From: Hahella sp. CCB-MM4
GTDB lineage: Bacteria; Pseudomonadota; Gammaproteobacteria; Pseudomonadales; Oleiphilaceae
Length of the DNA: 64,000 bases
Reading direction: 5' to 3'
Assembly: GCF_002260525.1 (NCBI RefSeq)
Contig: NZ_MRYI01000006.1
Location: forward strand, 62,001-126,000
Positions 1-64,000 of the stretch are shown here, piece by piece (position 1 is the stretch's first letter; every line of letters begins with the position of its first letter). Under the pieces are notes generated by a model. The model did no database searches, was not told the origin of the DNA, and saw only the letters and a program-made list of their open reading frames with translations. A program made the translations under genes and the position numbers.

Positions 1-176
1 TCGCCCATGAACTGAAAATGAAAGTTATTGCTGAAGGGGTGGAGAACCAGGAACAGGTGGAATTCCTTACCGATAAAGGCTGCGATTATATGCAGGGCTT
101 TCTGTTTTATTACCCGATGGAAGCGGAGAAAATTCAGGAAATTTTCACCGCCATCCGGGGTGTCGCCAACCATTAA
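1..176 (+). CDS. EAL-domain protein, C-terminal end (partial)
   Basis: The frame beginning at base 3 is open from the window edge and stops at 174-176, giving the last 57 residues of a protein. It contains AEGVENQEQ, then GCDYMQGF and FYYPM, which are the final conserved motifs of EAL-type cyclic-di-GMP phosphodiesterase domains (the AEGVE loop and the DxxQGF strand). The EAL domain therefore ends the protein. The upstream domains (GGDEF, PAS or membrane parts) lie outside the window, so activity and full architecture cannot be judged. No terminator is obvious in the 200 bases before the next gene. Confidence 0.85.
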   Translation, partial: AHELKMKVIAEGVENQEQVEFLTDKGCDYMQGFLFYYPMEAEKIQEIFTAIRGVANH

Positions 177-379
177 TCTGGCCTTCTGTTTATAACGGTA
201 TGCCTAATATCTATTGAATATCTTCATATATCTGACTTGTAACGCCGATTAAGCGGATTATTAGGTTGAATATTCAATTAAAAATGGCAATAGTGTGCCC
301 TTTGATCAGTAGTTAATCTCAACACTGATAATTGAGAGACTACGATGCTCATTTCCCAGCAACCATTTGGAGTTTTGTA

Positions 380-1267
380 ATGGCCAAAAAAGAAAAAGGT
401 ATATTGAAAAAAAATATTCAGAAACTGAGTGACGCACTCGGTAAAGAACTGCAAAAAGCAACTGATCAGGTACAGTCCGTAGTATCTGACTTTTACAAGC
501 AGGCTGAAGACATCCAAAAGCAAATTAAAGAGCCAGTAGTAAAACTCGTTAAAGATTTGGAAGACCTGCGCGAAAAAGAACTCAAGCGGGTACAGGACGA
601 ATACCAAAAAGTTGTAAAAGAAATTACCACTCTGCAGGAACAGTTCCTGGATAAACTGGGTATTGCACCAACCAAACCTGCAACCACCGCCAAGAAGACA
701 ACTGCCAGAAAAACCACTGCGCGCAAGACAACTGCCAAAGCAGCTACCGGAACGTCTACCAGAAAGACAACCACTGCGGCGACAAGAAAAACGACCACCG
801 CAGCGAAAAAACCGGCAGCCAAGAAAACCACTACGGCCGCTAAATCAACGGCAACCAAGGCGCCCGCAGCAAAAGCAGCAGCCACCAAAGCCACAGGAAC
901 TGCAGCTAAAAAGACCACTACCCGCAAGGCTCCGGCCAAGAAAGCGGCTGCAACCAAGACAGCCACTACTGGCACCAAAGCTGCTGCACCAAAAACTGCG
1001 GCCAAAGCTACTGGTACAACTGCCGGAAAAACCACCGCGGCGAAGAAAACCACTACCGCTAAAAAGACGACTACCGCCAGGAAAACAACTGCAGCAGCCA
1101 AGAAAACAACCGCTGCAAGCAAGCCTGCAACAGCCGCCAAGAAACCGGCCACCCGTCGTACTACCAAAAAAGTGGCGGCTCCAGCAGCAAGCACCACGAC
1201 TACCGGGACAGATACCGCTACCGCAAGTGCAGCAAGCACCAACAGCAGCGAGAACACTTCTTCCTGA
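380..1267 (+). CDS. AlgP/histone H1-like Lys-Thr-Ala-rich protein
   Basis: A 295-residue basic protein starting at ATG 380, chosen because GGAG lies 8 bases upstream; an in-frame ATG at 332 lacks a site. Residues 1-95 are charged and heptad-like, predicting a long coiled coil. From about residue 96 to 275 the chain is almost only Ala, Lys, Thr, Pro and Arg in degenerate repeats such as KKTTA, ARKTT and KKPA. The tail ends in a Ser/Thr-rich stretch. This resembles Pseudomonas AlgP and the tail of the phasin PhaF, which bind DNA non-specifically through KPAA repeats. A nucleoid-associated or granule-associated role is inferred. The repeat tail is likely to vary in length between strains. Confidence 0.65.
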   Translation: MAKKEKGILKKNIQKLSDALGKELQKATDQVQSVVSDFYKQAEDIQKQIKEPVVKLVKDLEDLREKELKRVQDEYQKVVKEITTLQEQFLDKLGIAPTKPATTAKKTTARKTTARKTTAKAATGTSTRKTTTAATRKTTTAAKKPAAKKTTTAAKSTATKAPAAKAAATKATGTAAKKTTTRKAPAKKAAATKTATTGTKAAAPKTAAKATGTTAGKTTAAKKTTTAKKTTTARKTTAAAKKTTAASKPATAAKKPATRRTTKKVAAPAASTTTTGTDTATASAASTNSSENTSS

Positions 1268-1278
1268 TCGAAGTGCAA

Positions 1279-1308
1279 AAAAAAGCCTGGTACAAACCAG
1301 GCTTTTTC
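1279..1308. terminator. Bidirectional rho-independent terminator
   Basis: A hairpin with arms AAAAAGCCTGG and CCAGGCTTTTT around a TACAAA loop lies 12 bases after the AlgP-like stop codon and 27 bases beyond the end of the convergent DUF2802 gene. The U-tract reads in both directions, so it probably closes both transcription units. Confidence 0.85.
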
Positions 1309-1334
1309 AGCTTCTTTTTAGAAATGAATCAGTG

Positions 1335-1742
1335 TCAGCGATATCTAGCCTGGCTGGACACCTGACTATTGTGCAATACCTTGATCAAATCCGCTTCGGC
1401 CCTCGACAACCCACAGGTTGTCATCACGTCGTCAACATTGGCTCCCAACGATAACAGCCTGACCGCTTCGTTATAGGAAACCTGTTGAACATCATTGGCT
1501 TCGAATTCCTTTTGCTTCCTTTCGGCAGATTTCAGACGCTGGTCCAATGCAACGACCTTACGTCCGACACCTTTGCCACTGTCTGATACCATCAATAACT
1601 GTTCATTGACTTTATCCAGCTTCATCTCCAAATCCCTGATGCAATGACGCTGCTGCCGAATATATAGCAATAGCGCACCGCCTATAGTGAAGTTTGCTGA
1701 AAGCCCTACCAGGGTTAACCAGCTTGGAATGGCTTCAAACAT
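1335..1742 (-). CDS. DUF2802 family protein at end of chemotaxis operon
   Basis: A 135-residue protein with one N-terminal membrane segment (residues about 8-27), a coiled-coil stretch (35-80) and a C-terminal helix-turn-helix-like part containing YNEAVRLLSLG and CGLSRAEADLI. This is the layout of the DUF2802 proteins that follow cheW in polar-flagellum chemotaxis operons of Pseudomonas and Vibrio. It starts 30 bases after cheW and ends before the shared terminator, so it is the last gene of the parC-parP-cheW unit. The C-terminal part resembles the turn of small DNA-binding helices, but DNA binding is not established and no function is known to me. Confidence 0.8.
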   Translation of the reverse strand: MFEAIPSWLTLVGLSANFTIGGALLLYIRQQRHCIRDLEMKLDKVNEQLLMVSDSGKGVGRKVVALDQRLKSAERKQKEFEANDVQQVSYNEAVRLLSLGANVDDVMTTCGLSRAEADLIKVLHNSQVSSQARYR

Positions 1743-1772
1743 ATCCCTACCCTCTCGTAAGCCGACGTAAAA

Positions 1773-2258
1773 TTAGATCGATGCCAAATCCGACCATTCT
1801 TCTTCAGACATCATTTTTTCGAACTCAACCAAAATGATGAGTTCGCCATTTTTGTTACAGACCCCTTGAATGAATTTGGCACTTTCCTCGTTACCTACAT
1901 TGGGTGCTGTTTCCATTTCAGATTGCCTCAGGTATACCACCTCAGCCACAGAATCCACCAGTATACCGACCACCTGATTATCCACCTCGATCACCACGAT
2001 ACGGGTCTGATCAGTCACTTCGGATTCGGTCAAACCAAAGCGCTTCCGGGTATCAATCACTGTCACCACATTACCACGGAGGTTGATGATCCCCAGCACA
2101 TAGTCGGGCGCCCCAGGTACCGGGGCAATTTCGGTATACCGCAAAACCTCCTGGATCTGCATCACATTAATGCCATATGTTTCGTGATCCAGTTGAAAGG
2201 TCACGTACTGCAGAATTGGATCGTCAGAACTTTGGCCTTGTCCGGTTTGGGATGCCAT
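1773..2258 (-). CDS. cheW: Chemotaxis coupling protein CheW
   Basis: CheW links chemoreceptors to the kinase CheA in the polar array. The 161-residue protein carries the full CheW fold: YVTFQLDHETYGINVMQIQEVL near the N-terminus, then the NLRGNVVTVIDTRKRFG strand-turn-strand and a C-terminal LVEFEKMM strand. ATG 2258 was chosen because AGAGG lies nine bases upstream; a TTG three codons earlier is in frame but overlaps the spacing region. It follows parP after a 240-base gap and is followed closely by the DUF2802 gene. Confidence 0.95.
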   Translation of the reverse strand: MASQTGQGQSSDDPILQYVTFQLDHETYGINVMQIQEVLRYTEIAPVPGAPDYVLGIINLRGNVVTVIDTRKRFGLTESEVTDQTRIVVIEVDNQVVGILVDSVAEVVYLRQSEMETAPNVGNEESAKFIQGVCNKNGELIILVEFEKMMSEEEWSDLASI

Positions 2259-2498
2259 AGTGATCAACCTCTTGTTAGCAAACCTAGCGCTCGATATCGT
2301 ATTTCCAGTGCCTGACCTTCATGGGAATCATCCTTGTACACTTCGTCCGACATTGGAATTTGGCGTCAATAATTCAACACTTCTAAGTATTTAATATAGA
2401 ACAACGCACGATCTATGCCAGCCCAATTGAAGTGAAATTTTGACAAAGCAGAAAGGAAGAGGCGGAAGCGATTCCCTTACAAATTAGCACTATGTCCC

Positions 2499-3746
2499 TT
2501 ATTTATGGTCCGACTGAGTCACTGTGGAAGCAGCGGACCCTAGAAGCTTCTCAAATCCTGAGACATCAATCAAGGCACACATATGGGTGATGACGGTTCC
2601 TGCCAGCCATGGTCGCTTGGAACGCTCACTTCGCCACTTGACCTCTTCGGGGTCAAGAGTGAATGCCTCAGCAATGTTATCGCAGGCCAGCACCCATTCA
2701 GAATCCTGCAGTCGTACCAGATATTTCAAGCCATCCAGCCAATTGGCCGAATAGCGCTCCGGCATTACCCAGAGAGCTGTATCCACCACTTTGAGGTTAA
2801 GGTCTCCATAGGGAAACAGCCCCAGAAACCACTTGGGCATGCCAAACAAAGGCGTCAATTCAGAATCCAACGCATATACCCCGCCCAGAGATACCAGTGG
2901 TACTGCCAGCTTTAAACCCGCAACGTTAAACAACAGGCACTCAAATCTGTCCTGAGCCCAGGCAGGCCTCTCGTTTGGCCACTCACCATCTGGAGTTCCG
3001 ACATCCTGAGATACGACTGCGACCACATCTTCCGCCGCATCCTCCACCACTTCCACTGGTTCTTCAACGACGTTTTGACGCTCCACCTTCACTTGAGGTT
3101 CCGGTGCGTCAAATTTATGACGATGTATAGTGTCCGGAGACGGAGTCTCCTGCTTCTGTTCAGGCTTTACTGCAGTTTTGGTCTCAACCGGCTTGATGTC
3201 AGGAGACACTTCCGCTTTGACCGCTGGTTTACTGGAAACTTCTGTCGACATTCTGAGCGCAGCTGTTTTTGTTGTAACAGCAGTCTTCTCTTCCTCGGCG
3301 ACCGGAATTCTAAGTTGAAGCTTCGGCTTGAATTTTAGTTTTGGCGGCTCCAGTTCCTGCAGTGGTCGAGCCTTAGCGACAGGCCCCTTCTCGCGGCTGG
3401 CAAGCCAATCCTCCCTGGCTCTCTGAAGAAGAGAGTCGGCATGCTCTGTAGGCTCGTGAAGCTGCCTACTGCCAGATGGATATAACTGATCGCCAGAGTC
3501 AGCTTCTGCAGCTATGTTTATACCGCCGGCAGCAGGCGCTTCTCCGACGATCGCAGGCGAATCAGATACAGAAGCCTGCATAGTTCTATTTTTATCACCA
3601 GGGCTTTTATTTTCACTACCAGGAGCCTTCTTTTCACTACCTGGAGTTTTTTCTTCACTGGCGGAAACTGGGCGCAACAGATCATCGAGATAATCCATTA
3701 TCGCCTGATCGGCTTCATTAGGGTCTGCAAAACGTTTATCAGACAT
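2499..3746 (-). CDS. parP: ParP: CheW-like array-positioning protein
   Basis: A 415-residue protein with a long acidic, Pro/Glu/Lys-rich N-terminal region (about 1-255) and a C-terminal CheW-like domain (about 256-400; RFECLLFNVAGLKLAVPL opens it and LACDNIAEAF is inside). In Vibrio, ParP's C-terminal array-integration domain binds CheA and receptors, while its N-terminal part binds the ATPase ParC, holding chemoreceptor arrays at the pole. The order parC-parP-cheW here is the same, which supports this name over plain CheW. ATG 3746 is taken as the start; a GTG two codons upstream is possible. Three seven-residue repeats lie near residues 31-51. Confidence 0.8.
   Translation of the reverse strand: MSDKRFADPNEADQAIMDYLDDLLRPVSASEEKTPGSEKKAPGSENKSPGDKNRTMQASVSDSPAIVGEAPAAGGINIAAEADSGDQLYPSGSRQLHEPTEHADSLLQRAREDWLASREKGPVAKARPLQELEPPKLKFKPKLQLRIPVAEEEKTAVTTKTAALRMSTEVSSKPAVKAEVSPDIKPVETKTAVKPEQKQETPSPDTIHRHKFDAPEPQVKVERQNVVEEPVEVVEDAAEDVVAVVSQDVGTPDGEWPNERPAWAQDRFECLLFNVAGLKLAVPLVSLGGVYALDSELTPLFGMPKWFLGLFPYGDLNLKVVDTALWVMPERYSANWLDGLKYLVRLQDSEWVLACDNIAEAFTLDPEEVKWRSERSKRPWLAGTVITHMCALIDVSGFEKLLGSAASTVTQSDHK
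3594..3656 (-). repeat. Three 21-bp in-frame repeats in parP linker
   Basis: The coding strand holds three consecutive units translating as EEKTPGS, EKKAPGS and ENKSPGD. The DNA copies are similar but not identical. They lengthen the disordered ParP linker without changing the frame. Confidence 0.75.
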
Positions 3747-3769
3747 CGACACAACTCATCCGTACCGGG

Positions 3770-4585
3770 TTAGGCCTGGGAGGCAGACTTTTCCGGTGAA
3801 CCGGAAGCCACTCCGACATTGGCCTCGATCAGGTCCTCCAACAGCTTTCGGTAACCTCTGACGCCATGGGTCATAGAGTCGAAGGCGGAGGGTATCACGC
3901 CGGCCTTACTGGCATCCCGGAACTTGGTGTCGACGGGAATGGCATAACGCCAGACTTCGTCAGGATATTGCTTGCGCAAGGTTCTAAAGGTATTTACAGA
4001 AGCCTGAGTGCGACGGTCAAACATGGTGGGGATTATGGTGTAAGTCAGAACGCTCCTCTGACTCTTCATTACCATACCGAGTGTATGCAGCATGCGCTCC
4101 AGCCCTTTCAGCGCCAGGAACTCTGTCTGAACAGGAATCAGAATATGCTGACTGGCCGCCAGGGAGTTGATCAGCAGCACACCCAGCACCGGGGTGTTAT
4201 CCAGAAAAGCATAATCATATTCATCCCACAGATGGGCCAGGGTCTTCGAGATAATCAGCCCCATCCCTTCAACACCCACCATCTTGCGTTCCAGAGTTGC
4301 CTGAGCCGTAGAAGCCGGAATCATTTTCAGGTTCGGGTGAGAGGTATCCCGCACCAATTGACGAGGAAGATCTGCGGGCACCTTACCGTTGTGCATGAAG
4401 AGATCGTATACACTCCCTCTCTGGGTATCCGGATCAAATCCGAAATAGGACGATAGGGAGCCATGCGGATCCAGATCCAGCATGAGCACACGCTTACCTT
4501 GCTCTGCCAGCAACCCTGCCAGTGATACCGTGGTGGTCGTTTTCCCCACACCACCTTTCTGGTTTGCAACTGTCCAAATACGCAC
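3770..4585 (-). CDS. parC: ParC: ParA-family ATPase positioning chemotaxis arrays
   Basis: A 271-residue ParA/Soj-type P-loop ATPase. The deviant Walker A KGGVGKTTTT is at residues about 10-19, the Walker A' DLDPHG follows at about 38, and a switch region LDNTPVLGVL is present. Its place between motD and parP, rather than beside a parB, identifies it as the chemotaxis ParC. In Vibrio and Pseudomonas this ATPase sits at the flagellated pole and recruits arrays through ParP. The start is GTG at 4585, preceded by GGGGGA. It probably begins a transcription unit of its own, because a 404-base gap separates it from motD. Confidence 0.85.
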   Translation of the reverse strand: MRIWTVANQKGGVGKTTTTVSLAGLLAEQGKRVLMLDLDPHGSLSSYFGFDPDTQRGSVYDLFMHNGKVPADLPRQLVRDTSHPNLKMIPASTAQATLERKMVGVEGMGLIISKTLAHLWDEYDYAFLDNTPVLGVLLINSLAASQHILIPVQTEFLALKGLERMLHTLGMVMKSQRSVLTYTIIPTMFDRRTQASVNTFRTLRKQYPDEVWRYAIPVDTKFRDASKAGVIPSAFDSMTHGVRGYRKLLEDLIEANVGVASGSPEKSASQA

Positions 4586-4653
4586 CAGGGATATCCCCCA
4601 AAATGTTGATGTCGATGAAATCAGTCAGTGTTGCGGCCGCACATGATCATGCA

Positions 4654-4685
4654 GCGGTATTCTCATTATGCGGTATTCTCATTAT
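4654..4685 (-). repeat. Perfect 16-bp tandem duplication upstream of parC
   Basis: GCGGTATTCTCATTAT occurs twice head to tail on the plus strand. On the minus strand each copy begins ATAATGAGAATA, so each offers an ATG followed by AGA ATA CCG; parC itself starts GTG CGT ATT. Confidence 0.9.
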
Positions 4686-4920
4686 AGTGCCGCCAGCTGG
4701 TTCACGCTCCCCTGCTTTTGAGGCTTACCTGCTTTCATGCCTCGCAGGCGGCAAGTCCTTTCCGGTTTAAAGACAATTTATTGTCATTATGCCTTATTTT
4801 GCTATGTAACTGACTACTCTGGGAAATTTAGCAGAAAGCGTGCCATATGGAGGGTATTCAAAGCACAGACATTCAATGTTTGGATCGGAAGCAGAGACCT
4901 TCAAAAGGAAAAAGCACAAC

Positions 4921-4954
4921 CTGTAGGGGCGAACCTATGTGTTCGCCCCTACAG
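4921..4954. repeat. 14-bp perfect palindrome with GTAGGGGCGAAC arms
   Basis: Arms CTGTAGGGGCGAAC and GTTCGCCCCTACAG flank the loop CTATGT. Palindromes with TGTAGGGGCGAAC arms recur in many unrelated bacterial genomes as short intergenic repeats. It sits 35 bases after the motD stop codon and could also act as its transcript end, although the minus-strand side has only a weak, offset T-tract. Confidence 0.8.
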
Positions 4955-4989
4955 TGCCAGAGATGTATCGCATTGACTGTGGATGAAAA

Positions 4990-5775
4990 TCAACGGCGCA
5001 CGGTCAGGCGGACTTTTTCATCCCTGGCAATCAGCAATACCACCCGGCGGTTACGCTGTCGCCCCTCAGCAGTATCGTTGCGGGCGATGGGCTGAAATTC
5101 ACCATAGCCGACCGCCGCCATGCGTTTGGGGTCCACTCCGCCAAATGCCAGCAGTCGCACAACCGCCGAAGAGCGTGCTGCCGAGAGCTCCCAGTTAGAT
5201 GGGTACACCGGACTCCGTATCGGTACATTATCCGTAAAACCTTCAACCAGGATGGCGTTTGGGTAGTCTTTCAGGATGGCTGCAATGGAGTCGAGCAAAG
5301 GAAAGGCTGGATCCACCGGAACGGCATCGCCGCTACTGAACAGCAGATTATTGCGCAAGGACAACTCTATCCATTCATCATTGGCATTCACCGATACCAA
5401 ACCATCGCCGATAAGCTTTTTAAGACTGGAACTGAAGCGATCAGCCATCTGCTTCAATGCACCTTCCGCATCCAGGTTGCCAGACCCGCCTACGGGCTGT
5501 TTGTCCTGACTTTCAAAGGGCTGAACGATCGGTGACTCGCTTTTGGGTGGAGAAGATGTCTGCTGTCCCACCTGTATAGGATTCATGCTTTTCTGGGTAG
5601 CATTGAAAACCCCTTCCAGGGTTTCAGACAGGACCTTGTATTTGCCTTCGTTCACAGACGAAACCGAATACATCACCACAAAAAACGCAAACAACAGGGT
5701 AATAAAGTCAGCGTAGGAAACCAGCCAGCGTTCATGGCTATGAGAGTCATCGTGGCGAGGTTTACGTCTCATCAT
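4990..5775 (-). CDS. motD: Flagellar stator protein MotD (MotB family)
   Basis: A 261-residue MotB-type stator subunit. The N-terminal membrane segment (about 17-38) carries YADFITLLFAFFVVMY with the conserved channel aspartate in YAD. A linker and plug region of about 100 residues follows, then an OmpA-like peptidoglycan-binding domain (about 130-255) with NWELSAARSSAVVR and GYGEFQPIARND. MotC and MotD form the second stator pair known from Pseudomonas, encoded with cheB as here. The start is in a duplicated 14-bp initiation region; ATG 5775 is preferred because AAGGG lies six bases upstream. The coupling ion cannot be read from the sequence. Confidence 0.93.
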   Translation of the reverse strand: MMRRKPRHDDSHSHERWLVSYADFITLLFAFFVVMYSVSSVNEGKYKVLSETLEGVFNATQKSMNPIQVGQQTSSPPKSESPIVQPFESQDKQPVGGSGNLDAEGALKQMADRFSSSLKKLIGDGLVSVNANDEWIELSLRNNLLFSSGDAVPVDPAFPLLDSIAAILKDYPNAILVEGFTDNVPIRSPVYPSNWELSAARSSAVVRLLAFGGVDPKRMAAVGYGEFQPIARNDTAEGRQRNRRVVLLIARDEKVRLTVRR

Positions 5776-5800
5776 CTGTCACCCTTCATCTGTCACCCTT
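5773..5800 (-). repeat. Duplicated motD initiation region (14 bp x 2)
   Basis: On the minus strand AAGGGTGACAGATG occurs twice in tandem, each copy with a Shine-Dalgarno-like AAGGG and an ATG. The upstream ATG opens a five-codon frame, MKGDR, whose TGA stop overlaps the ATGATG of motD. Confidence 0.9.
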
Positions 5801-5844
5801 CTCGTCAGGGAATGAGTGAAGTATAGGCTGAATCAATTCGGGCA

Positions 5845-6588
5845 TTAACTATCAATGAACCCTTTCAGCTTAAGCTCAATGGCTTTGGGGTTTTCACCTT
5901 CAGCAATGGCGACGACACCTTCGATCATCATTTCCCGATACAGTGACTGCTCATAGACAATGCCCTTGAGCTTATTGGCAATGGGAAAGTAAAACAGGTT
6001 AGCCAAAGCCACGCCGTAAATGGTGGCCACAAATGCTGTCGCAATTCCCGGTCCAAGCATGGAGGGATCCTCCAGATGACGCATCACCTGAATCAATCCC
6101 AGCACAGCGCCTAAAATTCCCAGTGTGGGAGCATAGCCGCCCATCGCTTCATACACTTTAGAGCTGTTGAGATCCCGCTGTTCGCGGCTCCCCAGTTCCA
6201 GTTCCATCACATTTCTGATCGATTCCGGTTCCGCACCGTCGACCAGTAGCTGCAGGCCTTTTCTGGAGAACGGGTCTGGCTCCTTCTCTGCAATCTCTTC
6301 CAGTCCCAGTAAACCTTCCTTGCGCGCCACCATGCTCCAGTTAATCAGTTTGTCTATGCCGGATTGAAAGTTGATATAGGGGGGCAAAAACACCCAACCA
6401 AACTGAATCAGGGAACGCTTTAGAACAGGCGCTGAATGCTGAAGGGAAATGGCACCGATTGTGCCGCCCACAACGATCATGGCAGCCGGGAGATTCAGGA
6501 GGGCCGAAACTTCGCCTCCCTCAATGATATTGCCGCCGATGATGGCCACAAAGGCAATCAGTACGCCGACTATGCTTAAAATATCCAT
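5845..6588 (-). CDS. motC: Flagellar stator protein MotC (MotA family)
   Basis: The 247-residue MotA-type partner of MotD, with four predicted membrane segments: about 3-20 and 33-50 near the start, and a pair around 150-200. The conserved region YAPTLGILGAVLGLIQVM precedes the third segment, and the cytoplasmic loop between segments two and three contains the charged residues that meet FliG. The start is ATG 6588, one base after the cheB stop codon; this gives the normal N-terminus MDILSIVGVL. Tight spacing implies co-translation with cheB. A 69-base gap separates it from motD. Confidence 0.93.
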   Translation of the reverse strand: MDILSIVGVLIAFVAIIGGNIIEGGEVSALLNLPAAMIVVGGTIGAISLQHSAPVLKRSLIQFGWVFLPPYINFQSGIDKLINWSMVARKEGLLGLEEIAEKEPDPFSRKGLQLLVDGAEPESIRNVMELELGSREQRDLNSSKVYEAMGGYAPTLGILGAVLGLIQVMRHLEDPSMLGPGIATAFVATIYGVALANLFYFPIANKLKGIVYEQSLYREMMIEGVVAIAEGENPKAIELKLKGFIDS

Positions 6589-6589
6589 T

Positions 6590-7753
6590 TTAGGAGACGC
6601 TTTCCACCATTCGAGCTGCAAACTCATCCAGAGACAAAATGTCATCCGCCAGCCCGGCAGTAGCCACAGCCATCGGCATACCATAGATCACACTGGATTC
6701 TTCGTCCTGCGCCCAGATTGTAGCGCCGCTATCCCTGAGCATACGACAACCTTCGCGTCCATCTGCCCCCATTCCTGTCAGAATGATACCCAGCACCTTG
6801 CCGGGGAAGGTTTTGGCGGCGGACCCAAAGGTGACATCCACGCAGGGTTTATAGTGTAGTCTCTCATCTCCATCCAGGATCTTAACCCGGGCTGATCCTC
6901 CAGATCGCTCAATCAAAGTTTGTTTGCCGCCGGGAGCAATATAGGCAACCCCCGGTTTCAGTACTTCGCCATTCTCCACTTGCTTGACGCCAATCGCCGA
7001 CAGTCGGTTGAGGCGCTCCGCAAAGGCTGGAGTAAAGGTGGCCGGCATGTGCTGCACCAGTACCAATGGTTTGGGGAAGTTGGCCGGTAACTGAGTCAGT
7101 ATCTTCTGCAATGCGACAGGGCCACCGGTAGAGGTTCCGATTAACACCACACTGGCATTGACCTTTTGGCCTTTCCGGGAGGGCGGCCTTTTGATTTCCT
7201 GCTTGGCCGGTGCCGAAGGGGTATCTTTTTTCAGCGGCGCTGCGGGTGAAGGTGTACGACTTATTGGCGACGGTTTAACCGGTGTAACACTCGGCTTCGC
7301 CGGCCTGGCGACCGGTTGTACAGGCGCAGAAGCTTTGCTTGCCGCAGCTCCCCGTCGGCTGCCGGATACCGCCATTATACGATCGTGCAGCAGGGCCTTT
7401 ATGCGTGAGGCATCTCCAGACATTGCCTCAAAACTCTTGGGCAGGAAGTCTACCGCCCCCGCTTCAAGAGCATCAAAGGTCACCCTCGCCCCTTCATATG
7501 TCAGGGAGGAAAACATGATCACCGGCGTCGGATTGGTCCGCATGATCTCTTTGACCGCGGAAATACCATCCATCACCGGCATTTCATAATCCATGGTGAT
7601 GACATCCGGTTTGAGTCGGGATGCCAAATCAATTGCCTCTCTTCCGTTGGTGGCTGCTCCGACGACCTCAATGTCTGTCATAGGTTGCAGGATTTCACTC
7701 AGGCGGCGCCTGAAAAATCCGGAATCATCTACAATGAGGACCTTAACGGCCAT
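6590..7753 (-). CDS. cheB: Chemotaxis methylesterase/deamidase CheB
   Basis: A 387-residue protein-glutamate methylesterase that removes methyl groups from chemoreceptors when phosphorylated by CheA. The receiver domain (1-120) has the acidic pair DD at 9-10 and phospho-acceptor D55 in TMDYEMPVMDG. A Pro/Ala/Lys-rich linker of about 60 residues follows. The catalytic domain has GTSTGGPVAL (active Ser), QHMPATFTPAFAERL (His) and GADGREG (Asp). Start ATG 7753 gives the family's usual MAVKVLIVDDSGFF beginning. It ends one base before motC. Confidence 0.97.
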   Translation of the reverse strand: MAVKVLIVDDSGFFRRRLSEILQPMTDIEVVGAATNGREAIDLASRLKPDVITMDYEMPVMDGISAVKEIMRTNPTPVIMFSSLTYEGARVTFDALEAGAVDFLPKSFEAMSGDASRIKALLHDRIMAVSGSRRGAAASKASAPVQPVARPAKPSVTPVKPSPISRTPSPAAPLKKDTPSAPAKQEIKRPPSRKGQKVNASVVLIGTSTGGPVALQKILTQLPANFPKPLVLVQHMPATFTPAFAERLNRLSAIGVKQVENGEVLKPGVAYIAPGGKQTLIERSGGSARVKILDGDERLHYKPCVDVTFGSAAKTFPGKVLGIILTGMGADGREGCRMLRDSGATIWAQDEESSVIYGMPMAVATAGLADDILSLDEFAARMVESVS

Positions 7754-7808
7754 TCAAACTACGCCCCCTGCTTCCTCATGTTGCCAAGTAAAAATTCTCC
7801 GGACATGC

Positions 7809-10235
7809 TCAACCCGCCGATAATGCGGTTGTTGAACCGTTCGCAACGGTAATGTCATCCGGTACATCATCCTTGAACGATGGCCGGCTGAAAACTTTGC
7901 TGGACTTGGAATAACGCCCTAACAGACTCGGGATATCCAGAATGAGAGCAATTCGACCATCGCCCGTGATCGTGGCCCCTGCCATACCAGGAGTACCATG
8001 AAGCATCTTGCCCAGAGGTTTAATCACCACCTCTTCCTGTCCAACCAACTGATCAACCACCAGGCCAACCCGTTTAGTCCCTACAGACACAATCACCACA
8101 TGGCCGGTCTTACTGGATTTCTCGAACTGTGCTCCTTTCACCAGCCAGCGTTTGATATGGAACAAGGGATACACATTTTCGCGCACCACTATACATTCCT
8201 GACCGTCGACAATATTGGTCTTGGTCAAATCCAGATGGAAAATTTCCACCACGCTGACTAACGGAAAAGCAAATGCCTGATTGCCAAGTGTCACCATCAG
8301 CGTCGGCATAATCGCCAACGTCAAAGGCACTTTGATGGTTAATCGAGAGCCTTTGCCCAGAATCGAATCGATATGGATAGTGCCGTTAAGCTGGGAAATC
8401 TTGGTTTTCACCACATCCATTCCCACGCCACGACCGGATACGTCAGAGATCTCAGTCTTGGTAGAGAACCCTGGTGCAAAAATCAGATTGTAGGCTTCAG
8501 AATCTGTCAGACGCTCAGCAGCATCCACATCATACAAGCCTTTCTCCACCGCCTTCTGGCGCAGCACGACCGGATCCATGCCGGCACCGTCATCCTCAAT
8601 GGAAAGCAGGATATGGTCACCTTCCTGCTCTGCTGCCAATACAACACGCCCTACCCGTGGCTTCCCGGCCTGTTCACGTTTTTCCGGTGATTCCACACCG
8701 TGGTCAACGGCATTCCTCACCAAGTGAACCAGTGGATCGGAGAGAGCTTCGACCAGATTCTTATCCAGGTCGGTGTCTTCCCCTTTCAGCACCAGATTGA
8801 CTTCTTTCTTAAGGTTACGGGCCAAATCCCGGACAACCCTGGGAAAACGGCCAAATACTTTCTTGATCGGCTGCATCCTGGTCTGCATCACAGCGGATTG
8901 CAGATCAGTGGTGACCACATCCAGGTTAGACACCGCCTTACTCATGTTCTCGTCTGCAAATTCCTCGCCCAGACGTTTCAGCCGGTTACGCACAAGCACC
9001 AGCTCGCCCACCATATTCATGATGTCATCAAGGCGTTTGGTATCGACCCGGACAGTGGTCTCAGTAGCGATACTGGCCTGCTGTTCTTTCGGCGCCGCAC
9101 CAGCGGCAGGTTTCACTTCTTTTTTCGGAACAGCGGCTTCTGCAGCAGGCTTTTGGGGAGCAGCTTTTGCTGGTTCGGCTTTGGCAGCCGGAGCCGGTTT
9201 GGCGGCGGGTTTAGGCTTGGCTTTCGCCTCGGCCGGTTTACCTTTCACGGCGGGCCCTTTGCCCTTACCATGCAAGTCATCCAAAAGCTTTTCGAATTCA
9301 TCGTCAGTGATGAGGTCAGAGTCACCTGCATCTGCTCCTGCAGAAGCTGGCTCTTCTTTTTCATCCGCTTTGGTTGAGGCAGCTTTAGGGGCAGAAGAAC
9401 TATCAGCTACGGCACCGTCGAATTTGCCTTTGCCGTGCAACTCATCAAGCAGGCTTTCAAACTCTTCATCGGTGATTTCATCGCTGTCGCCAGCGGAAGG
9501 TTTTGGTTCAGGAGGAGGAGCAGCTTTCTCTTTCTTCTCTTTGCCTGCTTTTTTCGGAGGCTCTTCGCCCTTCGGTGAGCCACCGAATTTCCCTGGACCA
9601 TGCAACTGATCTAACAGGGCCTCAAACTCATCTTCGGAAATTTCATCGGAATCTGACTCACCTGCGGTAGCGGCTTCTGCCACATCGCTGTCGGTATCAC
9701 CATCATCGAGAGCATTCAGGAGATTTTCAAATTCATCGTCGGTAATATCGCCTTCGGTTACCGGCTCGCTCTCTTCCTCGAAATCTTCGGCATAGGCCTC
9801 TTCCTCTTCGGGTTCAGCGTCTTCAGAGCTACCCAGGTTAACAGGCTCGCCTTTTACCAGACATTCAAGGGCGTGTATCAAAGCAGGATCGGCAGGTGTG
9901 GGTTCTTCACGATTTTTCACGTCATCGAACATGGCGTTGACGGCATCCAGTGCCTGCAGCACCACATCCATCAACTCCGAGGATACTGACAACTGTCCAT
10001 TTCGCAGCAGGTCAAATACGTTTTCTGCAACGTGGCAACAGTCAACCAGAGGCTCCAGTTGAAGGAAGCCCGCGCCCCCTTTAACAGTATGGAATCCCCG
10101 AAAAATGGCGTTGAGAAGATCTTTATCTTCGGGATTTTGCTCCAACTCCACCAATTGCTCGGAGAGTTGTTCCAGAATCTCGCCTGCCTCGACCAAAAAG
10201 TCCTGCAGGATTTCTTCGTCAGCTTCGAACCCCAT
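7809..10235 (-). CDS. cheA: Chemotaxis histidine kinase CheA with repeated linker motif
   Basis: An 808-residue kinase. The P1 Hpt domain (1-120) has the phospho-acceptor H49 in FHTVKGGAGF. The dimerisation domain begins near 395, the ATP-binding domain shows LVHLVRNAVDHG and SGRGVGMDVVK, and a CheW-like domain ends the protein. Residues 125-395 form a low-complexity linker in place of a recognisable P2 domain. It contains four copies of an ITDDEFExLLDxLHGKGK-type motif (near 164, 199, 254 and 309) and an Ala/Lys/Pro tract. In Vibrio a linker region of CheA binds ParP, so these motifs may be anchor points; that is inference. It lies 11 bases after cheZ. Confidence 0.96.
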   Translation of the reverse strand: MGFEADEEILQDFLVEAGEILEQLSEQLVELEQNPEDKDLLNAIFRGFHTVKGGAGFLQLEPLVDCCHVAENVFDLLRNGQLSVSSELMDVVLQALDAVNAMFDDVKNREEPTPADPALIHALECLVKGEPVNLGSSEDAEPEEEEAYAEDFEEESEPVTEGDITDDEFENLLNALDDGDTDSDVAEAATAGESDSDEISEDEFEALLDQLHGPGKFGGSPKGEEPPKKAGKEKKEKAAPPPEPKPSAGDSDEITDEEFESLLDELHGKGKFDGAVADSSSAPKAASTKADEKEEPASAGADAGDSDLITDDEFEKLLDDLHGKGKGPAVKGKPAEAKAKPKPAAKPAPAAKAEPAKAAPQKPAAEAAVPKKEVKPAAGAAPKEQQASIATETTVRVDTKRLDDIMNMVGELVLVRNRLKRLGEEFADENMSKAVSNLDVVTTDLQSAVMQTRMQPIKKVFGRFPRVVRDLARNLKKEVNLVLKGEDTDLDKNLVEALSDPLVHLVRNAVDHGVESPEKREQAGKPRVGRVVLAAEQEGDHILLSIEDDGAGMDPVVLRQKAVEKGLYDVDAAERLTDSEAYNLIFAPGFSTKTEISDVSGRGVGMDVVKTKISQLNGTIHIDSILGKGSRLTIKVPLTLAIMPTLMVTLGNQAFAFPLVSVVEIFHLDLTKTNIVDGQECIVVRENVYPLFHIKRWLVKGAQFEKSSKTGHVVIVSVGTKRVGLVVDQLVGQEEVVIKPLGKMLHGTPGMAGATITGDGRIALILDIPSLLGRYSKSSKVFSRPSFKDDVPDDITVANGSTTALSAG

Positions 10236-10246
10236 TCACCTGCTCC

Positions 10247-11014
10247 TCAGAAACCAAGGCTTGATAACAGGTCGTCTACATCATCCTGGCTGGAAACGAC
10301 ATCTGAGCGCCCTTCTGTATTCATCTGCGGGCCTTGCCCTTTCATTATATCTTCTTGTTCAGCTTTCATATCGTGCTGAATTCCTGTTAACCGGTCCACT
10401 TTTCCAGCCATGGCAACCAAATTAACCAGATTCTCTTCCACCTCGCGCACGAGGGTGGTCACTTTCTGAATGACCTGGCCGGTTAAGTCCTGAAAATCCT
10501 GCGCCAGCAGGATTTCCGATAGATTCCCATAGACCTTGTCGCTGTTTTGGGTCAACTCCAGAAAAAACTTGTCTATGCGTTTGTATAGCTCTCTGAACTC
10601 CGATGGATCCATCTCCCGGCGGCGAAGGCGGCCCCAGGCCTCCTTCAATTCTCCCGCCTCATTCCTGATGTCCACCGCAAGCGGCATACTGGCCTCTACC
10701 AGATCCATCGTTTTGTTGGCCGCTTTGTTGGTCATATCCACAACATAGGCCAGACGATCGGATGCGTCGGCAATCTTTGACATTTCTTCCTGCTGCTGAA
10801 CGGTGCCAATGTCGATTGCAAAACGGCGAATCGCTTCATGCAGCGAGCGGGTCAGTTTTCCAACTTCCTGATAGAGAGTTCTGTCACGGGTTTCGTTCAG
10901 TTCAGAGATTACCTTCATCGCTTCGGCATAGTTGCCGTTAGAGACATGCTCCATCAACGTGGAAGCCTGCTCACTCAGGCGCTCTTGCTCACCGAAATCG
11001 GGTTTCTTTTCCAT
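10247..11014 (-). CDS. cheZ: CheY-P phosphatase CheZ
   Basis: A 255-residue protein made mostly of long helices, as in CheZ. The catalytic segment AQDFQDLTGQVI holds D176 and Q180, matching the active Asp and Gln of E. coli CheZ. The last residues, DDVDDLLSSLGF, are the CheY-binding tail. It dephosphorylates CheY-P and so ends the motor-switching signal. It lies 23 bases after cheY and 11 bases before cheA. ATG 11014 is the only plausible start, with a GAGAG sequence upstream. Confidence 0.95.
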   Translation of the reverse strand: MEKKPDFGEQERLSEQASTLMEHVSNGNYAEAMKVISELNETRDRTLYQEVGKLTRSLHEAIRRFAIDIGTVQQQEEMSKIADASDRLAYVVDMTNKAANKTMDLVEASMPLAVDIRNEAGELKEAWGRLRRREMDPSEFRELYKRIDKFFLELTQNSDKVYGNLSEILLAQDFQDLTGQVIQKVTTLVREVEENLVNLVAMAGKVDRLTGIQHDMKAEQEDIMKGQGPQMNTEGRSDVVSSQDDVDDLLSSLGF

Positions 11015-11037
11015 TGGTAACTCTCTTTTGGGACGAT

Positions 11038-11421
11038 TCAGTCAATCCGCTCAAATATTTTTTCTATTTTTTCCTTCAACACAGCGGCAGTAAATGGCTT
11101 AACAACGTAACCATTTACACCAGCCTGGGCGGCGGCAACAATCTGGTCCCGTTTGGCTTCGGCAGTCACCATCAAAACTGGCAGGTTCTTGAGACTCTCA
11201 TCAGCGCGAACAGCTTGTAACAGCTCAATTCCGGTCATTCCTGGCATGTTCCAGTCGGTTACCAAAAAATCAAACTTACCGGTCTTCAGCATGGGCAGTG
11301 CCGTTTGTCCGTCATCCGCTTCCTCGGTATTGGTAAAACCAAGATCACGGAGCAGGTTTTTGATAATCCGCCTCATCGTCGAAAAGTCATCGACTACGAG
11401 AATTTTCATATTTTTGTCCAA
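11038..11421 (-). CDS. cheY: Chemotaxis response regulator CheY
   Basis: A single receiver domain of about 127 residues. It has the acidic pair before FSTMRR, D56 in [11 protein letters not shown], the conserved Thr in MVTAEAKRD and the Lys in VVKPF. Phosphorylated CheY binds FliM to switch motor direction. The start is uncertain. TTG 11421 is chosen because a perfect GGAGG (11427-11431) lies five bases upstream, giving MDKNMKIL. ATG 11409 gives the common MKILVVDD start but is 17 bases from that site. GTG 11433 overlaps the site and is unlikely. Confidence 0.95.
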
Positions 11422-11627
11422 TGTAACCTCCACAATGGCGACGTTGGAAACTCTTTGATTTCATTGCCCTACTGGATAAGTCTAGACGTAGTTCGACGAC
11501 TATCCAGTTTTTCAGGCACTCCAGTTAAAATAAATATCACCTTCTCCTGACGAGAAAATGAACAGCGTGCCCGATGAAACCGAAAAAAGTCTCCCTGGGG
11601 CAACGCGCGGCAGAATATATACCCGGA

Positions 11628-12365
11628 TCAGTCGCCAGTCCAATCCGTGAGACGCGATCTTAGTCGTATCGTCGCCTGGGAATGTATCTGGCTGACCCTG
11701 GATTCACTGACGGACAATACCTGACCAATTTCCTTCAGATTCAGTTCTTCGTCATAGTAAAGAGACAGCACTAGTTTTTCGCGCTCCGGCAAGGCATCAA
11801 TAGCGGCTGTCAGCTTTTGCAAAAAGGCTTCATTTTCAATGCCGGCCAGCGGATTACGATTATGAGGATCTTCCCCGAGAGGGTCCTGATCACTGTCAAA
11901 TCCCATCTCATCCAGGCTGAACAAACGACCTGCAGAAGCATCCCTGACCGAACTGTGATATTGCTCCAGAGTTATTCCCAGGGCTTCAGCAACCTCATGA
12001 TCCTGAGCATCACGCCCGGTGCGGGCTTCAATTTCATGTATGGCTTTGGCAATGTTCCGGGCATTCCTGTGTACCGATCTTGGAATCCAGTCTCCTTTGC
12101 GGATCTCATCCATCATCGAGCCACGTATCCGGATACCCGCATAGGTTTCGAAAGAAGCGCCTTTGGTGGCGTCGTACTTTTGAGCGGCTTCCAATAATCC
12201 GATCATGCCGGACTGTATCAGGTCTTCCACCTGAACACTTGCAGGTAATCTTGCAATCAGGTGATGAGCGATACGCTTAACCAGAGGTGCGTATTGCTGG
12301 ACTAACAGGTCTGCGCGTTTACCACCGGCATCACTGTAGATCATATAAGATTTCGCCACGTGCAT
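11628..12365 (-). CDS. fliA: Flagellar sigma factor FliA (sigma-28)
   Basis: A 245-residue sigma-70-family factor without region 1. Region 2 has VEDLIQSGMIGLLEA and FETYAGIRIRGSMMDEIRKGDWIPRS, and region 4 ends with LKEIGQVLSVSESRVSQIHSQA. FliA directs late flagellar genes such as flagellin and chemotaxis genes, held back by FlgM until the hook is complete. The DUF5610 gene at 49-50.4 kb has a matching promoter. ATG 12365 gives MHVAKSY; ATG 12344 is an alternative. It lies 83 bases after fleN and is followed by a 206-base gap before cheY. Confidence 0.96.
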   Translation of the reverse strand: MHVAKSYMIYSDAGGKRADLLVQQYAPLVKRIAHHLIARLPASVQVEDLIQSGMIGLLEAAQKYDATKGASFETYAGIRIRGSMMDEIRKGDWIPRSVHRNARNIAKAIHEIEARTGRDAQDHEVAEALGITLEQYHSSVRDASAGRLFSLDEMGFDSDQDPLGEDPHNRNPLAGIENEAFLQKLTAAIDALPEREKLVLSLYYDEELNLKEIGQVLSVSESRVSQIHSQATIRLRSRLTDWTGD

Positions 12366-12448
12366 TTACTTGTGTTAATGGAGCATACAATTACCGGACC
12401 CATTGCCGGATGCAACCAGGTACCAGATTGATCAGCCACTAGCGCTTG

Positions 12449-13261
12449 TCAATGCTGTACCAGCCGCTCCACAAAAAACTCCAGATTGCCTCGAGGGCCT
12501 GTGGGCAGTGGCCAATTGTCCACTCGCTGAGCTAATTGCCTGAAGGCCAATGAAGCTTTGGATCTGGGATAAGCTTCGTAAACCGGACGCTGCCGTTGCA
12601 CAGCTTTGCGCACAGTTTCATCAAACGGGATGCTGCCTTCATATTGTAGCGCAACTTCCAGAAATCGTTCGGTGACCTTGGAAAGTTTGTTGAAGAGATT
12701 TCGCCCCTCTTCACTGGAACGAACCATGTTGGCGAGAACCCGGAACCGAAACAGATCATGGTTCTTGTTCAACAGTTTGATAACCGCATAACAGTCGGTA
12801 ATCGACGTCGGTTCATCACAGACCACCATCAGGATTTCCTGCGATGCCCGGGCAAAGGACAGGACCTGCTCAGAAATTCCGGCAGCCGTATCAATAATCA
12901 GTACATCAAGATCATTGCTGATCTCGCTGAAAGCGTTAATAAGACCCGCATGTTCCAATGGAGACAAATGAGTCAGATGCTGGGTGCCGGAAGAGGCAGG
13001 AACGATCTTGATTCCACCAGGACCCTCGACCATAACTTCCCTCAGGGTGCATTCCCCTGACAGCACATCACCGATATTGCGGGACGAGGTAATTCCCAGC
13101 AAAACGTCGATATTGGCCAACCCCAGGTCGGCATCGAGCACCACAACCCGACGCCCCATTTCCGACAAGGCCATTGCCAGATTAATAGACACATTACTCT
13201 TGCCGACACCGCCTTTTCCGCCGGTAACCGCAATAACCTGAACCGGATGTAGTCTGCTCAT
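12449..13261 (-). CDS. fleN: Flagellar number regulator FleN (FlhG)
   Basis: A 270-residue MinD/ParA-type ATPase. The deviant Walker A TGGKGGVGKSNVSINLA is near residues 13-29, the DADLGLANIDVLLG switch is at about 43 and an IIDTAAGIS Walker B follows. FleN antagonises FleQ and limits the cell to one polar flagellum, with FlhF setting the pole. The start ATG is overlapped by a tiny upstream frame (see 13258-13314). An AGGAG sits 12 bases before the ATG, a rather long spacing. Confidence 0.95.
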   Translation of the reverse strand: MSRLHPVQVIAVTGGKGGVGKSNVSINLAMALSEMGRRVVVLDADLGLANIDVLLGITSSRNIGDVLSGECTLREVMVEGPGGIKIVPASSGTQHLTHLSPLEHAGLINAFSEISNDLDVLIIDTAAGISEQVLSFARASQEILMVVCDEPTSITDCYAVIKLLNKNHDLFRFRVLANMVRSSEEGRNLFNKLSKVTERFLEVALQYEGSIPFDETVRKAVQRQRPVYEAYPRSKASLAFRQLAQRVDNWPLPTGPRGNLEFFVERLVQH

Positions 13262-13314
13262 ACCGGTATACTTCTCCTCAACATACGCCTCCCCTTCTCA
13301 ACATACAGCTCCCC
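13258..13314 (-). other. fleN leader with two tandem mini-ORFs
   Basis: A roughly 20-bp unit is repeated directly upstream of fleN. Each copy carries GGGGAG followed by ATG TTG AG. The first opens an eight-codon frame (MLRRGGVC, 13304-13278). The second opens an eight-codon frame (MLRRSIPV, 13284-13258) whose TGA overlaps the fleN ATG as ATGA. They look like start sites able to deliver ribosomes to fleN; expression is unproven. Confidence 0.55.
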
Positions 13315-13555
13315 ACATGGTCCTGACCGGTGACTCCGGGAACACCATTCGAAACTGTCAGACGGAAGACTCAATCAATGACTATCAGTTCAACGCCCTG
13401 GGCAAAACAATCATTGCAGCTTTCCCCATGCCCGCCGTCAGCGGCCGTTATGTTCTTTTCTGACCGGCCAAAAACAGAACATTGTCCATTTTTAACCGTG
13501 ATTTATCTTTTAACCGTGTTTAACCTTGTTACCGCTACCACACTTTTCACACTTG

Positions 13556-14902
13556 CTACACTACCAGATCCTGCAAGTTGGCATTGCCGCTTCGGTTCTG
13601 TTTCTCCCACTCCGAAGATGCCTGCCAAAGCGAGACCGCCCTGACCACCAAAGCGTGAGCCCTGGCATGGTGGATGTCTCTGGGTATCTGCTGTCCATCA
13701 GTGAAATACGCCACCGGCAGCCGATTGACGATTGCCATGCTGATCACTTCTCCCAGACTGAAAGCTTCATCCACTTTCGTCATGACGCAGCCTGCCAGCC
13801 CAAGCATCTTATAGTAATGGTAGGTCGATTTCATAACCTGTGGTTGGCTAACTGCGGATAATACAAGATAGTTCCTTAATTCATGCCGCTCAACCCTGAG
13901 ATCCTGACGCTGAATTTCCCAGTTTGGATCCTGCGGATTCAAGCCTGCGGTATCAATCAATATGAGGCGCTTGTCAGCCAGTTCATCCAGCACGTCATCT
14001 AACTTCCGACGCTCATCCACAACCACCACAGGAACATTTAACAGACGTCCGAAGGACTGTAACTGCTGCGTCCCCGCCACACGGAAACGATCAGTGGTGA
14101 CCAATGCCAGTTTATTATTTCCGTATTTCTGTACAAACCGTGCAGCCATCTTGGCAATCGTCGTTGTCTTCCCGGCTCCAGTCGGCCCAACCAGGACCAC
14201 ATTCCCCTCCTGGTCTATCAGCTCTTCCTCTTCGGCTTTCAGGCCGTGGGCCAGTCGTGCCATGAGATTGCGCCATTGCTCCTCAACACTTTTAGCCGGA
14301 TTGATTTTTGCTGTCAGCGGATCATGTAACTCTGGAAACACACCCATGGTTTGCAAACGTTGTAAAAGCGCTTTATCAATCGTTCCGGGCATGTCCGATG
14401 TTTGAGCTTTTTGCTTTTGAGGACGCTCAGAAACCGGTTCGCCCGATGCCTTTACCTGAGGTGCGGCAGGCGTCTGCTGGAAACTCTGATGCTGAATCAT
14501 ATTGCGCAACTGCATAATTTCTTCGCGCATTTCAGCAATGATCTGGCCGGTCTCTCCGGGCGTCGCAGATACCTGAGCAACCGGCTTGGGCTCCATTATC
14601 GGCGCGGCTTGTTGAGGCTCCCGCATTTGATCGAGTCTGGCCCTGATGCGTGCCATTTCGTCTTCCAATTGTGCGTGCCTCGAGGCGGCTTCCCTGGCGA
14701 CAGCAGAGGCTGAAGCGACATCCCGGTTCGGTTCTGACACACTTTCCCGCGCTTCAGTTTCGTCGTAGTTGAGCGCACAGATGACTTCCACCCCTCCGGC
14801 AATTTTCTTGCTGGATAAAATCACCGCATCAGCACCAAGCTCCTCACGAATATCTCTCAGGGCTTGCTGCATACTGGCTGCAAAAAAACGCTTCATCTTC
14901 AT
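13556..14902 (-). CDS. flhF: Polar flagellum placement GTPase FlhF
   Basis: A 448-residue SRP-type GTPase that marks the pole for flagellum assembly and recruits early basal-body parts. The N-terminal B domain (1-170) is variable. The NG domain has GPTGAGKTT at 239-247, VTTDRFRVAGTQQL as G2, DTAGLNP as G3 and TKVDEA as G4. The start gives MKMKRFFA, typical of the family. It lies 20 bases after flhA. The 294 bases downstream, before fleN, contain degenerate direct repeats (CACGGTTAAAA twice) but no gene. Confidence 0.95.
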   Translation of the reverse strand: MKMKRFFAASMQQALRDIREELGADAVILSSKKIAGGVEVICALNYDETEARESVSEPNRDVASASAVAREAASRHAQLEDEMARIRARLDQMREPQQAAPIMEPKPVAQVSATPGETGQIIAEMREEIMQLRNMIQHQSFQQTPAAPQVKASGEPVSERPQKQKAQTSDMPGTIDKALLQRLQTMGVFPELHDPLTAKINPAKSVEEQWRNLMARLAHGLKAEEEELIDQEGNVVLVGPTGAGKTTTIAKMAARFVQKYGNNKLALVTTDRFRVAGTQQLQSFGRLLNVPVVVVDERRKLDDVLDELADKRLILIDTAGLNPQDPNWEIQRQDLRVERHELRNYLVLSAVSQPQVMKSTYHYYKMLGLAGCVMTKVDEAFSLGEVISMAIVNRLPVAYFTDGQQIPRDIHHARAHALVVRAVSLWQASSEWEKQNRSGNANLQDLVV

Positions 14903-14922
14903 TTTCTATGCCTCTATCAGGG

Positions 14923-17091
14923 TTAACCGCTGATGGTTGCCACAATCGTAATCTGTTTGTTGTCCGGCACTTCCTGGTATGCCATGACATGCATACGGTC
15001 CACGCCAAGGCGGACAAATCGGGATAGCACCGATCTCAATGTATTCGATACCAGCAGAATGGCGGGTTTACCCAGCATCTCCTGCCGCTGAGCCGCATCC
15101 GACAGGGAGCGGTGCAGTTTTTCCATCATGCTGGGCTCAAGGATCAGTCCCACATCATCCATACCTCCCGCCTGCTGGGCCTGCTGCATGGATTTCAATA
15201 ACAGTTGCTCCAGCCCAGGATCCAAAGTCACTACAGGCAGCTCGGACTCATTTCCAATGATATTCTGGACAATCAACCGGCGTAGAGCGGTCCGGACGGA
15301 GGCTGTCAATATTCCGGCGTCCTGGGTTTTGGGTGAAGTATTCACAATCGCTTCAGCAATACTGCGCATGTCCCGAATGGGCACATCCTCCTGCAACAGA
15401 TTCTGCAACACCTTCAGCAACAGGCTGACGGAAACCGTATTGGGCACCAGTTCTTCCGCCAGTTTGGAAGCGGATTTGCCCAGCTGTTCCAGCCATTGCT
15501 GAACTTCCTCATGTCCCAGTAGCTCGTAGGCATGTTTGCTCAAGACCTGGTTCAGGTGAGTCGCCACCACGGTACTGGCATCCACCACGGTATACCCCAG
15601 CGTCTGCGCCTGCTCCTTCTGGTTGGGATCGATCCAGATCGCCTCCAGGCCAAAAGCGGGATCCTTGGTTTCAATGCCTTCAAGTTTGCCAAATACCTGC
15701 CCCGGATTGATGGCCATTTCACGATCCGGATGTATTTCCGCTTCAGCGATAGTGACCCCCATCAAAGTGATGCGGTAGAAATTCGGCATCAGATCCAAGT
15801 TGTCACGAATATGGACAGACGGCATGAGAAAACCCAGTTCCTGGGAGAGCTTTTTACGCACCCCTTTTATTCTGGCCAGCAACTGCCCGCCCTGAGACTT
15901 ATCGACCAGTGGTATCAACCGGTACCCGACTTCCAAACCGACAATATCCACATTCACCACGTCATCCCAGCCGAGCTCTTTGGTTTCCGGACCTTTCATC
16001 GCAGGAGGAGCCTCACCGCCGGTCAACGCCGGGCCACCGGCCGGAGAAGGACCACCCCCTGGACGACGGGACATGGGGGCATGGCCTTCATCGACCACAT
16101 CGGGCTGCTGTTGTTTCTTCCAGATAAAGAATGCAATGGCTGCGGCGATGGCGGACAGTCCGATAAATGCCACATGCGGCATTCCGGGGATCACCCCCAT
16201 AATGAAAAGAATGATGGCGGGAATGAGCAACGTCCGGGAGGAGCTGAACATTTGCCGGATTACCTGGGTCCCCATATCCTGTTCGGAACTGACCCGGGTC
16301 ACCATAATGGCGGCTGCGGAGGACAACAACAGGGACGGGATCTGTGCCACCAGACCATCACCAATAGTCAGCAGCGCATATTTCTGCATGGCGTCACTGA
16401 ATTCCAGATCGTGCTGCAGCATACCAATGCTGATACCACCCAGCAGGTTAATGGCCAGAATCAGCAGTCCGGCAACCGCATCGCCACGCACAAATTTGCT
16501 GGCACCGTCCATTGAGCCGTAGAAGTCCGCTTCCTGGGCAATTTCCTGACGCCGGGACTTAGCCTCTTCCTGATCGATCAGACCGGCGTTCAAATCCGCG
16601 TCAATGGCCATCTGTTTACCGGGCATGGCATCCAGGGTAAATCTCGCACTGACTTCCGATACCCGGCCCGCACCTTTGGTTACCACCACAAAGTTGATAA
16701 TCATCAGGATGGCAAATACCACGATACCCACAGCGTAGTTACCGCCGATCAATACCGCTCCGAAGGCCTCAATCACCTTACCAGCAGCGTCTCCTCCCTC
16801 ATGCCCTTCCAGCAGGACCACACGAGTGGACGCCACGTTAAGCGCCAGGCGCAACAGGGTTGCCACCAGCAACACTGTCGGAAAAATGGCAAAGTCCATC
16901 GGTCTCATGGCGTAAACACATACCATGAGTATCACGATGGAAAGAGCGATGTTGAAAGTAAAGGTGACGTCCAGCAGGAATGGCGGCATCGGCAGTGTCA
17001 TCATGGCCAGCAAGACCATGAGTAGCACCGGGATGCCGAAGTTGCCCTGGGCATAGGAGCGGAAATTTGTCAGCGCAGCGGCTCGATCCAT
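14923..17091 (-). CDS. flhA: Flagellar export gate protein FlhA
   Basis: A 722-residue FHIPEP-family inner-membrane protein. Eight predicted membrane segments fill residues 15-335, including RLALNVASTRVVLLEGHEG and the cytoplasmic FHIPEP loop. A Pro/Gly-rich linker (345-380) leads to the soluble C-terminal ring domain that binds export substrates and chaperones. ATG 17091 is used because AGGTG lies four bases upstream; an in-frame start ten codons earlier lacks a site. It heads the flhA-flhF-fleN-fliA unit behind a sigma-54 promoter. Confidence 0.96.
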   Translation of the reverse strand: MDRAAALTNFRSYAQGNFGIPVLLMVLLAMMTLPMPPFLLDVTFTFNIALSIVILMVCVYAMRPMDFAIFPTVLLVATLLRLALNVASTRVVLLEGHEGGDAAGKVIEAFGAVLIGGNYAVGIVVFAILMIINFVVVTKGAGRVSEVSARFTLDAMPGKQMAIDADLNAGLIDQEEAKSRRQEIAQEADFYGSMDGASKFVRGDAVAGLLILAINLLGGISIGMLQHDLEFSDAMQKYALLTIGDGLVAQIPSLLLSSAAAIMVTRVSSEQDMGTQVIRQMFSSSRTLLIPAIILFIMGVIPGMPHVAFIGLSAIAAAIAFFIWKKQQQPDVVDEGHAPMSRRPGGGPSPAGGPALTGGEAPPAMKGPETKELGWDDVVNVDIVGLEVGYRLIPLVDKSQGGQLLARIKGVRKKLSQELGFLMPSVHIRDNLDLMPNFYRITLMGVTIAEAEIHPDREMAINPGQVFGKLEGIETKDPAFGLEAIWIDPNQKEQAQTLGYTVVDASTVVATHLNQVLSKHAYELLGHEEVQQWLEQLGKSASKLAEELVPNTVSVSLLLKVLQNLLQEDVPIRDMRSIAEAIVNTSPKTQDAGILTASVRTALRRLIVQNIIGNESELPVVTLDPGLEQLLLKSMQQAQQAGGMDDVGLILEPSMMEKLHRSLSDAAQRQEMLGKPAILLVSNTLRSVLSRFVRLGVDRMHVMAYQEVPDNKQITIVATISG

Positions 17092-17155
17092 ATCACACCT
17101 GAATTCAACACATGACGCCAAATCTTTGACATCAACAGCGGGTTTTTAATGTGAT

Positions 17156-17173
17156 TTGCAGGAATCGTGCCTT
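17156..17173 (-). promoter_or_regulatory. Sigma-54 promoter of flhA operon
   Basis: The minus strand reads AGGCACGATTCCTGCAA, with GG and GC exactly ten bases apart and ten of twelve fixed positions of TGGCACG-N4-TTGCA matched. Predicted transcription starts about 55 bases before flhA. FleQ is the expected activator. Confidence 0.75.
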
Positions 17174-17244
17174 TGTTCGAAAGACAGTGATTTATCGAGA
17201 AAAGATGACCCGTTTACCGTGACAGAATATGCACCTTAATCTGA

Positions 17245-17286
17245 TGAAAAGAGTCTCTTGGCGTACAACAGGTAACGCAAGAGACT
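17245..17286 (-). terminator. Probable terminator after chorismate mutase gene
   Basis: A stem of AGTCTCTTG and CAAGAGACT with further ACG/CGT pairing lies just beyond the stop codon at 17302 on the minus strand and is followed there by CTTTTC. The T-tract is short. Confidence 0.55.
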
Positions 17287-17301
17287 ACGCGAGAGGCAAC
17301 A

Positions 17302-17832
17302 TTAGTGAAGTCGGACCTGGCTGAGCGCGTCAAACAACGCCTTCTTATCTGCCTCAACCAGATAGCGTTCATTCAGGGCGACCTCAAATTCCTGCCAGTC
17401 ATGATCAGACAGCTTGCCACCCTGCTGCAGAAACTCTGCCATTTCCTGATTGATCCGATTGCCCAGCTCAATCAGCGCCGGACGGATAACCGTATTCAGG
17501 TCCCGCGGCGTTTTACCTTCCGGACGACTCAACAAGTCGGCACGATAGCGATATTGAATCGCCTTGGCAGCAGCGATTTGAGCAGTAAAGAATGCTACAA
17601 CACTCTCCCGCTCCAAGCCCGCAGACTCAGCAGACTGAGAGGCCTTCTCAATCACGGTCTTTTCGCGTTCGATATCTTCAATGGCTTTATGATTGTTTGC
17701 TTTAAATAAAGCGACATCTTCCATATACCCAAGCCTTTCGTTAATTGTGGAGAATAAACCCTGGGGACTCGGCTCGGATAAAACGTTGACCGAAAACAGC
17801 AGAAGCGAAAGCAATGCCAATGCTCGATACAT
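17302..17832 (-). CDS. Secreted chorismate mutase, AroQ-gamma type
   Basis: A 176-residue protein with a signal peptide (residues 1-19, hydrophobic LALLSLLLFSV, then LSEPS). The body matches periplasmic chorismate mutases: INERLGYMEDVALFKANN, IEDIEREKTVIEKA, AAKAIQYRYRADL. These are the helix-1 Arg/Lys and later residues that bind chorismate. It would convert chorismate to prephenate outside the cytoplasm. It has no known flagellar role, yet sits between flhB and flhA in the same direction and carries its own likely terminator. It looks like an inserted gene. Confidence 0.85.
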   Translation of the reverse strand: MYRALALLSLLLFSVNVLSEPSPQGLFSTINERLGYMEDVALFKANNHKAIEDIEREKTVIEKASQSAESAGLERESVVAFFTAQIAAAKAIQYRYRADLLSRPEGKTPRDLNTVIRPALIELGNRINQEMAEFLQQGGKLSDHDWQEFEVALNERYLVEADKKALFDALSQVRLH

Positions 17833-17954
17833 TAGTAACTCCTTGTTATCTATTTAAAAAGCAAAGCAAATTGGAACATGCAAATTACCATGCTCTGCGA
17901 TAAAAAGCCTACTTTTGGCATTCCAGCATTATGGAATTAACCGTCACAGTAAAG

Positions 17955-19091
17955 CTAACTGTCACGGCGCAGATGCGAGGGGATATCAAAATCAGGTATT
18001 TTGCCGGGACGTTTACCGAACCCACGGCGAAACCGGCGCAACTGGAATACATACGCCAAAACCTGGGCGACAGCTAAATAAAGACCTGATGGAATTTCTT
18101 CGTCAATATCCGCGTGATAGTAGATCGCACGGGTTAATGGTGGCGTTTCCACCAACTCCACGTCATGTGCTCTGGCAATCTCCCGGATCTTCATTGCCAT
18201 ATGGTCCACCCCTTTGGCCACTACCACCGGGGCATCCATGGTTTTAGCATCATATTTAAGAGCTACAGAATAATGGGTCGGATTGGTAATAACCACATCT
18301 GCCTTGGGAACTTCCTGCAGCATCCGGCGCTGGGTCATCTGGTACTGCAGCTCCCTCACCCGGCGCTTCACTTCAGGCTTACCTTCTGTGTCCTTGAACT
18401 CGTCTTTTATCTCCTGCTTGGTCATTCGCAGGTTCTTGGTGTGGTCATAAATCTGGAAGGGAATGTCCACCATCGCAATCAAAATCAGTGAACTGGACAG
18501 AAACAGGAAGCTCCAGGCCATAAGCTCCAGAGTGTGCCGAATACTCACCATGGGATCCTGCCCGGTCATATCCAGCAGACTGGGAATGGCATTGTTGAGG
18601 ATCAGCCAGCCGACACCGCCCACCACCAGAGTTTTTGCAATCGCTTTTACCAGTTCCATCAGGGATTTCAGCGAGAACATGCGCTTGAGCCCTTCCAATG
18701 GATTGATGCGACTAAACTTGGGCATGATGCTCTTACCGCTAACCAACATACCACCCAGGGCAATATTGCCGAAGATCGATGCAATCAGCAGTATCAGCAT
18801 AAAGGGAATCAGTGCCGTAGCGGCCTCTATAGCCATGGCTCCGAGATGTATGATGGGTTTTCCGGGATCAAATATCTCATCCCGGGTCATGGAAAAACTG
18901 TACCTTAATATGTTTTCCAAAGACCGACCCAACGCAGGACCAAAAATCAGGAAAGCGACGGCAGCGGACATAAGGACGGCCATTGTCCCGAGTTCCTTGG
19001 AACGCGGAATCTGCCCTTCCTCCCGGGCTTTCTGTATCTTTCGCCCGGTAGGTTCTTCGGTTTTTTCCTGGCTGCTATCGGTTTCTGCCAT
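17955..19091 (-). CDS. flhB: Flagellar export switch protein FlhB
   Basis: A 378-residue inner-membrane protein with four predicted membrane segments in residues 30-215 and a cytoplasmic domain after them. The self-cleaving loop is present as ITNPTHYSVAL (about residues 268-278), where cleavage between N and P switches export from hook to filament substrates. The N-terminus is rich in Glu/Lys (EKTEEPTGRKIQKAREEGQ), typical of the family. It is read after fliR, with a 159-base gap that shows no other feature, and is the last gene of the fliK-flhB block. Confidence 0.96.
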   Translation of the reverse strand: MAETDSSQEKTEEPTGRKIQKAREEGQIPRSKELGTMAVLMSAAVAFLIFGPALGRSLENILRYSFSMTRDEIFDPGKPIIHLGAMAIEAATALIPFMLILLIASIFGNIALGGMLVSGKSIMPKFSRINPLEGLKRMFSLKSLMELVKAIAKTLVVGGVGWLILNNAIPSLLDMTGQDPMVSIRHTLELMAWSFLFLSSSLILIAMVDIPFQIYDHTKNLRMTKQEIKDEFKDTEGKPEVKRRVRELQYQMTQRRMLQEVPKADVVITNPTHYSVALKYDAKTMDAPVVVAKGVDHMAMKIREIARAHDVELVETPPLTRAIYYHADIDEEIPSGLYLAVAQVLAYVFQLRRFRRGFGKRPGKIPDFDIPSHLRRDS

Positions 19092-19250
19092 TGCTCTAAA
19101 CCTAAGCTACTTCTCTTTGGTCAGGCTTTCGCCTTACGTTGATGTTCCGATTCCATACTTTTCGGGTTGAGTACGGGAATCTCTCTGGTTTGTTTCGTCT
19201 GGTCCCACGTTCTTCCGAGCATTCCCACGCCATACCACCTAACCCCAAAT

Positions 19251-20039
19251 TCATGGCTGCGAAGACACCAGTAGCATGGCCCGCATAAACTCAAAGGTAT
19301 TCTCGCTGAACCCGGTAAATTGGGGGATGATATTTCCCACGCTTATCCAGAACACCAATAGTCCGAACAATACGGTCAGCGGAAACCCGATCGAGAATAT
19401 ATTCATTTGGGGAGCCGCACGGGTCATAACCCCAAAGGAAATATTGACGATAAATACCGAGGTAACAGCAGGAAGCGCCACCACCAATGCGCCGGCAAAC
19501 ATCCAGCTGATACGGGACGCCAGATACCACCAGCTGAGTCCATCCATCGCCCCTTCCGATATGGGCAGAATAGTGAAGCTTTCAATCAGCGTTTCAAACA
19601 TCACCAGATGCCCGTTCATGGCAAGAAACAACAGGGTGACCAGCATCAGATAAAACTGGCTCAGTGCCGTCACGGAAATACCGTTGGTTGGATCGACCAT
19701 TGCCGCAAACCCCAACCCCATCTGCATCGCGAGCATCTGCCCTGCGACCACAAACAGTTGAAACAACATCAATACCGCAAACCCCATCGCCAGGCCGATA
19801 AAGACTTGATGGAATATCAAGGTTACCGCCCCCAGACTGAGCGGATCGATCTGGGGCACATCGGGCAAAGCCGGAGCCACCACGATCGTCATCATCAGCG
19901 CCAGCAAGAGCCGTATCCTGGCAGGCACGATTTGGGTACCCAATATCGGCGCGGTCATCATAAAGCTGGAAATACGAAACAGCGGCCAGAGATGACTACC
20001 GATCATGGCACCGATCTGTTGTTCCGTTAGCTCAAACAT
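19251..20039 (-). CDS. fliR: Flagellar export gate protein FliR
   Basis: A 262-residue membrane protein with six predicted helices; with FliP and FliQ it forms the export gate. Family motifs include APILGTQIVPARIRLLLAL near residue 30 and FGVMTRAAPQMNIFSIGFPL near 205. The ATG at 20039 has no clear Shine-Dalgarno sequence; instead it is overlapped by the last of a chain of tiny frames running from the fliQ stop codon (see 20032-20151), so translation may depend on coupling. Confidence 0.95.
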   Translation of the reverse strand: MFELTEQQIGAMIGSHLWPLFRISSFMMTAPILGTQIVPARIRLLLALMMTIVVAPALPDVPQIDPLSLGAVTLIFHQVFIGLAMGFAVLMLFQLFVVAGQMLAMQMGLGFAAMVDPTNGISVTALSQFYLMLVTLLFLAMNGHLVMFETLIESFTILPISEGAMDGLSWWYLASRISWMFAGALVVALPAVTSVFIVNISFGVMTRAAPQMNIFSIGFPLTVLFGLLVFWISVGNIIPQFTGFSENTFEFMRAMLLVSSQP

Positions 20040-20151
20040 GTCTATCTGCCACTACTCACTTATATCGACCCACTAGCCACCTATATCGACCACTAGTCAT
20101 GCATATCAACCATCAGCCAAGAAGATCCACAGCCACCAGAGCCGGGCGCAT
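20032..20151 (-). other. fliQ-fliR gap: relay of five overlapping mini-ORFs
   Basis: Six bases after the fliQ stop, ATG opens MRPALVAVDLLG (20151-20113). Its TGA overlaps the ATG of MVDMHD by TGATG (20113-20093). That frame's TAG overlaps a GTG by TAGTG (frame MVDIGG, 20093-20073), which is followed by another TAGTG (frame MGRYK, 20073-20056). A further TAGTG opens MADRHV (20052-20032), which overlaps the fliR ATG. The last four junctions are degenerate copies of a 20-21 bp unit resembling TAGTGGTCGATATA. The junctions are read directly; the function is inferred. Confidence 0.55.
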
Positions 20152-20157
20152 GTACCG

Positions 20158-20427
20158 TTACCCGATAACCATCGGAATATTGGTGATTAACATGTTGGTA
20201 TAGTCCATGATTTTGTTGAGCATGTAGGGGCCTGCGATAATAATGACAATCAACGTCACCAGCAGTCGCGGCAGGAAACTGAGTGTCTGCTCGTTAATCT
20301 GGGTTGCTGCCTGAAAAATACTGACAATCAGACCCACCACCAGACTGGGCGCCACGATCAGCGTCACCAGAGAGACAATCAGCCACAGGGCTTCACGGAA
20401 AATATCCAGTACCACTTCGGGAGTCAT
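20158..20427 (-). CDS. fliQ: Flagellar export gate protein FliQ
   Basis: An 89-residue protein with two membrane hairpin helices (about 14-38 and 50-75). SIFQAATQINEQTLSFLPRL between them is the family signature. FliQ packs around FliP and FliR in the export gate. GAGGGG lies six bases before the ATG, a strong site. Upstream, a 16-codon frame links the fliP stop codon to this start. Confidence 0.95.
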   Translation of the reverse strand: MTPEVVLDIFREALWLIVSLVTLIVAPSLVVGLIVSIFQAATQINEQTLSFLPRLLVTLIVIIIAGPYMLNKIMDYTNMLITNIPMVIG

Positions 20428-20429
20428 CG

Positions 20430-20480
20430 TTATCCCCTCATTTCTTGTATGAACATCAGCTCTTGTATAAACATCAGCAT
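20430..20480 (-). other. Mini-ORF bridging fliP and fliQ
   Basis: A 16-codon frame, [16 protein letters not shown], begins at a TAATG overlapping the fliP stop codon and ends with TAA three bases before the fliQ ATG. It contains an 18-bp tandem duplication (20443-20478, one mismatch) that repeats MFIQE in frame. It may couple fliQ translation to fliP; a real peptide product is not shown. Confidence 0.55.
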
Positions 20481-21238
20481 TACACGCCGAAACTGGCAGC
20501 CAGGGTTCCCATAATCAGCGCCCAGCCATCTACCAGAACAAACAGCATGATTTTGAAAGGCAACGAGATAATGATCGGTGACAACATCATCATCCCCATG
20601 GCCATCAAGACACTTGCCACCACCATGTCGATAATCAGAAAAGGAATAAACACCATAAAACCGATCTGAAAGGCGGTTTTCAGCTCGCTGGTCACAAATG
20701 CCGGTAACAGGATTCTGAACGGAACATCTTCCGGATTTGCATATTTGCCTTCTTCCCTGGCAATACGGACAAACAGATTCATGTCGTCCTCACGGGTCTG
20801 AGCCAGCATGAACTCACGAAACGGTTCACTGGCAGCCGCCACGGCATCCTGGGCGACCATCTGCTCAGCCAGATAGGGCTGCAACCCGGCTTCATTAGCC
20901 TTTTCAAAGACCGGAGACATAATGAAAAACGTCAGAAACAGCGACAGCCCCACCAATATCTGGTTGGAAGGTGTTTGCTGGAGACCCAAGGCCTGACGCA
21001 GGATTGCGAAGACAATGACAATTCGGGTGAACGAAGTCACCATCATCATGAAGGCGGGAATAAAGGTCAGCGCTGTCATCAGCGCCAGGACCTGTAGCGT
21101 CACGGAATATTCCTGGGTACCGTCGGGATTGGTCACCAGTTTTAAAGCAGGCAACCCCTCAATGGCAGCAGATGCCAGAGTGGGGACCGAACATAAAATC
21201 AGGAGTAATGCGGCTTCAAACCACCTATTGCGCACCAT
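20480..21238 (-). CDS. fliP: Flagellar export gate protein FliP
   Basis: A 252-residue protein that forms the pentameric core of the export gate. It has a cleavable signal peptide (residues 1-25, [15 protein letters not shown]) and four mature membrane segments. Family motifs include [21 protein letters not shown], the [12 protein letters not shown] loop and [23 protein letters not shown] 21238 was chosen over two upstream in-frame starts because it gives the normal signal peptide; it overlaps the end of fliO by 14 bases. Confidence 0.94.
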
Positions 21239-21686
21239 TCGCTTCGCCTTCTGCCTCGTTTTCATTACGACGCAAAAGGAACTGCAACTTTCGTGCAAAC
21301 TCACCGCCAGACTGCGAAAGATCTAGGGGTTCGTCCAATACATACAAGGTGGAAATCTGTTGGGGAGTGATGCCGACAAGAATTTGACGGTCACCTACCT
21401 GGACCAGGGCAATGCGTTCACGGGTCCCCACCGGCAACACCGCCACCGTTTTCAGGTTTTGATTCTGTTGCGGTGTCAGGCCGGTAAATCGCTTACTGAA
21501 CCAAGCGATGCCGAGGATCATCAGCACCACCAGAATCAATGCCCCGAATATCTGCAATATCTGCCCTCCCTCAACACCTGACACCGGTGCGGGAGCTTTT
21601 TCTGCCTGCTCCACCGCCATCGCCATTGAGCTGCTCAACAGCAAAATCAGCGAAGCGTAGAGGCTTCTGAACAATGTACTAAGCAA
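21225..21686 (-). CDS. fliO: Flagellar protein FliO
   Basis: A 153-residue protein with an N-terminal signal-like segment, one main membrane helix (about 45-68, [22 protein letters not shown]) and a cytoplasmic domain with [32 protein letters not shown] in the FliO pattern. FliO helps FliP assemble. It lies two bases after fliN and overlaps fliP. The length suits the family, which is poorly conserved outside this central part. Confidence 0.92.
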
Positions 21687-21688
21687 AC

Positions 21689-22207
21689 CTAGCCTCTTAG
21701 TTTCTTGATGCGCTCAGTGGGGCTGATAACATCAGTCAAGCGGATGCCGAACTTTTCGTTCACCATCACCACTTCCCCGTGAGCGATGAGTGTTCCGTTC
21801 ACCAGAACATCCAGTGGTTCGCCCGCCAACCGGTCAAGTTCAATCACTGACCCCTGGTTGAGCTGCAGCAGATTCCGGATGGCGATCTGGGTATTGCCCA
21901 CTTCCATGGAAATGGTCACCGGGATATCAAGAATGACATCCAGATCCGGTGCTCCAGCCTGCACAGGCGCAGACTCGGTAAAGGATTCCATTGGAGCCTG
22001 CCTGACATCATCGTCCGCTTTGGCAGCACTTTGTTCCGCAGCTTCGGCCTCAGCCATTGCCGCCGCCCAATCATCTTCCACGCTTGAACCCTGCTCCTCG
22101 TCCTGCTGTTGTTCCAGAGCCGCAGCCCATTCGTCCGCCAACGCCTCATCGTCAGCAGAATCGGCACCGCTCAACTCGTCTTCTTGGTCACGTTTGTCTT
22201 CAGCCAT
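21689..22207 (-). CDS. fliN: Flagellar motor switch protein FliN
   Basis: A 172-residue protein. The C-terminal 80 residues are the SpoA/C-ring domain: LDVILDIPVTISMEVGNTQ, then LLQLNQGSVIELDRLAGEPLDVLVNG and HGEVVMVNEKFGIRLTDV. The N-terminal 85 residues are an acidic, Glu/Asp/Ala-rich extension, longer than in enteric FliN but usual in Pseudomonas relatives. FliN builds the lower C-ring and docks FliH-FliI export complexes. Its start lies 37 bases inside the end of fliM, so the two are translationally coupled. Confidence 0.95.
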   Translation of the reverse strand: MAEDKRDQEDELSGADSADDEALADEWAAALEQQQDEEQGSSVEDDWAAAMAEAEAAEQSAAKADDDVRQAPMESFTESAPVQAGAPDLDVILDIPVTISMEVGNTQIAIRNLLQLNQGSVIELDRLAGEPLDVLVNGTLIAHGEVVMVNEKFGIRLTDVISPTERIKKLRG

Positions 22208-23196
22208 TCTGCCTCCTTCATTACACCACCGCTTGTGGAACGCTTGATCTTACCAACGATTTTCAATGCCAGATTCTCGTAGCATTGCCCGACCTTGGCG
22301 GTATAGATCGGAACACCGTTAGCCGTGACGGTCACGGTCTCCGGTAATTCCACAGGAATCACATCACCTGCTTTAAGCCTGGACAGCTGCCGCAGGGAAA
22401 TTTTTTGTTTGACCACCGATGCATTAATGGGAACCTGAGCGTCGAGGATGTCCTGCTGCAAAGCATTAATCCAACGCTCATCCACATCATCCACATCACT
22501 TTGCACGCCAGCATCGAGAACTTCCCGGATAGGCTCAATCATGGAGTAAGGTAATGCCACATGCATATCACCACCGCCACCATCGAGTTCAATGTGGAAG
22601 GTGCTGACCACCACGACTTCACTGGGACTGACGATATTGGCCATCGCCGGATTCACCTCAGATCCGGTGTATTCAAAATCCACTTTCATGACGGCGTTCC
22701 AGGCTTCCTTCATGTCCACAAATATCTGTTCCAACACCATCTGGACGATACGGATTTCCGTTGGGGTAAATTCCCTCCCCTCGATTTTGGCGTGCCGGCC
22801 GTCACCACCGAAAAAATTATCCACCAGCTTGAATACCAGTTTGGCATCAAGAATAAACAGGCCGGTACCCCGTAATGGACGAATTTTGACAAGGTTAAGG
22901 CTGGTGGGAACATACAGCGTATGAATATATTCACCAAACTTGAGTATCTGGACGCCACCGGAGGCAACATCCGCGCTGCGCCTGAGCAAATTGAAAAGAC
23001 TGATGCGGGTATAACGGGCAAAACGCTCATTAATCATTTCCAGCGTGGGCATACGACCACGCACGATGCGATCCTGGCTGGTCAGATCGTAGGTCTTGAC
23101 CCCCGTCGCATCGACCTCTTCCTCGGTATCGATATCACCATCGTCAACACCGTGTAAGAGGGCATCAATCTCGTCTTGTGATAATAAGTCTTGCAC
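22171..23196 (-). CDS. fliM: Flagellar motor switch protein FliM
   Basis: A 341-residue C-ring protein. The N-terminus MQDLLSQDEIDALLHG is the CheY-P binding peptide. A middle CheC-like domain with the GGxG loop (GGGGD region near residue 205) contacts FliG, and a C-terminal SpoA domain pairs with FliN. This is the target of CheY-P in the window. It overlaps fliN. The 170 bases between it and fliL hold no gene. Confidence 0.96.
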   Translation of the reverse strand: MQDLLSQDEIDALLHGVDDGDIDTEEEVDATGVKTYDLTSQDRIVRGRMPTLEMINERFARYTRISLFNLLRRSADVASGGVQILKFGEYIHTLYVPTSLNLVKIRPLRGTGLFILDAKLVFKLVDNFFGGDGRHAKIEGREFTPTEIRIVQMVLEQIFVDMKEAWNAVMKVDFEYTGSEVNPAMANIVSPSEVVVVSTFHIELDGGGGDMHVALPYSMIEPIREVLDAGVQSDVDDVDERWINALQQDILDAQVPINASVVKQKISLRQLSRLKAGDVIPVELPETVTVTANGVPIYTAKVGQCYENLALKIVGKIKRSTSGGVMKEAEWLKTNVTKKTS

Positions 23197-23366
23197 CCGT
23201 TACTACCTTCTTTTTGCCTTCGTTACGAACTTCTATCCACCCATCTAATGGCCAATAGGCTTTCCGGCTTGATGGGCGGAGCCCGTGTGTCCGAAATCGG
23301 CCTTCGAACACGCATATACTTTGCTATTCTACTATGACCTGCCGGCAGGAAGTACAGGCAAGGCCA

Positions 23367-23879
23367 CTACTGTAATACCAGATTGGTATACAACACTTTT
23401 TCCACCAGGGTTTCCTGCCCCTGCTGTTGCAGCACTTCGTTGATCACAGCAAGCGACTGATCCTGCAGTTTGATCCTTCCTTCGTTGCTTTGCAGCTCCT
23501 CGAAGGGTATGCCGCCGAACACATTCAGCAATTTATTGCGAATCAGCGGAAGGTGAAGCTCCACCGCTTCCATCGCATCATTATCACGCCCCATCAACGT
23601 CAGCGAGGCCTGCATGTATCGCTGCCTGCCCCCGACATCGAATGTCACAATAATGGGGGGCTTGATGTCATAGTATATTGCCGGAGCCTTGGTAACCTCA
23701 GTTTCCTGCCCTTCAGCCGGAGCCTCGTCACCGTTGCTGCTCCCGGACACCAGATACCATGTTACTCCGACACTGGCCATCACAGCCAACACGAGAACAA
23801 CCACCACAATGATGATCAGTTTTTTATTGGAACCTCCGGCAGCTGCCGGAGCATTCTCCACCTTACCTGCTTTCGCCAT
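23367..23879 (-). CDS. fliL: Flagellar basal body protein FliL
   Basis: A 170-residue protein with one membrane helix (about 23-46, IIIVVVVLVLAVMASVGVTWYL) and a periplasmic domain containing IVTFDVGGRQRYMQASLTLM and ending with LVEKVLYTNLVLQ, the FliL pattern. FliL forms a ring around stator units and affects torque. It lies 164 bases after fliK. The N-terminal 22 residues are cytoplasmic and basic, as expected. Confidence 0.94.
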   Translation of the reverse strand: MAKAGKVENAPAAAGGSNKKLIIIVVVVLVLAVMASVGVTWYLVSGSSNGDEAPAEGQETEVTKAPAIYYDIKPPIIVTFDVGGRQRYMQASLTLMGRDNDAMEAVELHLPLIRNKLLNVFGGIPFEELQSNEGRIKLQDQSLAVINEVLQQQGQETLVEKVLYTNLVLQ

Positions 23880-24043
23880 GACTCGACTAACTCACCTTAG
23901 CATTATCCAATCACCCACCTGGGGCATTTCCCGGTACCCTTACCGGACCTGAAAGTCTCATGCTAAGTGTAGCCCATTACTTTGATTTATCAGAAAAAAC
24001 TCACAGCCTCAGGCGCTCGGAATCTCTCTACATGCCGGACTGC

Positions 24044-25387
24044 CTAGACGTAATAGTCCACTAGCTGATCCAACTCCAGCGTCTGCTCCACCGTTCTGGC
24101 GCTCTCTTCTCCGGCCTGGCCATCAGCCAGGGAGATATCCGAACCGCCCTCACTCTGTCCCTCACCTGACTCGGAACCGAATTGCTGCCCCTGTTGGCTG
24201 GACACATCAAACTGGGAAAGCTCGATCCCCTGATCCGCCAACATTTCACGCAATCGGTGAACCGTACCTTCCATCAAATCTCTGGTAACCGCATGTTGAC
24301 TGTGGACCTGGATATGCGCCTGATCTTTGTGGACCTGGATTTTCATTTCAATTGGGCCAAGTTCCGCCGGATTCAAATGAATCTTTGCACTCTGGATATT
24401 TTGACTGACCATCCAGGTGACTTTATTGGCCATTCCATCTTTCCATTCCGGATGCTGGATGGATTGCTGTATCGTGGTGATGTAAGGACCGGATGCCGCA
24501 GCATCGTTTCTGCCGACACTCATCTGCACGGCCATCTGGCCTGACACCGCACTCTGTGCCGGAAGCTTGATTTGAGCCCCATCAGCCAGCTTTGAGAGAA
24601 CAGCATCGAGCCCCTGCTGATCCGTAGCTTTGCTCTTTCCTTCTGTTGCACCTTCAGCCGACACCTTCCCAATTAAATCTTTCAGAATTTGTGAAACTTC
24701 GGCACCCTTACCGTTATCTGAAGCTTTTGCAGCATCTTTGGAATCACCGGAACCTTTCTGATTCTGCAAAACAGACTGCAGCACTTTAGCAAGCTCTGCT
24801 CTGGGATCATCTCCCTCTGTCAAACCGTCAATCTTTCCTTCACCTTTGGCGGAGGTCGAGGCGGCAAGACCGGCAATAAATTCAATCAGCTCATCTTCTG
24901 TCGGAGCCGCAGCGTCAGTCGTCGCTTGCTCAGCTGAACTGCCTGTCGCTGATATGTCTACTATCTGCTGTACATTTATCTGTTGTACATTGTCGGCATC
25001 CGTTTGCTCCAGATCCTGCTTTGAGTCGGTCTCATGGCCATCTTTCCCTTCAGCAGAACCGGCTTCCGTACTTGCCTTTTTAACCGGCAAAGAATCTCCG
25101 CTATCGGAGACCTCACTGGAACTTGCTTCATCATTACGGGAGACCTCGCGCTTATCGTCCTGACGATCAGCGTGGTTCCGGGAAGAAGCCTTACTGCTGG
25201 CCTGGGAACTTTTTTCCGAGGCACGATCAGCCGTATCATTCACCCGGTCGTTATAGACTTCCGAGAACGATTTATTCTTTCCTGTCATGGAGTTAAGTGG
25301 ATCAGGAGCTGTTGACGATTTCTTGCTGGCTCCCGACTTCGGAGCACTGACCAGATCCAGAATAGACGTAGATGCAGGTGCAGCCAT
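24044..25387 (-). CDS. fliK: Flagellar hook-length control protein FliK
   Basis: A 447-residue protein. The N-terminal 300 residues are Ser/Asp/Glu/Lys-rich and disordered, acting in this family as the molecular ruler. The C-terminal domain is recognisable by NIQSAKIHLNPAELGPIEMK, IQVHSQHAVTRDLMEG and LREMLADQGIELSQFDVS. FliK measures hook length and triggers the FlhB switch. It stands behind a sigma-54 promoter at 25463-25479, so it probably starts the fliK-L-M-N-O-P-Q-R-flhB transcript. Confidence 0.94.
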   Translation of the reverse strand: MAAPASTSILDLVSAPKSGASKKSSTAPDPLNSMTGKNKSFSEVYNDRVNDTADRASEKSSQASSKASSRNHADRQDDKREVSRNDEASSSEVSDSGDSLPVKKASTEAGSAEGKDGHETDSKQDLEQTDADNVQQINVQQIVDISATGSSAEQATTDAAAPTEDELIEFIAGLAASTSAKGEGKIDGLTEGDDPRAELAKVLQSVLQNQKGSGDSKDAAKASDNGKGAEVSQILKDLIGKVSAEGATEGKSKATDQQGLDAVLSKLADGAQIKLPAQSAVSGQMAVQMSVGRNDAAASGPYITTIQQSIQHPEWKDGMANKVTWMVSQNIQSAKIHLNPAELGPIEMKIQVHKDQAHIQVHSQHAVTRDLMEGTVHRLREMLADQGIELSQFDVSSQQGQQFGSESGEGQSEGGSDISLADGQAGEESARTVEQTLELDQLVDYYV

Positions 25388-25462
25388 AACTACCTCGTTC
25401 CAAGCAATTACACCGCAGACTTAAACCTGTCTTGCGGCAATCAGTGAGTTAACATGAGAATA

Positions 25463-25479
25463 TGCACAGAACGGGCCAA
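25463..25479 (-). promoter_or_regulatory. Sigma-54 promoter of fliK operon
   Basis: The minus strand reads TTGGCCCGTTCTGTGCAT, with GG and GC ten bases apart and ten of twelve fixed positions matched. It lies between the hptB stop and fliK and would start transcription about 65 bases before the fliK ATG. Confidence 0.7.
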
Positions 25480-25496
25480 TAAAATTTACTGGCTGA

Positions 25497-25838
25497 CTAA
25501 ATGTAATCCTTTAAAAGCACCGACACTTGATCAAACTCCGTTTTGATTTGATCAACAAGCTCAACAGCCTGATTCAACTGACCGCCGTACCCCATCTCCT
25601 CTCCCTGCCGGCACAGATCGGATAAATTCGGAAGCCCGAGATTGGTGGCACTTCCCTTCAAGCTATGACAAGCCCGGCCAAACTCTGCCGGATTATCGGT
25701 TTCCAGATAAGACTGGATGTCTTCCAGACGTTGCTTTGAGTCATCAATAAACGTGGTGACCAGAAATTCGAACTCTCCTTCCATCATCTCTTTCAAGTCG
25801 GAAAGGATCGCATCGTCCAGATGTGTTTCAGTAGTCAT
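25497..25838 (-). CDS. hptB: Histidine phosphotransfer protein, HptB type
   Basis: A 113-residue Hpt domain of four helices. The phospho-acceptor H58 lies in ACHSLKGSATNLG, the family signature. In Pseudomonas aeruginosa HptB passes phosphate from hybrid kinases to HsbR, which controls HsbA; that module links surface behaviour, FlgM and diguanylate cyclase activity. Here the same three domain types are adjacent, but between fliJ and fliK. The name rests on this arrangement; orthology is inferred. A possible sigma-54 promoter lies at 25914-25931. Confidence 0.8.
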   Translation of the reverse strand: MTTETHLDDAILSDLKEMMEGEFEFLVTTFIDDSKQRLEDIQSYLETDNPAEFGRACHSLKGSATNLGLPNLSDLCRQGEEMGYGGQLNQAVELVDQIKTEFDQVSVLLKDYI

Positions 25839-26157
25839 TATACAAGCCTTGATTACAGTGCTATTGACGCAACAAACGATCTAACATTCAGCTTGGCTCA
25901 GCAGCCTCTGTTCTTGCAGTGCCGGAACCAAACAAACTGTTAGACAACTCAGCCGCAGGCGGTTAACAGTCATTCGTTGAAATATTTTATTGTTTTATAC
26001 GCCGACCGCTGCCATTTCTATCACCCGGGTGGCTTATGCATTGGTTCATGCGACAGGCTATACGAGCAAAAACCGCAGACGTTCTATCTTTACAAAACAG
26101 ACCAGCTATACAGAACCGCCCCGCATGATACGGCTCTCATTATACTTGGATTGGCCT
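25839..26157. other. 319-bp gap between hsbR and hptB
   Basis: No gene is seen. It holds the sigma-54-like site at 25914-25931 upstream of hptB. The rest is AT-rich without clear hairpins. The size suggests that hptB is transcribed separately from hsbA-hsbR. Confidence 0.4.
25914..25931 (-). promoter_or_regulatory. Possible sigma-54 promoter of hptB
   Basis: The minus strand reads TTGGTTCCGGCACTGCA: GG and GC are ten bases apart, and the -12 part TGCA fits. About eight of twelve fixed positions match, so it is weaker than the fliK, flhA and fliE sites. It lies about 75 bases before hptB. Confidence 0.4.
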
Positions 26158-27888
26158 CTACAATCGCCATTCATATTCGACTTCCACAATATTGCCCGGT
26201 TCAAAATACTCGACTCGCCTGCACAGAGATTTGAGCAGAGCCACTCCTCTGCCTGAATATTGATTCGTGCATGGTTGTGTAGCACGAACCTTTCGCCAGT
26301 CAAAGCCTTGGCCGCTGTCTTCTACACGGATGGTTAGTATCCCCCCCTGATGGGTACCATTGTGTGTCAGATTGACCAGCACAGAGGCGTCTTTAAGCTG
26401 GGAGCAACGCTGTTCCCGCAACTGATAGTATCTGGCAAATCCTTCAGAACTGTTCTTCAGGGACGAATCCAGTCTCAGTACGCCATGGTCGAGAGCATTG
26501 GAGTACAACTCACTGATAATCGTAAATATTTCGCCGTTAAAGCTCCTCATTCCAGGAACTTCCATGACGATTTGCAACAGCAGAGGAATCGGATCGAATC
26601 TGGCCAGGGATTCATCCGTCAAGCGGTAGCTCATCTCCCATTTACCCGGCCCCCAGCCACTGGCACTGGAATGTTCACTTTCATGAATACCCAGTTGATC
26701 TTCCGGCATCATGGTAATTTCAGCCATGGTAAGGTCATCGCCCGGACCAGAATCTCCGGCAAATGCCAGTACGTCCTGCTGTATCCGGTAGAACAACTCA
26801 TTGGAGTCGATATACTGCTCCACCAATGCCTGCAGACGCTCCTCACCATAGAACTCATTTTCCGCGTTGGCGGCTTCTATGATGCCGTCCGACCAGACAT
26901 AAAAGCGATCTCCGTCATGCATTTCATAGCGATCGGTTGAGGCATCAAAAGAATCACTCCCACGAATCCCCAGAGGCAGGTGGCGGGAAGCCACTTTGAC
27001 TAACTTCCCACCTTGCAACAGAAATCCACTGGGCAGCCCACCACTCCATATCTCAATGGACTTGTCACCAAATTCGATATCAACCATGGTGGCACAACAG
27101 AAAAACCCAATCGGCAATATGGTTTTTAGTTTGATGTTGATCTCCCGGAGAATATCCGGCAGCGCATACCCCTTGGTGGTCATCCCGTAAAATATCTCAG
27201 CCATTGGCATAGCGCCGATAGCCGCAGGCAACCCATGACCGGTGAAATCCCCCAGCAAAACATGCATACCACCGGAGGGCTTTTGGCAGGCCAGCAGAAC
27301 ATCCCCGTTAAATACCGACAGAGGTGAAAGCAGGTGCCGGATATTCCTGGCTCCGAGGCAACCGACGTGGGCCACGTTGTCGAACACCTTTTTAGCCACT
27401 TCCTGCTCTCGCACTAGGTGTTCGTTATGATCCGCGATCTGATCCCGCTGCATTTGCAACGTCCGATGCATGACCCTCATGCGGTTAAAAGCATTGATCT
27501 TGGCCTGAAGAATAATCGGATTGTAGGGTTTGGATAGGAAATCATCACCACCGGCTTCGAGACATTTCGCCAGCGATTCCGCATCGCTCAATGAGGTCAG
27601 GAAGATAATTGGAACCAGGTCTTCACCGGAAAGTTGCTTGATTTCCTTGGCGGCTTCAAAGCCGTCCATACGTGGCATCAACGCATCCAGAAGAATGATG
27701 TCCGGATTCTCGCGGGAGAATTTATCCACGGCATCGACACCATCCACCGCGGTTACCACATGATGCCCCTGCCGTTTGACGATGGCCTGGAGTATAAGAC
27801 GGTCGGAGTGATTGTCATCGGCAATCAGAATCTTGAGAGAACCTGTGGAGGTATCCTCAGGCTTATAGGGAGACTCCGTGACCACCAT
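26158..27888 (-). CDS. hsbR: Response regulator-PP2C phosphatase-anti-sigma kinase (HsbR type)
   Basis: A 576-residue protein with three parts. The receiver (about 17-135) has D68 in ILLDALMPRMDG. A SpoIIE/PP2C-type phosphatase (about 190-400) shows GDFTGHGLPAAIGAMPM and ends with GDDLTMAEI. A GHKL ATPase like anti-sigma kinases (about 435-576) has SELYSNALDHGVL and VEDSGQGFDW. In the Pseudomonas HptB pathway HsbR phosphorylates or dephosphorylates the STAS protein HsbA depending on receiver phosphorylation. ATG 27888 is preferred; the frame remains open to a TTG at 27993 with no good site. Confidence 0.85.
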   Translation of the reverse strand: MVVTESPYKPEDTSTGSLKILIADDNHSDRLILQAIVKRQGHHVVTAVDGVDAVDKFSRENPDIILLDALMPRMDGFEAAKEIKQLSGEDLVPIIFLTSLSDAESLAKCLEAGGDDFLSKPYNPIILQAKINAFNRMRVMHRTLQMQRDQIADHNEHLVREQEVAKKVFDNVAHVGCLGARNIRHLLSPLSVFNGDVLLACQKPSGGMHVLLGDFTGHGLPAAIGAMPMAEIFYGMTTKGYALPDILREINIKLKTILPIGFFCCATMVDIEFGDKSIEIWSGGLPSGFLLQGGKLVKVASRHLPLGIRGSDSFDASTDRYEMHDGDRFYVWSDGIIEAANAENEFYGEERLQALVEQYIDSNELFYRIQQDVLAFAGDSGPGDDLTMAEITMMPEDQLGIHESEHSSASGWGPGKWEMSYRLTDESLARFDPIPLLLQIVMEVPGMRSFNGEIFTIISELYSNALDHGVLRLDSSLKNSSEGFARYYQLREQRCSQLKDASVLVNLTHNGTHQGGILTIRVEDSGQGFDWRKVRATQPCTNQYSGRGVALLKSLCRRVEYFEPGNIVEVEYEWRL

Positions 27889-28027
27889 GAAGATCTCGTT
27901 TAAGGAATGGATACCGGTCGGCTTCTCATTGTTACCCCTCTTGTCATAGTGATCCCCCTTGTAGAGGAACAAATCCAAGAGCAAAGAAACCAACCGGATG
28001 TGTTCACGCTGCTAACCTGCCGCGTCC

Positions 28028-28333
28028 TTACTGAATGACAAACAGTTGCTCAAAATTGGAAATGGTAAGGATCTTCCGAACATCGTTGTTACAGTTCAGA
28101 ATCTGGATATTGGCACTGTCACCACCTGCATAATCTCTCAGCAGCAGCAACATGCCTAACGCGGAACTATCAAGATAGGTCGTTTCAGCCATATCAATTT
28201 TATAATGCTCGTAGGGCCCTTCAGGATTCTCATAAGCATCCCGGAACTCCTGGTGTGAGCTGAAATCAAAGCGGCCTTTGATGCTGATAGTCAGCTCAGA
28301 CTGATTAGTCGACCTATTAGTCGTAATGGACAT
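28028..28333 (-). CDS. hsbA: Anti-sigma factor antagonist HsbA (STAS domain)
   Basis: A 101-residue STAS protein. YLDSSALGMLLLLRDYA carries the phosphorylatable serine, S56 or S57, at the usual helix start. In P. aeruginosa HsbA, unphosphorylated, binds the anti-sigma factor FlgM and so frees FliA; phosphorylated, it favours a diguanylate cyclase. The gene precedes hsbR and is in the middle of flagellar genes, which suits a direct flagellar role. GGAGG lies close to the ATG in a duplicated segment. Residues TTNR and STNQ near the start reflect a small internal duplication. Confidence 0.85.
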   Translation of the reverse strand: MSITTNRSTNQSELTISIKGRFDFSSHQEFRDAYENPEGPYEHYKIDMAETTYLDSSALGMLLLLRDYAGGDSANIQILNCNNDVRKILTISNFEQLFVIQ

Positions 28334-28364
28334 GTTTCCTCCTTATCCAGGTGTTTCCTTATCT
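28333..28364 (-). repeat. Duplicated ribosome-binding segment before hsbA
   Basis: On the minus strand GATAAGGAAACACCT is followed by GATAAGGAGGAAACATG. The two copies differ by a small insertion, and only the proximal one has a full GGAGG beside the start codon. Confidence 0.6.
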
Positions 28365-28718
28365 AAAACAGTTTAAGAAAACTTCTTGAGCATTGCATTT
28401 TTCAAGCGCGACCAACGTTCACATTGCAAACACTCTCACTTCCTGGCCGATTATCTGCCGAGATGAAGATTCTGATCGTCTTTATGTTGAATGTCATTAA
28501 CCTGAATATAGTATCAAGTTACAAAAACTGAGAAATAGACTCGCTGAAACGAACCGACTAACTTCCCATATGCCCGAGAATACTATCGCCGTTAATCCAA
28601 ATACTCTTCACATTTCTACGAATATTCGGCCGCGGGTACATGGGAGGTTAGTCATACGTTCACCCTAATAATAATCAATAGCTTAAACTCTGCAAATGTC
28701 CAATTGATTGCAATTCAT
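28334..28718. other. 385-bp gap between fliJ and hsbA
   Basis: No gene is seen on either strand. It is AT-rich and probably contains the promoter of hsbA-hsbR. On the minus strand there are poor matches to sigma-28 (TGAAG, then GGCGATAG at about 28597-28620) and to sigma-54; none is convincing. Confidence 0.4.
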
Positions 28719-29168
28719 TTATATATTTCTGTGAGGTCGTCGATGTGTGGCGTCATCCAGCTGGCGCTGCTCCTTCCGGTCCTCTTCTATCTGCTCTTCG
28801 TTCCTGCACCGATCAACGAATTCTTCCATATTTTTTTTCTTTTGATAGACCATCTGCCATTTGCCGGTCTGGACTTCCAGCTTTTGCTTGAGTAACAACG
28901 ATTGCTGCTGCTGTTGCTCGATAGCAGTTCCCAGGCGACTGATAAAAACATGGAATGTCTGAATATGACGAACAGATTTCACCGAGCTGCTGGTGCTGCG
29001 CAAATCCTCCTGATACTGACGCTGATAGGCGATCAATTGCTCAATTTTGGCATCTGATGCGTGCAGCTGGGAACGAATCTGCCCCAACGCCTGACGCTCC
29101 TGCTCTTCTTCCCGGTCAATCAGATCAAGCACAATCTTAAGGCGTTGCGAACGTTTCTGAGTTGGCAT
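28719..29168 (-). CDS. fliJ: Flagellar protein FliJ
   Basis: A 149-residue protein that is almost entirely coiled coil: long runs of Glu, Gln, Arg and Leu with heptad spacing, such as LIDREEEQERQALGQIR. FliJ is the central stalk of the FliI ATPase ring and helps export. ATG 29168 was chosen because GGAGG lies ten bases upstream; an upstream in-frame start would add 13 residues. It directly follows fliI. Sequence conservation is low in this family, so identity rests mainly on length, coiled coil and position. Confidence 0.9.
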   Translation of the reverse strand: MPTQKRSQRLKIVLDLIDREEEQERQALGQIRSQLHASDAKIEQLIAYQRQYQEDLRSTSSSVKSVRHIQTFHVFISRLGTAIEQQQQQSLLLKQKLEVQTGKWQMVYQKKKNMEEFVDRCRNEEQIEEDRKEQRQLDDATHRRPHRNI

Positions 29169-29219
29169 ATCTGCCTGGCCTCCGGATAACTTAAAGCGGC
29201 ACTTCAACCTATACCAATT

Positions 29220-30593
29220 TTACCCTCTTGTGGGCTGGGGCGCCTGAGGTGTCTGCTTATCTGCGGGCTTAACTGGTTCAAACAGACGGGCCAATCCGCT
29301 AATACAATCATCCAAAGACGCGCTTTCGTGCAAGCCCTGCTGCAGATATTTTCGCATATGGGGAAACCGTTCAATCGCATAGTCGGTTTCCTTGTCGGAC
29401 CCGGGTACATAGGCTCCGACACTGATCAGATCCCGAGTCTGTTGATAGCGGGCATATAACTGCTTGAACCTTTGTGCCTGTTGAAAGTGATCCGGCTTGG
29501 TAACCTGAGGCATTACCCGGCTGATTGACGCTTCAATATCGATCGCAGGATAGTGCCCCTCTTCTGCCAGCCGGCGATTCAGCACGATATGTCCGTCGAG
29601 AATAGCCCTGGCCGCATCGGCAATCGGATCCTGCTGATCGTCACCTTCGGTCAATACCGTATAAAACGCCGTAATGGAACCACCTCCCGGTTTGCCGTTG
29701 CCAGCCCTTTCCACTAGCTGAGGGAGCTTGGCAAATACTGACGGCGGATAACCTTTGGTCGCCGGGGGCTCGCCAACGGACAGGGCAATTTCCCTCTGAG
29801 CCTGGGCGTATCGGGTCAAACTATCCATCAGCAGCAAGACATTCTTGCCCTGGTCGCGATAATACTCGGCAATCCGGGTGGTAAGCACTGCCGCCCGCAA
29901 ACGCATCAACGGCGAATCATCCGCAGGTGACGCAATGACCACAGAGCGGGACAGGCCTTCATCCCCAAGGATATCCTCGATAAATTCCTTAACCTCACGA
30001 CCCCGCTCCCCAACGAGACCGACAACCGTAATATCCGCCGTGGTAAAACGTGTCATCATGCCAAGCAGCATACTTTTACCCACGCCACTACCGGCAAACA
30101 AGCCGAGGCGCTGGCCGATCCCGACCGATAACAAAGCATTAATGGCCCGAATACCGACATCGAGCTTTTGACGGATGGGAGCCCGATGCAATGGATTGAT
30201 CGGCTCACCAAACAAATCCACATGGTGGTCGGCCTCAATCGGACCACGCCCGTCCAGAGGCTCTCCCGCTCCGTTCAACACTCGTCCAAGCAGCTTTTGT
30301 CCGACCCCGATACGACCCACACCGGACATTGGCCGAACCCGAGCTCCAGGCTGCAGCCCTTCAACAGCCGCCATTGGCATCAGGTAGATCCGCTCCTCAG
30401 CAAATCCAACAACTTCCGCTTCAACCATCCGGCCGCCACGCACTTCGATCAGACAACGTTCCCCGAGGGTCATCGGACAGCCGACCGCTTCCAGCGTTAA
30501 ACCTACAACTCTGGTTAGTCGGCCATTAATTTCAGGGCGAATCTGGGTGGGGACATAATTCTGATATTGCTTCAGCCGGTCAGCCAGGTTCAT
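29220..30593 (-). CDS. fliI: Flagellum-specific ATPase FliI
   Basis: A 457-residue ATPase related to the F1 beta subunit. Walker A is AGSGVGKS, Walker B is [21 protein letters not shown], and [20 protein letters not shown] is the family signature. It energises unfolding and loading of export substrates with FliH and FliJ. The start is ATG 30593, which overlaps the end of fliH by 14 bases; an open upstream extension of 59 codons is only the shadow of the fliH repeat region and lacks a site. Confidence 0.96.
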
Positions 30594-31599
30594 TGTCCGG
30601 ATCCTCAGCAGCAGGAGGTACCTGACGATCATCATCGTCCGGCGCTTTGCTTCTATCAAGATGGCTATTGTCGAGATGGCTATTATCAAGATAGTTTCCA
30701 TCAAGACGGCGATTATCGAGACGATTTTTGTCGAGACCGCCCTTGTCGTGAAGCCCCGCTTGCTGATCAATCCTGTCCTGATCAGTGACTTCGTCGGCCG
30801 TCGTCTCCAACAGATCCCGATGGAAATCGCTCATTTCCCCCATTTGATCAGTGTAGTCATGGGAATCGGTACTGACAGTTTCATCACTATGCCGCGACAG
30901 CATTTGCTGTATGGCCGCCTGAAATCTTTTTTCAACGGTATAGTCGAGCAATGTATGACGGGTCTCGACCCGGCATCCGCCGGCCATGATCTTAGAGTCC
31001 CGCGTGTAGCGATAGGTGTGATCAGCGGGTAAATGCTCCTCCAGATAGTCAACATCGGACGGAGCGACATACACGGTAATCTGTTCTTCTGTGTTCGGCA
31101 ATGCAGCCAATGCTTCACGAACAACTGCCACGATCTGCGTCGGACCCATGGCCAATTCGCGAAATATTACCGACCGGCTGATGGCCAACACCAGGTTCAG
31201 CATGGCCTCTTCCACTTCTTCCTGGTATTCCTGGATTGGCTGCTGCAGCGCATTCATCAACTGACCGAACTGGGTCATCTGACTTTGAATAGCGGCGCTC
31301 TTGGCTTTAAGTGCTGCGGCCTCACCCTTGGCCGTTCCCTCTTTCAGGCCTTCCTGACGCCCCTCTTCCAGACCTTTCCGATACCCCTCGTCATGACCCT
31401 TCTTCAGTCCCTCTGCCTTCCCCTGTTCAAGCCCTTCCTCATAGGCGGCCTCACGGATACCTTCAAGCTCTGCAGCGGTCGGTGGCTTAGGGGATTTAGC
31501 GGAATTCTTTCTGGCATACTCTTCCCCGATGACCGGGAGCTCCCAGCGCTCATACGCAGTCAGCTGCTCGGGGGGAATCTTGGGATCATTTTTCTTCAT
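30580..31599 (-). CDS. fliH: Flagellar assembly protein FliH with extended repeat tail
   Basis: A protein of about 339 residues that regulates FliI and tethers it to FliN. The N-terminus carries the FliN-binding YERWELP. A Gly-rich heptad-like stretch of ExGxxxG units ([20 protein letters not shown] and more) is the family's glycine repeat helix. The C-terminal domain binds FliI. Beyond it is an unusual acidic tail of about 95 residues, including seven five-residue repeats of the xxLDx type. The start is uncertain; ATG 31599 gives MKKNDPK, while TTG codons at 31626 and 31608 are also in frame. AAGG stands before the latter. Confidence 0.9.
30652..30756 (-). repeat. 15-bp repeats coding xxLDx pentapeptides in fliH
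   Basis: Seven consecutive five-codon units translate as [35 protein letters not shown]. The DNA units are 15 bp, similar but drifted. They form a C-terminal tail outside the conserved FliH fold. Confidence 0.8.
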
Positions 31600-31655
31600 T
31601 TGAATCAACCAGGCCTTGGGGTGCAACAGGAATCAAAGGGTATAACCAGATCCTA

Positions 31656-32684
31656 CTACAGCATTTCTTCACCAGCACCACCAAGCATAATCTCGCCGGC
31701 ATCAGCCATACGGCGAGCAATAGTGAGAATCTCTTTCTGTGCAGTTTCCACTTCGCTGACTCTGACCGGGCCACGGGCCTCCAAATCATCACGCAGCAAT
31801 TCTGCTGCCCGTTTGGACATGTTGCGGAACACTTTCTCCTGCAGCTCCTCATCTGCCCCTTTCAGAGCCAGAATCAGGTTATCGGAGGACACTTCTCTGA
31901 GCAGGGCCTGAATACCACGATCGTCCACATCTTTCAGATTGTCGAAGACGAACATCAAATCCTCGATCTGGGTTCCCAGGTCGGTATCCATTTCCTTGAT
32001 GGAATCCATCAGGGGAGCTTCAATGCTACTGTCCATGAAGTTCATGATGTTGGCCGCACATTTCACACCGCCAATTTTACTGGTCTGGGCGGAGGTACCG
32101 CCGGAAAACTGACGCTCCAGGATATTATTGAGCTCCTGCAGTGCCTGGGGTTGAACAGTCTCCAGGGCCGCCACCCGCATGATAATGTCCAAGCGGACTT
32201 TCTCATCGAAATTGGCCAGGACTTCTGCGGATTGGTCTGCATCCAGATAGGATATGACGATCGCCTGAATCTGCGGATGTTCATACCGGATAATATCGGC
32301 CACCGCACGGGATTCCATCCACTTCAACGTATCCAGACCGGTGGTATTGCCCCCCATCAGGATACGGTCAATCAAACCGGAAGCTTTATCTTCTCCCAGC
32401 GCCTGGGTCAGCATGGTACGAATATATTCGTCGGCACCAATTCCCAGACCGGTTTGGCCTCCGACCGCCTCCAGGAATTCCGAGGTAACCTGCTCAACTA
32501 CTTCCTGGGTAACGTTCTGCAATTGCGCCATCTGGGCGCCCACACGCTGAACCTCTTTGGGCCCCATGTGCTTTAAAATCTGTGCAGCATCAGCCTCACC
32601 CAGCGACATTAACAGAATCGCTGCGGCTTCCGTCCGGTTAACCTTACGTACCGGCTTTTTCTCGGCTGGTTTCGCTTCATTCAT
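31656..32684 (-). CDS. fliG: Flagellar motor switch protein FliG
   Basis: A 342-residue rotor protein that meets the stator and sets torque direction. The N-terminal domain (NRTEAAAILLMSLGEADAAQ) binds FliF, the middle domain has MDSIKEMDTDLGTQIEDLMF, and the C-terminal domain has the charged helix ARGPVRVSEVETAQKEI that faces MotA/MotC. Its start overlaps the fliF end by eight bases. A short gap of 56 bases precedes fliH. Confidence 0.96.
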   Translation of the reverse strand: MNEAKPAEKKPVRKVNRTEAAAILLMSLGEADAAQILKHMGPKEVQRVGAQMAQLQNVTQEVVEQVTSEFLEAVGGQTGLGIGADEYIRTMLTQALGEDKASGLIDRILMGGNTTGLDTLKWMESRAVADIIRYEHPQIQAIVISYLDADQSAEVLANFDEKVRLDIIMRVAALETVQPQALQELNNILERQFSGGTSAQTSKIGGVKCAANIMNFMDSSIEAPLMDSIKEMDTDLGTQIEDLMFVFDNLKDVDDRGIQALLREVSSDNLILALKGADEELQEKVFRNMSKRAAELLRDDLEARGPVRVSEVETAQKEILTIARRMADAGEIMLGGAGEEML

Positions 32685-34410
32685 CCGCCATTACCCACTG
32701 CCGAACCACCTGGGCTACCCGACCCGGGTCTTCGGCGACTAGACCTTTCAATGCGTTGATCTGTTTCTCATAACTTTCTGACGCTCCCGGAAGCATGAAC
32801 TCACCGCTGGCGGATAGTCCAACGCTTTCTTCCATCCCGTCCGTATCACCGAGCTTCTGCAATTCTACCAAGCCTTCCTCGTCTCCGGCGAGTGCCAATT
32901 CTTTAGCATCAGAACCACCGGAAGACAGGTTCTTCAGTGTAGGACGAATAACACCGAATACCAAAATCAGGATAATCAAAATCGCTGCCGCCCACTTGAG
33001 CAACCCTCCAGCCCAAAGTTCCCATATCTGTTGCAGCAGCGTCGCTTCAGGCTCTATGAACTCTATGTCTTCAGCCAGGAATGGTGTATTCACGACGTTC
33101 ACACTATCCCCTCTTGCCGCGGAATAACCCACGGCATCACGGACCAACACGGTAAGACGGTCAATTTCGGCCTGGGGCCATGGCTGCATGGTAGCAACAC
33201 CATCTGCACCCGGACGGCGGATATCGTCCACCACCACCGCAACGGTCAAGCGTTTGATCTTGCCTTGGTGATGTTTGATGTAACTGACGGTGCGATCCAC
33301 TTCGTAATTACGTACTGTCTGTTTACGAACATCGGTTGCCTGGCTTTGCGCCTGCCCCTGAGTCGCCTGGCCAGCTTGCTCTGGCACACTTGTGGTTCCC
33401 GGAGGTTGGTTGGACAAGGCACCTGGAACCCCTTGAGGACCAGTACCAGCGATACGCTGCTCACCAATCTCCTGTTCACTGCGTATGGCCTGAAGGTCGG
33501 GATTGAACACTTCTTCAGCCTGCTCAATCGCCGTAAAGTCAACATCAGCAGAAACCTCTGCCCGGAAGCGCCCCATCCCCAGAATAGGCTCAAGAATACT
33601 GTTAACCCGACGGGTCAGCACTTCCTCCATTTTCCGGGCATATTCAAACTCCCGGGAAGTACGGCGGTCATCCTCACTGAGATTATTCTGTGACAACAAA
33701 GTCCCGCGTTGATCCACGACTGTCACATCACTCTGGTCCATTTCAGGCACACTGCTTGACACCAGGTTGACGATGGCCTCGACCTGCGATGCCTGCATGT
33801 TCCGGGTACCAATCAATTCAAGAAAAACTGACGCTGAAGGCTTACGCGTGTCCCGCACAAAAACACTCTGCTTGGGAATTGCCAGATGCACCCGGGCACT
33901 TTTGACGTTACGCAGGCTGGCAATCGTTCTCGCCAACTCGCCTTCCAGTCCACGGCGATAACGGGTGGACTCCATAAACTGGCTCGTCCCCAGACCGGTA
34001 TCCTGGTCCAGCAACTCGAATCCAATGGTTTTATCCTGAGTAATGCCGGCAGAGGCCAGCTGCAACCGGGCACGCGGCAGATCCTCGGCTGCAATCAATA
34101 AAGCGCCTGACTTGGGCTCAATCTTAAAGGCAATATCGTTCTGGTTAAGAATGCCCGCCACCTCTGTCGCATCGTAGCGACTCATATCGGCGAACAATGG
34201 CTGGTAAGCCGGCTCATTGGCCCAGAGAATGATCGCAATCCCCATAGCGATGCTGGCAGCAACCCCCACCATCAGAACCAGTTGACGCAGCAGCGAGAGA
34301 CGGTTAAACCCCAGCAGGAGATCACTCTTGTTCTCAATTAAATCAGTATCGGCGCCGCCTACGTTGGCCGTCAGGTTGTTGCCAGGTATTTCTGCCGGTA
34401 CGGATGCCAT
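32677..34410 (-). CDS. fliF: Flagellar MS-ring protein FliF
   Basis: A 577-residue inner-membrane ring protein, the base on which the rotor is built. Two membrane helices, about 41-62 and 452-472 (AAAILIILILVFGVI), bracket a large periplasmic region with the YscJ-like domain (ARVHLAIPKQSVFVRDTRKPSASVFLEL). The extreme C-terminus (LVAEDPGRVAQVVRQWVMADE) is the FliG-binding helix. FlhF normally guides it to the pole. Confidence 0.97.
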   Translation of the reverse strand: MASVPAEIPGNNLTANVGGADTDLIENKSDLLLGFNRLSLLRQLVLMVGVAASIAMGIAIILWANEPAYQPLFADMSRYDATEVAGILNQNDIAFKIEPKSGALLIAAEDLPRARLQLASAGITQDKTIGFELLDQDTGLGTSQFMESTRYRRGLEGELARTIASLRNVKSARVHLAIPKQSVFVRDTRKPSASVFLELIGTRNMQASQVEAIVNLVSSSVPEMDQSDVTVVDQRGTLLSQNNLSEDDRRTSREFEYARKMEEVLTRRVNSILEPILGMGRFRAEVSADVDFTAIEQAEEVFNPDLQAIRSEQEIGEQRIAGTGPQGVPGALSNQPPGTTSVPEQAGQATQGQAQSQATDVRKQTVRNYEVDRTVSYIKHHQGKIKRLTVAVVVDDIRRPGADGVATMQPWPQAEIDRLTVLVRDAVGYSAARGDSVNVVNTPFLAEDIEFIEPEATLLQQIWELWAGGLLKWAAAILIILILVFGVIRPTLKNLSSGGSDAKELALAGDEEGLVELQKLGDTDGMEESVGLSASGEFMLPGASESYEKQINALKGLVAEDPGRVAQVVRQWVMADE

Positions 34411-34475
34411 GGGGAAACCTCAATTACAAACTAGTGTTTATCCTGAAACAGCAATGCAATGATCTGCTATCGCTC

Positions 34476-34832
34476 TTAAATAGGCATTTTCATAATGTCT
34501 TCATACGCCTGAACCACCTTGTTCCGCACCTGGGTCAAGGCCTGAAAGGCGATGGAGGATTTCTGCGACGCGATCATCACTTCGGTCAGATCAGCCTGGG
34601 GATCACCTGCCTGATAGGCATTCGCCAGACCGGCAGCATTCTGCTGCAGATCATTTACCTGATTGACCGCCTGTGTCAGCATCTGGTTGAAGTTGGGCGT
34701 TTCCCTGGCCGGCTGCACACTACGCACCTCAGCGGGATTGACTTCCGGCTTGATTTTGACGGGCTGCTGCATCTGCGAACGAATGTTTCTGATCTCAGCC
34801 AAAACATTGTTGATGTCCACTCGATTATTCAT
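34476..34832 (-). CDS. fliE: Flagellar hook-basal body protein FliE
   Basis: A 118-residue protein that joins the MS ring to the rod. The C-terminal half has the family pattern: [41 protein letters not shown] and [23 protein letters not shown]. It opens the fliEFGHIJ transcript behind a sigma-54 promoter located just after fleR. Confidence 0.96.
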
Positions 34833-34947
34833 GCCACACTCCTCGTCTTAAGCCCCGTACCGGATTGCTGATCAAGCTATTCAGCTGCGTCAATATTTCG
34901 TCGTTTTTGACGCTTAACAGGCTGAAAATAAGCCTCTCCTATTGATT

Positions 34948-34964
34948 AAGCAGAATCCGTACCA
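34948..34964 (-). promoter_or_regulatory. Sigma-54 promoter of fliE operon
   Basis: The minus strand reads TGGTACGGATTCTGCTT, with GG and GC ten bases apart and ten of twelve fixed positions matched. It lies 15 bases after the fleR stop codon and predicts a start about 105 bases before fliE. FleR is the expected activator, by analogy with Pseudomonas. Confidence 0.75.
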
Positions 34965-34978
34965 GATATAAGAACGCT

Positions 34979-36403
34979 TTAAACCGCACGGGCCAGCTGT
35001 TCATCGACATCGATACCGCAATCTCTCATTCGAGCGATTTTGTATCTCAGGGTGCGGGGAGAGATTCCCAGCTTCTCCGCCACTCGATTGCGACGACCGC
35101 CTTCGCTCTTCAACGTATCCAGGATGATTTGAAATTCCCGCATCTTCATTTCCTGCCCCAAACCACTGGCGTCATCCTCTTCCAGTGACATCCCCTCATC
35201 GGAGTTGTCATCGGATCGGACTGACGACATATCGGTGCGAAGCTCATACCCCATCATGGCGGAGTCCAGACCTGCGCCTTCCAGACACAGATCTGCAGCG
35301 GTAATCACACCGCTCTGCTGAAGAATCAGCGCTCTCTGCACCGCATTGTCCAGCTCACGAACATTGCCCGGCCAGTCGTGAGACATCAGCACCTTCCTGG
35401 CACTGTCATCAAAACGGACAAATGACAACTTCATCTTACGGGCATGATTCGCCAGCAGGTGCCCAGCCAATGGAACAATATCGTCACGACGAGCCCGCAA
35501 AGGCTGCCAGGCAATTGGAAATACCGACAGCCGGTAATATAGATCTTCCCGGAACCGGCCTTCCTGAACGTAGGTTTTGAGATCACGGTTCGTGGTGGCT
35601 AACACCCGGACATCCAATTGAATACTCTTACGGCCGCCAATCCTCTCCACCTCTCTCTCCTGAAGGACCCGCAACAGTTTAGCCTGCAGTCCCATATCCA
35701 TTTCCGAGACTTCATCCAGTAACAAAGTACCGCCATTCGCCTGCTCAAATTTCCCCGGCATACTGGCATGCGCACCGGTGAATGCCCCTTTTTCATGACC
35801 AAACAGCATGGCTTCCAGCATATTTTCCGGAATCGCAGCACAATTAATGGCAATAAACGGCGCATTTCTGCGAGAGGACTTCTGATGGATGTAGCGGGCC
35901 AATACCTCTTTACCGGTACCGCTCTCCCCTGAAATCAGGACAGTGGAATCGGTTCTCGCCACCCGTTGCGCAAGCTGGAATATCCGCTTGCTGTTGATAT
36001 CCACAGCCACCGGCTCATCTTTCGTTGTTTCACCGCTGATCTTGCCCAGGTATTTTTCCAGAGTGGAGACCAATGCTTCTGATTCAAAAGGCTTCACCAT
36101 GTAATCCACAGCACCTTTCTGCATGGCAGCCACAGCCTGACTGATCTGACCATAAGCCGTCATCAGCAGAACCGGCACTCCGGGATACTGACGACGGATA
36201 TCTTCCATCAATTCAAATCCGTTCATACCCGGCATATTCACATCGCTGACCACCATATCGACGGTTTTCTGCTCCAGGACCGCGAGAGCCTCTTTTGCCG
36301 AGTCCACTCCGATATAGTCATAGCCATGAATCTCCAGGGTGGTGGTCAAAGCGTCCAACAACTCCAGATCATCTTCCACAATTAATACGGTTGATTTATT
36401 CAT
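34979..36403 (-). CDS. fleR: Sigma-54-dependent response regulator FleR
   Basis: A 474-residue NtrC-type activator. The receiver (1-120) has D54 in VVSDVNMPGMNG. The AAA+ domain has [15 protein letters not shown], the GAFTGA loop that contacts sigma-54 and GTLLLDEVSEMDM. A Fis-type helix-turn-helix ends the protein (RVAEKLGISPRTLRYKIARM). It is phosphorylated by FleS and switches on middle flagellar genes such as fliE. ATG 36403 is used because GGGAGAG lies five bases upstream. Confidence 0.96.
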   Translation of the reverse strand: MNKSTVLIVEDDLELLDALTTTLEIHGYDYIGVDSAKEALAVLEQKTVDMVVSDVNMPGMNGFELMEDIRRQYPGVPVLLMTAYGQISQAVAAMQKGAVDYMVKPFESEALVSTLEKYLGKISGETTKDEPVAVDINSKRIFQLAQRVARTDSTVLISGESGTGKEVLARYIHQKSSRRNAPFIAINCAAIPENMLEAMLFGHEKGAFTGAHASMPGKFEQANGGTLLLDEVSEMDMGLQAKLLRVLQEREVERIGGRKSIQLDVRVLATTNRDLKTYVQEGRFREDLYYRLSVFPIAWQPLRARRDDIVPLAGHLLANHARKMKLSFVRFDDSARKVLMSHDWPGNVRELDNAVQRALILQQSGVITAADLCLEGAGLDSAMMGYELRTDMSSVRSDDNSDEGMSLEEDDASGLGQEMKMREFQIILDTLKSEGGRRNRVAEKLGISPRTLRYKIARMRDCGIDVDEQLARAV

Positions 36404-36447
36404 GGGTTCTCTCCCGGGTATCAAAATTCTTTTTCAATCCTGTTGTC

Positions 36448-36489
36448 GTTTACGTCGGTCTCACTATTCAACAGACGTCATCTTCACTA
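36448..36489 (-). repeat. Degenerate repeat with TAGTG junctions after fleS
   Basis: On the minus strand TAGTGAAGATGACGT and TAGTGAGACCGACGT are about 23 bp apart, the first beginning with the fleS stop codon. GTG in the first TAGTG opens a seven-codon frame that ends at the second TAGTG, and a second short frame follows. Confidence 0.5.
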
Positions 36490-37752
36490 GACACCATCGC
36501 GGCGACTTACCGGTAACGTCAAAATGGCTCGGGCACCCCGCCCGCTTCCTTTCGACCCGATAAAGAACCTGCCATGATGTGCCTGTGCCACACTGTTGAC
36601 CACAGCCAGTCCCAGCCCGGTACCGTTTGATTTAGTGGTATAGAAAGCATCCATCAACCGCGCCGCCTGCCCAGGCTCAAAACCGGCACCATTGTCCCTG
36701 ACTTCAATGGAGGCGAAGCCCTGAACAGGAACACTGAAGTGCACTTCAACTAAGGGATTTTCAGCGGTGGAAAGCGCCTCACAGGCGTTATTGATGAGGT
36801 TAAGGAGCGCACCGATCATGGCATCCTTATTACACAGAAGTTCTGCCTCGACACCATCCGTATACCATTGGATAGAAAGGTTTTCCGGGCCTCTTACCGC
36901 TTCAGCCGCCTGCTTGGTTTGCTCAAACAGATAAGCCAGCCTGATGCGTTCGGCGATAGGTGAGTCACCTTTGGCAAACACCAACATGTCACGCACCTGC
37001 TGTTCCAGATGAGTAAGCCGCGACATCAATTTAGTGGCGCATTTAATTCTTAACGCCGGAGAAATTTCCTCTGACGCCAAATGACCTGCGTACAGCATTG
37101 CCGCCGACAGAGGCGTTCTGATCTGGTGGGCCAGAGATGCCACCATTTTCCCCATGGCGGAAAGGCGCTCGTTGCGCGCCAGCTGCGACTGCAGGTTGCG
37201 GGTCTCTGTCAGATCAGACAGCAGAATCAATTGACCAAAACCATTTTCCAATGAGCAAGTCTGAATATTCAGACGGCGTCCGTCTTTCAGGGACACTTCA
37301 TGCCCATCATCCGCTTTGGGAGAAAAGCAACGCTGGATAATATCCACCCAACGCTCACCACTTAAGGGTTCGCCCAACAGCCCCACAGCGGCAGGATTGC
37401 AGTCCTGCACAGTCCCCCGGGCATCCAGTACAACCACACCGGCAGGCAGAGCCTTCAGCAGAGTGGATAAACGGTCAGCCAACTTTTCTTTTTCCTCAAA
37501 CTCCGCCTGTCGGCGGCGACCAAGGATTCTTAATTCATCTGCCAGTACACTGATACGACCGTTCAGTTCCGAGTAGGAACTTGATATCTCATCAGCGATA
37601 TCATCAAAAAGCGCGACTGCTCTGTCCATTTCCTGCTCAGGAGGCATCCCGGCAGAACTGACGGACATGTTGCCCTTATAGGATTTGAGAGAATGTAGTA
37701 CTGCAACATTCGACTCGGCCCCATCGGCGGATACTGCTTTTGGTAAACTCAT
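36487..37752 (-). CDS. fleS: Sensor histidine kinase FleS
   Basis: A 421-residue soluble kinase with no membrane segment. A coiled coil (about 45-100) is followed by a PAS domain (about 100-190; GVVVLDARGTVQDCNPAAVGLLG), a HisKA helix with H209 in SLAHQIRTPLSAAMLYAGHL and a GHKL ATPase (LINNACEAL, DNGAGFEPG, TGLGLAVVN). It phosphorylates FleR; the signal is thought to be an internal assembly cue. ATG 37752 was chosen because GGGGA lies six bases upstream; two earlier in-frame starts are weaker. Confidence 0.95.
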   Translation of the reverse strand: MSLPKAVSADGAESNVAVLHSLKSYKGNMSVSSAGMPPEQEMDRAVALFDDIADEISSSYSELNGRISVLADELRILGRRRQAEFEEKEKLADRLSTLLKALPAGVVVLDARGTVQDCNPAAVGLLGEPLSGERWVDIIQRCFSPKADDGHEVSLKDGRRLNIQTCSLENGFGQLILLSDLTETRNLQSQLARNERLSAMGKMVASLAHQIRTPLSAAMLYAGHLASEEISPALRIKCATKLMSRLTHLEQQVRDMLVFAKGDSPIAERIRLAYLFEQTKQAAEAVRGPENLSIQWYTDGVEAELLCNKDAMIGALLNLINNACEALSTAENPLVEVHFSVPVQGFASIEVRDNGAGFEPGQAARLMDAFYTTKSNGTGLGLAVVNSVAQAHHGRFFIGSKGSGRGARAILTLPVSRRDGV

Positions 37753-37813
37753 AAGGTTCCCCAACATTTCTGATGATGAATCTTTGACACACAAAGACGC
37801 GTTACCTGCAGTC

Positions 37814-37830
37814 AATCACAGATCGTGCCA
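37814..37830 (-). promoter_or_regulatory. Possible sigma-54 promoter of fleSR
   Basis: The minus strand reads TGGCACGATCTGTGATT. The -24 element TGGCACG is perfect, but the -12 element has GA where GC is expected. A second candidate with a correct GG-N10-GC lies at 37923-37936 (TTGGCTGACTCTCAGC) with a poorer -24 element. fleSR is FleQ- and sigma-54-dependent in Pseudomonas. Confidence 0.4.
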
Positions 37831-38021
37831 TCTGAAATATTTTCTTTTTATTCAGCGATATAGGGGCAGCAAAGAATGAGGGGCGGCGGTTTTTTGACGC
37901 CAAGAGAGGAGCAAATACAAAAGCTGAGAGTCAGCCAACCGACTGCTGGAAATGAATGGAACTAAGGCTATCGATACCATGAATGCAGAGCATTCACAGA
38001 GACCAAGAGCCTTATCGGAAA

Positions 38022-39458
38022 TCACTCGGAAGCATTCAGATTATACTTCCGTACTTTTTCAACCAAAGTGGTCCGCCGAATATGCAAACGCTCTGCGGCT
38101 CTGGCCACAACACCTCCGGCTTCATCAAGCGCCTGACGAATAAGATCCTTTTCCAGATTGGCAAGATAGTCTTTCAAATCCAATCCATTCACAGGTAACA
38201 CGGCAGGACTGTTGAGCCCGACCAGTCCTGGTTCGCCCTGGGGCATATCCCCGAGATCCGCGAGATCTTCCTCGTCATCATCAATATGCCGGAATTTTGC
38301 CGGAAGCTCATGGACTCCAACCACCCCATAGGGATTCATGATGGCAAGCCGCTCAACCAGATTGGCCAGTTCACGCACATTGCCCTGCCATTCATGCCGA
38401 CAAAGACTGAGAATCGCGGCAGAATTAAAGCGGATGGATCCACGCTTCTCCTTCTCCATTCTGGAAATCAGCTCATTGATCAGTAAAGGAACATCCTCCG
38501 CTCTCTCTCGGAGAGGAGGCATGTCTATTGGAAAAACATTCAGGCGATAGTACAAATCCTCCCTGAAATCCCCTTTTTCAATCATTTCATCCAGGTTTTT
38601 ATGAGTGGCGGCAATAATTCTCACATTCGCTTCAATGGTCTTACTACTACCTACCCGCTCAAAAGTACGCTCCTGCAAGACACGCAGAATCTTGACCTGC
38701 ATGTGCAAGGGCATATCCCCGATCTCATCCAGAAACAGAGTTCCACCCTGCGCAAGCTCAAAGCGCCCTACCCGGGAGGTTATAGCGCCGGTAAAAGCCC
38801 CTTTCTCATGACCGAAGAGTTCACTTTCAAGCAGTTCTGCCGGGATGGCACCACAGTTAACGGGAACAAAAGGTTCATTGCGACGATGAGAGTTATAGTG
38901 GAGATTCCTGGCGACGACTTCTTTACCGGTTCCGGACTCACCCGTAATCAACACACTGACTTCTTTATCCGCGACCTGGGACATCAATTCACGGACTTTC
39001 TGAATACTACGACTGGTACCCACCAGGCTTCTGAACAACAAAATTTCCCTTTGCTGCCCACGACCACGGTTAGCGGCGTACTGATCACGATATACCTGGG
39101 CCCGATACAGACAATCCATAAACTTGTTATACAGGGGGGGCATTTCCAATTGGGCGATAATCTTCCGTCGGAATGTTTCATCAAGATCATCCAGATCCGC
39201 TTCCCCCAATAACAGGACGGGAAGTCCGGCATCCCACTCGTGAAATTGCGTCAGCAATGATGAAAACTCATTACACTGACTATCAAGGAGAACCACCCCG
39301 ACCTCTGCACTCTCCTCTGTGTTTTTCGATGTCTCTTCCTGCCAGCCTGCTGCATCACAGGAAAGACAAATCTCACCTAAAAATTCGAGGATAATCTGGA
39401 TGGCCTGACGGCGTTCCGAATCATTGCTTACCAATAGAACTTTGGTTTCTTTATTCAT
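38022..39458 (-). CDS. fleQ: Flagellar master regulator FleQ
   Basis: A 478-residue sigma-54 activator that tops the flagellar cascade and responds to c-di-GMP. The N-terminal REC-like domain is degenerate, with SND in place of the acidic pocket. LFRSLVG at 141-147 is the c-di-GMP contact segment known from P. aeruginosa. The AAA+ domain has GESGTGKE (173-180) and GAFTGA (220-225), so sigma-54 contact is intact. A Fis-type helix-turn-helix ends it ([18 protein letters not shown]). ATG 39458 gives MNKETKVLL, matching the family; an ATG 12 codons upstream is in frame. Confidence 0.96.
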
Positions 39459-39521
39459 TGATGTCGTTTTTATTTCCCGGCTTTGCAGGACCATTGAAGG
39501 CTGCTGTTTTTATTTCTGGGA

Positions 39522-39550
39522 ATTAAAGTATGAAAATGGAGTTGGGTCAA
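39522..39550 (-). promoter_or_regulatory. Sigma-70 promoter of fleQ
   Basis: On the minus strand TTGACC and TTTAAT are separated by 17 bases, five of six matches each. It predicts a transcript starting near 39515, about 57 bases before the fleQ ATG at 39458. Confidence 0.7.
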
Positions 39551-39707
39551 ATAAATGACGCTTCTTCCCGTCCAGGCTGGTCAAAAGGTAGTCGCATTCA
39601 AAAAACCGTCACTTGAAACCGCCATCCGGAAAGTAACTGAGTATCTGCGACGGAGAATTCTTCCGGCCCCCATAACAGCATGGTGGCCCTTAGACTTGAG
39701 AACGACC

Positions 39708-40001
39708 TTAAAGCTTCGACGAATCCAGATAGGATTTCGCCGCCCTATAGCTTTTCTGCATGGATGACAGCTCCTGAGCGGACTCTCCCTGGCGGCTTTG
39801 CATTCTGGCCACTGCCGTAGCATAGAACTGCTGAATGTCGTTCAGCTGCGCTCTGACGGCTTCACGGCTCTCGTCCGTCACAGACTCAAGAGCTTTACCA
39901 ACAACATCACGAACGATCTCATCCATTGCAGCAATCTGGTGCCACTGCTCCTCCCGGACCAGAGACTCGATCTTTTCTCTTAGAACACTGAGTTCACTCA
40001 T
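39708..40001 (-). CDS. fliT: FliT-like flagellar chaperone (FleP position)
   Basis: A 97-residue all-helical protein, with ELSVLREKIESLVREEQWHQI at the start and a long second helix containing LNDIQQFYATAVARMQ. It lies directly upstream of fleQ, where Pseudomonas has fleP (fliT-like) after fliD and fliS. FliT binds the filament cap FliD as an export chaperone. The call rests on size, helical pattern and position. ATG 40001 has AGG six bases upstream. No fliD or fliS accompanies it here. Confidence 0.6.
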   Translation of the reverse strand: MSELSVLREKIESLVREEQWHQIAAMDEIVRDVVGKALESVTDESREAVRAQLNDIQQFYATAVARMQSRQGESAQELSSMQKSYRAAKSYLDSSKL

Positions 40002-40051
40002 GAGATGCCTATCATTTTCCAAGGTAATTTATAAACCATTACGGCTAACAT

Positions 40052-40085
40052 AAAAAAAAGGCCCTGGAATTACCAGAGCCTTTTA
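40052..40085 (-). terminator. Terminator after oadB
   Basis: On the minus strand a stem of AAAAGGCTCTGG and CCAGGGCCTTTT with a TAATT loop is followed by a run of T. It begins 15 bases after the oadB stop codon and separates the oad operon from fliT-fleQ. Confidence 0.85.
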
Positions 40086-40100
40086 GGATTGTGCATAGGA

Positions 40101-41426
40101 TCAGCCAAGGAACTTGATCATGATCCCCGCTGCGACAGCCGAGCCGATAACACCAGCCACGTTCGGTCCCATCGCATGCATCAGCAAGAAGTTCTGTGGG
40201 TTCGCTTCCAATCCCACTTTGTTGGACACACGCGCTGCCATTGGAACAGCAGATACGCCCGCAGAACCGATTAGAGGGTTCACTTTATGGTGGCTCAAGA
40301 TATTCATCAGCTTGGCCATCAGTACACCCGAAGCAGTCCCCACGCAGAATGCTGCCAGACCAAGCACCAGGATACCCAGAGTTTGTATATCCAGGAATTT
40401 ATCGGCGGATAGCTTACTACCTACAGACAGCCCCAGAACGATGGTAACAATGTTGATCAGAGCGTTCTGAGCCGTATCACTCAGACGATCCACCACACCA
40501 GATTCCCGCATCAGGTTACCCAGACAGAACATCCCAAGTAGAGGCGCAGCATCCGGCAGGAACAGAGCCACCAGTACCAGAAGTATAATCGGGAAGAAGA
40601 TCTTCTCGGTACGACTGACATGACGCAACTGTTCCATTTTCATCTTGCGCTCTTCAGCGGTGGTCAACGCCTTCATTATTGGTGGCTGAATCAGCGGCAC
40701 CAATGCCATGTAGGAGTATGCCGCTACCGCGATAGCACCCAAGAGGTGTGGAGACAGCAAAGTCGCTACGTAGATCGAAGTCGGACCATCTGCCCCACCG
40801 ATGATACCAATGGCTGCCGCTTCCTTAATGGTAAACGGAATCATACCTGAGGCATCCAGCGCTGCTGCACCAAGGATGGTACCGAAGATACCGAACTGGG
40901 CAGCCGCCCCCAACAACAAGGTGCGAGGATTCGCCAGCAAAGGTCCGAAGTCGGTCATGGCACCAACACCCATGAAGATCAACAAGGGAGCTACACCACT
41001 CATGATCGCCACTGAGAAGAATTGATAGAGCATGCCATGAGCGTAACCCATATCAAGAGCTGCAAAAGTCACCGCTTCATGCATCGCTGATGCAGACCCT
41101 TTATAGGCCAGCAGCAACTCATGCCTCAGAGATTCAGTGATAGTTGCAGCACTGTCGAAGGGAACATGCAGCGCAGCGGCGATATTGGCCAACTGATCCG
41201 CATTCCCAAGATGTATCGCATTCTCCACAGCCGACATTGCCAGCCCGGCTTCAGGGATATTTGCCAGCAGACCACCAAAGCCGATGGGCAACAACAACAG
41301 TGGCTCAAAGCCTTTGCGAATTGCCAGAAACAGCAATGCAAGACAGATCACCATCATCAGGGCCTGGCCCCATTGCAGGTTGTATAGCCCGCTACCAAAA
41401 AACAGTTTGGACAAACCTTCCATCAT
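40101..41426 (-). CDS. oadB: Oxaloacetate decarboxylase beta subunit
   Basis: A 441-residue membrane protein with about nine to eleven helices that decarboxylates carboxybiotin and pumps Na+ out. Family motifs are [35 protein letters not shown] with the ion-binding Asp, and [20 protein letters not shown] at the end. The start codon ATG 41426 has AAGGAG nine bases upstream; a second ATG follows at once. It lies 13 bases after oadA and is the last gene before a terminator. Confidence 0.96.
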
Positions 41427-41439
41427 AAGAGTCTACTCC

Positions 41440-43236
41440 TTAAGACAGAGTCATCAGGGTTTGACCAACGACGATGGCATCACCGGCCTTAACATCGATA
41501 CTGGCCACGGTACCCGCTTTAGGAGCGCGGATCTCTGTTTCCATTTTCATGGCTTCCAGAATCAGCAGCAGATCACCTTCCTGCACAGTGTGCCCGACTT
41601 GGGCAACCACCCGAACGATGGTTCCAGCCAATGGCGCCGTTACCGGTTCAGCAGGACCTGATGGTGCAGCTGCCGGTGCGGCAGGTGCAGCGGGAGCAGA
41701 TATAGCAGTACCGCCAGCCGGCGCCACAGCAGTAATATCACCACCTTCCGAAACCTCCGCAACATAGGTTTTACCGTTAACGGTAATGGTATAGGTTTCC
41801 GGTCCGCCTTTACCTGCAGATGCAGGCTTAACTTCTTCACCCGTCGGCACAGGTTCAAAGGCATCCGGATTATTGCGATTTTCCAGAAACTTCAAGCCAA
41901 CCTGTGGGAACAGTGCGTAGGTCAGAACATCATCCACTACGGCATCTGCCAGCTTAATTCCTTTCTCTTTGGCGAGATTCGTCAATTCAGCGGTCAGCTT
42001 GTCCATTTCCGGTTCAAGCAAGTCAGCCGGACGACAGGTAATTGGCTCAGCACCGTCCAGAACCCGATCCTGCAACTCCTTGTTATAAGGAGCAGGAGCA
42101 GAACCGTACTCACCCTTAAGCACACCTGCGGTTTCTTTGGAAATCGACTTATAGCGCTCACCGGTCATCACGTTAAGTACCGCCTGGGTACCGACGATTT
42201 GAGAGGTTGGAGTTACCAGAGGAATGAAGCCCAGATCTTTCCGCACCTTGGGAATTTCTTCCAGTACTGCGTCAATCTTGTCAGCAGCACCCTGCTCACG
42301 GAGTTGGTTTTCCATGTTGGTCAGCATTCCACCAGGAACCTGGGCCACCAGAATACGGGAATCAACGCCTCTCAGTGCACCCTCAAACTTGGCGTACTTC
42401 TTACGGACTTCGCGGAAGTATGCGGCGATTTCTTCCAGCAGATTGATATCCAGGCCCGTGTCACGATCAGTCCCTTCCAGAATAGCAACCAGCGCCTCTG
42501 TGGGAGAGTGACCGTATGTCATGCTCATAGATGAGATAGCGGCATCCACATTATCAATTCCGGCTTCAGCCGCCTTCAATGCAGTCGCTGTCGACATACC
42601 GGTAGTGGCATGGCACTGCATGTGAATGGGCACTGACACCTCTTTCTTCAGGCGGGTAACCAGTTCGTAAGCCACATAGGGCTTCAGCAATCCGGCCATA
42701 TCTTTGATGGCGATGGATTCTGCCCCCATGCTTTCAATGTTCTTCGCCAGGTCAATCCACATATCGATGGTATGAACCGGGCTGACTGTATAAGACAGTG
42801 TGCCTTGGGCATGCTTGCCTACTTTCAGAACCGCTTTGATCGCTGTTTCCAGGTTGCGGGGATCATTCATGGCGTCAAATACGCGAAACACATCAACACC
42901 GTTGTCGGCTGCGCGTTCCACGAACCGCTCAACAACGTCATCCGCATAATGTCGGTAGCCCAGAAGATTCTGACCACGCAGCAGCATCTGCTGCGGAGTA
43001 TTTGGCATAGCTTTCTTTAACTGGCGGATACGATCCCAGGGATCTTCTCCGAGATAGCGGATACAGGAGTCAAATGTTGCTCCCCCCCAGGATTCAAGTG
43101 ACCAGAAGCCAACTTTATCCAGCTTTTCCGCAATGGGAAGCATGTCGTCAAGACGCATACGGGTCGCCAACAAAGATTGGTGAGCGTCACGTAAAACAAC
43201 ATCCGTTATACCTAGGGGTTTTTTAGTCTCAGTCAT
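41440..43236 (-). CDS. oadA: Oxaloacetate decarboxylase alpha subunit (biotin)
   Basis: A 598-residue protein. The N-terminal carboxyltransferase barrel (about 5-270) begins [20 protein letters not shown] and has [11 protein letters not shown] metal ligands. A PYC_OADA domain follows (about 290-470). After an Ala/Pro linker comes the biotinyl domain with the lysine in [10 protein letters not shown] near the end. It transfers the carboxyl group from oxaloacetate to biotin. It lies 46 bases after oadG. Confidence 0.97.
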
Positions 43237-43282
43237 GGGTCTAGAGCCTTAGGGTCAAAGGTTTATTTTCGCGTTGCGACAC

Positions 43283-43537
43283 TCACTTCTTGTGGCGTGA
43301 GCGGTATTTAGCTACTGCGGCCGCGATAACGGCCATAACATCCTGGTCTATTTCAGAACCGGACTGCGCTGGCGCAGGGGCCGGTACAGATGCAGGCGCA
43401 GGCTGAGCCTCCGGGAAATATTTATTCACCAGTTTGGACATTAGCGATGTTGCAACGACCAGAATGGCCAGGAAAAGGAATACAAACCCCATCCCTACAA
43501 ACATCAGCGTAATGGCATCTTGGAACAAATTATTCAT
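43283..43537 (-). CDS. oadG: Oxaloacetate decarboxylase gamma subunit
   Basis: An 84-residue protein with one membrane helix (about 10-33, LMFVGMGFVFLFLAILVVATS), a Pro/Ala linker and the C-terminal AAVAKYRSRHKK, the zinc and alpha-subunit contact region of OadG. It opens the oadGAB operon, which forms a Na+-translocating pump; this fits a marine habit. Confidence 0.93.
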   Translation of the reverse strand: MNNLFQDAITLMFVGMGFVFLFLAILVVATSLMSKLVNKYFPEAQPAPASVPAPAPAQSGSEIDQDVMAVIAAAVAKYRSRHKK

Positions 43538-43841
43538 CTCGCACTACCTGTTATCTTCTTCTAGGCACACTGAAGCGGAAGTTCGAGCTCCCGTCAGCGT
43601 CATTTTTAGGGATTTACAAGACCTTGAGGAATGGCAAATCCCGATTAATGTACAGAGATGATGGCAGAATCGCAACCAAAGGAGGGACAAAATGAGAAAA
43701 AAGTTTACAATCTTGTCACATTTGTCAATACGTGATTATACGTATCGATAGACATACCAAGGCTATAACCTGTTTCGAGGCATTTTAAGCGCAGTAAGAA
43801 CTTGGGGGAATATATTTTTTGAAGATTTGAAAGAAAGGGAA
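43538..43841. other. 304-bp gap between the tRNA-Arg gene and oadG
   Basis: No gene is seen. On the minus strand it holds a candidate oadG promoter (43702-43728). The tRNA transcript also ends in this region, without a clear hairpin terminator. Confidence 0.45.
43702..43728 (-). promoter_or_regulatory. Candidate sigma-70 promoter of oadGAB
   Basis: On the minus strand a perfect TTGACA is followed after 15 bases by TAAACT. The -35 element is ideal but the spacing is two bases short, so this is tentative. Confidence 0.35.
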
Positions 43842-43918
43842 TGGCGCGCCAGGAAGGATTCGAACCTCCGACCGCCTGGTTCGTAGCCAGGTACTCTATC
43901 CAGCTGAGCTACTGGCGC
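43842..43918 (-). tRNA. tRNA-Arg (anticodon ACG), copy 2
   Basis: A 77-base cloverleaf with acceptor arms GCGCCAG and CTGGCGC, encoded CCA, the TTCGAAT T-loop and anticodon stem CCTGG around CTACGAA, giving ACG. It differs from the adjacent copy mainly in the acceptor stem. Confidence 0.95.
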
Positions 43919-43941
43919 ACAGAGTAAAGTCGTTTAGAAAA

Positions 43942-44018
43942 TGGCGCGCTCGGGAGGATTCGAACCTCCGACCGCCTGGTTCGTAGCCAGGTACTCTATC
44001 CAGCTGAGCTACGAGCGC
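43942..44018 (-). tRNA. tRNA-Arg (anticodon ACG), copy 1
   Basis: A 77-base cloverleaf, exactly 100 bases from the other tRNA-Arg. Acceptor arms are GCGCTCG and CGAGCGC with encoded CCA; the anticodon loop CTACGAA is the same. A tandem duplication with drift in the acceptor stem. Confidence 0.95.
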
Positions 44019-44070
44019 GCTGATCGTTTTTCTTGATAGTCACACCTTCGAAGAAGATGTGACTGAATCA

Positions 44071-44162
<92 letters not shown>

Positions 44163-44240
44163 GTAAAAACGCGGCGTATAATACCACGGTTATTATAAAA
44201 AGATAGAGTTAAATCGATAAAAATTGCAGAAAGTTTTCGA

Positions 44241-44444
44241 TTAATCGTCCTGATGGTCCGATTCACCGGCGTTAGGTGATTTTTCGCGCTGAATGCGCTG
44301 ATAAATCTCCTCACGGTGCACTGCAACCTCTTTCGGCGCATTAACACCAATACGGACTTGGTTACCTTTTACCCCCAAAACGGTTACAGTAACGTCGTCA
44401 CCCACCATCAAGGTTTCGCCAACACGGCGAGTCAAGATCAGCAT
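44241..44444 (-). CDS. csrA: Carbon storage regulator CsrA
   Basis: A 67-residue RNA-binding protein beginning [18 protein letters not shown], the CsrA/RsmA signature, with [18 protein letters not shown] as the second RNA-contact strand. It controls translation of carbon, biofilm and motility genes. ATG 44444 has AAGGAG six bases upstream. The order alaS-lysC-csrA-tRNA-Ser-tRNA-Arg is conserved in Pseudomonas relatives. The last dozen residues are acidic and variable, as in the family. Confidence 0.97.
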
Positions 44445-44792
44445 TTGAATCTCCTTAAAGATCGACCTATTCCAATCTACCCTTTGTCGCCGACCGGACT
44501 GAAACAACTTTCACTGCCACCGACAAACTACTGTTCCATTATGAGTATTGTCTAAATTCCATTTTTTTAAAGGGTATATTTTTTATTTAAGTAGAGAGTC
44601 ATCCTGATTTTGCCTTTTTTGACAAACGAATAAACTCCCCATTTCATTTTGGCCAGTCAGACCGGCCGGTTATTTGGAAGGCGATGGGCCTACTCCCGAA
44701 GAGGCAAACAACAATCCATCAACTTCCGCATCCGCGGTAGAACGAAGCCGCAGCCATTCTACCCAGCATTTCCCAGCATGACAAAAAGTCTT
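44445..44792. other. 348-bp gap between csrA and lysC
   Basis: It holds the csrA leader and presumably its promoters. On the minus strand the part 44520-44620 is very AT-rich. No convincing -35/-10 pair, hairpin terminator or small gene is seen. Confidence 0.4.
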
Positions 44793-46019
44793 TTATGCAG
44801 GCTTCTCACTCAGTTCGAATGCACTATGCAGACTTCTCACAGCCAGCTCCAGATATTTTTCATCGATCACCACAGAAATCTTTATTTCCGAAGTTGAGAT
44901 CATCTGGATATTGATACCTTCCTGGGAAAGCGCTTCAAACATCTTGCTGGCCACACCGGCGTGAGAACGCATACCTACGCCGACGATGGAGACTTTAGCA
45001 ATCCTATCGTCCCCTTTCACCTCTTTCGCTTCAAGCTCCTCAGACAGCCTCACAAGGATTGCCTGCGCCTTCTTGAAATCGTTACGGTGTACCGTAAAGG
45101 TAAAGTCAGTATGGTTGTCCGCACCAACGTTCTGAACAATCATGTCCACTTCAATATTGGCATCGCTTACCGGCTTCAAAATCTTGGACGCCACACCAGG
45201 AATATCAGGCACGCCTGCAATTGTCAGCTTGGCTTCATCACGGTTGAACGCGATACCTGAAACAATGGGTTGCTCCATATTGTCGTCATCCTCTATGGTA
45301 ATCAGCGTGCCCGGCCCTTCCTGGAAGGAATGCAGAACACGCAAGGGAACATTGTATTTACCAGCAAATTCAACGGAGCGAATCTGCAGTACTTTGGAAC
45401 CAAGGCTGGCCATCTCCAGCATTTCTTCAAAAGTGATGGTATCCAGACGACGGGCACTGTCCACAACACGCGGATCAGTGGTATACACTCCATCGACGTC
45501 GGTATATATCTGGCACTCATCAGCTTTCAGGGCTGCAGCCAAAGCAACAGCCGTCGTATCGGAGCCCCCACGCCCCAGAGTGGTAATATTGCCACTCTCA
45601 TCCACCCCCTGGAATCCGGCAACCACAACCACCCGGCCAGCAGATAAATCCGCTTGAATGTTGTGATTATCGATATCCAGAATGCGCGCCTTGGTATGAG
45701 AATCATCTGTCAGGATGCGAACCTGGGATCCAGTATAGGACCGGGCCGCCACCCCACGCTTATGCAGCGCCATACACAAAAGAGCAATAGTTACCTGCTC
45801 TCCTGTAGACACCAGCACATCCATTTCCCTCGCAGTAGGTTCTTCCATGATCTCGCTGGCCAGTGAAATCAAGCGGTTGGTCTCGCCAGACATGGCAGAA
45901 ACCACAACCACAATATCATCGCCATCTTCACGGAACTTTTTAACTTTTTCCGCGACTTTCTCGATGCGATCCACCGACCCAACGGAGGTACCACCAAATT
46001 TTTGAACCAATAGGGCCAT
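44793..46019 (-). CDS. lysC: Aspartate kinase LysC
   Basis: A 408-residue kinase that makes aspartyl phosphate, the first step to lysine, threonine and methionine. The N-terminal kinase domain has [27 protein letters not shown] and [12 protein letters not shown]. Two ACT domains (about 265-400) bind allosteric lysine or threonine and contain [19 protein letters not shown] and [19 protein letters not shown]. Length and layout match the Pseudomonas enzyme. It follows alaS after 53 bases. Confidence 0.97.
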
Positions 46020-46072
46020 AAGCTTTTATCTTACCCTTCTGTCTATTTCACAAAATATTCGAGAAGATTGAA

Positions 46073-48703
46073 CTATTGCTTTTCAACCCACTCATAAACC
46101 GATGCCAGAGCCTCATCAAGCTTAGCTACATCCGTACCGCCACCTTGTGCCATGTCCGGACGTCCGCCACCTTTACCGCCAACCTGCTCGGCAACCAGCT
46201 TCACCAGATCACCGGCTTTAACCTTGCTGGTTTCCGCCTTGGTGACACCGGCAACGATACTGATCTTGTCATCTTCGACTGATGCCAGCACGACCACTCC
46301 CTGACCGAGCTTATTCTTAAGCTGATCAACAGTGTCCATCAGCGCTTTCCGTTCAACGCCATCAAGTTTGGTCGCCAACACCTTGAGACCATTTATCTCT
46401 TTGGCAGACGAAACCAGATCGCCGCCCGCAGCTGCAGCCAGCTTAGCCTTCGCCTGTTCCAGCTCTTTTTCCAGTGAGCGGTTACGCTCAAACAAAGCCT
46501 TCACTTTTTCGGCCGCACTTTCACGAGTTCCTTTCACCAGAGCAGCAATTTCACGCAGAGACAGCTCTCCAGCCTTCACCCAGCGCTCAGCATTTTGCCC
46601 GGTGACAGCCTCAATTCGGCGCACACCGGAAGCAATGCCCGATTCACCGGTAATGATCAGCGAACCGATATCACCGGTACGCCCCACATGAGTCCCTCCA
46701 CAGAGTTCCACGGAGAAACCGTCTTCCCCCATCGCCAGAACGCGAACTGTCTCACCGTATTTCTCACCAAACAGAGCCATAGCCCCTTTCTTTTTGGCGG
46801 ACTCCATATCTGTCAGCTCGGTGGTGACTTCAGCATTCGCACGAATCTGGTAGTTAACGATTTCCTCAACTTGACGCAGCTGCTCGGGTGTTACCGCCTC
46901 GTAGTGAGCAAAGTCAAAACGCAGCTTTTCTGCGTCTACCAGAGACCCCTTCTGCACGACATGCTCGCCTAGCACACGACGCAAAGCTTCGTGCAGCAGA
47001 TGGGTGGCAGAGTGATTCAGTGCGGTCGCCTGACGCTTGTGACGATCCACCGCCACATCTGCCTGCTCCCCATTACTGATTTGACCTTTGCTTACACGGC
47101 CAATATGCAGGATGGCACCCTCTTCTTTCTGGGTATCTTCGACAACGAATTCGCTATCCCCCACCTGAATAAGACCGGTATCACCAACCTGGCCGCCAGA
47201 CTCGGCATAGAAAGGCGTTCTATCCAGAACCACAACTCCGTGCTGCCCTGATTCAAGCTTCTCAACTGTCTGACCATCCACCACTAGCGCCACAACCTTA
47301 TGTGCGCCGGTAAGATGGCTGTAACCAGTAAACTCTGTAGTCACCCCCAAGTCCAGCCCTGCGTTGTAATCCACACCGAATTTACTTGCGGCACGAGCTC
47401 TGTTTCGCTGGGCTTCCATGGCAACTTCGTAGCCATCCATATCCAATTGAAGCCCTCTCTCACGAGCGATATCGTTCGTCAGATCGGTGGGGAATCCGTA
47501 GGTATCATAAAGAGTGAAAACTGTTTGACCAGGAATTACATTCCCCTGCAATTCAGCAATGTCCTGCTCCAACAGTCGCAGCCCTTTATCCAGGGTTTTA
47601 GCAAACTGCTCCTCTTCCTGGAGCAATACCTTTTCGATCTGGGCCTGACCACGAGCAAGCTCCGGATAGGCATCCCCCATTAACTCGACCAGAGCCTTGA
47701 CCAGTTTGTGGAAAAACGGCTCCTGAGCTCCAAGCTTATTACCATGACGGGCAGCACGACGGATGATTCTGCGCAACACAAAACCACGCCCTTCATTGGA
47801 AGGCATAACACCATCCGCAATCAGGAAAGAGCAGGAACGGATATGATCGGCGATAACACGCAGAGAGGATTCAGTTGTTGCAACACCACCCAGAACGCCT
47901 GAGGCAGCTTTCAACAGATCCTGAAACAGGTCAATTTCATAGTTGGAGTGAACGTGCTGCAAAACAGCAGAGATACGCTCAAGCCCCATTCCGGTGTCGA
48001 CGGAAGGCTTGGGCAATGGCAGCATTTCGCCATCAGCCTGGCGATTAAACTGCATGAAAACCACGTTCCAAATTTCAATATAGCGGTCACCATCTTCATC
48101 CGGACTGCCGGGAGGTCCACCCGCTACTTCAGGGCCGTGATCATAGAATACTTCTGTACAGGGACCACAAGGACCGGTATCCCCCATCTGCCAAAAGTTA
48201 TCAGAGGCGAATTTAGCGCCCTTGTTGTCACCGATCCGCACAATGCGATCAGCAGGCACACCGATATCCTTGTTCCAGATATCAAAAGATTCGTCGTCGT
48301 CAGCGTAGACGGTCACCCACAGTTTTTCGCTGGGAATATTTAACCATTGAGGCGATGTCAGGAAGTCCCACGCAAAATGAATCGCTTCTTTTTTGAAGTA
48401 ATCACCAAAGCTGAAATTTCCGAGCATTTCGAAGAACGTATGATGGCGCGCGGTATAACCAACGTTTTCCAGATCGTTATGCTTGCCGCCTGCACGAACA
48501 CACTTTTGCGAGGTCGTAGCCCGGGAGTATGAGCGCTTGTCTTTCCCAAGAAAAACATCCTTGAACTGGTTCATACCCGCATTAGTAAACAGCAGAGTTG
48601 GGTCGTCTGCAGGTACCAGGGAGCTACTGGACACGATTTCGTGGCCGTTCTGCTGGAAAAACTTCAGGAAAGCATTACGTATATCAGAGCTCTTCATACT
48701 CAT
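46073..48703 (-). CDS. alaS: Alanyl-tRNA synthetase AlaS
   Basis: An 876-residue class II synthetase. The aminoacylation domain starts [20 protein letters not shown], with [13 protein letters not shown] and [15 protein letters not shown]. The editing domain carries [16 protein letters not shown] and CGGTHV zinc and active-site motifs, and the C-Ala part ends in [12 protein letters not shown]. It charges tRNA-Ala and clears Ser/Gly errors. The start could be ATG 48703 or ATG 48697. recX, often upstream in relatives, is missing. Confidence 0.97.
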
Positions 48704-48894
48704 TCCGTTCTTCGGAGTTCATTTATTATGGGTGACGGGCCCACCTGTATCGGCCTGACAAACAGGCACAGAGCCCACCGAGCGGCGTACTTTAACATAG
48801 ATTCAGCAACGTAAAAACGGGCACCGGCGGGCGAAATGGCGGGTTTTCACAATAATTTTGCCGAAAGGTGAGTGAATTGTGGCGGGAACCACAG

Positions 48895-48920
48895 AAAAAG
48901 GCCCATATCCGGGCCTTTGG
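48895..48920 (-). terminator. Terminator after DUF5610 gene
   Basis: On the minus strand AAAGGCCC and GGGCCTTT pair around a GGATAT loop and are followed by TTCTG. It lies 95 bases beyond the stop codon at 49015. Confidence 0.75.
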
Positions 48921-48924
48921 CTAT

Positions 48925-48972
48925 AGTAACAGGGGCGTCCTGAGCAGAAGTAACAGGGGCGTCCTGACCAGA
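48925..48972 (-). repeat. 24-bp tandem duplication after DUF5610 gene
   Basis: Two copies differing at one base carry AGTAACAGGGGCGTCCTGA on the plus strand; a third degenerate copy follows to about 48997, nearer the stop codon. Confidence 0.85.
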
Positions 48973-49014
48973 CTATCGAGGGCGTTCTGGCCAGTCTACT
49001 GGCAGCACGCTATA

Positions 49015-50373
49015 TCAGGCAGACAATTGCTGAAGCAGTTGGCGGCTAAAATCAAGAAACTGATCATTTTGCAGCTGCTCAGACTCTCCATTAAATTCCA
49101 CCAGACGCTCCATTATCTGCTCAATCAGGCTGGCAGGCTCATCAAACCGTGCCGCCTGGGATAACGCATCTGCATACTTGGGCACTTGATCTGCCAAGGG
49201 CTGGAACTGATTAGCCGAATGACGCCCTCCGGAACGATACGCAGCCTCAACTTCTTCGTATTGCATGCTGCTCATGGATACTGAATAGCTGGCAATTTCA
49301 GACATATCCACGTCCATCTCCAGCGCAGCAGCAAAAGCATCATTGAAATCGCCGGCAAAGAATGATCCGGCAATGTCTTCAACCTGAGCCAACATCTCTT
49401 CCAGGGCAGTCAGCTCATCCTGATCCAATTCCCCGTCTACCAGCAATTGATAACCACTGGTTTCGAAACTGCTTTGCGATACGCCCAAGTACTGATTCCC
49501 GCCGCGAGCCGCATATAAGGCCGAAGTCTGACTTCCTGATGCCGCCCCCACATAAATGGTCACCTTATCTCCATCACGTGTGGTCACGGTCAAACCCAAA
49601 TCATTTGACGTCAATTGGGTACGGTTATATGCAAAAGCTTCAGCCAGTCTGGAGAGACGAGGCCTGTCCTGCTCGGAGTTACTACTCACAGCTCCCGACG
49701 CATCTCCGTCGTCGCTATCAGCAACCACTTCTCCCTCATCATTAGCTTGAGAGTTTTGCACAACTTCGTCTTCTGGTGCGCTTTCTGTCTGGGCAGGATC
49801 AACAATTACCGCGCCATCTTCAACGCCTTGCGGATCCCCTGGCAGATATTTCTCCCGCAGATCAGTCAAACCGGTCTGGATCAGGTCGTACCCTTCGTCA
49901 ATATCAGATTGGAGTTCATCGGTCATCAGGCCCCGAGTCTCAATCTCTTCGATTGCTTCAGCATAACCTGTACTTACTCCTTCAGTTGCCTGCGCAAACA
50001 GGTCCTCCAGCTCTTCAGGCGTCGCTCCATTCTCAGCCTCCTGAGCAATACGCTGCTCAACAAATCCCAATACCTTGTTGGCAACATCCTGAGGGGAAGG
50101 CAATGCAGACTGATAAGGATTTTGTGCGGGCTGCTGAAAAGCCGAAAGTCGCCCGGATAATCTGGTTTCAAATACCTGAGCACTGAACTGACGCTGCCCT
50201 CCAGCCGATCCTTGAGAGGAAAAGCTCATCTCCACACTGGAATATTCGACCGAAAGAGAATACTGGCTAACGGATACCGACTGACCATTGGAAGCAGGAT
50301 GATGGGAATGATGTGCGTTTCCCCGCCCAAACCCTGCAAACAATTGATTTAACGACCCGATACCATGAAACAT
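49015..50373 (-). CDS. DUF5610 protein, probably FliA-dependent
   Basis: A 452-residue protein without signal peptide or membrane segment. The N-terminal 80 residues are Ser/Gln-rich (SVSQYSLSVEYSSVEMSFSS). Residues about 90-170 match DUF5610: SPQDVANKVLGFVEQRIAQ, ATPEELEDLFAQATEGVSTG. An acidic linker (about 180-235) leads to a second domain that is not recognised, with YLGVSQSSFETSGYQLLVDG. No function is known to me. A near-perfect FliA promoter lies 29-55 bases before the ATG and GGGAGG seven bases before it, so it belongs with late flagellar genes. A terminator follows. Confidence 0.75.
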   Translation of the reverse strand: MFHGIGSLNQLFAGFGRGNAHHSHHPASNGQSVSVSQYSLSVEYSSVEMSFSSQGSAGGQRQFSAQVFETRLSGRLSAFQQPAQNPYQSALPSPQDVANKVLGFVEQRIAQEAENGATPEELEDLFAQATEGVSTGYAEAIEEIETRGLMTDELQSDIDEGYDLIQTGLTDLREKYLPGDPQGVEDGAVIVDPAQTESAPEDEVVQNSQANDEGEVVADSDDGDASGAVSSNSEQDRPRLSRLAEAFAYNRTQLTSNDLGLTVTTRDGDKVTIYVGAASGSQTSALYAARGGNQYLGVSQSSFETSGYQLLVDGELDQDELTALEEMLAQVEDIAGSFFAGDFNDAFAAALEMDVDMSEIASYSVSMSSMQYEEVEAAYRSGGRHSANQFQPLADQVPKYADALSQAARFDEPASLIEQIMERLVEFNGESEQLQNDQFLDFSRQLLQQLSA

Positions 50374-50401
50374 AATCCGTCCTCCCGAAGGTGTTAGTCA
50401 T

Positions 50402-50428
50402 ATATCGGCAGCCCAATCCAATCCTTTA
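50402..50428 (-). promoter_or_regulatory. FliA (sigma-28) promoter of DUF5610 gene
   Basis: On the minus strand TAAAGGAT is separated by exactly 11 bases from GCCGATAT. The enteric consensus is TAAAGTTT-N11-GCCGATAA. Transcription would start about 20 bases before the ATG. Confidence 0.8.
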
Positions 50429-50602
50429 GAAACGATGACTTATGAAAATGCCGCGCCTTACAACCAGACCTTATCAATAAGCAGACCCAGCATCTCGATA
50501 TGCAGACCAAACGGCATAAATTTCAGCAATGAGAAAGACTCCGTTTACCCAACCTATGTTATATTGCGCCTCCATTTGTACGAACAGACACAAGACCCAC
50601 GA

Positions 50603-51214
50603 ATGACGCCAGCACAGATCAAACAATTCCCGGAAGACCCCTCGACCCTCAAGTCAGCACCGCTATGGCGGCGATTTGCAGCGATGTTTTACGATGGCAT
50701 ATTGCTGATTGCGGTTTGGTTTGTTACCACCATGGTCTACCTTCTTCTCAAAGGCATGGTGATCGGGCTGGAGGCAATGAAAGCACTTGCCGAAAGTGAA
50801 AAAGGTCCGGGGGACCCACTTCTGACTATTTGCCTTTTCCTGGCAACATTTTACTTTTTCGCCTATTTTTGGACACGTATAGGACAAACTCTTGGCATGC
50901 AGGTCTGGCGCATCAGAGTTCAGAATCCCAACGGCTTTAAGATCAACTGGAGCCAAAGCCTTCTGCGATTCTTTACCGCCATGGCTTCAGCAGCCTGCCT
51001 GGGTCTGGGATATATTTGGAAGCTCTGGGACAAAGAAAAACTGACCTGGCCGGACCGCGCATCGATGACACGGGTCTACTATGTTCCTCCCGAGAAAAAA
51101 CAAATTCCGCCGGAGAAGAAACAACCGACTTCACCGGAAAATAAGCAACGCGAATTGGAAAATCGCAAAAAAGGAAACCAATCCCGAAATGGAAAAAAGA
51201 GGAACTCCAAGTGA
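50603..51214 (+). CDS. RDD-family membrane protein
   Basis: A 203-residue protein. RDD-type features are seen: LWRRFAAMFYDGILLIAVWF at residues 19-38, then two more membrane segments and GMQVWRIRVQNPNGFKINW. Three to four helices are predicted. The last 40 residues are highly charged and carry repeated PPEKKQ units, again a short tandem duplication at a gene end. The function of RDD proteins is mostly unknown; some are linked to ion exchange. ATG 50603 is the first start after the intergenic region and has a weak site. Confidence 0.8.
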   Translation: MTPAQIKQFPEDPSTLKSAPLWRRFAAMFYDGILLIAVWFVTTMVYLLLKGMVIGLEAMKALAESEKGPGDPLLTICLFLATFYFFAYFWTRIGQTLGMQVWRIRVQNPNGFKINWSQSLLRFFTAMASAACLGLGYIWKLWDKEKLTWPDRASMTRVYYVPPEKKQIPPEKKQPTSPENKQRELENRKKGNQSRNGKKRNSK

Positions 51215-51291
51215 GACACAGGCAAACATAACGCAAAAAATCGTCACCATAAGACGGGAGTCTATAAGGGATATCCGAAATCAGCAGATTG

Positions 51292-51320
51292 TTGACATTA
51301 AATTTCAATTGAGCTGGAAT
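51292..51320 (+). promoter_or_regulatory. Candidate sigma-70 promoter
   Basis: A perfect TTGACA is followed after 17 bases by TGGAAT (four of six). It reads toward the small frame at 51527 and the transporter genes. Confidence 0.35.
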
Positions 51321-51526
51321 ACCCCAGAACCGCAAACGAAGCGAGTCTTTCTGAAACATTCGGCTTGGAAGAAATGTGTCAATCACCAGACCAATAATCC
51401 AGGCAAGCACCTAAACTTAGAACATATGAGTTCAGGGCCTTCCAGAAAGAATGGTGAAAAAAATAACAACACGTTCCTGTGCGCGAGCAAGCATCTAGGA
51501 CAATACAGTAAAGCGGTCTGGTTCTT

Positions 51527-51652
51527 ATGAACGTAGATACATCTAATCAAAATACGAAGTCTGGCATCGCTGACGCCCTCGCCTCTTCGTTATCCTATCT
51601 GGATGATTTCCTCGCTACGCGCTTGTCTTTGAGCGAAGTGCTCGACGAGTAG
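51527..51652 (+). CDS. Possible 41-residue protein
   Basis: A short frame with ATG start and TAG stop. The peptide is acidic and helix-prone, with ADALASSLSYLDDFLATR in the middle and SEVLDE at the end. Codon choice looks like that of the neighbouring genes. The ribosome site is weak. It may be a real small protein or the remnant of a lost gene; I do not recognise a family. Confidence 0.3.
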   Translation: MNVDTSNQNTKSGIADALASSLSYLDDFLATRLSLSEVLDE

Positions 51653-51801
51653 CACCCCCAACTCCCAATTCAAATTATGGAACCCGTCACTGAGCAGCAT
51701 TGCGTCTATTCTGGATTAACAACCAGCCTCGCAAGCGTCAGTGCCCCGGTATTCGCACACCTTTTCCAGGTGGCAAAAATTTTATTCACTGGAGTCTACA
51801 T

Positions 51802-52572
51802 ATGGCTGAAGTAGCCCCATTAGTTGTCAGAGATGTACACAAGAAGTTCAACGAACTGGAAGTACTGAAAGGGGTTTCTCTGCAAGCACAAAAAGGCGAC
51901 GTCATTTCTCTGATTGGCTCATCCGGCTCAGGTAAGAGTACCTTCTTGCGCTGCATCAATCTTCTGGAAGTCCCCACCTCCGGAGAAATCGAGGTTCATG
52001 GGGAGCAGATCAAATTTCTGACCACCCGCAAGGGAGAGCGCAAACCCGCAGACAACCGGCAGGTGGAAAAAATGCGCTCCCGCCTTTCAATGGTCTTCCA
52101 GAGCTTTAACCTCTGGTCACATATGACGGTTTTGGACAACGTCATCGAAGCACCGGTCAACGTACTGGGCATCAGCAAAAAAGAAGCCATGGAGCGGGCA
52201 GAATCCTATCTGCAAAAGGTCGGTATCTGGGAGCGCCGTAATTATTACCCAGCCCAGATGTCCGGCGGACAGCAGCAGCGTGCAGCCATAGCCAGAGCCC
52301 TGGCTATGGAACCCGACGTTATGTTATTCGACGAACCCACGTCGGCACTTGATCCTGAATTAGTTGGCGAAGTATTGAAAGTCATGCGCTCATTGGCAGA
52401 GGAAGGCCGCACCATGATTGTCGTGACCCACGAAATGGCCTTCGCCAAAGACGTTTCCAGCCACGTGATGTTTCTGCATCAGGGTCGGATAGAAGAGGAA
52501 GGACCACCTAGCAAGGTATTTGATAACCCTGACTCGGAGCGTGTCCGTCAATTTCTTGCTCCCAAGTATTAA
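51802..52572 (+). CDS. Basic amino acid ABC transporter ATPase (AotP/HisP type)
   Basis: A 256-residue ATPase of the polar amino acid family. Walker A is [15 protein letters not shown], the signature is [15 protein letters not shown], Walker B is [13 protein letters not shown], and the H-loop VTHEMAF is intact. The insertion around [16 protein letters not shown] is typical of HisP/AotP. ATG 51802 has GGAG seven bases upstream. It leads a P-J-Q-M operon with AstE, which suggests arginine, ornithine or a related substrate. Confidence 0.93.
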
Positions 52573-52622
52573 CGGGCGCAGGCTATACCTAAAACCAAAT
52601 GAAAGACGTTGGAGTCAATAAT

Positions 52623-53381
52623 ATGAAAAAACTGTTTATCTCTGTAGGTTGTGCGCTGACGCTGGTTGCCGGACAGGCACTGGCTGACAAATGGGACACT
52701 GTTCGTATCGCTGTTGACGTACCATATGAGCCATTTGAGTACAAAAATCCTGATGGCAGCCTGACCGGCTTTGAAGTAGATCTGGGCAATGCCGCCTGCG
52801 AAGAGATCAAAGCCAAGTGCGAATGGGTAGTACAAGCTTGGGACGGTATCATTCCCGGCCTGCTGGCACGTAAATATGACGCCATCATGTCCTCCATGTC
52901 CATCACTGCTGAGCGCGCAGAGAAAGTTCTATTCTCTGAAGGCTACTACAACACTCCTACCGCCTGGTTCGGTAAGAAAGAAAATACCTCTCTGGACGTC
53001 ACCTCCAAAGACGCCCTGAAAGGCAAAACCATCGGGGTTCAGCGTGGTACCGTTCAGGACAACTACGCCACTGAAAACTTCGGTTCCGTAGCAGACATCA
53101 AGCGTTACAGCACAGCTGATGACCTGGTACTGGATCTGCAGGGCGGCCGTCTTGACGCTGTCGTTCTGGACTTCCCTGTAGGCGAACAAACCATCATGAA
53201 CGATGCAGCCTATGCTCAGATCGGCGATCGCTTCCAGCTAGGCGAAGGCATCGGTATGGCATTCCGTAAGCGTGACAAAGATCTTGCCGCCAAATTCAAT
53301 GCAGCTCTGGACAAGCTGAAGAGAAACGGCACCTACGACACGATCATGAAGAAATACTTCACTTACGACATCAAGATTTAA
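52623..53381 (+). CDS. Periplasmic basic amino acid-binding protein (AotJ type)
   Basis: A 252-residue periplasmic protein with a signal peptide (1-21, ending GQALA). It shows the family-3 pattern: IAVDVPYEPFEYKNPDGSLTGFEVDL, DAIMSSMSITAERAEKVLFS and AKFNAALDKLKRNGTYDTIMKKYF. It captures lysine, arginine or ornithine-like ligands for the permeases downstream. ATG 52623 has GGAG eight bases upstream. Followed by an attenuating hairpin, consistent with the need for excess binding protein. Confidence 0.92.
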   Translation: MKKLFISVGCALTLVAGQALADKWDTVRIAVDVPYEPFEYKNPDGSLTGFEVDLGNAACEEIKAKCEWVVQAWDGIIPGLLARKYDAIMSSMSITAERAEKVLFSEGYYNTPTAWFGKKENTSLDVTSKDALKGKTIGVQRGTVQDNYATENFGSVADIKRYSTADDLVLDLQGGRLDAVVLDFPVGEQTIMNDAAYAQIGDRFQLGEGIGMAFRKRDKDLAAKFNAALDKLKRNGTYDTIMKKYFTYDIKI

Positions 53382-53392
53382 CCGTCCACTTA

Positions 53393-53418
53393 CCCGGCCC
53401 TCTTGGGCCGGGTTCTTC
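53393..53418 (+). terminator. Hairpin between binding protein and permease
   Basis: CCCGGCCC and GGGCCGGG pair around TCTT, followed by TTCTTC. It probably ends most transcripts after the binding-protein gene while allowing some to reach the permeases. Confidence 0.75.
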
Positions 53419-53432
53419 AAGAGCGTTACAAC

Positions 53433-54185
53433 ATGATTGAATACCTGTTCGACTTTCACGGCTACGGCCCCTCTATCATGAAGGGAGCATTGCTTACCAT
53501 TGAAGTAGGCTTCCTCGCTCTCTTGCTTTCACTGTTATTAGGGTTAATTGGAGCCTCAGCAAAGCTCTCCAACAGCAAGACTGCTAAAGGCATTGCAACC
53601 TTCTACACCACCACAATTCGCGGTGTACCAGACTTGGTCTTGATGCTCCTCATATTTTATGGCGGACAGGTACTGATAAACTCGGCCTTGGACTGGATCA
53701 ACTACGACCTCCCAGAGATATTGCTAAAGAATTTTGATCTTGAAGTAGCTATTGAGCTCCCTTGGATCAATATTGACCAATTTGTTGCTGGAGTCGGCTC
53801 AATAGGATTTATTTTTGGCGCTTACATGACAGAGACTTTCCGTGGTGCGTTTATGGCTGTCGATCGTGGCCAGATCGAAGCTGGCTATGCCTATGGCATG
53901 ACCAAATGGAAAGTTTTCAGTCGGATAATGTTCCCCCAGATGATGAGACACGCCTTACCGGGACTGGGCAATAATTGGCTGGTATTACTAAAAACCACCG
54001 CCTTAGTATCAATTATTGGACTGGCAGATATGGTAAGACTCGCAAGCGAAGCATCGAAGGCTGTCCATCAACCGTTCAAGTTTTTTATTCCCGTTGTAAT
54101 TGTTTACCTCTTACTCACATCCATATCCGAGTGGGTAATTAAGCTGTTAGAACGTCGATATAGTGCTGGCGTAGTTAAAGGTTAA
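53433..54185 (+). CDS. Amino acid ABC transporter permease (AotQ/HisQ type)
   Basis: A 250-residue permease with five predicted membrane helices. The inner-face EAA motif is present in EAGYAYGMTKWKVFSRIMFPQMMRHALPG. It pairs with the next gene as a heterodimer around the ATPase. ATG 53433 follows the hairpin. Its codons seem more AT-rich than those of the binding protein, which may only reflect lower expression. Confidence 0.92.
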   Translation: MIEYLFDFHGYGPSIMKGALLTIEVGFLALLLSLLLGLIGASAKLSNSKTAKGIATFYTTTIRGVPDLVLMLLIFYGGQVLINSALDWINYDLPEILLKNFDLEVAIELPWINIDQFVAGVGSIGFIFGAYMTETFRGAFMAVDRGQIEAGYAYGMTKWKVFSRIMFPQMMRHALPGLGNNWLVLLKTTALVSIIGLADMVRLASEASKAVHQPFKFFIPVVIVYLLLTSISEWVIKLLERRYSAGVVKG

Positions 54186-54197
54186 GGGGAGGTAAAT

Positions 54198-54914
54198 ATG
54201 GAGTGGTTAGAACAAATCTTAGCAAGCAATGCAATCTTCAATTTAGAAACGCTTTCACATTATGGGGCTGGACTCATTCTCACAGTGAAACTCGTCTCTG
54301 TCGCCTTGCTAATTGGTTTAATATTATCTTTCCCACTAGCGCTAATGCGCTGCTCTGACAATCCTTTTTTATCAAAGCCTGTCTGGGTTTTTACTTACAT
54401 TTTTCGAGGCACGCCACTAATAGTCCAACTATACATTATCTATTATGGCTCTAGTTTCACACTGCAAGACACGATTGTATGGCCAATATTTAAAGAGGCC
54501 TTCTATCCCGCTCTAATAGCATTTGTCTTAAACACAGCAGCTTATACGACCGAAATTTTACGTGGCGCCATTATGGCCACTCCTCGCGGAGAAATAGAAG
54601 CAGCAAAAGCCTACGGTATGAGTTGGTGGAAACGCACCATTAGAATCGTTATTCCCAGCGCATTTAGGAGAGCGCTCCCCGCTTACAGCAATGAAGTAAT
54701 ATTCATGCTGCATGCAAGCTCCGTCTCTTTTACAGTAACATTGGTAGATCTCACAGGTGCGGCATATGACATATATTCTCGTTATTACGCCCCATTTGAA
54801 GCATTTATTTTTGTTGCTTGCATATACCTGACATGCACCTTCAGCATTATCTATGGATTCAAGCGGCTGGAAAACCGACTTATGGCCCATTTAAAACCAG
54901 CACCATCTAACTAA
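54198..54914 (+). CDS. Amino acid ABC transporter permease (AotM/HisM type)
   Basis: A 238-residue permease with five predicted membrane helices. The EAA loop reads EAAKAYGMSWWKRTIRIVIP. FRGTPLIVQLYIIYYG near residue 70 is typical of HisM/AotM. AGGGGAGG-like purine-rich sequence precedes the ATG. It lies 12 bases after the partner permease. Confidence 0.92.
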   Translation: MEWLEQILASNAIFNLETLSHYGAGLILTVKLVSVALLIGLILSFPLALMRCSDNPFLSKPVWVFTYIFRGTPLIVQLYIIYYGSSFTLQDTIVWPIFKEAFYPALIAFVLNTAAYTTEILRGAIMATPRGEIEAAKAYGMSWWKRTIRIVIPSAFRRALPAYSNEVIFMLHASSVSFTVTLVDLTGAAYDIYSRYYAPFEAFIFVACIYLTCTFSIIYGFKRLENRLMAHLKPAPSN

Positions 54915-54933
54915 ACCGGCCTATTACCTCCTA

Positions 54934-55935
54934 ATGAACCTACTTTTTGCAACACACCCTGACTTTCTTAGCCTGACGCTAAACTACGCTAAACCAACGA
55001 CACCATCCGTGTCGTTGGCCTCAGGCACTGTCAGCATCCCAGAGACCGGATTTTTGATTTTCCGGACACCAGCCGGCACCCGTAACAAGGTTGTTATATC
55101 TGCCGGCATTCATGGCAATGAAACCGCTCCAATAGAACTCCTAAATCAGATAATCAGTGATATCGTCAGCGGCCAACTGGAGCCAAAAGTCGATTGCCTG
55201 TTCATCTTTGGCAATCCGGAGGCCATGAATGCAGGAGAGAGGTTTATTGACACAAACCTGAACAGGTTATTCGCCTCCTCTGGAGAGGAAAAAATCGATA
55301 CTGAATACTTACGCGCCCGTATCATCATGGATCAAACCAGACAATTTCTGGAGAATGCCAGCCATAGCGTGCACTACGACCTGCATACCGCGATTCGGGA
55401 CTCATTCTTCGAGAAGTTTGCCATCTACCCCTACCTGCCCGCACGCACCTGCTCTCCGACCCATATCAACCTGATGGGACATAGCGAGATTCAGGCGATA
55501 TTGCTGCAGAACAAACCCTCTACCACTTTCTCAGGCTGGACCGCCAACAACTTTGGAGCTGAAAGCTTCACAGTGGAACTTGGCAAGGTTGCCCCGTTTG
55601 GACAAAACGACCTCAGCCGTCTCAACGGTATTGATGACACCATTCGTAAATTAATCCTGGGGCAATCCAGATCTGACTTACCCGAAAGACTCCCAATACA
55701 GTTTCAGGTCGTCGATGAGGTTATCAATACAGGCAAAGGGTTTACACTCTGCATCGAGGAGGACACGGCAAACTTCACCGAACTCCCCTCTGGCTTTGAA
55801 GTGTGGAAAGATCATGAGACAAGCTATATCGTGGGAGAAGAGTCACTATATATTGTCTTCCCCAACTCAAACGTAGGGCCAGGTCAACGTGCCGGCTTGC
55901 TGGTCAAACCGATGGCAGGCATCACACTCGCCTGA
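54934..55935 (+). CDS. astE: AstE-like succinylglutamate desuccinylase
   Basis: A 333-residue zinc carboxypeptidase-like deacylase (AstE/aspartoacylase family). Zinc ligands are visible in AGIHGNETAPIELL (His and Glu) and DLHTAIRD (His), with FIFGNPEAMNAGERFIDTNLNR carrying the substrate Arg. AstE releases glutamate from N-succinylglutamate at the end of arginine degradation. It follows the transporter by 19 bases, supporting an arginine substrate for that system; other ast genes are not in the window. Start ATG 54934 has no strong site. Confidence 0.88.
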   Translation: MNLLFATHPDFLSLTLNYAKPTTPSVSLASGTVSIPETGFLIFRTPAGTRNKVVISAGIHGNETAPIELLNQIISDIVSGQLEPKVDCLFIFGNPEAMNAGERFIDTNLNRLFASSGEEKIDTEYLRARIIMDQTRQFLENASHSVHYDLHTAIRDSFFEKFAIYPYLPARTCSPTHINLMGHSEIQAILLQNKPSTTFSGWTANNFGAESFTVELGKVAPFGQNDLSRLNGIDDTIRKLILGQSRSDLPERLPIQFQVVDEVINTGKGFTLCIEEDTANFTELPSGFEVWKDHETSYIVGEESLYIVFPNSNVGPGQRAGLLVKPMAGITLA

Positions 55936-55947
55936 CGCCACCCGTTT

Positions 55948-55987
55948 TGGATAACCAACTTAGACGCTCTGGATAATCGACTTTAGA
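55948..55987. repeat. Degenerate 22-bp repeat between astE and kinase gene
   Basis: TGGATAACCAACTTAGA and TGGATAATCGACTTTAGA are adjacent, filling the 53-base gap between the convergent stop codons. Confidence 0.65.
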
Positions 55988-55988
55988 T

Positions 55989-57572
55989 TCAGCTGACCAC
56001 CGGCAAGATAAAGTAGAAGGTGCTGCCATCCTCCTGGTTTGGCCGATAACCTATTTCACCGCCATGTGAATGAATGATTGACTGGCAAAGGGTAAGGCCG
56101 ATTCCCATCCCTGATTTTTTGGTAGTGAAGAATGGGCTGAACAGACTCTCCCGATACTCCTCTTTCACCCCCGGACCGGCGTCGGCAACTTCAAAGCGTA
56201 CCTTACCGCCCCCTTCTTCAACCTGGACTGAAAACTCGATAACTCCGTCAATCTCAGCCTGCTCCATCGCTTCCATGCCGTTTCGCAACAGATTCAGCGC
56301 AACTTGCTGCACCTGAATTTCTTCAACATTCAGATTGGGGAGATCTTCAGCCACCTTGATCACCAGTTCAATACCATGTTCCTTGGCTTCTATTTCGGCC
56401 AGTTCGATAATATCCTGCGCCAACTGCGCTCCGCTGACGATTTCCTTGCCTTGCAAAGGTTTTTTCACAAAGTCGCGAATATGCTGAATGACCTGACTGG
56501 CCCGTAAGCACTGGCTTTCAATTTTCTCAAGTGTGCTTGTCATGGATTCCCTGTCCAGGTTTTCAGCCTTGGAAATCCTGGCAGCGAGCCGAACATAGTT
56601 AACAATCGCCGTTAACGGTTGATTTACCTCGTGCGCGATACCTGCGGCCATTTCCCCCATCATACTCAAACGGGAAACATGGGCCAGCTGAGCCCTTTGA
56701 GCATCCAGACTCTGACGAGCTCGCTCCAGCTCCTGCTCCTGCTCAAGCTCTTCACTGATATCATGAAATACCACCACTGCATGCGTAGAGAAGCTGCCTG
56801 ACTTGGTGGAAGCTGCACTGAAGGCCACCGGGAAAACCGTTCCTCCCGGCCTGGAAAACACCGCATGACCAATTTTCAGCGACTCGCCATTGGTGAGCAC
56901 CCTTTGCAGACGCTCGGTAATGCGATCGAGATCGTACTCGTTATCGCCCTCAGGGATATGGCTGTGATTAAAATGCAGATTGGCAAAGCTTTGCCCAAGC
57001 AACTCACTTTCTTCGCAGCGATTCATACGACAGGCCGCTGGATTGGCAAATATGATCTGCCCTTTGCGATTGAGGCCATATATGCCCTCACTCATCGCTT
57101 CCAATATGCTGGTCTTGTCGGTTTGCAGCTCAAGGTTTTTCCATTCGAGCTGTTGCTCAAGACGATGAATCTTTAAATGAGTTTCAACCCTGGCAATAAC
57201 TTCCTTGATCTGGAAAGGCTTGGAAATATAGTCGACACCGCCTGCATCAAAACCGATAACCTTGCTATCGGTATCATCCAACGCAGACAGAAAGATAATT
57301 GAAGAGCGGGCGGTTTCCGGGTCCTGCTTAAGAACGCGACAAACCTCGAATCCGTCCATACCAGGCATCATGACATCCAGCAATACCAGATCCGGATGAG
57401 ACTTTTTAACGATGCTGACCGCTTTTTCACCGCTATCGGCTACAAGCAGCTTGTAGCCACGACCATCAAGAGTCTCATAGAGGATCTTTAAATTAGCAGG
57501 ATTGTCATCGACCAGCAGTATTTGATCTTGACGGGAAACCTTCTTGATCACGTTAATTGCTGCTGTCGCCAT
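55989..57572 (-). CDS. Receiver-PAS-histidine kinase hybrid
   Basis: A 527-residue soluble kinase with an unusual domain order. The N-terminal receiver (15-130) has D66 in LVLLDVMMPGMDG. A PAS domain follows (about 150-275, GIYGLNRKGQIIFANPAAC). Then a HisKA helix with H314 in GIAHEVNQPLTAIVNYVRLA and a GHKL ATPase (LLRNGMEAMEQ, DAGPGV, GMGIGLTLCQSI) of the DctB/FixL type. With no membrane segment, input is through the receiver or PAS. It is next to the FixJ-type regulator at 57702, a likely partner. The target genes are unknown. Confidence 0.88.
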   Translation of the reverse strand: MATAAINVIKKVSRQDQILLVDDNPANLKILYETLDGRGYKLLVADSGEKAVSIVKKSHPDLVLLDVMMPGMDGFEVCRVLKQDPETARSSIIFLSALDDTDSKVIGFDAGGVDYISKPFQIKEVIARVETHLKIHRLEQQLEWKNLELQTDKTSILEAMSEGIYGLNRKGQIIFANPAACRMNRCEESELLGQSFANLHFNHSHIPEGDNEYDLDRITERLQRVLTNGESLKIGHAVFSRPGGTVFPVAFSAASTKSGSFSTHAVVVFHDISEELEQEQELERARQSLDAQRAQLAHVSRLSMMGEMAAGIAHEVNQPLTAIVNYVRLAARISKAENLDRESMTSTLEKIESQCLRASQVIQHIRDFVKKPLQGKEIVSGAQLAQDIIELAEIEAKEHGIELVIKVAEDLPNLNVEEIQVQQVALNLLRNGMEAMEQAEIDGVIEFSVQVEEGGGKVRFEVADAGPGVKEEYRESLFSPFFTTKKSGMGIGLTLCQSIIHSHGGEIGYRPNQEDGSTFYFILPVVS

Positions 57573-57701
57573 ATACCACCGATTTTTTGCCTGGACTTGC
57601 GACTATAGTCAGCGCTCCAGGCACGAAGTATACGCGAAAACACCTATGCAATATGGCTATTGATTCAGGAACAGTCATTCAAAAGACTTATCCCAATGGA
57701 A

Positions 57702-58313
57702 TTAGCCGCGAACGGCCAACACCATCTGGACCAACTGCGCCAATGAGTGAGTTCCCATTTTCTGCATCACTCTTGAACGATGAATTTCAACCGTTCTTTG
57801 GCTGATATCGAGTTCGATGGCAATAACCTTGTTGGCATTTCCCTCGATCATCATGTCCATAATTTCTCTCTCTCTGGGCGTCAGAGACTCGATTCGTTGC
57901 TGCAGTTTTTCCTTATACTTCAGCGCTTCCTGCTGCTCGGCATCCATCGTCAATGCCTGCTTCACCTTATCCAGTAAATCCTCTTCCCGGTATGGTTTCT
58001 GGACAAAGTCGACAGCGCCCAGTTTCATGGCCTCCACCGCCATGGCAACATCTCCATGACCGGTGACAAAAATCACGGGAATCGCACAGCCCATTTCCAA
58101 CAGCTTCTTGTGCAGCTCCATTCCCGTCATCCCAGGCATCCGTATATCCAGAATGAGACAACCTGACAGCGAGACCACATCTTCTTCCAAAAACGCATGG
58201 GCACTCTCATACCCTTTGGTCGCATACCCTTCTGCCTTCAACAGCAAAAGCAACGAATCTCTTACTGGTTCGTCATCTTCAACAACATACACGGTCTGGT
58301 TGAGTTCGCTCAT
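57702..58313 (-). CDS. FixJ-family response regulator
   Basis: A 203-residue regulator. The receiver has the pair ED-D at 12-14, D56 in LILDIRMPGMTG, and KPYREEDLL. A LuxR-type helix-turn-helix ends it: LTPREREIMDMMIEGNANKVIA, then DISQRTVEIHRSRVM. It would bind DNA as a dimer when phosphorylated, probably by the adjacent kinase. Transcribed before the kinase, with 129 bases between them. Confidence 0.92.
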   Translation of the reverse strand: MSELNQTVYVVEDDEPVRDSLLLLLKAEGYATKGYESAHAFLEEDVVSLSGCLILDIRMPGMTGMELHKKLLEMGCAIPVIFVTGHGDVAMAVEAMKLGAVDFVQKPYREEDLLDKVKQALTMDAEQQEALKYKEKLQQRIESLTPREREIMDMMIEGNANKVIAIELDISQRTVEIHRSRVMQKMGTHSLAQLVQMVLAVRG

Positions 58314-58523
58314 TAAAACTTCCCCGGCTATCTTTTTTATCTTTTGCGTCGAGAAACGCCAGCTTTCATTCAGGATCCTTTGACCCGGAATAGTTTGATT
58401 AAAATTCTTACCTTAAGCTTACACTTACATATTTATTTAACACATAATCCCGATACTGCCCATTATGCATGCAGGGATTTTCGCCCGATCCATAGGCAAT
58501 TCCTTCTCTGGAGCTCTATTTTG

Positions 58524-58572
58524 GCTGTGATGCAGCCATCAATAGATTCAAGGCTGTGGTTCAGCCATCAGC
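58524..58572 (-). repeat. Duplication at the 3' end of the M23 peptidase gene
   Basis: GGCTGTGATGCAGCCATCA and GGCTGTGGTTCAGCCATCA are 29 bases apart on the plus strand. The second copy overlaps the last codons of the M23 gene; the first lies just beyond its stop codon. Confidence 0.75.
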
Positions 58573-59393
58573 AGACCAGGGTCGAGTCTCGTCTGAAACC
58601 AGTTAATCCGCCAATCCAAATGTGGACCGGTAGCTCTTCCCGTAGCCCCCACCAGGGCAATGACATCTCCCTGATTAACCATCTGCCCCTTCTCCACCAG
58701 AATTTTGTCCAGGTGAATGAAAGTTGAAGTAATTCCATATCCATGGTCCACGATCAGCGTACCACCGGAAAAAAACATATTATCATGCACCAGCACAACC
58801 TTCCCGGACGCAGGAGCAACAACCTCCGCTCCACGTGGCGCAGCGATATCCAATCCAAAATGAGGACGCCTGGGCTCCCCGTTGTAATACCTCTGACTTC
58901 CATAGACCCCGGTAATGGGTCCTTTGGCTGGCCAGATAAATGTCTCCAGAAAAGACTTCAGTGTGGAAAATTGTCCGCGAGCCCCTGAAACCAGGGCATT
59001 CTCCTCACGGATCCGCTTCAGATCATCCTCATTCGGGGACATGATCTTCTTGGAAATACCTTCGATATACTGGATATCATAGTCCCTGGCCTTGATTGCC
59101 AGTGCTTTTTGCTCCTGAACACCGTCAGGATAAATCACTTTCAAGTCATGATCCGCTTCGGCATCACGACCGAAGCCAAATACGAAGTGCCCATCCGAAG
59201 TGAGCTCAAGGGATTTGCCGTCCAGCCATACCTGACTACCGGGAGGAGCCTGTCCAATTATCATCCCCCCCTGAACCAGCTTACCTTCCAGGGCCAGCGT
59301 ATTGTCTTGAAATTCATCCGCTGACCAGGCGTTTTGGGCAAACACAGACAATCCAAGTGCAGCCCCAAGAAAAACCGATAACAATCTCACCAT
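58548..59393 (-). CDS. Secreted M23 (LytM-type) peptidase
   Basis: A 281-residue protein with a signal peptide (1-24, LLSVFLGAALGLSVFAQNAWS). A beta-rich N-terminal domain (about 30-110) is followed by a basic linker. The C-terminal peptidase has HFGLDIAAPRGAEVVAPASGKVV with the zinc His and Asp, and HLDKILVEKGQMVNQGDVIA plus GPHLDWRI with the second HxH-like part. It probably cleaves cross-links in peptidoglycan. ATG 59393 is chosen to give the signal peptide. Confidence 0.9.
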   Translation of the reverse strand: MVRLLSVFLGAALGLSVFAQNAWSADEFQDNTLALEGKLVQGGMIIGQAPPGSQVWLDGKSLELTSDGHFVFGFGRDAEADHDLKVIYPDGVQEQKALAIKARDYDIQYIEGISKKIMSPNEDDLKRIREENALVSGARGQFSTLKSFLETFIWPAKGPITGVYGSQRYYNGEPRRPHFGLDIAAPRGAEVVAPASGKVVLVHDNMFFSGGTLIVDHGYGITSTFIHLDKILVEKGQMVNQGDVIALVGATGRATGPHLDWRINWFQTRLDPGLLMAEPQP

Positions 59394-59726
59394 AAAATGA
59401 CCCAGGTCGAGTGAATGTAAGTACCTGGTAATATAATAATTACTCTCAGCCCACAGCATCATAACGGTAGTACTCCGCAGGTCAAACAGGTAAAGGTCTA
59501 TTTACGGGGAAATACGGGAAATTTACTAGTTGCAATCACCGTAAAGCTATCTGTCGGCATGCGAGTTACCAGAAATTGGCTAATGGACTACCAGATATTG
59601 CCTGGCTGGCAACCAGATATTGAAGAGATGGATATCTGCAAATGAGGGACCGGTCACCAAAATGAGCAGTTGTCATATGAGTTATAATCAACTCAGTAAC
59701 ACCATGGGAACCTGCGGGAGCCTGCT
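59394..59726. other. 333-bp divergent intergenic region
   Basis: It must hold the promoters for the M23 gene and the plus-strand AmrS gene. ACCAGATATTG occurs twice with drifted flanks (about 59589-59621), another short duplication. TATAAT at about 59684-59689 on the plus strand lacks a good -35. No gene is seen. Confidence 0.4.
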
Positions 59727-60818
59727 ATGAATACTGCGACACCTCCGGAGTTTTATCCTACCCAGTATTGGCACGAGTTGGAGGATGGACGAATACAATG
59801 CGATGTCTGCCCCAGAGCCTGCAAGCTCAGAGAAGGACAACAGGGCTTATGTTTTGTCAGAGCCCGCCACGATAATGCCGTTGTATTGACCAGCTACGGC
59901 CGCTCAAGCGGCTTTTGTATTGATCCAATTGAAAAGAAACCCCTGAATCACTATCTACCCGGCACGCCGGTACTTTCCTTTGGCACGGCAGGTTGCAACC
60001 TCGCCTGTAAGTTCTGCCAGAACTGGGACATGAGCAAGTCTCGGGAAATGGATACCCTGGCAGATCAGGCCATGCCGGAAGAGTTGGTAAAGACGGCTCT
60101 GGCTTATGATTGTCGCAGCATTGCCTTTACCTACAATGATCCTGTGATATTCATGGAATATGCCATGGATGTGGCCGATCAGTGCCACCAACACGATCTC
60201 GCCGCTGTGGCTGTCACCGCAGGATATATGTGCGCCAAGCCCAGAGAAGAATTCTTCCGTCATATGGACGCAGCCAATGTTGACCTGAAAGCCTTCACTG
60301 AAGATTTCTATCACAAAACCTGCGGCGGTAGCCTTGCTGACGTACTGGACACCCTGCTCTACCTTAAACATGAAACCTCCGTCTGGTTCGAGATCACCAC
60401 ATTACTGATTCCCGGCCACAATGACTCCAATGAAGAATTGGAGAAAATGAGCCAATGGATCGCCGAAAAGCTTGGACCCGATATACCTCTGCACTTTTCA
60501 GCCTTTCATCCGGACTGGAAAATGATGGACACCCCGGCCACTCCACCTACCACCTTGACGAGAGCACGTGAAATCGCCATGAAACAGGGGCTGCATTATG
60601 TCTATACGGGCAATGTGCATGACAGTAAGGGCGGTAGCACCTGGTGCCCGAACTGCCACCAATGCCTGATAGAAAGAGACTGGTACCAGTTGGGAGCCTG
60701 GAACCTGGACAACCATGGATGTTGCAATCAGTGTGGCACCCGAATCCCCGGCCGCTTTGAATCCGAACATGGTCATTGGGGACCACGCAGGCTGCCGGTA
60801 GCCATTCACCGACATTGA
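59727..60818 (+). CDS. amrS: AmmeMemoRadiSam-system radical SAM protein AmrS
   Basis: A 363-residue radical SAM enzyme. The cluster motif is C90, C94 and C97 in AGCNLACKFCQNW. An N-terminal CxxC-xxxC site (CDVCPRACKL) precedes it and a C-terminal CPNCHQC plus CNQCG may bind metal. Residues TYNDPVIFMEYAMD and FHPDWKMMDTPATPP are typical of the AmrS/PflA-like group. The substrate is not known; usual partners AmrA and AmrB are not in the window. GGGAG lies close to the ATG. Confidence 0.88.
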   Translation: MNTATPPEFYPTQYWHELEDGRIQCDVCPRACKLREGQQGLCFVRARHDNAVVLTSYGRSSGFCIDPIEKKPLNHYLPGTPVLSFGTAGCNLACKFCQNWDMSKSREMDTLADQAMPEELVKTALAYDCRSIAFTYNDPVIFMEYAMDVADQCHQHDLAAVAVTAGYMCAKPREEFFRHMDAANVDLKAFTEDFYHKTCGGSLADVLDTLLYLKHETSVWFEITTLLIPGHNDSNEELEKMSQWIAEKLGPDIPLHFSAFHPDWKMMDTPATPPTTLTRAREIAMKQGLHYVYTGNVHDSKGGSTWCPNCHQCLIERDWYQLGAWNLDNHGCCNQCGTRIPGRFESEHGHWGPRRLPVAIHRH

Positions 60819-60897
60819 GAAAAACAGATATTGACGTCGTTTCGCCGGCTGCCAACTCCGGGTATTATTCGCGCCTGATGCAAAGTTCGGGAAAGCC

Positions 60898-61512
60898 ATG
60901 AAGCCGTTAGCCGCCAATTGCGACTCACTCAGCACAAGCTATGACATAGATGATGGACACATGGATCTCATCTGCCCGGTTATCGACGAATCTGGTGCGG
61001 ATATCTATGACACCCTGGAAAACACTTTGAGTTGGCGCAGAGACAGTATCCGCGTTAGAGGGAACCTGGTGGAAATTCCGAGGCTTCAAGCCTGGTATGG
61101 AGAGGCACATTGTTTTTATACCTATTCGGGTCTGACGCTCGCCCCCGAACCTTTCCCCCCTGTTCTGGACAGACTCAGAAACATTGCCCAGGATCTGGCC
61201 AAGGCCCCTTTTAACTGCGTACTTTGCAATTGGTATCGGGATGGTCGTGACAGTGTCGGTTGGCATTCAGATAATGAGCCTGAGCTGGGCATCAATCCGG
61301 TCATTGCCTCATATTCTTTCGGGGCGACACGCCGATTCCTGATAAAACCCAAGAAAGGCCGGCTACGCGCCTCAGCAATCGAATTGCCCCACAACTCGCT
61401 GCTGATTATGAGTGGTGCCATGCAGCATCACTGGAACCATCAGGTACCAAAAACAGAAAAACCTGTCGGTGGGCGTATCAACCTGACTTTCCGATACATC
61501 CAGGATAAATAA
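60898..61512 (+). CDS. AlkB-like Fe(II)/2-oxoglutarate dioxygenase
   Basis: A 204-residue oxygenase of the AlkB family, closest in pattern to the ALKBH2/3-like type. Iron ligands are H123 and D125 in GWHSDNEPELG and H181 in HHWNHQVPK; the Arg in RINLTFR holds 2-oxoglutarate. It would remove methyl groups from alkylated DNA or RNA. It lies 79 bases after amrS in the same direction. Confidence 0.9.
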   Translation: MKPLAANCDSLSTSYDIDDGHMDLICPVIDESGADIYDTLENTLSWRRDSIRVRGNLVEIPRLQAWYGEAHCFYTYSGLTLAPEPFPPVLDRLRNIAQDLAKAPFNCVLCNWYRDGRDSVGWHSDNEPELGINPVIASYSFGATRRFLIKPKKGRLRASAIELPHNSLLIMSGAMQHHWNHQVPKTEKPVGGRINLTFRYIQDK

Positions 61513-61625
61513 TACTTATTGGGCAACCAGATTCAGGATACAAACCAGTAGCCGCCATTTAGAAGACGGCATATCAGACAGAAAGCTGATAGACGACAAG
61601 TAATCTTACAAATTGAGGAGCCGAA

Positions 61626-62459
61626 GTGGCTGAGGAATTATACCGGTCCCGTCTGCGACAAAAGCTGTACATCATTATTTTTCATGCCAACACCCCCATG
61701 GGTAAAGCGTTTGATATTGCTTTGATCGCGGGCATTATGATCAGTGTTTTTACGGTCATGCTGGATAGTGTTCAGGAACTGCACACCCAGTATGGCAGAT
61801 GGTTTGCTGTGACAGAGTGGGTCTTTACGATTCTGTTCACCATTGAATACCTGGTCAGAATTTACTGCATTGAACGCCCGGTCAGGTACATCTTCAGTTT
61901 TTATGGGGTGGTGGATCTTCTCTCCATACTCCCCAGTTATTTGAGCCTGCTGCTGCCCGGCAGCCAGTACTGGCTGGTCGTCAGAATACTCCGAGTTCTG
62001 AGGGTTTTCAGGATTCTGCGACTGGCCCGATATGTCTCCCAGGCAAATTTACTGATGCATGCCATTCGTCAGAGCCGTCAGAAAATCACCGTATTTTTCT
62101 TTTCCGTAATGGTGCTGGTTATTGTCTTTGGTTGTGTGATGTACATGATCGAGACTCCCGAAGACGGTTTTACCAGCATCCCGAGAAGTATCTACTGGGC
62201 CATCGTCACACTGACGACTGTTGGCTATGGCGATATTTCTCCCCGCTCCGATCTTGGACAAGCGGTTGCTGCACTGGTCATGCTGATGGGTTATGCCATT
62301 ATTGCCGTTCCCACCGGAATTTTTACGGCTGAGCTGTCAAATGTTTTAAGGGGTGATGTATTGCGCCAGGACTGCCAGCGCTGCCTGAAGTCAGTGCATG
62401 ACAAAGATGCTGTGTACTGCAGTCGGTGTGGGGAAAAACTGGTACCGCAGGAAGCCTAG
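61626..62459 (+). CDS. Voltage-gated potassium channel with zinc-ribbon tail
   Basis: A 277-residue ion channel with six membrane segments. The voltage-sensing S4 is RILRVLRVFRILRLARY. The pore filter TLTTVGYGD is the potassium signature. After S6 comes a short tail with CQRCLKSVHDKDAVYCSRCG, two CxxC pairs that look like a zinc ribbon. GTG is the start, with GAGGAG five bases upstream. A role in membrane potential or osmotic response is inferred. Confidence 0.92.
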   Translation: MAEELYRSRLRQKLYIIIFHANTPMGKAFDIALIAGIMISVFTVMLDSVQELHTQYGRWFAVTEWVFTILFTIEYLVRIYCIERPVRYIFSFYGVVDLLSILPSYLSLLLPGSQYWLVVRILRVLRVFRILRLARYVSQANLLMHAIRQSRQKITVFFFSVMVLVIVFGCVMYMIETPEDGFTSIPRSIYWAIVTLTTVGYGDISPRSDLGQAVAALVMLMGYAIIAVPTGIFTAELSNVLRGDVLRQDCQRCLKSVHDKDAVYCSRCGEKLVPQEA

Positions 62460-62470
62460 CGCCTCTCCGT

Positions 62471-62506
62471 GCCCCCTTCGACTCGTTCAGAGAGAAGGGG
62501 GCTTCT
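62471..62506 (+). terminator. Terminator after potassium channel gene
   Basis: GCCCCCTTC and GAAGGGGGC form a nine-base stem 12 bases after the stop codon, followed by TTCT. The T-tract is short. Confidence 0.65.
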
Positions 62507-62526
62507 ATCAACCCGGAGTGGGATTG

Positions 62527-62572
62527 AATCAGAAATGGCACTCAATCAGAAATGATGTCCAATCAGGAGTGA
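62527..62572 (-). repeat. 17-bp repeats spanning the lonB-like stop codon
   Basis: AATCAGAAATGGCACTC, AATCAGAAATGATGTCC and AATCAGGAGTGACG lie in tandem on the plus strand. The last copy contains the stop codon of the minus-strand protease gene, so each copy downstream repeats TGATT. Confidence 0.8.
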
Positions 62573-64000
62573 CGTTTCCGATCCAGTGCGGCAAGTTGCT
62601 TCAGGCGCTGCTGAACCATTCCGAACACCGTGTTCTTGGCATAGGTTCCTTTGTCGTTCGGATGCCCAACCTTGAGGCCCGTCAATAGCTCAATGGCTTC
62701 CGCCACAGTAGAAACAGAATAGATCACAAACTGCTTCTTCTGGCAGGCATCCAACACCTTCTGGTTAAGCATCAGGTTGCTGACATTCTGATCAGGAATA
62801 ATCACGCCCTGGGTACCGCTCAATCCTTTAATGCAGCAGGTTTCGAAGAAACCTTCTATTTTCTCGTTCACCCCGCCGACCGGCTGCGCTTCGCCAAACT
62901 GGTTCATTGAGCCGGTAATGGCCAGACTCTGCTTGATCGGCACATCAGCGATCGAGGAAATCAGGGCGCAGAACTCTGCCATGGAGGCACTGTCGCCATC
63001 CACCTGGTTATACGATTGTTCGAAGGTGATACTTGCGCTTAACTTGATCGGCTCTGTCTTACCAAAGGTCGAAGCCAGATAAGACGACAATATCATCATC
63101 CCCTTCGAGTGAATGGCTCCGGCAAGCTTAACATCCCGCTCAATATCGATAACTTCCCCACTGCCGTAGGCGGTGGTTGCGGTTACCCGACTCGGCACGC
63201 CAAACTCATGATCACCGGTATGCAATACCGATAATGCATTGATCTGCCCCACCTTTTCTCCCACGGTGGCTAACAAGGTTGAGCCATCACGAATGCTGTC
63301 AAAGACCTTGTCCCGGATTCGGCTGGAACGGAATTCCGCACTGTCCAAAGCCTTATCCACATGTTCAGCATGCAGCATCTTGGCATTGGCTTCCCGAGCC
63401 CAATAATTACTTTCCCGCAGCAGATTGGCGATATCCGCCGCATGCAAAGACAACCGATTCTGGTCCTCAGCCACTCGTGAACTATGCTCAATGATCCGCA
63501 TCAGAGCCTTGCGATCACAGTGCAACAGGTTTTTGTCCTGGATCAGCGAAGTAATGAATCGCGCATAAAGCTTCTGGGTTTCCGGTGTTCGCTCAATTTC
63601 GCTTTCAAAATCAGCAACAACCTTAAACAGCTCGCTGAAGTCCGGATCATACTGTTGCAGCAGCAAATAGGTATCGCGGTCACCAAACAGAACGATCTTC
63701 ACTTCAAACGGCATGGCTTCGGGCTCAAGCGAAATGGTTCCGGACAAAGTCAATTCTTTCTCCAGGGTATTGATCGCCACATTGCCTGAACGCAAAGCCC
63801 GCTTGATGCCATCCCAGACAAAAGGCTGTTCGAGCACCTTAATGGCATCCATCAGCAGATACCCGCCATTGGCCCGATGCAGTGCCCCTGGTCGAATCAG
63901 GGTGAAATCGGTGAATACAGTACCTTTATAGGTTACGCTTTCCACGGCTCCGAACAGATTGTTATAGGTGGGATTATCTTCCACGACAATCGGCGCATGG
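62563..64000 (-). CDS. LonB-like ATP-dependent protease, C-terminal part (partial)
   Basis: The frame is open to the window edge; 479 C-terminal residues are seen. It begins PIVVEDNPTYNNLFGAVES, then GALHRANGGYLLMDAIKVLEQP as the Walker B part of the ATPase. The protease domain carries the Ser-Lys dyad: the Ser in DGDSASMAEFCALIS and the Lys in GGVNEKIEGFFETC. This is the Lon-related family found widely in gammaproteobacteria, distinct from classical Lon. The start and Walker A are outside the window. The basic C-terminus KRHS ends in a repeat. Confidence 0.9.
   Translation of the reverse strand, partial: HAPIVVEDNPTYNNLFGAVESVTYKGTVFTDFTLIRPGALHRANGGYLLMDAIKVLEQPFVWDGIKRALRSGNVAINTLEKELTLSGTISLEPEAMPFEVKIVLFGDRDTYLLLQQYDPDFSELFKVVADFESEIERTPETQKLYARFITSLIQDKNLLHCDRKALMRIIEHSSRVAEDQNRLSLHAADIANLLRESNYWAREANAKMLHAEHVDKALDSAEFRSSRIRDKVFDSIRDGSTLLATVGEKVGQINALSVLHTGDHEFGVPSRVTATTAYGSGEVIDIERDVKLAGAIHSKGMMILSSYLASTFGKTEPIKLSASITFEQSYNQVDGDSASMAEFCALISSIADVPIKQSLAITGSMNQFGEAQPVGGVNEKIEGFFETCCIKGLSGTQGVIIPDQNVSNLMLNQKVLDACQKKQFVIYSVSTVAEAIELLTGLKVGHPNDKGTYAKNTVFGMVQQRLKQLAALDRKRHS

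Follow-up and report, generated by a model that had tools for sequence, protein, structure and literature searches.

The window, by which we mean the whole 64-kb stretch of DNA that was analysed, carries on its minus strand a gene for a protein with a DUF5610 domain, preceded by a candidate promoter of the FliA type. The gene and its upstream region comprise the following features:

50421..50428, minus strand: FliA (sigma-28) -35 element TAAAGGAT, read from the sequence; the corresponding box is kept in orthologues
50402..50409, minus strand: FliA -10 element GCCGATAT, 11-base spacer to the -35 element, read from the sequence; conserved in orthologues
50381..50386, minus strand: ribosome-binding site GGGAGG, 7 bases ahead of the ATG, read from the sequence
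49015..50373, minus strand: DUF5610 gene, 452 aa, without cysteine, tryptophan, or a hydrophobic signal or membrane segment (open reading frame, PF18433, composition)
49858..50139, minus strand: DUF5610 domain, residues 79-172, with three predicted helices within 94-176 (hmmscan; AlphaFold2 block with pLDDT 88-97)
49645..49836, minus strand: disordered acidic linker, residues 180-243 (pLDDT mostly <50)
49234..49638, minus strand: C-terminal beta-rich domain, residues 246-380 (AlphaFold2, Pfam scan); in other genomes also detected away from Pfam DUF5610 matches
49021..49215, minus strand: C-terminal helices, residues 387-451, of lower confidence (AlphaFold2)

Read along the minus strand from 50428 to 50402, the promoter consists of TAAAGGAT, an 11-base spacer and GCCGATAT, and is followed by 28 bases and the ATG at 50373. 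An earlier note had described this promoter; the exact spacer and the GGGAGG seven bases ahead of the ATG are both confirmed, and its distance of 29 bases to the ATG is right if counted to the A, since 28 bases lie between. The FliA consensus TAAAGTTT-N11-GCCGATAA is in the literature, in a paper that also tested expression in P. fluorescens MFE01 (PMC7286023). The promoter of the DUF5610 gene fits a FliA pattern of this kind and stands at a fitting distance from the start.

Downstream of the gene, on the same strand, are alaS-like and then lysC-like open reading frames, and an RDD-family gene diverges on the other side. The listed start of this divergent membrane protein (window 50604-51214, plus strand) is 50435, which is probably too early, and the ATG at 50604 is likelier. 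The nearest open reading frame of the flagellar cluster (FleQ-like, end 39494) lies about 9.5 kb away, in agreement with the earlier placement of the gene about 10 kb from the cluster and next to alaS. Names of flagellar-cluster genes in the window are our own reading, FliA excepted: fliA of this genome was identified with TIGR02479 (E 6.1e-84) at G000:C118:73649-74305, within the window's open reading frame 11628-12365. The DUF5610 assignment itself is clear (PF18433, residues 79-172, E 2.4e-23, 83.3 bits vs. a curated cut-off of 26.4), and an NCBIfam scan of the 452-aa protein gave no match at E <= 1. In the literature library that we searched, no paper contained "DUF5610" or "PF18433", and none was found that could be linked to the gene.

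The architecture proposed earlier, with two domains and an acidic linker, agrees with an AlphaFold2 model built on 63 orthologues, in which the DUF5610 helices are followed by the linker and the C-terminal domain. The sequence contains no Sec signal. Residues 1-89 were mostly of low confidence. The C-terminal domain was modelled confidently as three strands of about 20 residues, two helices and a fourth long strand. A Pfam scan of this domain in 63 members yielded no convincing model (best E 0.0029). Several candidate relatives were considered and rejected. The best fold matches to the PDB, both for the full model (E 2.4e-3) and for the C-terminal domain (E 1.5e-2), were judged not believable, as were three viral fold matches at or under 1e-3 with a query TM of 0.13-0.19. 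The PDB sequence matches of the profile were four designed proteins, a YscD-like Pfam match (E 0.0062) was below cut-off, and a DUF1844 match seen in 30 of the 63 members (best E 9.2e-5) was reduced to 2/63 when the C-terminal part was scanned alone. A single-sequence query of viral contigs found no relative. A profile of the C-terminal domain detected 15 proteins in 14 of the 274 genomes of our class sample. Seven of these (L173-L179) were apart from Pfam DUF5610 matches, six of them in genomes without a long DUF5610 protein, so that the family may be better defined by its C-terminal domain than by DUF5610. Upstream of these seven genes, six have a FliA-like match of at least 10/13, but a long stretch was searched and some starts are uncertain; convincing FliA motifs (11-12/13) precede only L173, L175 and L178.

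How specific is the promoter pattern? Without mismatches, TAAAG-N14-GCCGATA occurs at a single site in the 64-kb window, which is the DUF5610 promoter, and at three sites in the whole 6.66-Mb genome. The second of these (L001) precedes motY (MotY_N E 8.4e-48, Pfam), and at the third (L002) a downstream gene was looked for and not found. With up to two mismatches, the window contains seven sites vs. 3.56 expected. Allowing one mismatch, the whole genome contains 57 sites vs. 62 for the reversed-pattern control, and a further count gave 6 vs. 13, so that the motif is not enriched over the reversed control in this genome. Counts of motif and reversed control in four genomes of relatives and Pseudomonas were 17/5, 8/5, 4/2 and 5/5, with many sites inside open frames. 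Because the reversed control is equally frequent genome-wide at one mismatch, a single promoter match is weak evidence.

We then compared the upstream regions of orthologues, as the earlier note had proposed. The sample of the window's family comprised 61 genomes with 42 DUF5610 matches, for which 30 loci were fetched and 12 were left out. Near the start, 28 of the 30 loci score at least 10/13 against TAAAG-N14-GCCGATAA (L030 being counted by its upstream match), and the short paralogues L009 and L010 show no match of at least 10/13. The class sample of 274 genomes has DUF5610 in 17, and 16 new loci were examined, among which 11 score at least 10/13, four score 9 and one is unscored. Long forms in other families reach 13/13 (L047) and 12/13 (L044 and L051). 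The motif recurs in a set of 80 named loci, where Pseudomonas presents the form T(A/C)AAGTTT-N11-GCCG(T/C)(C/T)AA about 31 bases ahead of the ATG, with a -10 box that differs from GCCGATAA at two positions. The motif is thus kept not only in the window's family but also in Pseudomonas and other families of gammaproteobacteria. Its absence from orthologues, which the earlier note had named as evidence against its reading, was not observed.

For a non-redundant count, we defined 62 representatives (75% identity) from 125 genes of 126 loci, L046 being left out. The scoring was made independent of the motif by fixing each window on the stop-delimited frame. Under this procedure, 36 of the 47 long forms score at least 10/13 and 28 at least 11/13, vs. 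139 and 27 of 2480 windows drawn at random from these loci. On the opposite strand of the same regions, two of all 62 representatives reach 10/13 and none reaches 11/13. Short forms are weaker as a group (8/15 and 4/15 at the two thresholds). When starts were picked after the motif, the long forms rose to 41/47 and 33/47, and the reversed motif reached at least 10 in 0/62. A start-aligned comparison of 37 non-redundant Pseudomonas-type upstream regions, whose starts were partly chosen after the motif (44 of 54 starts being the first in-frame ATG), showed information peaks at -58..-51 (TAAAGTTT) and -40..-31 (GGCCGTCAAC), a poorly conserved spacer and little information beyond -61; a third block at -25..-22 and the ribosome-binding region are conserved too. 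Re-anchoring 40 sequences on the first in-frame ATG left the pattern in place but weaker, with 0.49 and 0.41 bits in the boxes vs. 0.19 in the spacer and 0.12 at -100..-61, but also 0.40 at -25..-22. It is this conservation in orthologues, rather than the single match, that settles the reality of the promoter, as far as sequence comparison can speak to it. It also supports the earlier proposal that the gene would be a late (class IV) flagellar or motility gene.

Several Marinobacter carry a DUF5610 form of about 180 aa, mostly with a FliA-like motif. We noted 14 short Marinobacter-type forms of this length in which the C-terminal domain is absent (L034, L036-L038, L064, L091, L094, L105, L112, L118, L125, L127, L130 and L131), and all 14 score at least 10/13.

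The same type of motif precedes known late genes, as identified by Pfam. It stands ahead of flagellin both in the window's genome and in its relatives, while a congeneric genome has it upstream of flgM and motY and a Pseudomonas genome upstream of flgM. Among 30 fetched flagellins, five of the MALGINTN type score 12, four of the MPQIINTN type from the window's genus score 11 and the other 21 score 7-9. Upstream of four MPQ(I/V)INTN flagellins without the FliA motif (L141, L147, L149 and L159), TGGCAC occurs together with CTCGCTT or TTCGCTT, an arrangement that resembles a sigma-54 site. An exact FliA-like motif was also observed at G031:C1:4978980-4979006 (L229), upstream of an open reading frame about 13 kb from flagellin genes; it reads like a CBS-domain nucleotidyltransferase and is possibly involved in flagellin modification.

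The distribution of the gene follows that of flagella in part. In the family sample, DUF5610 was found in 36 and flagellin in 57 of the 61 genomes. All 36 DUF5610 genomes carry flagellin, and the four genomes without flagellin are all without DUF5610 (one-sided p 0.024, a value that ignores relatedness). In the class sample, E-values at the level of FliA, read from the best E-value per genome, were found in 14 of 17 DUF5610 genomes vs. 143 of 257 others (p 0.025, likewise ignoring relatedness). The three DUF5610 genomes without a match at this level include two with short forms, one of them in a 100%-complete genome, and one that is 82% complete and whose long form has a 13/13 motif. On the other hand, the gene is present in only 36 of the 57 family genomes that have flagellin, and one Pseudomonas genus has it in 23 of 149 genomes. 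Since many flagellated genomes are without it, the DUF5610 gene is not needed for flagella as such.

The earlier note had also stated that nothing but its promoter marks the gene as flagellar. This is true in the window and does not hold elsewhere, where a CheV-type gene or flgM lies near in 27 of the 80 named loci. In 18 of them, all Pseudomonas or unclassified gammaproteobacterial records, a CheV-type gene of the same orientation follows at a distance of 313-973 nt; the two that were scanned both have CheW and receiver domains. In nine other named Pseudomonas loci, flgM lies 1.7-3.4 kb downstream; one of these, L083, also has flgA, a FlgN-like open reading frame and CheV. The CheV-type gene that follows DUF5610 (L075:6444-7325 and its equivalents in 17 other loci) is not the CheV that neighbours flgA/flgM, with which it shares about 40% identity. 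When the 200 bases ahead of the start used were scored, 17 of the 18 CheV-type genes had no motif of at least 10/13 (all 7-9). The gap being too wide, a single DUF5610-CheV operon is not presumed. The remaining 53 named loci have neither a CheV-type gene nor flgM within the flank (at most 5 kb); in one of them (L101) we read the neighbours as relA, mazG and DUF2058. In the window's family, 20 of the 30 loci that were fetched have alaS near the gene. We also compared 20 regions of 5-20 kb with the proteins of the window, a query set that does not include flgM, flgN or flgA. None of the flagellar structural or export proteins in the set was found there. The regions do contain a FleQ/FleR-type activator at a distance of about 3 kb (L180), proteins resembling Soj/ParA (L183) and CheW (L191), and response regulators (L184, L187 and L193). 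The putative promoter is therefore kept in several neighbourhoods, some of which are late flagellar or chemotaxis loci in their own right.

Our results suggest with good confidence that the DUF5610 gene is a FliA-dependent late (class IV) flagellar or chemotaxis gene. Class IV genes are expressed once the hook-basal body has been completed and FlgM exported. RNA polymerase with FliA (sigma-28) would transcribe the DUF5610 gene at this same point, and the protein would serve the filament, motor or chemotaxis stage. That the motif is a chance match or the site of another sigma factor is very improbable: although the window's genome has no more matches to the pattern than to its reversed control, both boxes are conserved in differing neighbourhoods, with a freer spacer, and they match the motifs of flgM, motY and flagellin. 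It is also unlikely that the gene is controlled by FliA without a role in swimming or steering, as a surface, attachment or signalling protein co-regulated with motility. The patchy presence among flagellated genomes and the position away from flagellar genes in the window would fit such a role, but no adhesin, enzyme or signalling domain was found, and the CheV or flgM neighbours in about a third of the named loci (27/80) point the other way. With a late-flagellar promoter that is present and kept in relatives, the gene very probably belongs to the machinery of swimming or steering and has been overlooked there.

The molecular role of the protein is harder to assign. We tentatively favour a cytoplasmic late motility or chemotaxis partner, which would use the DUF5610 helices and the C-terminal sheet for binding; it is the finding of CheV neighbours that puts a cytoplasmic role slightly ahead of export. 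A reading that is nearly as likely keeps the same FliA control but has the protein leave through the flagellar type III export gate as an accessory substrate; the unstructured polar N-terminus would be the export signal and the two domains would act outside the cytoplasm, like FlgM or FliK. Consistent with export, there is no Sec-type signal or membrane segment, the N-terminus is unstructured and polar as judged from composition and AlphaFold2 (residues 1-89 being the mostly low-confidence part), and flgM and FlgN-like genes lie near the DUF5610 gene in nine loci. Residues 2-26 are poor in charge (0.118 vs. 0.178 in neighbour open reading frames) and rich in S/T/N/Q (0.373 vs. 0.216), an unusual polarity that fits export no less than a cytoplasmic role. 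The representatives contain five cysteines in 22,045 residues, and 45 of 47 long forms are cysteine-free vs. 11 of 67 neighbouring genes; the other two may be N-terminal misreadings. This depletion is shared with FliK (28/29 cysteine-free) and flagellin (25/26), but cytoplasmic CheZ is cysteine-free in 26/29, so that the composition does not discriminate between the two roles and was dropped as a mark of export. Homology to FliK was likewise rejected, as there is no Flg_hook domain and no similarity by profile comparison. A more specific version, in which the proteins form a previously unrecognised late-flagellar family with a C-terminal fold unseen in solved structures, exported as accessories of the filament, cap or surface in flagella of the Marinobacter, Pseudomonas and other gammaproteobacterial types, is less likely than not.

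What is known of late flagellar genes comes mostly from flagellar clusters in model species. The DUF5610 gene lies outside the cluster in the window and is absent from 126 of 149 genomes of one Pseudomonas genus, and may therefore have gone unnoticed. If confirmed, it would add a conserved component to the FliA regulon and would provide a first functional context for DUF5610, along with a new domain to solve.

Among known systems, Pfam DUF5610 (PF18433) matches the protein above its curated cut-off at residues 79-172, but the model covers the helical domain only, and the conserved C-terminal domain falls outside any convincing model. The export substrate FliK (Flg_hook, PF02120) is similar in length, acidity, lack of cysteine and polar N-terminus; it differs in profile, and a separate FliK is encoded in the window at 24044-25387. 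We also observed a second Flg_hook match on another contig of this genome (G000:C71:141509-141748), and two or more such FliK-like matches, a few below cut-off, in 55 of the 57 Flg_hook-positive family genomes. CheZ (PF04344), a cytoplasmic late protein, is likewise acidic and mostly cysteine-free, although Pfam reveals no sequence relation. Unlike the FliA class IV genes of polar flagellates (flgM, motY, flagellin and CheV), the DUF5610 gene encodes a protein without a known flagellar or chemotaxis domain, is patchy in flagellated genomes and sits beside alaS in the window. It nevertheless shares with them the promoter boxes and the spacer before the start, occurs only in flagellin-bearing genomes of the family sample, and has flgM or a CheV-type gene nearby in 27 of the 80 named loci.
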